32,688 nucleotides of DNA from a virus, in the IMG/VR virus record IMGVR_UViG_3300032931_000365, positions 1 to 32,688 of that record; one strand, 5' to 3'. A program made the position numbers and the translations under genes. The notes below the pieces were generated by a model. It ran no database searches and was not told where the DNA came from. It worked only from the letters and a program-made list of their open reading frames with translations. Shown one piece after another: positions 1 through 32,688 of this stretch; within the stretch, counting starts at the first letter, position 1; each line of letters opens with the position of its first letter.

Positions 1-241
1 CGACCAGCAGCGTCGCTCCGGAATAAAGCCGGTCCGGATCCAGGTACCGGGCCCGGTAGCTTGTTATCCGGACCTTCATTTTTCGCTGGGGCGCCAGATC
101 CGGGATCCGCTTCCCAATGTCGGCCAGGGCCGCGATGATCATCCATTCGTAGGCCTCCAGGATCCGGGCCCGCTTCGCCCAATGGCTCCGGAGGATAACG
201 TTCCCACTATGAATAGGTTCCCCGATCGTCATCATTATCAT
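1..241 (-). CDS. RusA-like Holliday junction resolvase, C-terminus cut by window edge
   Basis: The reading frame opens at the ATG at 241 and runs off the left edge, giving 80 residues. The visible part has the layout of RusA-type resolvases: an N-terminal GEPIHSGN strand, basic residues, an amphipathic helix, a KVRITSYRAR strand and then YLDPDRL. That last stretch corresponds to the acidic region where RusA proteins place metal-binding aspartates, and LLVD follows. RusA enzymes resolve branched DNA during phage recombination and before packaging. The start overlaps the stop of the preceding gene (ATGA), so it belongs to the replication operon. The family call rests on motif layout only; the catalytic C-terminal half is outside the window. 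Several ATGs in the first four codons make the exact start uncertain. Confidence 0.55.
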   Translation of the reverse strand, partial: MIMMTIGEPIHSGNVILRSHWAKRARILEAYEWMIIAALADIGKRIPDLAPQRKMKVRITSYRARYLDPDRLYSGATLLV

Positions 242-468
242 TTTTTCCGGTCCTTTCTCCGGCCGCCGCGTTCCAAATATTTTTTTATAATCGCCATCAA
301 GGGCGCCGCCGTGGGCCGCCTGTATTTCATTTTCCTCATGTGCCGGATCTCCCAGGGTCCCAGGTCCCAGGAATCGAAGACCGGGAGCGTCGGCAAATAT
401 ACGGAATGTCGAAATCGGAAGGTCGAAAACCCCCAATAATTTAGGTGCCAGCGGCCTGCGATCTTCAT
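238..468 (-). CDS. Small hypothetical protein, 76 aa
   Basis: I do not recognise this protein. It begins at ATG 468, overlapping the stop of the 52-residue gene before it (ATGA), and ends by overlapping the RusA-like start in the same way, which is the main support that it is a gene. The N-terminal half is rich in Trp, Phe and Tyr. The C-terminus ends in a strongly basic GGRRKDRKK, which could suit nucleic-acid binding. No good Shine-Dalgarno is seen, so translation probably depends on coupling. An inner Met (MKYRRPTAAPL) is an alternative start. Confidence 0.5.
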   Translation of the reverse strand: MKIAGRWHLNYWGFSTFRFRHSVYLPTLPVFDSWDLGPWEIRHMRKMKYRRPTAAPLMAIIKKYLERGGRRKDRKK

Positions 469-623
469 TTTTTAATTTGCTCTAAAAATTTCTCTGCTAT
501 TTCTCTCGCCCTTTTATCAATTGTTTTTTGGGCCTCTTTTTCTCCGAGCTGAAATCCTAACATGAAAGTGAGGGCCTCGACGATGACGCCCAAAAAAATG
601 ATTACCAAGATCGAAAAATTCAT
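465..623 (-). CDS. Small single-pass membrane protein, 52 aa
   Basis: This short frame starts with ATG at 623 and stops at 465. Both ends are ATGA overlaps with the neighbouring genes, so it fills exactly the space between them. Residues about 4 to 24 form one continuous hydrophobic segment (ILVIIFLGVIVEALTFMLG), followed by a charged amphipathic tail ending EQIKK. It is therefore probably a small inner-membrane protein with a cytoplasmic helix. It lies in the replication operon. Function is unknown; membrane attachment of replication or a superinfection role are only guesses. Confidence 0.6.
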   Translation of the reverse strand: MNFSILVIIFLGVIVEALTFMLGFQLGEKEAQKTIDKRAREIAEKFLEQIKK

Positions 624-838
624 TTTTTAATCTCCTCAAGGAATCTTCGTAGGTCGACCAGGCAGGCTTTGTTCCAGATCGTTTCGCCGCAAGGGAAAAA
701 AGCGTATTGCCTCCAGGCACCGTACCATCGAATTTGGCCGAGCTTGTCTCCCCGGCTTTTTGATAAAACATCATAGACGTCTGTCCTGGGAAGCGTGGCC
801 ACTTTTAAAAATTCTAAATATTTACTTTCCATCTTCAT
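620..838 (-). CDS. Conserved-looking small phage protein, 72 aa
   Basis: The gene begins at ATG 838, overlapping the stop of the helicase-loader-like gene, and ends overlapping the membrane-protein gene. The central part, with LGQIRWYGAWRQYAFFP followed by a Cys and RRFLEEI, resembles a group of short phage proteins of unknown function that I recall from many phage replication regions, having a single Trp-rich beta unit and a terminal helix. I cannot assign a role. The compact size and operon position suggest an accessory replication or host-takeover protein. The alternative start at the third codon (Met) would change little. Confidence 0.65.
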   Translation of the reverse strand: MKMESKYLEFLKVATLPRTDVYDVLSKSRGDKLGQIRWYGAWRQYAFFPCGETIWNKACLVDLRRFLEEIKK

Positions 839-1386
839 GTCCCTTCCCTTGTCGGGATCTTCTCGGCGATTTGTTTTATCCTTTCCCTTGTTTCGGCAAG
901 CTGTTTTAGTAATGTCGTTTCAATCTCTTCCGGTTTTCTAAAATCCGTTCGCAAAAGGGATTTGAAACATTCCATGAAATGCTTCCGATCAAAAGCCTCG
1001 CTTTTTGGATCAGTTTCCCCGAATCTTTGCCAACTGCCAAAGGCAATCCGAATAGTCTCATTAAGCAAAGGATCTCCGTGTTTTTCTTCCACCAAATGAA
1101 TGGCTGAACATGCTTCGTTCCATGCCCGGAGAGCGCGAATCTCATTCTTATCTTCTCTATTTCCTTCGCCAAGAAGCGTAAGAAATTCAAAGGGCAAAGG
1201 AAAGGTAGAGATTTTTTTTGTCCTCATAATGGTATCGGCAACGCCACAAATATCTGCAAATGAATAAGGAGATAGAACGTCAAAGTATATCGCAATCTTC
1301 TCTTTTGAAATCGGTTTCCCAGGTACAAAAATATCCTGAAAATATGCCATTAATTTAGCAAAGGCCATCTTGTCTTGATCCGTCAT
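835..1386 (-). CDS. Helicase-loader-like replication protein, 183 aa
   Basis: I place the start at ATG 1386, which overlaps the initiator stop (ATGA). The longer frame upstream is only the antisense reading of the initiator end. The N-terminal 70 residues (AFAKLMAYFQDIF, then ISKEKIAIYFDVLSPYS, ADTIMRTKKISTFPLPFEFL) match the all-helical pattern of phage helicase loaders of the G39P type and of small proteins next to initiators. The pattern is a short helix bundle, 'yfdvL', then a FP-containing turn. The C-terminus is a charged helix. Loaders of this kind deliver the replicative helicase to the origin. The assignment combines fold pattern with location directly behind the initiator; it is not proven by any catalytic motif. 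Confidence 0.55.
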   Translation of the reverse strand: MTDQDKMAFAKLMAYFQDIFVPGKPISKEKIAIYFDVLSPYSFADICGVADTIMRTKKISTFPLPFEFLTLLGEGNREDKNEIRALRAWNEACSAIHLVEEKHGDPLLNETIRIAFGSWQRFGETDPKSEAFDRKHFMECFKSLLRTDFRKPEEIETTLLKQLAETRERIKQIAEKIPTREGT

Positions 1387-2192
1387 TTTCTCTTTGCCTC
1401 CCCCTCTTTCAACCAGTCCCTTATCCCCGAATATTGATCTGAGCCCTTCGCCTTCATCCAAAGCTGGTCCCACTTCTCGCGCAGCTTCGGCATGGAAAGG
1501 ATGTTTCCCTTCCAAAAATTATCAGCTTGGCAGAATCTAATGACAGCCTCGATTTCTTCCGGAGTCCGCTTATCCCGGTCCCTCAGCAATCTGCATTGGC
1601 GAATCCATTCTTCCTGTCTTTTCGGGGTGAGTCGTTTTATCGTGGAAGATTCAGGATTATTTTCTATCATCAAATCAATCAAAACCTGGACGAGTTTTAT
1701 GTCTATTTCACAACCCCCTTTGTTCTTCTCTTGGTCTTTATTCTTAGAAGAAAGAGAAGAAGAAGCAGAAGCAGAGTGTCCGTGACTGTCACATTCTGTC
1801 ACGCTGATGTCACGCTCTGTCACGCTTTTCACCGCTTTTCTATGCCTTCTCTGCCTGACAGCATCGTTCTTCATCGAATAGGTGAAAGCCCTGTATTTTC
1901 CGTAATTTATAACAAAATAGCCGCCGTCGACCCGCTTGATCCTCCGGCCTTCTTCGGCCAGACCTCTCGATCTTGGATCCGGCTTCTCCAGAATTTCAAG
2001 AGCTTTATCGGTTATTCCTAAACTCAGATGGCAAACGGAAGATAAAAAAACAGAAGAAACTTTGGCGATCCCATCCGGACCGCAAGAGGCGAGAAGGCCA
2101 ATCCAAATCTTGAAAGTGGCGGGATCTTCCATCATGATCGAAGATTGTAGAATTCCCTCATCGAGTTTAGTAAATCCCAAATTAATACCCAT
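1383..2192 (-). CDS. Phage replication initiator (replisome organiser type), 269 aa
   Basis: Residues 1 to about 105 form the winged-helix domain seen in many phage replication proteins: FTKLDEGILQSSI, then KIWIGLLASCGPDG, KVSSVFLSSVCHLS and a GRRI-VDGGYFVINYGKYR ending. A low-complexity linker (about 125 to 150, Ser-rich) leads to a C-terminal domain. That domain contains RLTPKRQEEW, EAVIRFCQADNFWKGNILS and LREKWDQL, typical of DnaT or DnaD-like helicase-recruiting tails. The protein is expected to bind origin DNA and recruit the helicase loader encoded next. Its linker DNA carries iterons. The ATG at 2192 follows a GGAGGGG ribosome site ten bases upstream, which a leader stem can mask. Linker composition differs from the rest of the protein. 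Confidence 0.8.
   Translation of the reverse strand: MGINLGFTKLDEGILQSSIMMEDPATFKIWIGLLASCGPDGIAKVSSVFLSSVCHLSLGITDKALEILEKPDPRSRGLAEEGRRIKRVDGGYFVINYGKYRAFTYSMKNDAVRQRRHRKAVKSVTERDISVTECDSHGHSASASSSLSSKNKDQEKNKGGCEIDIKLVQVLIDLMIENNPESSTIKRLTPKRQEEWIRQCRLLRDRDKRTPEEIEAVIRFCQADNFWKGNILSMPKLREKWDQLWMKAKGSDQYSGIRDWLKEGEAKRK
1787..1826 (-). repeat. Iteron array inside the initiator gene, candidate replication origin
   Basis: On the plus strand TGTCAC occurs at 1787, 1797, 1808 and 1818, spaced 10, 11 and 10 bases. On the coding strand these appear as a 21-base direct repeat beginning AGCGTGACAGA, encoding SVTERDI then SVTECDS. The spacing of one DNA helical turn puts all copies on one face, as expected for an initiator binding array. 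A pyrimidine-rich tract (1741 to 1776, encoding SASASSSLSS) adjoins it and could be the melting region. Lambda-type phages also keep their origin inside the initiator gene. That the repeat works as an origin is inferred. Confidence 0.55.
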
Positions 2193-2289
2193 AAATAAAT
2201 AACCCCTCCGCGTTCGTCCGATGAAGCACTTGCCCGGGTGGGGCTAAGAACGGACTACTAACTTCGGGGTTATTTTGTTTCTTGTTCAT
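2182..2289 (-). CDS. Possible 35-residue ORF in the initiator leader
   Basis: A short frame starts at ATG 2289 and ends at TAA 2182, overlapping the first codons of the initiator in another frame. It reads MNKKQNNPEV, a middle with SPFLAPPGQV, and ends GLFIYGY. There is no Shine-Dalgarno; the bases just before it are CACCTCC, the complement of one. It spans all arms of the leader structure, so its translation would alter initiator expression. It may simply be non-coding leader, and I give it low confidence. Confidence 0.2.
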   Translation of the reverse strand: MNKKQNNPEVSSPFLAPPGQVLHRTNAEGLFIYGY

Positions 2290-2302
2290 GGAGGTGCTTC
2301 AT
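2193..2302 (-). promoter_or_regulatory. Two-state leader of the replication operon with a leaderless 10-residue peptide
   Basis: Two perfect complementary pairs are interleaved. ATGAAGCAC (2294 to 2302) pairs with GTGCTTCAT (2221 to 2229), and AAATAACCCC (2266 to 2275) pairs with GGGGTTATTT (2197 to 2206). Their order makes them exclusive hairpins, or a pseudoknot. The second pair covers the initiator Shine-Dalgarno GGAGGGG. A ten-codon frame (MKHLHEQETK) begins at about the predicted transcription start and stops at a TAA inside the masking arm. A ribosome ending there would therefore free the site. The arms are seen directly; the switch is inferred. Confidence 0.5.
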
Positions 2303-2308
2303 GGTCAA

Positions 2309-2337
2309 ACGATAATAAATTATTCACGGCTTGTCAA
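2309..2337 (-). promoter_or_regulatory. Sigma70-type promoter of the replication operon
   Basis: On the minus strand TTGACA (2332 to 2337) is followed after exactly 17 bases by TATCGT (2309 to 2314). The predicted start is near 2302, at the A of an ATG. The -35 sits in the palindrome GCTTGACAAGC, which is shared with the regulator promoter at 5789 to 5794. The upstream operon ends in a terminator just before it, so independent transcription is likely. Confidence 0.75.
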
Positions 2338-2338
2338 G

Positions 2339-2404
2339 CAAAGAAAAGGCGCCGGGTTAGGATGCTTCGTTCGCGACCGCTCCACCCTTGTACCTCCGGC
2401 GCCT
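2339..2404 (-). terminator. Long-loop intrinsic terminator after the recombination operon
   Basis: AGGCGCCGG (2396 to 2404) and CCGGCGCCT (2347 to 2355) form a perfect 9-base-pair stem followed directly by TTTTCTTT on the minus strand. The loop of about 40 bases is unusually long. The position, right after the stop of the zinc-ribbon gene and before the next promoter, fits termination of the upstream operon. Confidence 0.65.
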
Positions 2405-2417
2405 GGTTCTGCATTTG

Positions 2418-2648
2418 TCAGCGCCTCCCGAGTTCGATCTTCATCTCTGCGATTTCGTTTTCCAGAAAAGCCCGGGTGTTTTCGTTTCCCGTTTTGAGGT
2501 TCAGGATCCGCATCTCCTGTTTTTGGATGTAGCTTTCGTGCTCCTCGATCGTCCGGGTTTGGTCCTTGATTTTCTGCTCGAGTCGCTTAAAACAAAACTC
2601 GCAATAAAAGGGCCCGTTCCCGGTGCCTTGGCATTTGTCGCAGGTCAT
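2418..2648 (-). CDS. Zinc-ribbon plus coiled-coil protein, 76 aa
   Basis: The N-terminus carries two CxxC pairs (CDKC near residue 3 and CEFC near residue 16), a spacing typical of a small zinc knuckle like those of DnaJ-type or zinc-ribbon proteins. The rest, from residue 22, is an uninterrupted charged helix (KRLEQKIKDQTRTIEEHESY and on) with coiled-coil character. It starts at ATG 2648, overlapping the stop of the nuclease gene, and is the last gene of its operon. A DNA-binding or protein-bridging role in recombination is plausible from context. No specific family is recognised. Confidence 0.65.
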   Translation of the reverse strand: MTCDKCQGTGNGPFYCEFCFKRLEQKIKDQTRTIEEHESYIQKQEMRILNLKTGNENTRAFLENEIAEMKIELGRR

Positions 2649-3841
2649 TTTGGTTCCTCTTTTAATCCGGCCGAGAATTCGCGGTCCTCTTTTTCGGCCG
2701 CCGCCTTCGCCATGCTCCGCCTTCTTTCTTTCTGCGGCCCGATCCGTTTGATCGATGTGCTCTTTGTCTCTTTTTTCTTAGCGAAGGCCTCCTCGATTTT
2801 CTCGATCTCTGCCTCGGCCTCCGGTGTCAGATCGATCTTCTTTTTCTTCGTGATTTTGGTTTGGATCTCGATGTCGTTAATGATCCCGTTCTGCCCGTAG
2901 TATTTTCCCGGCTTTTCATCATCGCCGACGAGCTTTTCCTTGATCTCATCAAAATCCTTTTTGGCTTTTTTGGCCGCGTCTTGCAGCTCCAGGTAATATT
3001 CAAGAAGGACCGTTTCGCTCTGTTCGATCGGGATAAATTCGGATGTCCGGATCGGTCTGCAAATTGCATTGAATCCGCACATCGAGCACGTGTCGGGCTC
3101 GTATGGAATGGGGGCTGGAAAGGTCCCGGCTGCGACATGGCGGTTGACCGCCTCGGCCATCGCCTTGTCCCGGGCGAAAAGGTCCGGGTCAAAGACCATG
3201 GGCATGATCCGGGGGCGTCGGCCGAATGTCTTTAAAATTAAAAGCCCTCCCGGCAGGCGATGCCCGACGAGGTAAATATTGAGCTGGGTGGTGTGCTTTC
3301 GGATCCAGAATTTGGGGTGGTTTTTGATATCCCAAATCGTCCGGGTCCCTTCCCAATAAATCGGGTTGATTGATTTGACTTCGACCGGGATCTCCCGGAT
3401 CCTTTCAAAGAAACGCTGATATTTAGCTGGGGTTTCGATCATTCCGTCGATCTTGCCGGTTAGCAAGATGTCCGCCAGCTCGACCCGGGTTTGGGCCTTG
3501 ACGAGCGTAAAGCCGACTTCGTCCAGAATTGCCCTGGTCCGCTTCTCCTGGTCCTGGCCCTCTTTGACCCGCCAGAGGCCGTCCAAGTCCATCCGGCGTT
3601 CCTCTCTCCAGCGGGTCCGCTTAAATGTTAAATTAAGGGCGCAGGGGTGCCCGATTTCCGAGGCCCAATTCGATTTTGAATGGTTCCAGGGGTCGTGGTC
3701 CTCTGCAATCGCGTTGTCGAGCTTGGCGCCAATCTCGGCCGCCAATAAACAAAGGCCGCCGTAGATCTTCGCTTCAGGTTTTACTTCCGGGGGTCGGGGA
3801 GGAAAAATTTCAAGGGTGCCTTGCATTCCTTGTTCGGTCAT
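2645..3841 (-). CDS. PD-(D/E)XK nuclease of the Cas4/RecB exonuclease type, 398 aa
   Basis: The core nuclease motifs are visible: D132 in TGKIDG, E154 and K156 in PVEVKS, and a QLNIY motif (Q186, Y190) typical of RecB-family nucleases. C67 together with C252, C255 and C261 (CSMCGFNAIC) matches the four cysteines that hold the 4Fe-4S cluster of Cas4 and AddB-type enzymes. The expected activity is ssDNA or dsDNA end resection, supplying a recombination or annealing partner. The C-terminal 130 residues add lysine-rich helices (from about 280) not needed for catalysis, perhaps for partner binding. The ATG at 3841 overlaps the upstream stop. No CRISPR array is present, so this is a phage recombination enzyme rather than an adaptation protein. 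Confidence 0.8.
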   Translation of the reverse strand: MTEQGMQGTLEIFPPRPPEVKPEAKIYGGLCLLAAEIGAKLDNAIAEDHDPWNHSKSNWASEIGHPCALNLTFKRTRWREERRMDLDGLWRVKEGQDQEKRTRAILDEVGFTLVKAQTRVELADILLTGKIDGMIETPAKYQRFFERIREIPVEVKSINPIYWEGTRTIWDIKNHPKFWIRKHTTQLNIYLVGHRLPGGLLILKTFGRRPRIMPMVFDPDLFARDKAMAEAVNRHVAAGTFPAPIPYEPDTCSMCGFNAICRPIRTSEFIPIEQSETVLLEYYLELQDAAKKAKKDFDEIKEKLVGDDEKPGKYYGQNGIINDIEIQTKITKKKKIDLTPEAEAEIEKIEEAFAKKKETKSTSIKRIGPQKERRRSMAKAAAEKEDREFSAGLKEEPK

Positions 3842-4947
3842 TTCTTCTCATCCGCGAAAGGAAGGCCCTGGTCCTCCTCCGCTTCGGCCGTGGGCTCCTC
3901 ATCGGTCTTGGCCGTGTCCGCAACATCCTCGAGAGCTGCTTTTTCTTCGCCTTCGTCTATGTCTGTCACGATCCCGGTTTTCTTTTCGATCTTCGGTCCG
4001 GGGGCAGTCGGATCGGCACCATGCTCCGCTTCGGCCAACATTTTTCCCAAATCGGCGGGGGCTGCGTCGTGGCGATAGCCATAAACTGTCGCCGTAGCCA
4101 TCCAACCCTGGGCGCTTTGCTTTGCGATAACCCGGGCGATCCCAATGGCCGGGTGATCCTTCAGAATGTTCCGGTCGACGATCGTCTGCGCTATCCGGTC
4201 CCCGAATCGCTGGCGCTGCGTGTGCTCCTCCAGACAGTCCAGAATTGCCTGGTCCTCGTAATTAATCCAAAGTCCGAGCGGAGGCTGGGTCGAGAAGAAG
4301 GCCCAGGATCCCTTCATCGTCGGGGTCTTGTCCTTGATCCCGTAGACCGCGCAATCCGGGAATTCCTTTTTTCCGGTCGGGCGCCCATCCTTCCATTCCT
4401 GTCTTTTCATCTTGGCCTGAATGCTCTGGATGAAATAAGTATAAATGTTGTAGAAAAGGGTTTTGTCGACGGCGACCAGCGTTCCGGCCGGGGTGTATCC
4501 GAATCCGATTTTTCGAAGGTTCACGGCCGTAATTGCTTTAGTTTCCGGATCCCTTTCGATAAAAGGGTTCGGCCGCTCTTTGCCGTCGACGATGACAGCC
4601 TGGGGGCTTAAGATTGTGATCCCGGCGACCTTATTGAGCTGCGTGTACCCGGCCGAGGAAATCGAAAAATCCCGCGTTGCCGGGCCCTGGTCCTGTTCTT
4701 CATCTTCGGGATATTGACTTGTCGCCGGGTCCCCTCTTTTCTGTTTCTGTTTTCCTTTCCATCCTTTTCCCGGCAGGCTGTAGAGGTGCCCCATTTTCTC
4801 GAAGAGCGAAATGTCGGCTTTGATCGGCCGCATGATAGCGCCGGTCTTGTCGGCTTTGATGTAGACCGTTCCGAAATCGGCGGTCAGGGCGACGACCGAT
4901 TTCTTCTCCGGCTTTTCGGGCGGTTGCTTCTTGAGTTTCTCAGTCAC
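3838..4947 (-). CDS. Unknown 369-aa protein, candidate ssDNA-binding or annealing partner of the nuclease
   Basis: I do not recognise the family. The start is GTG at 4947, with GGAGG nine bases upstream, overlapping the previous stop by a few bases. The protein has a lysine and proline-rich N-terminus, a basic stretch GKGWKGKQKQKRG near residue 60, and a folded middle (about 95 to 290, including GITILSPQAVIVDGKERPNPF and IGFGYTPAGTLVAVDKTL). It ends in a very acidic tail (EGEEKAALEDVADTAKTDEE) holding GLPF. Acidic tails of this kind are common in phage ssDNA-binding proteins. Direct coupling to a Cas4-type nuclease suggests a recombination partner, replacing RecT or Erf. This is inference from position and composition. 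Confidence 0.5.
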   Translation of the reverse strand: MTEKLKKQPPEKPEKKSVVALTADFGTVYIKADKTGAIMRPIKADISLFEKMGHLYSLPGKGWKGKQKQKRGDPATSQYPEDEEQDQGPATRDFSISSAGYTQLNKVAGITILSPQAVIVDGKERPNPFIERDPETKAITAVNLRKIGFGYTPAGTLVAVDKTLFYNIYTYFIQSIQAKMKRQEWKDGRPTGKKEFPDCAVYGIKDKTPTMKGSWAFFSTQPPLGLWINYEDQAILDCLEEHTQRQRFGDRIAQTIVDRNILKDHPAIGIARVIAKQSAQGWMATATVYGYRHDAAPADLGKMLAEAEHGADPTAPGPKIEKKTGIVTDIDEGEEKAALEDVADTAKTDEEPTAEAEEDQGLPFADEKK

Positions 4948-5380
4948 GGGGATCCGCCTCCGATTTCGGTTCTTTCATGGTGTTGATCGTATCCTTTTCG
5001 ACCGAATCAAAAAATTCCTCCGCTTTTTTGGCTTTCGCTTCCTCGACGATCTCCGGGAGCACCGCTTCTGAAAAACTCTCACCTCTCCCCATCCGTTCCT
5101 GGACGCGACCGATCGTCTCGCCGAGTTTCTTGGCCGTCATCAAATCGCCCGTGATCGTGATCTCTTTGTCGGCGCCGGAAAGCATGGCCAGGTATTGCTG
5201 ATCGGTGACCGCGTTCAAAGCCTCGATTTTGGCCGTGACCGTTTCCGCAATCTTCTTATAAAGACCGCGGTCGTTGTAATCCGGCTCCCGTTTGGTGGTG
5301 ACCGTAATTGAGCCGGTTGCCCTGCTGAGAATGCTGGCGATCCGCGTCAGCTCTCTCAGCTCCTCTGTGATTTTTGACAT
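4940..5380 (-). CDS. Hypothetical protein, 146 aa, helical
   Basis: The gene starts at ATG 5380 behind a TAGGAGGATTTC ribosome site, second in the regulator operon. The sequence is mostly charged helices: an N-terminal SKITEELRELTRIASIL, a central segment with EALNAVTDQQYLAML and DLMTAKKLGETIG, and an acidic or lysine-rich C-terminus (EEAKAKKAEEFFDSVEKD). There is no membrane segment and no cysteine pair. It may assist the nuclease or the 369-residue protein, with which it overlaps. Function unknown. Confidence 0.7.
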   Translation of the reverse strand: MSKITEELRELTRIASILSRATGSITVTTKREPDYNDRGLYKKIAETVTAKIEALNAVTDQQYLAMLSGADKEITITGDLMTAKKLGETIGRVQERMGRGESFSEAVLPEIVEEAKAKKAEEFFDSVEKDTINTMKEPKSEADPRD

Positions 5381-5411
5381 GAAATCCTCCTAAAATAAAA
5401 TTTGATTTCGC

Positions 5412-5705
5412 TTATGCTCCCAACCGTTCGATTTTCTTTTCGAGGGCGTGGAGCTTTTTGGTCAAGGCCAGCAATTCAAGATGGCTGGGCTTGATAATTC
5501 CCAGGTATTTGGCGACCGCGATGGCCGCTTCGTTGGTAGGCTCTACAGTATTATGGATCCAATTATAAAAAGTCTGCCGAGAAATTTTCGTCACCTTTGA
5601 CATCTCTTTAATTTCTATGCCTTGCCGTCGAATAATCTTTTTGAAATTTATTCCGGTGAGGCAGGTTTTAAGGAAATTTAATTCCTGTAATTTTTTGGGG
5701 TTCAT
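5412..5705 (-). CDS. Helix-turn-helix transcription regulator, 97 aa
   Basis: Residues about 31 to 51 (EIKEMSKVTKISRQTFYNWI) form a clear XRE-like helix-turn-helix, with the recognition helix SRQTFYNWI. They are followed by a helix EAAIAVAKYLGI and a C-terminal leucine-rich helix (HLELLALTKKLHALEKKIE) suited to dimerisation. The start is ATG 5705 with a near-perfect AGGAGG and five-base spacer. It is the first gene behind its own promoter, with direct repeats in the leader that also occur at the promoter of the small-gene operon. It is therefore a good candidate for a Cro or CI-like regulator that controls itself and the 8844 promoter. With no integrase seen, a temperate lifestyle cannot be claimed. 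Confidence 0.8.
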   Translation of the reverse strand: MNPKKLQELNFLKTCLTGINFKKIIRRQGIEIKEMSKVTKISRQTFYNWIHNTVEPTNEAAIAVAKYLGIIKPSHLELLALTKKLHALEKKIERLGA

Positions 5706-5732
5706 GAATTCCTCCTGGGGAGCGTTTTACGC

Positions 5733-5752
5733 GTCAAATTGCCTGTCAAATT
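5733..5752 (-). promoter_or_regulatory. Candidate operator: 12-base direct repeats in the regulator leader
   Basis: On the plus strand GTCAAATT occurs at 5733 and again at 5745, one every 12 bases. The same CTGTCAAAT word and the same 12-base period occur at the small-gene promoter (8839 and 8851). The site lies downstream of the predicted start, where binding would block elongation, as in autoregulation by the adjacent HTH protein. Binding is inferred. Confidence 0.45.
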
Positions 5753-5765
5753 TGGCATCATCCTT

Positions 5766-5794
5766 ATATTAAGGATCCCGCCTTGGCTTGTCAA
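5766..5794 (-). promoter_or_regulatory. Sigma70-type promoter of the regulator and recombination operon
   Basis: On the minus strand TTGACA (5789 to 5794) is followed after 17 bases by TAATAT (5766 to 5771). It lies between the terminator of the small-gene operon and the regulator start. The -35 is embedded in GCTTGACAAGCC, a 12-base word also found at the replication promoter. Predicted start is near 5759. Confidence 0.7.
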
Positions 5795-5815
5795 GCGGTT
5801 TTTCTCCCATTTTCC

Positions 5816-5849
5816 AAAAAAAAAGGCGGGGGGATTTCTCCCGCCCGCC
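5816..5849 (-). terminator. Strong intrinsic terminator of the small-gene operon
   Basis: On the minus strand GGCGGG, a bulged C, GGGA, a GAAA loop and TCCCCCCGCC make a GC-rich stem of ten pairs, followed at once by nine T residues. It stands 15 bases after the last small gene and before the next promoter. Confidence 0.9.
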
Positions 5850-5864
5850 TTCGGATCCTGGTCA

Positions 5865-6059
5865 TTATTTGAGGGGGCCCAGGGCGTCGATTTCGTCTTG
5901 TAGCTCTTTCATCCGGAGCCGCTCGGGCGATAACGTCGGGTTCAATTTGGGCGCCATCGCTCGGGCCTCCTCTCGCTTCTTGTCCTTCGCGGCCTGAATC
6001 CTGGCCAGGGCTTCTTGTGTCATCGGTTGGTGCGGTCGGATCCGGCGTCGCCCGTTCAT
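5865..6059 (-). CDS. Small basic hypothetical protein, 64 aa
   Basis: Last gene of the small-gene operon, starting at ATG 6059 in an ATGA overlap with the gene before it. The N-terminus is arginine-rich (NGRRRIRPHQP), followed by helical segments with many Lys, Arg and Glu (QAAKDKKREEARAM and MKELQDEIDALGPLK). No domain is recognised. It is followed after 15 bases by the intrinsic terminator. Confidence 0.65.
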   Translation of the reverse strand: MNGRRRIRPHQPMTQEALARIQAAKDKKREEARAMAPKLNPTLSPERLRMKELQDEIDALGPLK

Positions 6060-6358
6060 TCGGTGCCTCCCTTCTGTGCTTTCTTCGCCGCTTCGTAGTA
6101 CGGATCCTTGTCCTCCTCTGCTTCTTCCGGCTCCATAAAGGTTGGCGGCCCGATCTCGATCTCCGTTTGTCGAGGATGGTCCTGGAGCTTAATGCTCCCG
6201 ATCCGGGCCCGGCCCGGGTGCCCAGGACGCGGGATGACCGTCCCAGCCCAGCGGATCTTCGACCAGATCCGATCCAGGGCGTCCATGGCCGTTTCTTTAG
6301 TCAGGCCCTCTGCTTCGAATTCGATGATCAATCGGCCTTCGATCCTGATTTTCTTCAT
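6056..6358 (-). CDS. Hypothetical protein, 100 aa
   Basis: The start is ATG 6358, overlapping the stop of the 59-residue gene; its own stop overlaps the next start. It begins with a beta strand (KKIRIEGRLIIEFEAEG), a helix (KETAMDALDRIWSKI) and another strand region, then an acidic stretch EPEEAEEDKDP. The strand-helix-strand order resembles small ferredoxin-like folds, but I cannot name a family. A role in takeover of the host is possible, as for many small phage genes in such operons. Confidence 0.65.
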   Translation of the reverse strand: MKKIRIEGRLIIEFEAEGLTKETAMDALDRIWSKIRWAGTVIPRPGHPGRARIGSIKLQDHPRQTEIEIGPPTFMEPEEAEEDKDPYYEAAKKAQKGGTE

Positions 6359-6534
6359 CGGCTGCTTTCCTCTCTGGCTCTGGCTTCCCGATGATCTCGG
6401 GCCGTCCGGAAATCTCCGCGCTGCTTGAATAGCGCCAGGTTCCGCTTTTCCCGCCAGGTCAGCTTTGCGCTCTTTTGCTCGGCCTGAATCGCGGCTTCTT
6501 TTTTGAGAGCTTTTTTCAGGTGTCGTGCTTTCAT
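6355..6534 (-). CDS. Small basic helical protein, 59 aa
   Basis: A short frame starts at ATG 6534 and ends at TGA 6355. Both ends form ATGA overlaps with the neighbouring genes, so it exactly fills what would otherwise be a 172-base gap. The product is highly charged: KARHLKKALKKEAAIQAEQK at the N-terminus, then LTWREKRNLALFKQ and a run rich in Arg and Glu. It is predicted to be almost all helix and could bind nucleic acid. Function unknown. Confidence 0.65.
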   Translation of the reverse strand: MKARHLKKALKKEAAIQAEQKSAKLTWREKRNLALFKQRGDFRTARDHREARAREESSR

Positions 6535-6956
6535 CGGGTACCTTCCTTGTCGGCCGGGAAAACCCAGGGCTGGGTTTTCGAATACCAGCGATAACCTGCC
6601 CAGGGCTGGTGGGGATGGGTCACTAATTTGGAAATGGGTATCCCCGTTTCGACGCGAATCCGGCGCGGATCGTCATCGTCCGCCATGATCATCCCGCTTT
6701 TGGTCAAAAGCGCCAGCAGGCCACAGGGTCCTTCGCCGCCGTAGCCGACTTCGAATCCGTCCGTCTGCAAAATGATCCGGTTCCGGCCGTCTTTCGGATC
6801 CTGGAAATAAATCGACGTGATCAGGTTCCCGTCCTCCTGCCTCTCGACGTCGATTGCGAACGGCGAGGGGAGTCGCAGCTCCTTCATTTCTCTCTCGATA
6901 AATTCGGTCGAGAGGTGCGTGATGCCGCCCTTCTTGTCCTGGATAATTCTATCCAT
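6531..6956 (-). CDS. Hypothetical protein, 141 aa
   Basis: The start is ATG 6956, six bases after GAGGAGG that ends repeat element A. The protein looks folded, with alternating strands and helices (THLSTEFIEREMKEL, LITSIYFQDPKDGRNRIILQ, GEGPCGLLALLTKSGM) and an aromatic C-terminus containing HPHQPWAGYRWYSKTQPWVF. No known family is recognised. Translation is likely set by the structured element directly upstream. Confidence 0.7.
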   Translation of the reverse strand: MDRIIQDKKGGITHLSTEFIEREMKELRLPSPFAIDVERQEDGNLITSIYFQDPKDGRNRIILQTDGFEVGYGGEGPCGLLALLTKSGMIMADDDDPRRIRVETGIPISKLVTHPHQPWAGYRWYSKTQPWVFPADKEGTR

Positions 6957-6969
6957 GGTGTACCTCCTC

Positions 6970-7045
6970 GGGTCCCCGGCAAGCGGCCGGCACGGCCGCC
7001 CTGCTTTTCTCCCTCAGCGTTAAGCTCGGGCAAGGTGAGCGCCGT
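6970..7045 (-). repeat. Start-associated structured element, copy A
   Basis: The conserved words on the minus strand are GCCCGAGC, then GCTGAGGGAGAAAAGC, a hairpin GCGGCC with GGCCGC, and TTGCCGGGGACCC ending at the ribosome site GAGGAGG. The first hairpin is weak in this copy. The surrounding gap (6957 to 7137) is longer than the others and adds two further small hairpins (CCGAG with CTCGG, and CCGG with CCGG) and a TAGCCGAC tandem repeat. No gene is seen in the gap. Confidence 0.75.
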
Positions 7046-7137
7046 TTTATTCGGGCTGTCGGCTAGTCGGCTAGGCCATGTCCGGTTTTTCTCCGGCCTT
7101 GTTGACCCGAGGTAATTCTCGGCGCTCTACCTTCCGT

Positions 7138-7539
7138 TCATCTTCGATCCAGGGCTTCTGAAATCTGGCCCTGGGGGTCCAGGATCTTGGCCATCCGTTC
7201 CCGGATCGGCTTTCCAACCGGACCGTTTACGGCCAGGAAAAGCCGGATAAAAAGTGCGCGGCTGTAATCGTAGGCCGCGATCCCGGCTCCCCCGGCGTGT
7301 TCAAAAATCTCCGCCAGGGCGATCTCCGTGGCTTCCCGGATCGTCATCCATTTTCCGTTGATTTCGATTTTCTCGATGTCGACCTGTTCGAGGAGATAAA
7401 TCGGAATCATCGCCTGCCTCAGATCGTCCCGGGTGACGCCTTTCGGGTCCGCCGCGTTCATGGCCGCGATCTTCGCCTCCTGGCGCCGCTTCCGCTCGTT
7501 GTGCATGACCTGGATCTGTTTTTTTTCGTTCTCTGTCAT
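7138..7539 (-). CDS. Hypothetical protein, 133 aa
   Basis: I choose ATG 7539, six bases after AAGGAG. The longer frame upstream would read through repeat element B and is not credible. The N-terminus is a charged helix (TENEKKQIQVMHNERKRRQE), followed by DDLRQAMIPIYLLEQ, KIEINGKWMTIREATEIA and a C-terminal helical part with HAGGAGIAAYDYSRALFIRL. No family is recognised. It is one of the larger proteins of this operon and is preceded by a start-associated element. Confidence 0.7.
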   Translation of the reverse strand: MTENEKKQIQVMHNERKRRQEAKIAAMNAADPKGVTRDDLRQAMIPIYLLEQVDIEKIEINGKWMTIREATEIALAEIFEHAGGAGIAAYDYSRALFIRLFLAVNGPVGKPIRERMAKILDPQGQISEALDRR

Positions 7540-7553
7540 GGTTTTCTCCTTTG

Positions 7554-7624
7554 CGTCCCCGGCAAGCCTTTCGGCTCCGCTTTTCCCGCTCAGCGCATGG
7601 CTCGGGCTGGGGCCTCCTGGCCCC
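7554..7624 (-). repeat. Start-associated structured element, copy B
   Basis: Hairpin one is GGGGCC, AGGA loop, GGCCCC. Then come AGCCCGAGC, GCGCTGAGCGGGAAAAGC, hairpin two AGCC with a GAAA loop and GGCT, and TTGCCGGGGACGC before AAGGAG. Similarity to copy C continues through the ribosome site and start codon (GGAGAAAACCATGACA). It fills the whole gap between two genes. Confidence 0.8.
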
Positions 7625-7630
7625 GTTCTG

Positions 7631-7816
7631 TCAAAATGTCCACCAGCGTTTATTGCCGGTATTTTTGTCGGCAAGTTCGATCTCCAAAACTTCTCCGTCC
7701 TGGTGATTCCAATCGGTGACTTCGTATTCGAGGCCGTCGAGCTTCATTTTTGCCTCGATGTAGGCTTTGGCCGCTTCCAAAGCCTGGCGTTCGCGGCTGG
7801 TTTGTTTTCTTGCCAT
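7631..7816 (-). CDS. Small hypothetical protein, 61 aa
   Basis: The start is ATG 7816 behind GAGGAGG and a five-base spacer. It is separated by only ten bases from the gene before it, and this is the one non-overlapping junction in the operon without a repeat element. The protein has a charged helix (ERQALEAAKAYIEAKMKL) and a beta-rich C-terminus (EYEVTDWNHQDGEVLEIEL) ending RWWTF. No family is recognised. Confidence 0.65.
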   Translation of the reverse strand: MARKQTSRERQALEAAKAYIEAKMKLDGLEYEVTDWNHQDGEVLEIELADKNTGNKRWWTF

Positions 7817-7826
7817 GGTGGCCTCC

Positions 7827-8078
7827 TCATTCCCAAATAACCCGGCCCAGGCCGGTCCGGCCCTTGACCAGGCCAGCGAGCTTGTAGGCTTCTTCCCGGG
7901 CCATCCGGCTGGCCGTTGCTCTCCGGGTTTTCTTCCGGCTTTTGCATTCCGGGCAATCCGGGCAGGCTGTGTGGTGCCAGCGGACCGCCTCGACCCAGGT
8001 CGCGTATTCGGCCGTCTTTTCCATCGGCTTCAATCCGCAGACCGCCTGGATGTGCTCCAGCCATTTTTCTCTTGTCAT
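7827..8078 (-). CDS. Small cysteine-rich protein, 83 aa
   Basis: The ATG at 8078 follows AGGAG with a seven-base spacer at the end of element C; the upstream extension would read through that element. A HHTACPDCPEC cluster near residues 35 to 45 offers three Cys and two His for a metal site, and a lysine or arginine-rich run KSRKKTRRATASR follows. It could be a small zinc-binding protein that contacts nucleic acid. The rest is helical, with no family recognised. Confidence 0.65.
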   Translation of the reverse strand: MTREKWLEHIQAVCGLKPMEKTAEYATWVEAVRWHHTACPDCPECKSRKKTRRATASRMAREEAYKLAGLVKGRTGLGRVIWE

Positions 8079-8092
8079 GGTTTTTCTCCTGC

Positions 8093-8168
8093 CTCCCCGG
8101 CATCGGCTTTTGGCCGACCCCTTTTTCCGGCTCAAGGGCTCAGGCTCGGGCTAGGCCCTTTCGGGCCC
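8093..8168 (-). repeat. Start-associated structured element, copy C
   Basis: Hairpin one is GGCCC, GAAA loop, GGGCC. Then TAGCCCGAGC is followed by a more diverged middle (TTGAGCCGGAAAAAGG), hairpin two TCGGC, CAAAA loop, GCCGA, and TGCCGGGGA before AGGAG. This is the most diverged copy in the core, yet both hairpins keep perfect pairing. Confidence 0.75.
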
Positions 8169-8174
8169 TTCCGG

Positions 8175-8423
8175 TTATTCGATCCGGTGGATGACGACTT
8201 TGGTATCGCCATCGCCGTCGACAATCTGACCCATCGAAAATTCTTTTTCCGGGTAGAGCTTGTAATTGTCGGCGGGCTTCATCAGCTCGACCGTCTGCCA
8301 TTGCTTTTCGCTCAGCAGCTTTTTGGTGACCTCGTTCATTTCGTTCTCGCCGTATTCCTGTACTTCGTGGTGCTCCATGCAGGGCGAGGCATAAAAAAAA
8401 TGAATCAAAAAACGCTTTGCCAT
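8175..8423 (-). CDS. Hypothetical protein, 82 aa, first gene after the leader RNA
   Basis: The ATG at 8423 follows GGGGAG and a run of A residues at the end of element D. The N-terminus KRFLIHFFYASPCMEHHEV is followed by a helix (NEMNEVTKKLLSEKQWQTVEL) and an acidic strand region GQIVDGDGDTKVVIHRIE. There is no signal peptide or membrane segment that I trust. As the first gene of the transcript it should be well expressed. Function unknown. Confidence 0.7.
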   Translation of the reverse strand: MAKRFLIHFFYASPCMEHHEVQEYGENEMNEVTKKLLSEKQWQTVELMKPADNYKLYPEKEFSMGQIVDGDGDTKVVIHRIE

Positions 8424-8809
8424 TTTTTTTCTCCCCTTGGGTCCCCGGCAGGATCCTGGTGGATCCCCGCTTTTCTCCCTCAGCGCTGGGCTCGGGCTTG
8501 GGCGCCTTTCCTTGGCGCCCCCTCTTTCTCTTTTTTGTTTTGGCTTCGGCCGCCTCTTAGGCGTTTTCCCTTGGGCTTTACCGCCGCTTGGCTTATCCGC
8601 TTGTCTGCTGGGTCCCCGTGGCTTCAGGGGCTGGGGGGTCCCGATCCTTGGCAGGGTTGCGCTGCCTCTCGGCGTCAGGCCTGTGGGCCTTGGCTTTTTT
8701 TTCTTGGCCTCTCAGGGCCGGGTCGGTCTTGGTATCCCGCTCTCTGCGTTTCCCGGTCGGGCCTTCAAAGATCTGTCCCGCCCCCTCCCGGGGGGCGGTC
8801 TTAATTATC
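8424..8809 (-). ncRNA. Long structured leader RNA of the small-gene operon
   Basis: From the predicted start near 8809 to the first ATG at 8423 there are about 385 bases without a credible gene. The RNA begins with an 8-base-pair hairpin (CCGCCCCC, CGGGA loop, GGGGGCGG). It then has many short perfect hairpins with purine-rich loops, such as CGC-AGAGA-GCG, GGCC-CUGAGA-GGCC, AGGCC-CACA-GGCCU, GCC-GAGA-GGC and CGCC-UAAGA-GGCG. CCGGG can pair with CCCGG to close a multi-branch region. Long A-rich linkers separate them. The 3' end is element D. I cannot match it to a known RNA class. It may act as a leader, or be processed into a separate RNA. Confidence 0.55.
8439..8520 (-). repeat. Start-associated structured element, copy D
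   Basis: Hairpin one is GGGCGCC, a seven-base loop, GGCGCCC. Then AAGCCCGAGC, GCGCTGAGGGAGAAAAGC, hairpin two GGATCC, ACCA loop, GGATCC, and TGCCGGGGACCC before the ribosome site. It forms the 3' end of the long leader RNA. A degenerate partial match (CCACGGGGACCC, near 8611 to 8625) lies further upstream in the same leader. Confidence 0.8.
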
Positions 8810-8815
8810 AAGTAC

Positions 8816-8844
8816 ATGATAAAACAAATCGAAACGAATGTCAA
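8816..8844 (-). promoter_or_regulatory. Near-consensus sigma70 promoter of the small-gene operon
   Basis: On the minus strand TTGACA (8839 to 8844) is followed after exactly 17 bases by TATCAT (8816 to 8821), one mismatch from consensus. A second TGTCAA (plus strand, 8851 to 8856) lies 12 bases upstream, matching the repeat pattern in the regulator leader. A perfect 10-base palindrome GACGATCGTC sits at 8870 to 8879. These are candidate operator sites for the HTH regulator or a host factor. Confidence 0.85.
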
Positions 8845-8859
8845 CCCCCCTGTCAAATG

Positions 8860-9111
8860 GCAAAGCGTCGACGATCGTCCAGGCTGCGTTATTATGGGTT
8901 TCCCAGGGAAATGTCTGGGTCCGGATAAAAGCCCGAAATAGGCCCTAATGCGGCCCAAATCCGGGCATTCCCTGCCTTACTTTAGATTTTGGGCAGAATT
9001 ATTTTTAATTTGGCGAAAGATTTTTTTTCTTTTTCTTCGGCGCCCCGGCTTAAACCAGGAATCCGAAAACCGAGATCTCCCAGGTTTCTGTTGTAGCCGT
9101 GGAGGCGACCA
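8860..9111 (-). other. Gap between the tail genes and the small-gene promoter
   Basis: No gene is supported in these roughly 250 bases. The gap contains an A-rich stretch on the minus strand (about 8998 to 9040), an imperfect hairpin GGCG-CC-GAAGA with TCTTTCGCC, a TTTCCCTGGGAAA palindrome and the GACGATCGTC palindrome. I see no stem followed by a T-run, so late transcription may read through into the small-gene operon. Confidence 0.4.
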
Positions 9112-10029
9112 TCATCTTGTCGTTGTCAAATTAATATGGAGCCAAATCCAATCAACATCACAGGTTCGCGGAGTTATCCCGTTCGACTTTATAATAGAAA
9201 GAATCGCCGTTGTTCCCCGTCCCGCTCCCAACGGGATATTTGTCACTACCGTCCCGACCGAAATTCCATTAATAAAATATTCGACGGAAGTCCCATCAGC
9301 ATTGACGACTACTTTTAATCTCGTCCATGCTCCGGCGACAGCGGCAACTCCCGTATCCGTCTTCGTCGGGACCGAATTTGAGGCCGTGCATTTATACCAA
9401 TTCGGTGTTGCTCCCGCATCCGAATATTCAAAATAAGCTCCGTCTGTAAAATCCCCGCTCGCAGAATCACCCCAGCCAAATCTCAAAGTATATGTCTCTG
9501 CAAGTGTAGAAAGATTGGTAATATAAATATCAGCCTCAATTGTATAGATCCCTCCTCCAAATAGAATTGAAGCTCGATAGGCTTGATTTATTAAATCAAT
9601 TCCCGCGTAACCGTTGGCCAATGTCCCCGTATCCATCCTCCAAATTCCAGGCCTTAAAGAAGTAGCCGGATAATCCCAACACGATGAACCCACGCCGTTT
9701 GAATAGCCTTCCCAAAGTCCGACAAAAGAACCTATCGGCCCTTTGGCAATAAAATCTTCAAAATTCCACCAGCATTTAAGATTCCGGCCGAGCAAAGTCT
9801 CATAAAGGAACGTAGGCGAGACGTCTTGGGAACGAGTCAATTGCAGGACTTCCTCATCCGCCGCCGCTCCATGATGATAGAGTTTGTCGCCCGGAGATTT
9901 TGAAAAGAGCATCCCGGGTTGGATGTTGGCCGGGCTGGCCGCGCCCCGCCAATTATTCTTTATCCGGTTGCCCTCCTGGTAACTGAGAATCGCTCCGTTT
10001 ATAAAATCGTCGCCGTCTATGTAGGCCAT
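9112..10029 (-). CDS. Tail fibre or receptor-binding protein with LamG-like C-terminus, 305 aa
   Basis: The ATG at 10029 follows GAGGAGG with a five-base spacer. Residues 1 to about 80 (AYIDGDDFINGAILSYQEGN) look like an attachment region. From about 85 to 300 the protein is beta-rich with a concanavalin A or LamG-like pattern: YTIEADIYITN, TYTLRFGWGDS, WTRLKVVVNADG, VEYFINGISVGT and a closing WIWLHINL. Such jelly-roll domains commonly bind cell-surface sugars at the tips of phage tails. It is the last gene of the late operon, where receptor-binding proteins are usual. The exact receptor cannot be inferred. Confidence 0.65.
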   Translation of the reverse strand: MAYIDGDDFINGAILSYQEGNRIKNNWRGAASPANIQPGMLFSKSPGDKLYHHGAAADEEVLQLTRSQDVSPTFLYETLLGRNLKCWWNFEDFIAKGPIGSFVGLWEGYSNGVGSSCWDYPATSLRPGIWRMDTGTLANGYAGIDLINQAYRASILFGGGIYTIEADIYITNLSTLAETYTLRFGWGDSASGDFTDGAYFEYSDAGATPNWYKCTASNSVPTKTDTGVAAVAGAWTRLKVVVNADGTSVEYFINGISVGTVVTNIPLGAGRGTTAILSIIKSNGITPRTCDVDWIWLHINLTTTR

Positions 10030-10040
10030 GGTGCCCTCCT

Positions 10041-12818
10041 CTAAATCATATTTTCGTCGGCCAGCTTTTTGCCGGGTTCGCCGTCTGCGAATCGGCCGGT
10101 GATCTCATCGCATAAATAGGCGAAAATCCGCTCCTCATCCGTCGCATTTGCCCAGGCGGCCGGGAGGTCGGTTTCGTCCCCCAAAAATAAATATTGCCTC
10201 AGAATCCAGCTCAGGTCCCCGGCTTCGATCCCGATCTTGGCTCCCAAAAGGTCCGCACTAAAACTTGTCACGTAGCAATATCGGCCTTGTTCTCCGGCCC
10301 CGGTCCGGCTCAAACCGAAGGGATCCTGAAGGCGAAAATTCGTCAGAACGTCGATATCGTCGATCCAAGCTAGGGGCAATTCAAAAGTTATTTTGGGCTG
10401 GCCGTATCCCCATTTTAAAAGCTCCTCCTCCGCCCTTTTGGCTGCCCAGGCGGCGGAGGTTGTCCATTTGAAATCCATGAAATCCGGGCCCTCGAGTTCC
10501 TCCTCGAAGTCGGCAATGCTGGACGGACGGGTTGCTTCGGCGCCCCCAGCGTAAAGGTCGCTTGCCGGGTTGTGAGTCCAGCGGTACCGGGCCCGGTTTA
10601 TCGCTGATTTCAGATTGTGCTGGAAATCGGGCTGGTCCAGGGTGTCGATTTGGGCGAAAATAAAAAGATCCGTAGCCAGGACCGAAAGATCCTTCCGTTC
10701 GATATAAAACCGGCCGGTCCGGTCAAAGGCGCTTTGGGCGCCCATGGTAAACAAAAGCTCCTCGAGAATCGTTTCGCTGTCTTGCTCCCGTTGCAAGATC
10801 AAAAAGCCCGAGGTCCCTTCGCCGTCTGCCGTGAATTTGGCGGCCAGGGCATCCAAAGAATCAAAATCAATAAAATCTTCCGGGACTTCCAAAAGCAAGG
10901 CCAAGAAAAATCCCAAAATGTAGGCCGGGTTCTGGACGTATCCGGCTGCGCTGTCCCAATCGGGGAAGCTGTAGCCCTTTGCGTTGAATGTGATTTTGGC
11001 GTCGATCGAGCTTAAAATCGGATTTATCGTGATATATGTCCGGCCGCCGTCCTCATAAGAAATTGTGTAATAGGGCGCTCCTGGAGGGCAAAGCCCGCCG
11101 TCGATATAAACCTGGTCGATTGAAATCAAGGTACCTCTGGCAGCCAGGTATTTGTGGGTCGTGGTGTCCACACAGAGAGCCTCGACCGCTCCGCCCAGGC
11201 CCGCCTCCGTGTAGCTGGCTAGACCAAGGACGTCCGGCATCGGTTTATTCAAAGCGTTTTTATGGGCGTTCGGGTACTCGGCCAGGGTGATCCTGTAGAG
11301 CGGGACCTTCCGTCTAAAATATTTTGTCGTGATGTCCCGGAGTTTAACTTTAAAGGTGCTCCCGGGCCGGTTGTAATCGTCGACGATCAAAATGGAAGAG
11401 GCCGTTTTCCAGCTCTCCGGTTGGTCCGCCCAACCATAATAAAATTCTACAATCTGGTTCTTTAAGAAATATTCGGCCAGGAGCTTTGAAAATTCCCGAT
11501 CCTGGTTTGCCAGCTCGACGTCCATGTCGCTCGAATTGAAAAGGCCGCCCTTATCCGAAATCGCCCGGGTCGTGGGGCTCATGCCCAGGATCCGACCGTC
11601 ATAAAAAATGGAAGGTGTGATCATATCGATCGGCGAATAATAGCGATCGATTCCGCCGCCCCATTTTTTGAATCTCCATTTTGAGAAAACGGTCGGCTTC
11701 TTTTTCCCGGGCCCCGGCGTGCCCACGATGAAGGTGATCCGGCTCCCGCGATAAAGGCGACCGGCCGCTTCGGCCCGCCAATCCCCGGCATAGGCGTAAC
11801 CTGGTCCAAACCCGATCGTTCCGCCGCCCAGGTTCGGTTTGTCTTTTATCAAATAAATTTCATAGGTTCCAGCCGCCAGGGCAGGCATCGCCGCGATCGT
11901 GATCGTCGTATTATCGTTGACGACGAAATCGCCGAGGTGTTCATGGAGGGTCGTGGTCCCTTGTCCCTGCAAGCCGATAAATTGGATATGATAAACCGTG
12001 TCGTTCCATCCCCCGGCCGGTGGGACAGAATTGTTGGGGTTCTTGGCGACGTCGGAGACTTCGGTATCCGTGTTGTTAAATCCCAGGCCGCTCAAAACCA
12101 GGGCGACCCCTCCGGCTGGGAGCATCGAATATCTGGAAAGCGAATTAACGACCGGGTTCAAATAAAGATATCTTAATCGCTTGAGGGCCATATTAACTAT
12201 GCAGCTCTCTCCGGCCGGGAGGGGACTCGCCGGTGAATAATTGGTGATGTTTAACTCGATCCCGTTATGCTCGTATTCCCATTTGGACATCCAAATTTCC
12301 GGGCCTAATCCTGCTTTGTAACTGCAACCGTAACCTCGGCGGTTGATTAAAAGGATGGGAACGTTGACCTGGTCCAGGTGAGTGCTCCAGGCGTTTCCGG
12401 TCGGGGAAAATGGTACCGCTGCCGGGAGGCACCAATAATTCGCGCCATCATAAAAAATGCCGTCGGCCAGAAGTACATCCCAAGTGGCCGGTCCGGGCGA
12501 GAGCGGATTGACCTGGGCTCCAAAATCCCAATGAAAATGAGTCGTTCCGCCGACGAGCGATTTCGGCGAGATCAAAACGTCCATCTCGATGTCGACCAGC
12601 AGATTTAAATTTATGGCGTCGTATTCAAAATCATTTAATGGTCGGGCTACGGTTCTCCAATTTCCATAAATTGTCCCGGCGCCGTTCGTCCAATAACCAG
12701 CCTGCCCCCATTCGAGCCTTCCGCCCAGCCAATGAGGCCGATCTTCTGTATTGTCTGGACTTTCCCGCTCGAAAGAAATATGCTGTAACAGAAACCATTC
12801 GCGATAGGGGATCGTCAT
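10041..12818 (-). CDS. Tail-tip hub protein with an IPT/TIG-like domain, 925 aa
   Basis: The start is ATG 12818, just after the stop of the previous gene. Residues 1 to about 215 are a beta-rich region of unknown type. Residues about 218 to 365 resemble an IPT/TIG immunoglobulin-like fold (NPVVNSLSRYSMLPAGGVAL, SGLGFNNTD, AGTYEIYLIKD). From about 380 onward a hub-like region has features of baseplate or tail-tip hubs: MDVELANQDREFSKLL, IVEFYYGW, FKVKLRDIT and a long C-terminal domain with RARYRWTHNPASD. It probably forms the tail tip that contacts the fibre and the tape-measure end. The size and order after the distal tail gene fit. The division into hub and decoration parts is my inference. 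Confidence 0.65.
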   Translation of the reverse strand: MTIPYREWFLLQHISFERESPDNTEDRPHWLGGRLEWGQAGYWTNGAGTIYGNWRTVARPLNDFEYDAINLNLLVDIEMDVLISPKSLVGGTTHFHWDFGAQVNPLSPGPATWDVLLADGIFYDGANYWCLPAAVPFSPTGNAWSTHLDQVNVPILLINRRGYGCSYKAGLGPEIWMSKWEYEHNGIELNITNYSPASPLPAGESCIVNMALKRLRYLYLNPVVNSLSRYSMLPAGGVALVLSGLGFNNTDTEVSDVAKNPNNSVPPAGGWNDTVYHIQFIGLQGQGTTTLHEHLGDFVVNDNTTITIAAMPALAAGTYEIYLIKDKPNLGGGTIGFGPGYAYAGDWRAEAAGRLYRGSRITFIVGTPGPGKKKPTVFSKWRFKKWGGGIDRYYSPIDMITPSIFYDGRILGMSPTTRAISDKGGLFNSSDMDVELANQDREFSKLLAEYFLKNQIVEFYYGWADQPESWKTASSILIVDDYNRPGSTFKVKLRDITTKYFRRKVPLYRITLAEYPNAHKNALNKPMPDVLGLASYTEAGLGGAVEALCVDTTTHKYLAARGTLISIDQVYIDGGLCPPGAPYYTISYEDGGRTYITINPILSSIDAKITFNAKGYSFPDWDSAAGYVQNPAYILGFFLALLLEVPEDFIDFDSLDALAAKFTADGEGTSGFLILQREQDSETILEELLFTMGAQSAFDRTGRFYIERKDLSVLATDLFIFAQIDTLDQPDFQHNLKSAINRARYRWTHNPASDLYAGGAEATRPSSIADFEEELEGPDFMDFKWTTSAAWAAKRAEEELLKWGYGQPKITFELPLAWIDDIDVLTNFRLQDPFGLSRTGAGEQGRYCYVTSFSADLLGAKIGIEAGDLSWILRQYLFLGDETDLPAAWANATDEERIFAYLCDEITGRFADGEPGKKLADENMI

Positions 12819-12823
12819 CGTCG

Positions 12824-13582
12824 TTATCCCGGCCCAAACGTCCTTGTCGCCCTAAACATCGTGAACGTCATGCTTCCGGCGTTAACCGTCGCCTCGTTTG
12901 AAAGAATGAGCCCGGCTCCCCATCCTGTACTCACGCCTCCATAATCGAATAATTCTAAAGGGGTTCCAGGTACGCTCTCGTAGGCCGTCCAGGCGATCCC
13001 GTCGAGCGAATAATGAAATGAAAAATTATTTCCATATCTCACGTCGGATGTCATTCTGATTCTTAACCATATCGGATAAGTAGTGATAGCGACATTATTA
13101 TAATGAGCAGACGCCGCGTTGATATCCGAAACTATAAGCCCCTCGACTCCGGCGCCGCTTTTCACGCGCCGAAAAGTCAACATGTAAGCCTGCCCTGCTA
13201 CGGAAACATTGTAGCCGATAAAAATTCCGCCATAAAGTCCCACGTTCAAGGTCGCTCCTGTGATTTTACAGATAACATCGCAGGCCCAACCCGGGAGACC
13301 CGTCACTATTTTCGGCGCATTATTGATCGCATTCCAGAGCCGGGCATTTGTGCCTCCGGTTATCGAGATAACCGTGTTCCCGATATTCTCCGTGACGATT
13401 CGATTTGCATCCGTTTGGAATTCTTTCCAAGCCCAATATTTCGCTCCGTCTGCGAACGTATCAAGGAAAGCGAATTGTGTAGGATCCGTGGACGGGATGA
13501 TCGAAGCCCGGGCCGCCAGCAATCTCCAATTTAAATCTGAAACGGCGCCCCAAAGTCCTTTGATTTCATCCCTGGTATTCAT
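12824..13582 (-). CDS. Tail protein with jelly-roll lectin-like domain, 252 aa
   Basis: I prefer ATG 13582, which overlaps the preceding stop as ATGA; an in-frame ATG at 13627 is an alternative. A short helical N-terminus (NTRDEIKGLWGAVSDLNWRL) looks like a tail attachment segment. The rest is beta-rich: LDTFADGAKYWAWKEF, GWACDVICKITGA, AYMLTFRRVKSGAG, IWLRIRMTSDVRYGN and FSFHYSLDGIAWT. The last two match the pattern of concanavalin-like domains of the DUF1349 or LamG group. It is likely a structural tip component that binds sugars. Confidence 0.6.
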   Translation of the reverse strand: MNTRDEIKGLWGAVSDLNWRLLAARASIIPSTDPTQFAFLDTFADGAKYWAWKEFQTDANRIVTENIGNTVISITGGTNARLWNAINNAPKIVTGLPGWACDVICKITGATLNVGLYGGIFIGYNVSVAGQAYMLTFRRVKSGAGVEGLIVSDINAASAHYNNVAITTYPIWLRIRMTSDVRYGNNFSFHYSLDGIAWTAYESVPGTPLELFDYGGVSTGWGAGLILSNEATVNAGSMTFTMFRATRTFGPG

Positions 13583-14349
13583 AAAAGTGTTATCCCCGCC
13601 GTCAGTTCCCGGAGCGTCATATCCCATTCCCTCAATTCATGCTCCCCATAAATCGGGCGCTTGGCCGGAGGGCTGCCGACGATCTTCACAAAGAAAACGT
13701 GCGCATATCTGGTATCTGGGATCAAAACGAATCTCCCGGCCGGTCCGTAGATCGAAGTCAAGAAAAGCTCGATCTCATCAACGACGGCCGGATCGTTAAT
13801 GTGTTTTATCTGGATCTTAAATTCCTTTTGTTCTGAAAAATAGACGTCCCAATCTTGGCCATAGGCGGTCTGCTTTTCGTCCGTGTGGAATGTCTTTCCA
13901 TCCTCCCGGCCGGGTTGGACGAAGGCTTGGGAAAATTCATCGAGATCCCCGAGCCAAAGTTCGCCGATCCTGGGAATGAGCGGGTTGGTCGCATCGTCAA
14001 TATAAACCCGCCAATATCGGTAACTTGCCAGCGGTCTTAAATATAAATCGTGTTCCCTCCAGGTCGGGTTCCAGGAATCAAGCGCGGCCCCCGGGAATCC
14101 GGCGTTGTTGGCCTCGATCGTAATCGTCGCCGCCTGCAGCAGGGTGTGGTTAAAAATGGCGATCATCTCGACCATGGCTGGGGCGCCCAGGTCGATGATG
14201 ATTTCCTGGGCGAGCTTGCTGGTCCAATAAAAAGGCTTCGAAGGCCGATTATCGTAAAGGTTTTCTTTTGGGTAGATCGTGTTTTCGGTCGAAACCGAGA
14301 GCAGGGTCGTGGCCGTCAAAAGGTTGGTTGCTGAATAAAAAAATGGCAT
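13579..14349 (-). CDS. Distal tail protein candidate with discoidin-like domain, 256 aa
   Basis: It is the first gene after the tape measure, separated by one base, the usual place for a distal tail protein. The N-terminal half (about 20 to 135) has a discoidin-like layout: YWTSKLAQEIIIDLGAPAMV, IAIFNHTLLQAATITIEAN, YRYWRVYIDD and IGELWLGD. The C-terminal half (about 165 to 256) is beta-rich (YFSEQKEFKIQIKHI, GRFVLIPDTRYAHVFFVKIV). It likely forms a ring at the tail end connecting tube and hub. Confidence 0.65.
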   Translation of the reverse strand: MPFFYSATNLLTATTLLSVSTENTIYPKENLYDNRPSKPFYWTSKLAQEIIIDLGAPAMVEMIAIFNHTLLQAATITIEANNAGFPGAALDSWNPTWREHDLYLRPLASYRYWRVYIDDATNPLIPRIGELWLGDLDEFSQAFVQPGREDGKTFHTDEKQTAYGQDWDVYFSEQKEFKIQIKHINDPAVVDEIELFLTSIYGPAGRFVLIPDTRYAHVFFVKIVGSPPAKRPIYGEHELREWDMTLRELTAGITLL

Positions 14350-14350
14350 T

Positions 14351-17260
14351 TTAAACTCCCAGGGCTTCGGCGACCAGCCGCTTGCCGACGTTGGTTTTTA
14401 TCCATTCGACGATTTCGGGTCCGATCTTGCTCCGGACCGTTTCCCGGAAGCTCTCGGCATCGAGCGTCTGAATGTTGAATTCGGCCTGCAAAATTACGGC
14501 GCCGCCGTTTCCATTTCGGGGCCCGCCTTCGGTGATAAGGGTCTTAAGCCCGGGCAGGGGCATGGTGATCTCCGGGATGCTGGGGGTCCCATGGACTACC
14601 AACATTTCGGTTTGCGTTGAAATCGCGCCGCTCGCCGCTCCCCGGAGGTTGGCGATCTGGCTATCGATGCTCTGCAGGGCCGTCAAAATCGGGCCCAGGA
14701 AGTCCTTTATGGCGTAGAGGACCGTGACCGTTTCCTGGGTCGCCCATTCCGTGTTAAAAAAGAAATTGTGCCAGGTGTTAAAATAAGCAGCCGGAAGGTT
14801 GATAATCCAATCGTGAAGCTCTTTCCCGTCCGCCCACATCAATTTGAGCCAATAGGTGACGTCGGTCTGCTTGCCCCCTCCCCCGCCGAAAAGGCTTTCT
14901 ATGGCTTTGAATCCGGCAAAGATCGCGATCGCGATCGCCCCGACTATCAAAAGCGGGACGGCCGCCGCCGCCAGGATCGTCGCCGCGCTGGCTATGGCCG
15001 TGGCCAGGGTCACCAGGGCCGTGGCTAATCCTACCGCGATCGTGCCTATGGCCGTGGCGATCGCCGTGGCCAGGGTCGTTATAACCGTGGCGATCGTGGT
15101 AGCGATGCTGGTTATAATAGTCCCGACGCTGGTCATGGCCGTGCCTACCGTGGTCATGCTGGTGCCTACGGATGTGGCCGCTTCCGCGGTTTTCTTCACT
15201 AAAATATCTTCGAGAAATCCTTTGACCCATTTTGTCGCAAGCTCGCCGATCATCGTGAAAAAGGATTCTTTAATATTGCCCCAAAGGTCTTTGAAGAAAG
15301 CCTTAAAATCGATGTCCATTTTTAAGAGTTTATCGACGCTCCAGGTTTCCACGAATTTCTGGAAGGTATCTCCGAATCCCTGAGCGATGTCGTTATAAAG
15401 CCCGGCAAATGCCTCGGAGACGGGATCGACCACGGCGGTCTTTATTTCGTCCTTCGGCCATCCCGGGAATGGCGGGAGTTTGAAACCCAGGATCCCGAGC
15501 TGTAGTCTCTGCAGCTCATAGATATATGCCTTGAGGGTCATGGTGCTGATTCCCATCCCGTAGGCCATCGCGTCCAATTTATCGTCCAAAGTATCGAAGG
15601 CGTAGCCGGTCGAGGCCAGCTCTTTCGGCATGGTATGCATCAGCGAGGAAAGATCCCGGCCCTTTCCCGTAGCCGTGGCCATCGCCATACTTCCGGCTGC
15701 AACATAACGGCCGAAAGGTTCCAGGGCTTCATTCACCGCGCGGATCCCTTTGGCATAATCCTCTTGAGAAATTTTGCCCGCTTTAAGGAGCTTATCGAGT
15801 TCCTGGGCGTAGCCAGCATATTTATCCGTTTCGGAGGCTGTCAGCGCCGTCTGGATCCCGGCTGCTTTCAAAAAGTTTGTCCATTCCTCCAGCGCTTTTT
15901 TCGCGTCGGCTGCGACTTTCGCCGCGTTCACCATTTTCTGATTGGCTTCCTCCAGGGCTCTTGCCTGCGCTTCTAAAACGCTATTATGTTGCTTGCCTAC
16001 TTCGGCCAAGGCCTTTTGAATCGCGATCGTTTCCTGGTCCGTTAAATTCTTGACTTCGCCTTTCTGAATTGCCCGGACGAGGGCCGCGATATTGCCGTCG
16101 TAGGCGTCTATTAATTTGCTCATTTGGCCGTAATGGAAACCGGCCGCGACCGCCGCCTCGGAGAGCTTGTCGATCAATTTCATTTGGGAATCATGGAGGC
16201 GTTTGTCGGCTTCGATCACATAATTCTCGGCCGTGGAAATTTGGCCGAGGATCTGGATATAATAAGAAAGGGTGCCGATGATTGCTACAAAAGCGCCCAT
16301 CATCAGGCCCGCTCCGAGGGTTGTCGTTCCCATCATCGCTGAAAAACTCTTGAGGCCCGCCGTGAGCTTTGGAATCAAAACCAGAAGCGATCCGCCAACC
16401 GTCATAAGGCCGCCGAAAACCAGGGCCGTTCCGGATATCGCTTTGGCCAGCTCCGGGTGTGCCTCCGCCCATTTGCGGATCCCGGCCACGATGTCGGTTG
16501 TCTTTTTCATAAAATCCGTGATCATGGGCAGCAGCGTTTCTCCGATCGTCCGGCCTACCGCCCCGGTCGCCAATTTTAATTCGTCCTGGGCATCGGCAAA
16601 ATCGCGGCTTGCCTTTACACCATCCTTGCCCATGACTAGGCCCAATTCCCGGGCCCGCTCCATTTGGTTCCGCATCCCTTCGGCGCCTTCATTCAAAAAC
16701 GGGATCATATCCTTCCCGCTTCGGCCGAGAAGTTCCATCGCCGCCGCCGTTTTTATCGGGCCGTCCGGCATCGTCGAAAATCGCTCTGCGAGACTCATGA
16801 GCATGGCATCGGTATCTTTTAATTTTCCCGTGGCATCGAAAACGGAAATGCCGAGGAGATCAAATTTCTGTTGGGCCTGGGCGCTCCCGCCCGCCGCGTC
16901 TACCATATTCCTTGAAAGAATGCCGAGGCCCGTGGCCATCCCTTCCAGCGAGGTCCCGGATTTCTCGGCGATGAGCCGGAGCGATTGGAGGGTGTCGGCG
17001 TTGATCCCGATCTTTTGAGAAAGTTCGTCTATCCCGTCCCCATATCTTGCTGTCGCCTGGACGGTCCCTAAAATCGAGGCGGTTATGGCCGCCCCGGCTA
17101 TGGCCATCCTGGTCCCCATGGTCGTAAAGGCGGCATCTATATTTTTAGCGGATCCGGTTAGGGTTTTTTCGTCGGCCTTAACGCCCTCGACCGATTGGTT
17201 CCAGCCGGTCTTGTCCAACATTAATTTGGCAACGATTGCTCCGGCTAAAAATCCGCTCAT
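14351..17260 (-). CDS. Tape measure protein, 969 aa
   Basis: This is the longest gene in the window. It starts at ATG 17260, overlapping the stop of the second chaperone frame. The N-terminus (SGFLAGAIVAKLMLDKTGWN, then ADEKTLTGSAKNIDAAF) is typical of phage tape measures. A segment around 70 to 260 contains GDGIDELSQKIGINADTLQS. Two hydrophobic stretches lie near 275 to 345. Another, about 690 to 800, is a heptad-like Ala, Thr and Ile-rich run ending in a hydrophobic AVPLLIVGAIAIAIFAGF. The protein sets tail length and helps DNA entry into the cell. At about 1.5 angstrom per residue, 969 residues suggest a tail near 145 nm. No muramidase domain is seen. Confidence 0.9.
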   Translation of the reverse strand: MSGFLAGAIVAKLMLDKTGWNQSVEGVKADEKTLTGSAKNIDAAFTTMGTRMAIAGAAITASILGTVQATARYGDGIDELSQKIGINADTLQSLRLIAEKSGTSLEGMATGLGILSRNMVDAAGGSAQAQQKFDLLGISVFDATGKLKDTDAMLMSLAERFSTMPDGPIKTAAAMELLGRSGKDMIPFLNEGAEGMRNQMERARELGLVMGKDGVKASRDFADAQDELKLATGAVGRTIGETLLPMITDFMKKTTDIVAGIRKWAEAHPELAKAISGTALVFGGLMTVGGSLLVLIPKLTAGLKSFSAMMGTTTLGAGLMMGAFVAIIGTLSYYIQILGQISTAENYVIEADKRLHDSQMKLIDKLSEAAVAAGFHYGQMSKLIDAYDGNIAALVRAIQKGEVKNLTDQETIAIQKALAEVGKQHNSVLEAQARALEEANQKMVNAAKVAADAKKALEEWTNFLKAAGIQTALTASETDKYAGYAQELDKLLKAGKISQEDYAKGIRAVNEALEPFGRYVAAGSMAMATATGKGRDLSSLMHTMPKELASTGYAFDTLDDKLDAMAYGMGISTMTLKAYIYELQRLQLGILGFKLPPFPGWPKDEIKTAVVDPVSEAFAGLYNDIAQGFGDTFQKFVETWSVDKLLKMDIDFKAFFKDLWGNIKESFFTMIGELATKWVKGFLEDILVKKTAEAATSVGTSMTTVGTAMTSVGTIITSIATTIATVITTLATAIATAIGTIAVGLATALVTLATAIASAATILAAAAVPLLIVGAIAIAIFAGFKAIESLFGGGGGKQTDVTYWLKLMWADGKELHDWIINLPAAYFNTWHNFFFNTEWATQETVTVLYAIKDFLGPILTALQSIDSQIANLRGAASGAISTQTEMLVVHGTPSIPEITMPLPGLKTLITEGGPRNGNGGAVILQAEFNIQTLDAESFRETVRSKIGPEIVEWIKTNVGKRLVAEALGV

Positions 17261-17903
17261 GTCATCTCCTCCTCTTGCTCAAGGAGCTTTAGCGACCATT
17301 CGATTTGGGTGGTTTCTTGTTCAAAGGCATCCCCTCCGGTCATTCCGATCCCCGTTTCATAAATTCGATCGTGCCGGTCCCGGAGGCGTTTCTTCTTGGC
17401 CTCTCGGAGCCAAAATTTAAAATCCCGGTAATCCAGATTCAGCAGTTCTCTGTAATGGAAGAGGCCGGGGAAAACCCCAGCTATCAAGGCGTAGGATTCG
17501 CCCCAGCCTCTAACCCATTTTTTTCTGCTTGCTCCGGACTTACCGGTTTCGCCTCCGGCTTCGATTCAGCGTCGGGCGCCGATGGGATCATGGCTTTCCT
17601 TCCGTAATATTTCGACATTACGAATTCTACGATCGCCCGCAGATCCTGAAAATCGATCATCTCGACCTCGGCCCGGGGCGCCCCCGTCATCAATTCTACC
17701 TCATCGTAGAGGATGAAAATTGATTCGAAGGCTGGCTCGGTGTCCGCTATCGAGCGGACCTCTTTGATCTTTTTTTCGATTTTGGCGATTTGCTCAAAGA
17801 CCGGCTTGTTAATTCGGACCCCATAAATGATCCCGTTAATTTCGACCTCGACCGGGTTGTGCAGGGTCTTGGCCGTGGTGACGCTGATTCTGTTTTCCGT
17901 CAT
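17257..17903 (-). CDS. Tail assembly chaperone gpGT, made by -1 frameshift, 215 aa
   Basis: The second frame (17257 to 17568) has no ribosome site of its own and its only early start codon is a TTG. In the -1 frame it is open across the end of the first frame. Slipping at A AAA AAT (17517 to 17523) joins 129 residues of gpG to 86 residues continuing WVRGWGESYALIAGVFPGLF. The extension contains HYRELLNLDYRDFKFWLREA and an acidic end LLEQEEEMT. In lambda the matching GT fusion bridges the tape measure and the tail tube protein. The layout here (tube, G, T, tape measure) is the same. Confidence 0.75.
17484..17903 (-). CDS. Tail assembly chaperone gpG-like, 139 aa
   Basis: This is the unshifted product. 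It starts at ATG 17903 just after the tail tube stop, without a clear Shine-Dalgarno, so coupling is likely. Residues 15 to 110 (NPVEVEINGIIYGVRINKPV, IEKKIKEVRSI, FILYDEVELMTG, DLRAIVEFVMSKYYG) fit phage tail assembly chaperones. The Pro, Glu and Ala-rich end holds the slippery codons AEK-N. The larger yield of this short form over the fused form is known from lambda. Confidence 0.75.
   Translation of the reverse strand: MTENRISVTTAKTLHNPVEVEINGIIYGVRINKPVFEQIAKIEKKIKEVRSIADTEPAFESIFILYDEVELMTGAPRAEVEMIDFQDLRAIVEFVMSKYYGRKAMIPSAPDAESKPEAKPVSPEQAEKNGLEAGANPTP
17517..17523 (-). promoter_or_regulatory. -1 frameshift slippery heptamer A AAA AAT
   Basis: In the gpG frame the codons are GAA AAA AAT, giving the X XXY YYZ heptamer A AAA AAT. 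Downstream hairpins could stimulate slipping: GGCG with CGCC (17488 to 17502) and GCTGGGG with CCCCGGC (17464 to 17481). Confidence 0.75.
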
Positions 17904-17905
17904 GA

Positions 17906-18424
17906 TCAGACAGTTCCGAAAGTCCCGAAGTCCCCGTATGTACCGCTTTCCTGTGAAATGAAAACTTTGAAACCGATCAAAAAGACACGCTGGGTCGATC
18001 GGTCAAAGTCCAGCGTCCATTTTCTGAATGGGTAGGTTTTATAGAGGATGATCCATTCGGCCGGGATAATGCTCGCGACGTTATCGCAAACCGGCTTGAT
18101 TGCCATCGCTTTCGCGTGGGCGTACATATCGCAGCCGACCATTCCCCGCATCGTCAAAACGCTCCCGAATAAAACTCCGAGAAGAACCAGCTCGAGCTGG
18201 GCCAGGGTGCTCCTGGTCATCGGTACGTCGAGCTCGACTTTGGATCCACCCATGACGCCATCGACATCCGCGTCCCCGAAAGCTTCTTCCTGGATGCTGT
18301 TGATCGTGTCGGTCTGCTTCAGCGAAACTTTGCCCAGGAAGGGCGCCAAGGTGATCATGTCGCTCTCGCCGTATCCCCATTCGATCTCGCAGGGACCCAT
18401 GTCCCCAAATGGTAATTTAGGCAT
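17906..18424 (-). CDS. Tail tube protein, 172 aa
   Basis: I choose ATG 18424, with AAGGAG nine bases upstream. The upstream extension has no support. The sequence is the beta-rich type of siphovirus tail tubes: GDMGPCEIEWGYGESDMI, LGKVSLKQTDTINSIQEEAF, GSKVELDVPMTRST, and a late strand set with WTLDFDRSTQRVFLIGFKVF. It precedes the two chaperone frames, as the major tail protein does in lambda-like and HK97-like phages. Absence of a sheath gene next to it supports a non-contractile tail. Confidence 0.75.
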   Translation of the reverse strand: MPKLPFGDMGPCEIEWGYGESDMITLAPFLGKVSLKQTDTINSIQEEAFGDADVDGVMGGSKVELDVPMTRSTLAQLELVLLGVLFGSVLTMRGMVGCDMYAHAKAMAIKPVCDNVASIIPAEWIILYKTYPFRKWTLDFDRSTQRVFLIGFKVFISQESGTYGDFGTFGTV

Positions 18425-18449
18425 CTTGCTTTTCTCCTTGCTTCGCCCG

Positions 18450-18875
18450 TTAAGATATCGAAGCCCTGAATAAATAATTCGTCGAAAATTCAAAAAGCCG
18501 TTTCTCGTCCGGGTTAAAAATTGGGGCCGGGTCCCCGACCGCGTCGATCGTCCAGGCGTAATAAACCGAGCCTGAATGAAAATATGGCAAGTGCCATCCC
18601 GACGCCCCGTGGAGAACGGAGAAAATCTGTTCGGCGTCTGCCTGTGCCGTCAGGTAGGTTGTGTTCCGATTCCATACTTGGATCGGCTTTGCTCGGAAAT
18701 CCGGAAGCTCGCCGACCAGCGCGGCGGGCACCCGGCCTAAGATAACCATTACTCGCTCCGGTGTCGGGATCCCTAGAATGTTTTTAATGGGAAGGGCCCC
18801 GACGAAAAAGTTTTCCCCGTGGATCCATGGCAGGCCGGTCTGGCTCAAAATGAAAAGCGCGGCATCCTGGAGCAT
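18450..18875 (-). CDS. Tail terminator or minor tail protein, 141 aa
   Basis: The start is ATG 18875 in a TAATG overlap with the previous gene, behind GGAGGGAGG. The pattern LQDAALFILSQTGLPWIHGE, ALPIKNILGIPTPERVMVIL and KPIQVWNRNTTYLTAQADAEQI followed by LHGASGWHLP fits tail-terminator-like proteins that cap the tube at the neck. It lies between the gp10-like gene and the tail tube gene, which is the usual place. Confidence 0.65.
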   Translation of the reverse strand: MLQDAALFILSQTGLPWIHGENFFVGALPIKNILGIPTPERVMVILGRVPAALVGELPDFRAKPIQVWNRNTTYLTAQADAEQIFSVLHGASGWHLPYFHSGSVYYAWTIDAVGDPAPIFNPDEKRLFEFSTNYLFRASIS

Positions 18876-19279
18876 TATCCTCCTCCCTCCTCTCGGATTG
18901 AGGCTGCCATGATCTCTAAATATTTGTCTACATAAAGCGTCAATTTGCTCTCCAGGTATTTGGGCCCGGATCCGGGTTCGCTCCAATGCTTCGGCGTCGG
19001 GTCATCCGTTACCATTTCGTGGAGGAAACTCGCGTACATGATATTGAATCCGGCCCGGATCTCCGCCCCGCCGTCCTCCTGAGCTTCGATCTCGATCGTC
19101 TTTGAGCCTTTCAGCATCCCTTCCTTTAGGGGCGTCTTTGGTTCGATGTTATCTGCGTCCAGAAGTAACTGGGAGGCTGCCTTGAAAGCTCCTCGCCTGC
19201 CCGCCCCGGGGACGGTAGTCTTATTTATTTCGTCAAATCTGGCGTCAAATTGGGCCAGATCGAGCGTAAAGGTGCCCAT
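18875..19279 (-). CDS. HK97 gp10-like neck or tail completion protein, 134 aa
   Basis: The gene starts at ATG 19279, overlapping the stop codon of the gene before it. The hallmark of this family is visible: an N-terminal helix, then TPLKEGMLKGSKTIEIEAQE, GFNIMYASFLHEM and, near the C-terminus, PKYLESKLTLYVDKYLEIM. Such proteins sit between the head-tail stopper and the tail tube. Function in neck assembly is inferred from family and order. Confidence 0.75.
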   Translation of the reverse strand: MGTFTLDLAQFDARFDEINKTTVPGAGRRGAFKAASQLLLDADNIEPKTPLKEGMLKGSKTIEIEAQEDGGAEIRAGFNIMYASFLHEMVTDDPTPKHWSEPGSGPKYLESKLTLYVDKYLEIMAASIREEGGG

Positions 19280-19584
19280 TAAAGATAAACCTCATAAAAG
19301 CCCCAGGAAAAATCCTCCGGCTTCCGGATAGCCCGGATCGGCCAATCCTGGCCCTGGACCAGGGCCCGGGTCGTTATGTCGATCGTCAGGCCGGGCTGGT
19401 CCAGCCGCTTAATCAAAAGGGAAAACTCGCTCACGACTTCGTCGCCTTTAAAATCGACGACTCTCCGTCGCTTCCGGTTGATCCGGCATTTGGCCAGGAC
19501 CGTGGCCGTGGCCGTAATCGCCCCCCATTTATCAACCGTATCTTTGCTGAACGTGATCTTGTCGGTTGTATAGGCGCCAATCAT
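19279..19584 (-). CDS. Head-tail joining (stopper) protein, 101 aa
   Basis: It begins with ATG 19584, overlapping the stop of the minor head gene by ATGA. The small beta-barrel pattern of stopper proteins is seen: IGAYTTDKITFSKDTVDKWG, ATATVLAKCRINRKRRRVVD, VSEFSLLIKRLDQPGLTIDI and DWPIRAIRKPEDFSWGFYEV. Proteins of this type close the portal exit after packaging. Confidence 0.65.
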   Translation of the reverse strand: MIGAYTTDKITFSKDTVDKWGAITATATVLAKCRINRKRRRVVDFKGDEVVSEFSLLIKRLDQPGLTIDITTRALVQGQDWPIRAIRKPEDFSWGFYEVYL

Positions 19585-20492
19585 GCGTATCTCTTTCCGA
19601 CTTCCATGGCCGTCCTCGAAGTCGGGCTTATCGAATGTTCACAGTTCGGGTGCATGGGCGGAGTCGTTTCTTCGGTCAAAGGCGGGTATTCACGGTCGGT
19701 TCCGGAAATCGAATAAATTTGATCCTCGAGCGGCCGGCAGATCAGACTGCAAGGATTTGAATGGCGGCTCATCTGGACCAGATCGTTGTCGTATTCCTGG
19801 CTCATGTTTTTCGTCGCATCGCTTTGGGCTTCTCGCATCCTGGTCCGGCCGACCATCTCGGAATAATAATCCAAGGTGAAATGTCGGCCGTTGACCACGA
19901 TAAATTGGCCGCCTTCCATGTTTTCTAAAAGCCGTCCTTTGACTAATTTCGAAAGCCATCTCCGCGTGTATCCCTCCTGGACTCCCTTTGTCGCCCAATT
20001 CTTGAAAACGTCCTGGAGATAGGCTTCATCATCGTAAGCCTGCATGGGCGCCGTTTCCGGGAGGATGTCGATCGTCGCCGAGGCCGTTCTGGCTAGGTGA
20101 ATGATCGTATCGGCCGTCCGCTTGATCGTTGCATTTGCCCGGTTAAGATCCTTCAGCGTCAGGTCTATAAATTCCGTTTTGGATCGGTCGTGCGTTTGCC
20201 GGTCAAATCGCCTCGAGCGCCGGGCCCCGATGATCTCCAGCTTGACCCGGGTTATGCTCTTTCCGAAATCGTAACTCTTTGGGATCTGAATGGCAGCCCA
20301 GCGCCGGGCCTTTCCGTTCAGCTCGGCCAGGGCGCCGTGGATCTTGGTCATCGCCTTCATTGCCTCTGTCTCTTTATAATCCGAAACATCGACGGCTGTC
20401 AAATCCGAAATGATCTTATTTTTGGCGATCCGGTAGATCCGGACCAGCTCCTCCAAGGCCGTGTTCGTTTTCCAATCCGGTTGATAAGCCAT
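19581..20492 (-). CDS. MuF-like minor head protein, 303 aa
   Basis: The N-terminal two thirds are helical. The C-terminal part has the signature of phage minor capsid or head morphogenesis proteins: DYYSEMVGRTRMREAQSDA (from 208), then a cysteine pair (C248, C252) and PPMHPNCEHSISP with C284 and H286. These residues resemble the metal-binding end of MuF-type proteins. Such proteins help head assembly and are often ejected with DNA. It lies after the capsid and sugar genes rather than behind the portal, which is unusual. There is no Shine-Dalgarno and the gap to the previous stop is three bases, so coupling is likely. Confidence 0.7.
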   Translation of the reverse strand: MAYQPDWKTNTALEELVRIYRIAKNKIISDLTAVDVSDYKETEAMKAMTKIHGALAELNGKARRWAAIQIPKSYDFGKSITRVKLEIIGARRSRRFDRQTHDRSKTEFIDLTLKDLNRANATIKRTADTIIHLARTASATIDILPETAPMQAYDDEAYLQDVFKNWATKGVQEGYTRRWLSKLVKGRLLENMEGGQFIVVNGRHFTLDYYSEMVGRTRMREAQSDATKNMSQEYDNDLVQMSRHSNPCSLICRPLEDQIYSISGTDREYPPLTEETTPPMHPNCEHSISPTSRTAMEVGKRYA

Positions 20493-20495
20493 CTT

Positions 20496-21014
20496 TTAAT
20501 AATCGTCCGAATCAAAAACATTGAAAGGGTCAAAATCCTTCGGGATTTTGTCAGCGATATCCCCGGCCTCCCGTCTTTCCAAATTAAACGGGTAGACGGC
20601 GTGATCCGTCGACCAGGGTGCCAGCAAATCCCAAACCGGGGCGGGGATCGGGACCTCGAGCATCATCGCTTCGAGGTAGTCCTCCTGGACGATCCCGGCC
20701 CGAATAACGCCCTGAGCCTGGATCCCTTTTCGTCGGTCCTCATCGCCCTGCCAAACATGGACGGCCAAATAATAGGCCATCTCCGCTTGGGCCTTCTGCA
20801 AAATGATAAGCTGGGCCGCCGTTGCGTCCGCATATAGAGGGAGGGAAAAACTTGGGCTGTAAAAAAGTCGGTTGTATGCGTGCATCAGCGCTTTGATCTT
20901 ATAAAGATCCGCCGAGGCCAGGGGGCCCAGGTCATCCCAGGCTTCTGTCTCGAGCCGTTCGTTTAGAAAATAATCATCCGCTTCCGGGACATCTACAAAC
21001 CATCCTATGGGCAT
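20496..21014 (-). CDS. Head-tail adaptor-like protein, 172 aa
   Basis: The ATG at 21014 has a strong GGGAGGAG site. The N-terminal half is helical, with ADDYFLNERLETEAWDDLGP, SADLYKIKALMHAYNRLF and QLIILQKAQAEMAYYLAVHV. This helix order is typical of portal-adjacent adaptors (HK97 gp6 and the family once called DnaT-like). The C-terminal part is Pro and Asp-rich. It is the first gene after the sugar block, restarting the connector genes with its own ribosome site. Confidence 0.6.
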   Translation of the reverse strand: MPIGWFVDVPEADDYFLNERLETEAWDDLGPLASADLYKIKALMHAYNRLFYSPSFSLPLYADATAAQLIILQKAQAEMAYYLAVHVWQGDEDRRKGIQAQGVIRAGIVQEDYLEAMMLEVPIPAPVWDLLAPWSTDHAVYPFNLERREAGDIADKIPKDFDPFNVFDSDDY

Positions 21015-21032
21015 TGTCTCCTCCCTTTTTTT

Positions 21033-21776
21033 CTAAAATAATTGCGGGTCATTTAAATGTCTCTCGCATTCAATTCTAATCTTTTCTTCGGTGATGTCAA
21101 AGTTTTGGTGACCCCAAGTAGAACGGAGATTCTCCGGGCTTTGAAATTCCCGCCGTCCTCTCATCCGCCGCGCTATGGCCAGGTCGACGTCTGCCATCAT
21201 CCAATGGGCGCCGTCAAATCTCATTCTTGAAACCCGGATTTTCGGGTTGGGATTATATTTGTGGAATCCCGGCGTCCAGGTAATATGCAAACCCGTCTTT
21301 GCGATGATCGGTTTTCTGTAGGTGCTATTAATCTGCGTCGTTCTATCCGGGTCCCCATGCCTCCTCTGCCAAATGACCGGCCAGGAAGAATCCAAATCTT
21401 TTTCCGTTGTGTGTCGGTAGACTTGCCATTGATCGGCGTAGATCACGTTGCCATCCGCAAGGGCCAGGGCTTCTCGCACATCCCCGCCCCCGGTTGGAAA
21501 TATAAATTCATCCGTATCCGGCGCCATGATCCAATCTCCGTCGACCGTGAGGGCGGCCTGACCAACCAGCGCCGTGGTGAATCCATAATTGATTTTTCCG
21601 GGGAGTCTATAATTTCTGATTTTGGCATTTGGATATTGAGAAATGATCTCCGCCGTAGCATCGGTTGTCGCTTCGTCCAGCAGGATAATAATTTCATCAG
21701 CGAAGGCGTAATGGCTTAAAAAAAACGGGGCGAGCATCTCCTCGTTGAACCATCTGGAAATGACGGTTATTTTCAT
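21033..21776 (-). CDS. Glycosyltransferase, GT-A fold (family 2-like), 247 aa
   Basis: The N-terminus ITVISRWFNEE is the opening strand of family 2 or 92-type transferases, which respond to a nucleotide sugar. DEIIILLDEATTDAT follows, and a DTD metal motif (87 to 89) appears in WIMAPDTDEFIF. The C-terminal part has GLHITWTPGFHKYNP and HWMMADVDLAIARR. Expected reaction: transfer of a sugar from a nucleotide donor to a phage protein, host polymer or lipid. It overlaps the methyltransferase stop (ATGA). The acceptor is unknown. Confidence 0.8.
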   Translation of the reverse strand: MKITVISRWFNEEMLAPFFLSHYAFADEIIILLDEATTDATAEIISQYPNAKIRNYRLPGKINYGFTTALVGQAALTVDGDWIMAPDTDEFIFPTGGGDVREALALADGNVIYADQWQVYRHTTEKDLDSSWPVIWQRRHGDPDRTTQINSTYRKPIIAKTGLHITWTPGFHKYNPNPKIRVSRMRFDGAHWMMADVDLAIARRMRGRREFQSPENLRSTWGHQNFDITEEKIRIECERHLNDPQLF

Positions 21777-22375
21777 GCGGGTTCCTTGATGATCAATCCG
21801 ATTCCCATTTGGAGTCCGTGGTCCGCCAGGCTGTCTTTCTTGAAAATAATCAGGGGGAGGTTTTTCTCTTTCTCCATGATCTCATTCCAGAATCGATAAA
21901 CGGCCCGCTCAAACGGGCCCTTGGGATCTATCCCATATATGTCGTGGAAGGCCGTTAGATGTTTTACGAGCGGGTCATAAAGTTCGTAGTCTAATTTCAC
22001 GCCTTCATAAGAATGATCCCCGTCGATAAAAAGAAGGTCGATCGATCTCCCTGCCAACCGGGTCTTTAATTTCTCGACCGTCCCGGCATCATGGGAATTC
22101 CCGGCGATCTCCGGGACGGAATGTTTGCTGTGAGCCGTTATGGGGGCAAAAGGTTCTCCGAGGTCGATCCCGATATATTCGGCGTTCAATAATTCTTTAT
22201 AAAATCGGCGTTGTATGCCGTTCCAAACTCCGATCTCTACGATGATCGGCCGGATGTATCTCGCTTCAAAATAGCTGGAAACAAATTCCAGGAAACATCG
22301 CCATTCTTTCGGGTCCTGACCGAGATGCATCTTCGGGAAAGTCGTCATCAATTCATCAAATTTTTTCAGGTTCAT
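21773..22375 (-). CDS. SAM-dependent methyltransferase, class I, 200 aa
   Basis: Motif I is VEIGVWNG (46 to 53), the acidic residue for the SAM ribose is in YIGIDLG (D71), and LLFIDGDHSYEGVKLDYEL (115 to 133) with HDI (144 to 146) is the typical pattern of the Methyltransf_24 and cephalosporin-hydroxylase-like group. Members often methylate sugars. Being locked by ATGA overlaps between two glycosyltransferase genes, it probably methylates the sugar they attach. A protein or nucleic acid target cannot be excluded. Confidence 0.75.
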   Translation of the reverse strand: MNLKKFDELMTTFPKMHLGQDPKEWRCFLEFVSSYFEARYIRPIIVEIGVWNGIQRRFYKELLNAEYIGIDLGEPFAPITAHSKHSVPEIAGNSHDAGTVEKLKTRLAGRSIDLLFIDGDHSYEGVKLDYELYDPLVKHLTAFHDIYGIDPKGPFERAVYRFWNEIMEKEKNLPLIIFKKDSLADHGLQMGIGLIIKEPA

Positions 22376-24000
22376 ACCAGCCCCTTATTTAAAACCCAGG
22401 TCCCTTCAATATCGGAAAGGTGTTTTGATACCCGGGATCGGCGGGTGCCCGCGTGGTCATGCCGGATGTATTCCCCGGCGATCTCTTTCCCGTTAAAATC
22501 TCCCAGCCCGGGAAATGCTTTTATGATTTTCCCTGCTAATCCTTTTTTATGAATGTCGAGCATCGTCAAATAACAGGGCGCTCCGTGGTGGACGTAAGGA
22601 TAAAATTTTCTGTAATTTTTTATATTGATCAATTGAAAATAGGGCTGGAGATATCTGACCCAGCCGTTGACGTGCCCGTGCGGCCCATAGACAAAACGGT
22701 TGAAATCCGCTTTCTCATCGATCTCCCCGACCCCGAATGTGTCCTCCTCCATCATCGCCCGCATTTCCTCGATCGGGCTTTTTAACATTTCGATGTCCGT
22801 ATCAAAAATCAGGGCCATCTCCGTCTTGGCCAGGTCAATCCCCATGGCCATCCCCCGGCCGTGGCCGATGTTGTATCCGAGGCTCTGGACCGCCGTGAGA
22901 TTTCCGGCCAGGCTCCGAGCGTAAGCAGCGCAAGGATCCCGGGCGTCGGATCCGTCGATAATAATAATCGGCATCGTGGGATGAAATTTCCGGACGGAAT
23001 TAAAAGCCCGCTCGAGCAGGTCCCTTGTGTTATGACTCACGGTGATCCCGGTGATGTCATCCGGAAAATATGATCGGTAGTTCTCGCCGGTTAATTTCCC
23101 GCTCAGAATATCCAGATAAATTTGCGAATCTCCCGGCGCCCATCTCTTGAGCATTGCCCGGTCGGCGCTGTCTTTAATATTTTGGTACATGGCCGGATTA
23201 TGGCCGATCCCGATTCCGGTCCGCCCAGGCAGACCTTTGATCCCTAAATAAAGTGGTTTATTGCTGTCGCTGAAACGAAATCCCCGCCTGCCCGCCTTCC
23301 GCCATATCCTCAAATCCACATCTGTTTTTTCCCTTTCTCGCAGGATTCCCTGAAGCTCCGGCAAAAACGATTTTCGGAAACCCGTTTCGGAAAGGCTGCA
23401 ATGTGAAAAATTTGAATGGGTACGGTAGCCGCCCGTGGGCAAATAATAATATTTCGCCTGGTTAATCCCGACGACTTCATGGGAATCAAGATGCCGGGCC
23501 ATTTCGTCGATATATCCCGGGGCATAGTAATCGTCGTCCTCCATGATCAGGATCTTGTCGCCCTTGATCAAAGGAAAAGCCGCCGCCAGATTGAGGCTAA
23601 GGGTATGCCTGGGATCGTCCGGCCGTGGTTCGCGCCGGATATATTGCATCGCAGCCGTGGGCCTGAGCGGTGCTTTGCCGTCATCGACTACCAGCCATTG
23701 GTCCGGCTTCCGGGTCTGGTTCGCCATCCAATGTAGGCAAAGCGCAAAGGCCAGGGGCCTGTCTCCGGTCGGGGTGATGACCGTAATCGTCGGCCCGCCC
23801 GGCGCTATTGGCCTCGGGGCTGGGCGATTGCCCGGGCCCGGGGCTACAAAGCCGCCCAGCCAGGGCAGGCCGCCCGCCGTCTTTCTTACGTAAAGCGATC
23901 CGGCTGGGGGTCGCAACCGTGCCAATCGCCCGTCATGGGGCATCCTGGGCCGATTTCCTCCTTTCGGCTTGGGCATCTTTAGCCTGGTGGTCGATATCAT
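22372..24000 (-). CDS. Two-domain glycosyltransferase, 542 aa
   Basis: I choose ATG 24000, which overlaps the mini-protein stop (ATGA). A Pro and Gly-rich N-terminus (about 70 residues) precedes two GT-A modules. The first starts ITVITPTGDRP (72 on), with IMEDDDYY (D155 to D157) as metal motif. The second starts ITGITVSHNTRDLL (316 on), with IFDTDIEM (D400, D402). Two tandem transferases in one chain suggest a two-sugar unit or a repeated step. The second module contains NIGHGRGMAMGIDLAKTE, common in family 2 proteins. Acceptor and sugar are unknown. It is the largest gene of the sugar block. Confidence 0.8.
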   Translation of the reverse strand: MISTTRLKMPKPKGGNRPRMPHDGRLARLRPPAGSLYVRKTAGGLPWLGGFVAPGPGNRPAPRPIAPGGPTITVITPTGDRPLAFALCLHWMANQTRKPDQWLVVDDGKAPLRPTAAMQYIRREPRPDDPRHTLSLNLAAAFPLIKGDKILIMEDDDYYAPGYIDEMARHLDSHEVVGINQAKYYYLPTGGYRTHSNFSHCSLSETGFRKSFLPELQGILREREKTDVDLRIWRKAGRRGFRFSDSNKPLYLGIKGLPGRTGIGIGHNPAMYQNIKDSADRAMLKRWAPGDSQIYLDILSGKLTGENYRSYFPDDITGITVSHNTRDLLERAFNSVRKFHPTMPIIIIDGSDARDPCAAYARSLAGNLTAVQSLGYNIGHGRGMAMGIDLAKTEMALIFDTDIEMLKSPIEEMRAMMEEDTFGVGEIDEKADFNRFVYGPHGHVNGWVRYLQPYFQLINIKNYRKFYPYVHHGAPCYLTMLDIHKKGLAGKIIKAFPGLGDFNGKEIAGEYIRHDHAGTRRSRVSKHLSDIEGTWVLNKGLV

Positions 24001-24218
24001 CTTATCCCTATTTGGTGTCCGCAGCGCAGGCATTTGGCCGCTCGCTTATAACCGGCTTTCTCCAGCCAGCAGGGTGCCCGTCTGATAAACATCGCCGTCC
24101 CATCCCGGGGACAAGGTTCGGTATGGAGCTGGAGTCCCATGGCTTCAATCTGCTGGGTTGCGGTTTTCTTCGCTTGCTCCGGCTGGATTTGTATCTTCAG
24201 GTCGCCGGTCGAAATCAT
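23997..24218 (-). CDS. Cys-rich mini-protein, 73 aa
   Basis: ATG 24218 has a GAGGAGG site with a six-base spacer. The gene begins 74 bases inside the end of the DUF115-like gene, a long overlap, and ends with ATGA into the large transferase. Cysteines near residue 36 (EPCPRDG), residue 50 (APCW) and at the end (CLRCGHQIG) could form a zinc ribbon. No family is recognised. Its position inside the sugar block suggests an assisting role. Confidence 0.55.
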   Translation of the reverse strand: MISTGDLKIQIQPEQAKKTATQQIEAMGLQLHTEPCPRDGTAMFIRRAPCWLEKAGYKRAAKCLRCGHQIGIR

Positions 24219-24945
24219 CCAGGGCCTCCTCAATCGTTCTGAATTCGAAGCAGCGTAGGCCGCTTGTCTGGTTCAAATTTATGACCCGGATCCCCTTCGC
24301 CTGGAGCTGGGGGGCCAGCGCCTCAAAGGCTCTCCGGAAACTTTTATTCGGTCGGGCCGTGAATTTTCCCGGGTAGCCGTCGTGGAAATGGGCGGGGCCT
24401 TCATCGTGCATATCGAATCCCAATAAATAAATCGGGTTCGCGCCCAGGCAAATCGCAATCTGAAGGGCGCCGTACCCGGAATTATTGGAGCTGTAGATCC
24501 CGCCCTTGAGGCTGGCCGGGTATCCCTGCAGCCCGGCGCTCCGGATATAATGGATCTCGGATCCGAAAGGAAAATTTAAGGTATCGAGAAAAACCCGGGC
24601 CCCGGCAAAGGCCAAGAAGGTTCCGCTTTTGAATTTATGGCACCATTGATAAAAAGTCGAATCCATGGAAAAAAGTAAATCTGCAAAAGGGGCGAATTCG
24701 AAGGCCCGATTAATGGCGATCGTCCTCCGTCCGCGCAGCCGCTCGAATTCGAATCCGGCCAAGGAGGGCCCGCCGCCCAAAAGGAAGCAGGGCTGGCCGG
24801 TCCATTGACCGTCGTGGAAGATCTCTGTGATGTGTTTTTTTTGTCCCCTTGCCAGGACCCAGGCTGCCTCGAGCCCATGCTTCCGGCTCCTTAAAATTTT
24901 ATCGACATTATAATCGCGGGTCGTTATCGGGGGTCTGCCAAACAT
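24145..24945 (-). CDS. DUF115/MptE-like protein of the sugar block, 266 aa
   Basis: Start at ATG 24945 with AAGGAG six bases upstream. The family signature is clear: CFLLGGGPSLAGFEFERL (54 on), RTIAIN (74 to 79), FADLLFSMDSTFY (87 on) and a later IYLLGFDMH (172 to 180). Proteins of this Rossmann-like type are related to sugar (sialic or pseudaminic acid) transfer in flagellar glycosylation loci and occur in phages near glycosyltransferases. Here it opens the five-gene sugar block. The precise reaction is not known. The ribosome site can be masked by a CTCC with GGAG hairpin immediately upstream. Confidence 0.65.
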   Translation of the reverse strand: MFGRPPITTRDYNVDKILRSRKHGLEAAWVLARGQKKHITEIFHDGQWTGQPCFLLGGGPSLAGFEFERLRGRRTIAINRAFEFAPFADLLFSMDSTFYQWCHKFKSGTFLAFAGARVFLDTLNFPFGSEIHYIRSAGLQGYPASLKGGIYSSNNSGYGALQIAICLGANPIYLLGFDMHDEGPAHFHDGYPGKFTARPNKSFRRAFEALAPQLQAKGIRVINLNQTSGLRCFEFRTIEEALDDFDRRPEDTNPAGASEENRNPAD

Positions 24946-24970
24946 CCGGCGCTCCTTTTTGAAAAGGGAG

Positions 24971-25018
24971 GCGGGGGCCCTCCCGGCTTTGCCGCCCGGG
25001 TCAAGAAAGGGCCCCCGC
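24971..25018 (-). promoter_or_regulatory. Large hairpin between the capsid gene and the sugar block
   Basis: GCGGGGGCCCT (minus strand, 25018 to 25008) pairs perfectly with AGGGCCCCCGC (24981 to 24971), 11 base pairs, with an inner CCCGG and CCGGG stem. It is followed by CTCCCTTTTC, not by a run of T, so it is not a typical terminator. It may limit read-through from the highly expressed capsid gene or protect its mRNA end. Confidence 0.6.
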
Positions 25019-25057
25019 TCATGTCAAAAATCGGCCAGGCTTTTTAATCCCCTGGTT

Positions 25058-26122
25058 TTACATCCCCGAGGGAATCGTCGGGTCGATGCATTCGACCTGG
25101 TCCAGGTCCCCGATGCATCCGCCGTATCGCATCCATCCGGCTTCGGTGTCCGTATAGGACAAAATGTCGAAATCCGAAAAGAGCGAAAGATCCATCCGGT
25201 ATCCCGCCTTCATTTTGAATTTGGGCAGAATAACGTAATACCGGTTTGTGTTGAGCAGCATCTGCGTGGTGATGTGCTGGAAATTAAAATTGATCTGCTT
25301 TTCGCTCCCGGCGTAATGCTGGAGGGTGACGCTCAGGGCCTGTCGAATTCGGCCTTGGAGCTGCAGGGGCGTCAAAATAACCAGGGTGACGGTTTGAGGT
25401 GAAACTCCGTAGCCTTTTCCTTTGACGTTTTCGAGGATCGCGATAGCCGCCGCGTTGATTGCATTCGCGTCGGCTCTGGCTAGCGCGGTACAATCGTCGC
25501 AGTTCACGGCCTCTGTCGGCCAGCAGGCGCTTTTGGCCGCTCCGGCCGCTTCGAGCAGTGCATAAAAAACGGCCGCTCTGAATTGGTAGGCTTTGTTCCG
25601 GAATTCAATCGCGTTGTCCTCGATCGTCCACCAGTCTCCGTCGTCAAAAAGTTGTCGGTGCCATCCCAGGCCCGCGCCATAGAAATCGAAGTAACAAGTT
25701 TCCTTGTCTCCGCTCATCTGGTAGACATCGATCTTTTCGCCGGGCTTCACGAGCTTAAAGGTCAGGCCGCTCTGGACGTTGTAAACCGTGAATCCGTTTC
25801 GCTTGCTTCCGCCGAAATCCCGGACGTCGTAGATCTGTTCGTAGCTGTTATCCCAATTCGGGATGATGTGGTATTTTTCTATGATCGGCAACATCGAAGG
25901 GGGGAAGTCGGCCGGGGTCGTGAATGCCTGGATTTGGGCTTTTTGAATTTCCTTTCGGAGATCCATGAAAGCCTGGATTTTGTTAAAATCCAGAGGTTCC
26001 TTCGGGACAAAGGTATCCGGCAAAGCCAGGAAATGCTGCAGGGCGCCTCGGAGTTGTCTCTTTTGTTCCGGGTCCTTATGATTGAATTTTTCCCAATCGA
26101 GGTTAAAAATTCTGCTTCTCAT
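25058..26122 (-). CDS. Major capsid protein, 354 aa
   Basis: I choose ATG 26122, behind GGAAGGAAC; the 40 residues further upstream in this frame are low-complexity Arg-rich antisense-like sequence that overlaps the decoration gene. The order (protease-scaffold, decoration protein, this protein) and the size fit an HK97-fold major capsid protein. Features: helical N-arm (FMDLRKEIQKAQIQAF), a Trp and Asp-rich central domain (GAGLGWHRQLFDDGDWWTIE), a helix NKAYQFRAAVFYALLEAAGA and strands NTNRYYVILPKFKMKAGYRM near the C-terminus. Cysteines near 200 (SACWPTEAVNCDDC) are unusual for a capsid protein. Confidence 0.75.
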   Translation of the reverse strand: MRSRIFNLDWEKFNHKDPEQKRQLRGALQHFLALPDTFVPKEPLDFNKIQAFMDLRKEIQKAQIQAFTTPADFPPSMLPIIEKYHIIPNWDNSYEQIYDVRDFGGSKRNGFTVYNVQSGLTFKLVKPGEKIDVYQMSGDKETCYFDFYGAGLGWHRQLFDDGDWWTIEDNAIEFRNKAYQFRAAVFYALLEAAGAAKSACWPTEAVNCDDCTALARADANAINAAAIAILENVKGKGYGVSPQTVTLVILTPLQLQGRIRQALSVTLQHYAGSEKQINFNFQHITTQMLLNTNRYYVILPKFKMKAGYRMDLSLFSDFDILSYTDTEAGWMRYGGCIGDLDQVECIDPTIPSGM

Positions 26123-26151
26123 GTTGTTCCTTCCTTTTTCCTTGCCCTTGC

Positions 26152-26577
26152 CTATTCGAGGAGGGTGGCCTTGTCGCCCTTGAAATCGGTGATGACGTAT
26201 TCGTCGTCGTCGTCGGCGATCTGAACACAGATCCCGATCCAATAAAGCCCGGAGGCATGGTGCTCGACCGGGTCCGCATAAACGCCGGAGTAATAGATTT
26301 TATCTCCGACCGCGAATCCCGTTCCAGCTCCTACGTGCTTAGGGAGTCGGATCTTTTCGGCGTTGTAAATCCCGACGCAATCATCGCCGACCGGGATAAC
26401 CTGGGGGTCCAGGAGATTCCCGTGTGCGTCAAAGAGCGGCTCCCCGAAAAAGGTTATGAAAACCGTATCATGAACCAAAATCAGGTTGCCGTTCTCCACC
26501 CCGCCCACCTGCGTGACGGGGAATTTGGAGCTACACCACTTGCCCATCGGCGTGGCGGTCCTAAGATATTGAGGCAT
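26152..26577 (-). CDS. Capsid decoration protein, DUF2190-like, 141 aa
   Basis: It starts at ATG 26577 behind AAAGGAGAG. The beta-tulip type pattern of phage capsid-stabilising or DUF2190 proteins is visible: FPVTQVGGVENGNLILVHDT, GIYNAEKIRLPKHVGAG, FAVGDKIYYSG, ASGLYWIGICVQIADDDDE and a terminal DFKGDKATLLE. Such proteins bind the outside of mature heads. Its place right before the capsid gene supports this. A role in sugar display on the virion is possible but speculative. Confidence 0.65.
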   Translation of the reverse strand: MPQYLRTATPMGKWCSSKFPVTQVGGVENGNLILVHDTVFITFFGEPLFDAHGNLLDPQVIPVGDDCVGIYNAEKIRLPKHVGAGTGFAVGDKIYYSGVYADPVEHHASGLYWIGICVQIADDDDEYVITDFKGDKATLLE

Positions 26578-26639
26578 TTTTTTTCTCTCCTTTTAAATTA
26601 ATTTCTCTCCGTGTTCTCCGTCAGCATGGCTGCGGTTCG

Positions 26640-27236
26640 TTAGACCTTTGGAATCATCGGATTCTGTTCGGGGTCGAGGTATTTGTCATCAATCGCCCCA
26701 GTCCCGGTCCCGGGCGCCGCCGCTCCGGTCTTGTCCTTTCCGTCCCCTTCCGCCTTTGCGGCCGGGGCCTCGATCTTGATTCCGAATAGCTCCGCCGTGA
26801 TTTTGAATTCATCGAGTTCTTTGTCGAGGTGCATTTTGAATTCGGCCTCCGTCTTGTCGGCTGCCGTAGGCTTGAATTTATCAAGCCGGGGTTCGATGAA
26901 TTTTTTTTGCTGGTCGGTGAGCTTTCGCGTTTCGGCCTCTTTTTTGAAAAGGGTAGGGACTTTGCCGAGGGCGATTTCGCTGTCTTTCTTGGCCAGCGAT
27001 TCCTTGACTTCGGTCAATTCTTTCTCCAGCTTTTTCTTGGCTTCGGACCATTCCTCATCATCGCGTTTTCTGTGATCGTTCAAGACGCCCCTCACGGCCC
27101 TCCGTCTTTCGAGGTCTACTTGCCCGACGAAAACTGGGTCCTTCGTCAGAGCGTCCGTTCCGAATAAATCGGACGGTTCCACGTCCTTTGCCGTTTTGAG
27201 GAATTCCCGGATCTCCTCAATCGTCAACGGTTCCAT
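26640..27236 (-). CDS. Nested scaffold protein from internal start, 198 aa
   Basis: Codon 196 of the protease gene is ATG (27236), preceded by AAGGAG and a five-base spacer, one of the best ribosome sites in the window. It lies exactly at the border between the protease domain and the coiled-coil scaffold, beginning MEPLTIEEIREFLKTAKD. A separate scaffold made in this way is known from lambda (C and Nu3). Evidence is sequence only. Confidence 0.65.
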   Translation of the reverse strand: MEPLTIEEIREFLKTAKDVEPSDLFGTDALTKDPVFVGQVDLERRRAVRGVLNDHRKRDDEEWSEAKKKLEKELTEVKESLAKKDSEIALGKVPTLFKKEAETRKLTDQQKKFIEPRLDKFKPTAADKTEAEFKMHLDKELDEFKITAELFGIKIEAPAAKAEGDGKDKTGAAAPGTGTGAIDDKYLDPEQNPMIPKV

Positions 27237-27821
27237 TTGTTCTCCTTCCCTATGCTGGGCATGGTTAGTTTTTTTTGCGAATGCCTGGACTTGGGCCAGG
27301 AGCGTGGCTCCCGGAAAGCCCGGGCGATTTATCGCCGAATTTCCAAGCGCGATCCCGGTGACCCGTTCAACGTCGCTTGTATAGGTTCCTATTTTCTCGT
27401 CCTTTTTAAAAACAATATCCGCTTCGATCGAGGCTACGTCCAGCGGGATCCCCCGGAAATCGGGCTTTATGTAGGCCACGATGATCGTTGATAATTTTTC
27501 CTTGATCGTCCGGAGTGCCTTGCCCACAACCTCCCCGATCGGGACCCGACCTTCGTGCTCGTTGCTATCGCCATGGTCGTGGAAAAGTTTTATCCCGGCC
27601 TGGATTTTCCGGTAAAGCGCCTCTATCGCCGATCGAAACCAGCGGGAGACGACGGTCCCCGCGCCTACCAATTTTCCCGAGCTGGTTCCTTCGTGTCCAA
27701 TAACGTAGGCTTTAAAAAGCGGGTTCGGGTCCTGTTCTTTGATCCGCTTATATTCCGAGGCTGGAATCATGGCCAGGAGTTCGTCCTCGGCCATGGCCTG
27801 GTACCGGGCTGGGATCCTCAT
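26640..27821 (-). CDS. Prohead protease fused to scaffold, 393 aa
   Basis: Residues 1 to about 185 form a protease domain of the phage prohead protease (S78-like) group: FKAYVIGHEGTSSG, then GIKLFHDHGDSNEHEGRVPI with the likely catalytic His at 81 or 83, and DVASIEADIVF with S131 as likely nucleophile. Residues from 196 on are the scaffold: charged helices with coiled-coil character (SEAKKKLEKELTEVKESLAK) and an Ala and Gly-rich linker. The end is DKYLDPEQNPMIPKV. Cleavage of scaffold and capsid N-termini during head maturation is known for this arrangement. ATG 27821 overlaps the previous stop. Confidence 0.8.
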   Translation of the reverse strand: MRIPARYQAMAEDELLAMIPASEYKRIKEQDPNPLFKAYVIGHEGTSSGKLVGAGTVVSRWFRSAIEALYRKIQAGIKLFHDHGDSNEHEGRVPIGEVVGKALRTIKEKLSTIIVAYIKPDFRGIPLDVASIEADIVFKKDEKIGTYTSDVERVTGIALGNSAINRPGFPGATLLAQVQAFAKKTNHAQHREGEQMEPLTIEEIREFLKTAKDVEPSDLFGTDALTKDPVFVGQVDLERRRAVRGVLNDHRKRDDEEWSEAKKKLEKELTEVKESLAKKDSEIALGKVPTLFKKEAETRKLTDQQKKFIEPRLDKFKPTAADKTEAEFKMHLDKELDEFKITAELFGIKIEAPAAKAEGDGKDKTGAAAPGTGTGAIDDKYLDPEQNPMIPKV

Positions 27822-28114
27822 TTTGCGGACCCCTTCCCGGCCTTCCCCGCCGCCGTAAAGCGATTTTTCCCCGGCTCCGGTGCCTTCCGGGCCGGGGGCT
27901 CGATCCGGGGGCTGGGCTTATCCAGGGCCGTTCCTTTAACGTGCCGGTGAGCATCCATGTAAATCGACGGCCGGGCCGGTCCGATCGTGTCCTGTTCTTT
28001 GGGCTGGTTTTGAGTCGTCATCGGGGGCTTCCATTTGCCCTTCGGATCCCGGGGTTGGTGGTCCGGCTGGGCCTTCGGCTCCGCGACTTTAATTTTGTGC
28101 GTGGTCATGGCCAT
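27818..28114 (-). CDS. Proline and lysine-rich disordered protein, 98 aa
   Basis: I place the start at ATG 28114, just after the previous stop. The product is basic and rich in Pro, Lys, Gln and Gly (KAQPDHQPRDPKGKWKPP, PSPRIEPPARKAPEP) without predicted secondary structure, and ends in GKAGKGSAK. Such proteins between portal and protease genes may be internal head or head-assembly factors. It overlaps the protease start. No family is recognised. Confidence 0.55.
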   Translation of the reverse strand: MAMTTHKIKVAEPKAQPDHQPRDPKGKWKPPMTTQNQPKEQDTIGPARPSIYMDAHRHVKGTALDKPSPRIEPPARKAPEPGKNRFTAAGKAGKGSAK

Positions 28115-28115
28115 G

Positions 28116-28433
28116 TTATTTCTTCTCCTCATCCGATCCTGGAATCATCGGGTTGTTCGCCGGATCCAAATAAAACTCCGGGCCCATTTCCTGGGCCCCT
28201 TCGCTTGCCGCCTCGAAGGATCCGCCTGCATCTTTGCAATGGGCCCGGGCTGCCTCTGCCGTCCATTCGGATTTCGGGTATCGATAAGCCTGTTTTTCGG
28301 ACGCGTTGCTTCCCTTCCGCTTACCCACTAAAATCCTGTAGGATTTCCCTTTGTGGTCCCGCGTGATGTTGCCGACGACCTTGACCGTATCCGGATCCGC
28401 TAACCGGCAGCTATGTTCATTTGGGAATGGCAT
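28116..28433 (-). CDS. Small head protein with YRYPKSEWT domain, 105 aa
   Basis: A strong GAGGAGG site precedes ATG 28433. The sequence NEHSCRLADPDTVKVVGNIT, then KSYRILVGKRKGSN and YRYPKSEWTAEAARAHCKDA followed by GGSFEAA, is a domain I recall near or fused to phage prohead proteases. Its C-terminus FYLDPANNPMIPGSDEEKK closely matches the C-terminus of the protease-scaffold. It probably takes part in head assembly with the scaffold. Confidence 0.65.
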   Translation of the reverse strand: MPFPNEHSCRLADPDTVKVVGNITRDHKGKSYRILVGKRKGSNASEKQAYRYPKSEWTAEAARAHCKDAGGSFEAASEGAQEMGPEFYLDPANNPMIPGSDEEKK

Positions 28434-28478
28434 CGTTGCCCTCCTCTGTCTTTGTTTTAATCTCCTCCATTATTTTTG

Positions 28479-28859
28479 TCAAGGTTTTTTTTGAAGTGCG
28501 ATCGTCGTAGTCATGGCGATCTGCCAGTCTGAAATCTTCTCCAGGATCTTCGTGCCCTGAGCCTGGTTCGCTGTTAGAAGCGCCATGCATTTACAAAGTT
28601 CGTCCGCGTTTTTATCAATCCTCTCAATTTTTTGGTTGGCTTCAATCGCTCCCGTCATGTGGCTCTGGACCTGGGCGATGTATCCAGGGTTGAGGATGTT
28701 CTCTGCCTTCCCGTTTCCTCTGCCTTTGTATTTCAGGGTCCAGGCTAAAATGCGATCAATAACAAGGAGTGCGAAAATCCCGCCGACCCCCAACTCGATG
28801 ATGCTCGAGCTTCTGGTCAAAGTCTTGACGGCTTCTACAGCCTGCTGGGGGTCTATCAT
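28479..28859 (-). CDS. Single-pass membrane protein, 126 aa
   Basis: The ATG at 28859 overlaps the portal stop (ATGA). One membrane segment lies near residues 20 to 41 (IIELGVGGIFALLVIDRILA), followed by a cytoplasmic or periplasmic region with a Cys pair (ELCKCMALL) and helices. The order of a single membrane helix and a helical tail resembles some holin or spanin-like proteins, but the location between portal and protease is not the usual lysis site. Function is unknown. Confidence 0.6.
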   Translation of the reverse strand: MIDPQQAVEAVKTLTRSSSIIELGVGGIFALLVIDRILAWTLKYKGRGNGKAENILNPGYIAQVQSHMTGAIEANQKIERIDKNADELCKCMALLTANQAQGTKILEKISDWQIAMTTTIALQKKP

Positions 28860-30256
28860 CGGGCGCCTGCCTGGCTCCGGCTGTCGATCTGGTCCTCATC
28901 CGTGGCCGGGGGCTCATCCTTCGGCGTGAAGGGAATCACGGCGCCGCCTTTTTTCTTAAATGCGGAATCGGATTCCGTCCTTTTCATTTCCTCATCGACA
29001 TCGACCCCGGGAATCTTGCTCAGGAAAAGTTCGTCGGATATTTTCCCGGCCAGGGCTGCGGGCAGAAAGACGTCCTTCAAATTCTGCCAGCTTTGGGCGC
29101 TGATGTATGGGATGTCGATCTTAATCAATGCCGGGTCCAGCTTCGTGCTCCTTTGCTCGAGGCCTGTTTTCGTGTTAAATATTGCCATCGCCTTGCCCAG
29201 CATTTCCTCATAGCAGCCCTTCCAGGTCTGCCGTTCCTTCAGCGTGGCCGCGAATATTAACTCCAGGAAATTATCGGCCGTTGCCCTGTTCGATAAAAGC
29301 TCCGGGAATCCCAGGAAATGGACGGGCACCCCAGTCGCCCCGCTTATGATCTTGGCCAGCGTCAAAATTTCTTTGATCAACGAATCGACCCCGGCCATCG
29401 AAGGCTGGGAATAATTAAAATCTCCGTTCGTGCAGACTCCCTTTTTGATTTTCCAATTTATCATGTCCAGATCCGCTTGCCCTTTTTTCGCGTCCGCCGC
29501 CGTTAGGAATTTGACCCATAAAAGCGGGCCGGAAAAAATGCGATCAATCTCCCGCAGATCCCGCAGCGCTTTGTCCAAATCGTCGATCTTGGAAAGGCAT
29601 TTCATTATTTTGGGCGCCGCATTATTCGGCTCGTTAATCCTTCCGCCGAATTTTTTGTAAATGAAGTCAGGGGGTTCGAGGGTGATGTCTTGCCCGCCTT
29701 CATCCTTCCAGATCACGGTCTGAATGTCGAGATAATCCTGGGGGTTCGGCTGGACCTTGTATTTCTTTGAAAGCCAGGAAACATAGCGGGCTGATACCAT
29801 CTTGTCTTTTTCTTCCCAAAAAAGGCGGACTAAAATCTTGCCCTCGATCTCCGCCTCCTTTGCGAATTCCTGGATGATCTCTTTGTCGAGATCGTTATAT
29901 TTTAGAAAATCCTCAGCGAATTCCAGCTCCGCTTCGCCGTCGTCCTTTTCGGCCGGCATCAGCTTTATTCCCTCAGCGATCGTGAAGGCCGCTCGGAGAT
30001 CGATAATGTTGCCGGTCTGGACGACACCCCAATCGGCGGTACCGTTATATTTGTTGTTGATCTCCAGGACCGCCTGGTCATAGGTCGGATAATAATTCGA
30101 TTTGTATTTTTTTGTGTCCTCCCGGGCCATCAGGATTTCGCTACTCATTTGGGCCTGGAGAAGTTTGGCTTGTTGGATCTTGACCTGCAGGCTGGCGATC
30201 TCCCGGGAATCCCGGGAATGTTGACGGACATCTTTAAAAAAATTCGCTATGCTCAT
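28856..30256 (-). CDS. Portal protein, 466 aa
   Basis: It follows the large terminase by 12 bases with ATG 30256 behind GGGAGG. The sequence fits the portal layout: a helical start, GTADWGVVQTGNIIDLRAAF (about 73 on), the wing with EIEGKILVRLFWEEKDKM, a stem region PLLWVKFLTAADAKKGQAD, and GATGVPVHFLGFPELLSNRAT, typical of portal stem and clip. The C-terminus is acidic and flexible. Portal rings form the DNA entry vertex and bind terminase. Length is in the normal range. Confidence 0.8.
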   Translation of the reverse strand: MSIANFFKDVRQHSRDSREIASLQVKIQQAKLLQAQMSSEILMAREDTKKYKSNYYPTYDQAVLEINNKYNGTADWGVVQTGNIIDLRAAFTIAEGIKLMPAEKDDGEAELEFAEDFLKYNDLDKEIIQEFAKEAEIEGKILVRLFWEEKDKMVSARYVSWLSKKYKVQPNPQDYLDIQTVIWKDEGGQDITLEPPDFIYKKFGGRINEPNNAAPKIMKCLSKIDDLDKALRDLREIDRIFSGPLLWVKFLTAADAKKGQADLDMINWKIKKGVCTNGDFNYSQPSMAGVDSLIKEILTLAKIISGATGVPVHFLGFPELLSNRATADNFLELIFAATLKERQTWKGCYEEMLGKAMAIFNTKTGLEQRSTKLDPALIKIDIPYISAQSWQNLKDVFLPAALAGKISDELFLSKIPGVDVDEEMKRTESDSAFKKKGGAVIPFTPKDEPPATDEDQIDSRSQAGAR

Positions 30257-30268
30257 CGACCCCTCCCG

Positions 30269-31507
30269 TTAGTATAAATCTTCTTTTGTTTGTCCGATGA
30301 AGGCTCCGCCCTCTCTCGCGCCGAGATGCGAAAAGAGGCCGTAGCGTTTAGCATCTGGAGAATGGTCCCATATTTTTACCGGCTCGTCAAGTATATTTCC
30401 GTTTTTATCTTTTCGCCATTTGTAGGCGCTTTCCTCTTTGATGAAATTCGGGCTGTCGATCGTGGTCAAGACTTTGTAACGCTTGCAAAATTCGATCCCC
30501 GGCAGGACGTCGTTGTCGGCCGAGAAAACATTAAAACCCGCCCCGTTCAATTCCTGGATTCGTCCGGGATCCTCCGGGTCTGCATAGATCGGGCGCCGTC
30601 GTTCATAGGGCGTCATTCGGAGTTTCATCAAATCGATCAGCTCCGGCGTGGTCAGGCGGGTCTGATAAATTTTCTCCCGAATCGTGATCTGGTCCTCCAG
30701 CGCCCCGATCTCCACGAGGACGGTCGGGTGATTGAATCCAAAATCCAGGCCATAAAAATAATCATCCGCCTTGGGCAGATTCGTCACGACTTTGGGCGCC
30801 CCGTAGATCAATTCCAAATATTCCGCCCAAAGCCCCAGGCCATAAATTTTCCAATAGGTTTCGTCTTGCTCCCGGAGTGCCTCGAGTTCGGCGATGTAAT
30901 CCGGGTCCAGAAAAGGGTTGTCCAGATAGCTTGAATGGATCTCCTCGTACTTTTCCTGGACCATAAATTTCTCTTTGATCCACCCCGTGAAATCGCTGGG
31001 GTTGCAGCTCAGGAAAATTTGGTTGATGTCACCCGGATCCTTTGGGGCGCTCATCCGGAGTTTAACGATCCTGAAATCTTCGTAGGTAAATTCGTTCGCC
31101 TCCTCGAGGTGGACATAATTGAATTCCTGGCTTTTGATCTTTTCCGGGTTGTCGATCGAAGTGAAAAGCCAAAGGCCGCCGGTGTATGGATTCCGGAGCG
31201 TGTGTTCGCTTTTGTTATGCTCTAGAAATTGGTAGATCCCGTTCGCCTGGAGCATCCCCATGGCCATCTCGTATGTCGACATCCGCAAGGCCGGGAAGGT
31301 CTTTCTGGCTGTCAGGATCCGTTTCTTTTTTTCGGTTATAAATCGGTAAGCCAAAAGCTGAGTTATGCTGTAGCTCTTTGAAGAGCGGGCCCCGCCGACG
31401 TTGAGGATCAGGCTCTGCCGGGAGGCTGCGTTTTTATAAAAAACGTTTGTCGCTGGCCAGGCTGCCAGGTCAGGATTTCTTCCCGGGTCCGTTCGTTGCT
31501 GGGACAA
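30269..31507 (-). CDS. terL: Terminase large subunit, 412 aa
   Basis: The ATPase domain has a deviant Walker A GGARSSKS (38 to 45), a Walker B with YVHLEEAN (131 to 138), and a coupling segment LSCNP (166 to 170). The nuclease domain shows D255 in YGLDFGFNHP, D310 in YADPEDP and D381 and D385 in WDHSPDAKRY, the acidic metal ligands. This is the Terminase_3 (PBSX-like) group. The start is TTG at 31507, preceded by GAGG, which overlaps the small terminase by 38 bases; no ATG lies before the Walker A motif. It pumps DNA into the prohead through the portal. Confidence 0.9.
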   Translation of the reverse strand: MSQQRTDPGRNPDLAAWPATNVFYKNAASRQSLILNVGGARSSKSYSITQLLAYRFITEKKKRILTARKTFPALRMSTYEMAMGMLQANGIYQFLEHNKSEHTLRNPYTGGLWLFTSIDNPEKIKSQEFNYVHLEEANEFTYEDFRIVKLRMSAPKDPGDINQIFLSCNPSDFTGWIKEKFMVQEKYEEIHSSYLDNPFLDPDYIAELEALREQDETYWKIYGLGLWAEYLELIYGAPKVVTNLPKADDYFYGLDFGFNHPTVLVEIGALEDQITIREKIYQTRLTTPELIDLMKLRMTPYERRRPIYADPEDPGRIQELNGAGFNVFSADNDVLPGIEFCKRYKVLTTIDSPNFIKEESAYKWRKDKNGNILDEPVKIWDHSPDAKRYGLFSHLGAREGGAFIGQTKEDLY

Positions 31508-31895
31508 TCTGGATCCTCATCGGAAAATCCTGGGAAGGTATAAATTCGGTTTGGTCCTTCATGCCCAGCCAATTTTTCGCCAGGAAAATCTGGAGGGCCG
31601 GGTTCATCTTTTCCGTCGCATTTGTGAACATCGCCTGGAGGAGTTTTATATTCTTGGCCGCTTCGCCTTTTTTTAAAGCCTCCGCAAATTCCGGGTGTTC
31701 GTCCTTCCATCGGGTTATACTGTCCTCTGAAATTCCCCAAAATTGAGCCATATATTTTTGCGGTAACCCTGCTTGGGCTAGACCCTCCGCTTCAATTACG
31801 TGTTGAGCTTTAAATTTCGTCGGCCGTCCGGGCTCTCCATTTGTCTTTCCGTTTTTTTGGGGCTGGTGATTATTCTCGCCGTTCGGCTTGCTCAT
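31470..31895 (-). CDS. terS: Terminase small subunit, 141 aa
   Basis: The ATG at 31895 has a GGGAG site and overlaps the stop of the previous gene. The N-terminal 25 residues are polar (NGENNHQPQKNGKTNGEPGR). An HTH follows (EGLAQAGLPQKYMAQFWGIS and DSITRWKDEHPEF), then a helical oligomerisation part (AEALKKGEAAKNIKLLQAMF, LQIFLAKNWLGMKDQ). This layout and the overlap with the large subunit are characteristic. It recognises the packaging site in phage DNA. Confidence 0.85.
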   Translation of the reverse strand: MSKPNGENNHQPQKNGKTNGEPGRPTKFKAQHVIEAEGLAQAGLPQKYMAQFWGISEDSITRWKDEHPEFAEALKKGEAAKNIKLLQAMFTNATEKMNPALQIFLAKNWLGMKDQTEFIPSQDFPMRIQIVPATNGPGKKS

Positions 31896-32068
31896 TTCTT
31901 TTCTCCCGCCGACTTCGGCTTGTCTTGCTCAATGGGCCAACCGTCATTCCTCCATTTTGTCCATGATATATTCATCGCCATCGTAGCTTGCTCCATTGTG
32001 ATGATTCCCATTTTGACCAGTAATTTGGCAAGACCGACAATCTCATGTAAATCTTTATCTGGTTCCAT
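31892..32068 (-). CDS. Small helical protein before terminase, 58 aa
   Basis: I choose ATG 32068, seven bases after AAGGAGAG, rather than a longer reading upstream. The product MEPDKDLHEIVGLAKLLVKM is followed by GIITMEQATMAMNISWTKWR, a possible HTH-like pair of helices. It overlaps the stop of the gene before and the start of the small terminase. It could assist packaging. No family is recognised. Confidence 0.6.
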   Translation of the reverse strand: MEPDKDLHEIVGLAKLLVKMGIITMEQATMAMNISWTKWRNDGWPIEQDKPKSAGEKK

Positions 32069-32372
32069 TCTTTTTCTCTCCTTCCTGGGCATGGCCGAGG
32101 ATGATGGCGCAAATGGACTGCCTTGCTGCATTACGCTGTTCATGGCTCATATATTTCTCCCCATCCCAAGTATCAACGGCTGTTCTGCTCATAATAAAAT
32201 GCAATCGTTTTCTCTCCTCCTCGCTCGGCCCCTCAAGCGCGGTGAGGATGAAATTGATGATTTCGATGGATTGTTTATTAAGATTTTCCATCTCATCATG
32301 ACGAAGAATACCTTTCTCTGCCCAATACTTACGAGTTTCCAGCCACACCCTCACCTCCTCAAGGTAATCCAT
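32055..32372 (-). CDS. Hypothetical helical protein, 105 aa
   Basis: The ATG at 32372 follows GGGAGGATATC. The protein is nearly all helix (DYLEEVRVWLETRKYWAEKG, NKQSIEIINFILTALEG, RNAARQSICAIILGHAQEG) and moderately charged. There is no cysteine motif or membrane segment. It overlaps its neighbours on both sides, so it belongs to the late operon ahead of terminase. Function unknown. Confidence 0.65.
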   Translation of the reverse strand: MDYLEEVRVWLETRKYWAEKGILRHDEMENLNKQSIEIINFILTALEGPSEEERKRLHFIMSRTAVDTWDGEKYMSHEQRNAARQSICAIILGHAQEGEKKNGTR

Positions 32373-32607
32373 GATATCCTCCCGCCGACTTCGGATCCAA
32401 TATGTCCAACCAGAGCCTGAGTTTTTTCTTAATCATACTTCGGCTTACAATCCTTATGTCCTCATGCGTCCACCCAGAATATTGTTCATCAGTTCGATCA
32501 AGAAAACTTAAGATGGGAATCAAGTTATGTGTCCCCTCGCCCTTTTTCTCGCCCATGATAAGCGCAAGCCTATCTCCAATGTCATGAAGATGAATAATAA
32601 TCATCAT
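32359..32607 (-). CDS. Hypothetical protein, 82 aa
   Basis: This is the rightmost complete gene. ATG 32607 follows GGGAGAAGGGA. The N-terminus MMIIIHLHDIGDRLALIMGE is followed by HNLIPILSFLDRTDEQYSGW and a basic region RSMIKKKLRLWLDILD. It is not recognised. A second in-frame ATG follows directly, so the start could be one codon later. It overlaps the next gene by 14 bases. Confidence 0.6.
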   Translation of the reverse strand: MMIIIHLHDIGDRLALIMGEKKGEGTHNLIPILSFLDRTDEQYSGWTHEDIRIVSRSMIKKKLRLWLDILDPKSAGGYHGLP

Positions 32608-32688
32608 TCCCTTCTCCCAGGTATTTATTCGCCCCTTGGAAATACCATCAAATATTTTTATTTTGGAAAAAGGTGTTTTCTCACACTC
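32608..32688 (-). other. Upstream region of the late genes at the window edge
   Basis: No gene is supported. A perfect inverted repeat GGTATTT (32620 to 32626) and AAATACC (32640 to 32646) sits just before the ribosome site of the first gene. It could be an RNA hairpin or an operator. The A and T-rich sequence further upstream does not show a convincing promoter. Confidence 0.35.

Follow-up and report, generated by a model that had tools for sequence, protein, structure and literature searches.

A compact pseudoknotted RNA element before small genes of uncultured phages, a candidate class of self-cleaving ribozyme

What kind of element occupies the long gaps of a small-gene operon in an uncultured tailed phage, and what might it do there? 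The stretch of DNA analysed, referred to hereafter as the window, corresponds to an entire IMG/VR record of 32,688 bases, the right part of which carries the terminase, portal and capsid genes. Beyond the terminase, no cultured relatives of this phage were identified, and a blastn comparison of the region with 50,697 phage records gave no match. A gene for a family 2 glycosyltransferase (PF00535) occurs at 22372-24033 (minus strand), amid the phage structural genes. The operon of small genes lies on the minus strand and has its 5' end at a sigma-70-like promoter (8844-8816), whose boxes are identical in a related phage. Its features are listed in the order of transcription, P0, P2 and P3 being the helices of the core of each element copy (E4 to E1), loop 2 the loop of P2, and P1 the hairpin or stem located upstream.

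8816..8844, minus strand: sigma-70-like promoter TTGACA-17-TATCAT (11/12), likely start of the operon transcript
8500..8520, minus strand: P1, upstream hairpin of E4, GGGCGCC/GGCGCCC
8439..8497, minus strand: core of E4, from G1 to the end of the pseudoknot; P0 8490-8496/8444-8449, P2 8482-8485/8468-8471, P3 8461-8467/8450-8456, loop 2 8472-8481, pseudoknot 8477-8479/8439-8441
8178..8423, minus strand: gene 1, 82 aa, MAKRFLIHFF..., directly 3' of E4
8154..8168, minus strand: P1, upstream hairpin of E3
8091..8151, minus strand: core of E3; P0 8144-8150/8096-8101, P2 8134-8138/8119-8123, P3 8113-8118/8102-8107, loop 2 8124-8133, pseudoknot tail 8091-8093
7830..8078, minus strand: gene 2, 83 aa, MTREKWLEHI..., Cys-rich, 3' of E3
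7634..7816, minus strand: gene 3, 61 aa, preceded by a 10-nt gap without element
7609..7624, minus strand: P1, upstream hairpin of E2
7553..7607, minus strand: core of E2; P0 7600-7606/7558-7563, P2 7592-7595/7578-7581, P3 7573-7577/7564-7568, loop 2 7582-7591, pseudoknot tail 7553-7555
7141..7539, minus strand: gene 4, 133 aa, MTENEKKQIQ..., 3' of E2
7037..7127, minus strand: P1, upstream stem of E1, 8 bp (7037-7044/7120-7127), enclosing a 75-nt insert
6970..7031, minus strand: core of E1; P0 7024-7030/6975-6980, P2 7016-7019/7002-7005 (one C/A mismatch), P3 6994-7001/6981-6988, loop 2 7006-7015, pseudoknot tail 6970-6972
6534..6956, minus strand: gene 5, 141 aa, MDRIIQDK..., 3' of E1

The genes downstream of gene 5 overlap and are devoid of the element, and no Pfam family was found above cut-off for gene 1. 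The operon leader, i.e., the approximately 280 nt separating the promoter from E4 (8530-8815, minus strand), is nearly identical in phage L006, a conservation clearly higher than that of the operon protein compared between the two phages (64% identity). No Rfam match was obtained for this leader and a convincing reading frame is absent from it in the window; it is possibly a second structured RNA or an antitermination leader RNA.

The four copies, which an earlier note on this DNA had placed at 6970, 7554, 8093 and 8439, all occur there on the minus strand. The sequence GCCCGAGC is found 6 times in the window for 1.8 expected occurrences, at least 6 being reached in 0 of 100 shuffles, and matches to the full three-box pattern number 4, against none for its reversed control. 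The arms reported for hairpin two (GCGGCC/GGCCGC, AGCC/GGCT, TCGGC/GCCGA and GGATCC/GGATCC) were recovered in all four copies. With respect to the two hairpins said to flank each core, hairpin two is present throughout, whereas hairpin one lies near the core in three copies only and consists, in E1, of the 8-bp stem around the 75-nt insert. All four copies directly precede a Shine-Dalgarno (SD) site, as had been proposed from their ending at the ribosome site of the next gene, and their distribution conforms to the rule of one copy per long gap and none at coupled genes: judging from the coordinates, the leader and the gaps of 96, 91 and 181 nt are filled, and the 10-nt gap (7826-7817) and the overlapping downstream genes are empty. 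P0, P2 (CGCU/AGCG, CCCUU/AAGGG), the pseudoknot between loop 2 and the 3' tail, and the hammerheads occupying the same slot in a related system were all absent from that note, which offered no mechanism beyond 'RNA'.

The four window copies are one structured RNA element, ~60 nt long and compact, which constitutes a new RNA class and whose structure is near certain. Its architecture consists of a three-way junction P0/P2/P3, returned by RNAalifold on the first 11 copies and by single-sequence folding of the core in 9 out of 12, completed by a pseudoknot associating loop 2 with the strand after P0. The closing stem P0, of 6-7 bp, reads CCCG-(A)-GC with GC-CGGG; P2 reads CGCU/AGCG and variants, and bears a loop 2 of the type GAG-NN-R-GAAA; the hairpin P3 is variable, with a G-U or G-C closing pair. 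The pseudoknot, seen by reading the sequences, pairs G-N-N of loop 2 with three bases starting two nucleotides past P0, comprises 3-5 bp depending on the copy, and lies shortly upstream of the SD site. Some unpaired bases are invariant, namely G1, the GA and GAAA of loop 2, and the G after P0. A hairpin or a tRNA usually occurs just upstream of the element, the hairpin being consistently present but only loosely linked to the core (0-6 nt). The sequence GCAGGGGGTGCGAAACCCCCTC was observed twice in phage L165, at 1080-1240 (plus strand), one of the two occurrences forming the hairpin 5' of an element copy.

Repeated, GC-rich sequences with palindromic arms could also be a DNA-level repeat, such as an operator or a mobile palindrome, in which the hairpins would be incidental, and the fold energies are indeed no better than those of shuffles (z-scores of the core about 0, without significance). 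Since the region is GC-rich, energies no lower than those of shuffles can be understood, but the case for the fold consequently stands on covariation. In an alignment of the 14 model-detected copies, P0, P2, P3 and the pseudoknot all covary, with double changes in 12 of 18 pairs and 96.4% of the cells paired; not one of 500 shuffles matched any of five covariation measures, and sliding the partner by one column made the pairing collapse from 96% to 40-57%. This alignment was fitted to a model already containing part of the structure, and was checked by a hand-counted table of 15 copies and by a permutation test. A first MAFFT alignment including the divergent copies had misplaced P3 and the 3' arm, and the model alignment was used instead. 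The pseudoknot combinations (GG/CC, CC/GG, CG/CG and GC/GC) are Watson-Crick in every copy, complementarity being observed in 12/12 of the first copies (permutation p = 24/40320 over 8 independent groups). Compensatory changes thus affect four helices, including a pseudoknot which would be meaningless in duplex DNA, and every firm copy has the sense orientation and immediately precedes a start codon. The reading as a DNA repeat is, for practical purposes, refuted by this covariation, and the proposal of an RNA rather than a DNA site is strongly supported.

Building a covariance model and searching related phages for further copies was the refutation test that the earlier note had set for itself, and the element passed it. 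Scanning 2.9 million viral contigs for sequence patterns, combined with covariance models, brought the total to 15 firm copies and a tentative one, 11 of the firm copies lying outside the window in four other uncultured phages, so that five phages, all uncultured, are the only element-bearing records. The pattern scans identified five copies in L006, in an operon orthologous to that of the window, and one copy each in L005 and L007. A covariance model built from 11 copies (R1), which were rescored at 60-76 bits, blindly matched a 12th copy in L007 at 51.9 bits, the next best match scoring 12.5 bits (16.1 over whole records). In this copy, P0 is changed on both sides (a compensatory G-C to C-G) and the U-A of P2 is replaced by a closing C-G pair. 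The divergent phage L165 was found with a pattern fixed solely in loop 2 and the tail, and contains two copies scored by R1 at 34.1 and 29.5 bits. A third L165 copy was spotted by eye and then scored 23.1 bits with a second model made from 14 copies (R2), close to the 22.2 bits of pattern-selected chance loci; this copy therefore rests on its 7-bp P0, its pseudoknot extended to 5 bp (GCCAC/GUGGC) and its position. In L165, P0 forms a continuous helix of 7 bp differing at most positions (CCUCUGC/GCAGAGG, CCUCCGC/GCGGGGG and CUCUCAC/GUGAGAG). The tentative 16th candidate, at L133 7441-7505 (minus strand; 22.3 bits), precedes the first gene of the L007 operon and possesses a P0 CUCUCGC/GCGAGAG and a pseudoknot GGCGC/GCGCC.

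Outside these five records the searches remained negative. In 84,980 prokaryote species genomes, the strict pattern was matched 38 times, never by a true copy: all these matches are attributed to chance since P2 fails to form (0-2 bp). Among the viral pattern matches, L008-L052, L058-L095, L127, L128 and most of L145-L171 were discarded, P2 or the remaining fold being absent. By blastn, a weak means of detection here, no element copy emerged in cultured phages; the weak matches in Escherichia, Xanthomonas and other phages are short and were not scored by R2, and two of them correspond to a terminator-like hairpin followed by a T run. No copy was detected by model in the tail-protein relatives G004, G005, G006, G008, G009, G010, G011 and G012; in a sister phage, the orthologous gene, which encodes a 72% identical protein, is not accompanied by the element. 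Proteins of L165 and L007 show weak similarity to actinophage and Microcoleus phage proteins. As exact patterns were required by the scans, more divergent relatives would have escaped.

The surroundings of the copies provide the main indications as to their function. The operon of L007 (record G003) comprises ~13 small genes starting from a promoter-like TTGACA box near L133 7850. Its successive long gaps are occupied by the tentative variant, by type II hammerheads (four) and by the two firm copies, each of these RNAs being in sense orientation and immediately 5' of an SD site and start codon. Two of these hammerheads exceed the Rfam cut-off (46.3 and 37.7 bits) and two fall below it (31.6 and 29.4 bits). 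Two hammerheads over the cut-off also precede small genes in the sister phage G014, and another one (L120 5331-5402) precedes a small gene in G010, a few kb downstream of the tail gene, in the region where the window carries its operon; G010 had been retrieved solely for a tail protein 38% identical to that of the window. No over-cut-off hammerhead was found in 47 unrelated viral records (0/47). The third L165 copy begins 12 nt past a tRNA-Cys. In another gap of G014, an unassigned three-way-junction-like fold UCGGCCC/GGGCCGA around two hairpins was also observed before an SD site (L125 6690-6800, plus strand), with a different core.

Hammerheads arranged in series between prophage genes cleave in vitro and have been proposed to process transcripts into single-gene mRNAs, one variant being located 13 nt upstream of a start codon (PMC3088659), and the HDV-like theta ribozymes of phages are located at tRNAs (PMC10879173). 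By the same logic, the element becomes a ribozyme candidate. It resembles the small-ribozyme classes in its size (~60 nt), its junction and pseudoknot, its variable helices and its conserved unpaired bases, and fulfils the criterion of a compact conserved core with a junction and/or pseudoknot near known ribozymes. The fold, the covariation, the position, the strand and the coexistence with hammerheads are observed; catalysis, the cleavage site and the purpose of cleavage are inferred. The element is accordingly read as a new class of small self-cleaving ribozyme cutting polycistronic phage mRNA into single-gene messages, with a probability of roughly 0.55, kept at this level because the logic of association is fallible: of the non-hammerhead HRIMA motifs found beside ribozymes, 10/10 failed to cleave when tested (PMC10085705). 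The long phage transcript would be cut in each non-coupled gap, in such a way that each gene or coupled gene block would gain its own mRNA starting just before its SD site, the upstream hairpin staying on the previous message as a 3' cap. The active site would be built from the invariant unpaired bases; as to the position of the cut, the simplest guess puts it close to where the upstream hairpin meets G1. Against this reading, the computed evidence shows no catalysis, cleavage has not been observed, no conserved scissile dinucleotide stands out, hammerheads are present in only 1 of the 5 element-bearing records, and the ortholog of the sister phage lacks the element.

None of the known RNAs compared accounts for the element. 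No match was obtained among the 4227 families of Rfam 15 for the window or divergent copies; the hammerhead models gave none at the gathering cut-off or at E values up to 5, and the twister, twister sister and hatchet models gave none either, although the same library does recognise the neighbouring hammerheads. The type II hammerhead (RF02276) shares with the element its slot before the SD site of small phage genes, in one case within a single operon, a three-way junction, a pseudoknot joining the loop of a hairpin to the 3' tail, and a similar size. However, the element lacks the CUGANGA core (UGAG-NN, with variable NN, stands in its place) and the GAAA of the junction, and its pseudoknot uses the loop of the first hairpin. 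The CUGANGA/GAAA/NUH^ core is absent, the GAG-NN-R-GAAA of loop 2 lies inside a hairpin, and the G8-equivalent is a variable base engaged in the pseudoknot. The element is therefore no hammerhead, and its core sequence does not fit a permuted hammerhead either (PMC10085705); judged by its slot, its closest counterpart is the type II hammerhead, a class to which it nonetheless does not belong. HDV-like and theta ribozymes are likewise small, pseudoknotted and found in phages, one element copy lies behind a tRNA, and the short pseudoknot strand following the closing stem recalls the P1.1 of HDV. An HDV-like fold requires a nested double pseudoknot with P2 and P4 (P4 may be lost) and a catalytic C in J4/2, whereas the element has neither P2 nor P4 in this sense, no such J4/2, and an extra hairpin P3; no strand 3' of its pseudoknot is conserved, a spacer and the SD site being all that follows, and Rfam gives no match. 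In the pistol ribozyme, too, a hairpin loop reaches over a second hairpin to pair with a strand further 3', but this pseudoknot has 6 bp, no P0 encloses the two hairpins, and cleavage takes place in the P2/P3 junction; the 3-5 bp pseudoknot, the additional P0 and the lack of an Rfam match rule it out. The start-associated sequences of cluster K mycobacteriophages are similarly repeated at the starts of several phage genes, SAS being a 13-bp sequence including the SD and ESAS a 17-bp inverted repeat with a conserved sequence, for which neither junction nor pseudoknot is described (PMC3203893). What is conserved in the element is situated 5' of the SD and concerns pairing rather than arm sequence, which bears out the distinction drawn earlier from the SAS type.

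The position next to the SD site equally suits a translational switch. Small riboswitches typically have a pseudoknot adjoining the SD, and the element might be a riboswitch or the binding site of a phage or host protein, gating ribosome entry and coordinating several phage genes by one signal; multiple copies per operon would then make a regulon. Every copy ends near an SD site, the first SD-like match occurring 0-7 nt past the pseudoknot in the 12 first copies and about 10-16 nt past it in L165. This spacing varies, however, and L006a has an extra hairpin between the element and the likely start, so that occlusion does not appear to be built in. The genes downstream of the copies have no recognised common function, as expected for processing and not for metabolite control, no riboswitch or leader of Rfam matches even the divergent copies, and hammerheads, which use this slot as well, have no regulatory role by default. 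Translational control consequently remains possible but rather unlikely. Less probable still is a non-catalytic role in processing or stability, in which the messages would be separated and protected by a structured 5' end that blocks exonucleases or is cut at the upstream hairpin by a host RNase. A hairpin and a compact pseudoknot before each gene would serve this purpose, a tRNA replaces the hairpin in one copy, and the slot shared with hammerheads shows merely that processing is wanted there. The unpaired bases (GAG..GAAA of loop 2, G1 and the G after P0) are nevertheless kept in divergent copies, which we infer to be more than a nuclease block or an RNase III site would need. The self-cleaving ribozyme thus remains the preferred reading. 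Its fuller version, a class with a three-way junction locked by a loop-to-tail pseudoknot, so far restricted to uncultured phages and used interchangeably with hammerheads to cut polycistronic mRNA into single-gene messages and to trim a tRNA, is given even odds, cleavage being again an inference.

The last several ribozyme classes were discovered by searching beside known ones. Natural self-cleaving classes are few, nine being counted in a 2017 review (PMC6154101). In this respect, a compact, strongly covarying fold which has its operon and its slot in common with hammerheads and is absent from Rfam offers a direct and cheap test case. If the element cleaves, it would represent an additional ribozyme class and back the idea that RNA catalysts serve some phages to divide their messages; failing cleavage, it would still be a new class of structured RNA marking the starts of phage genes.
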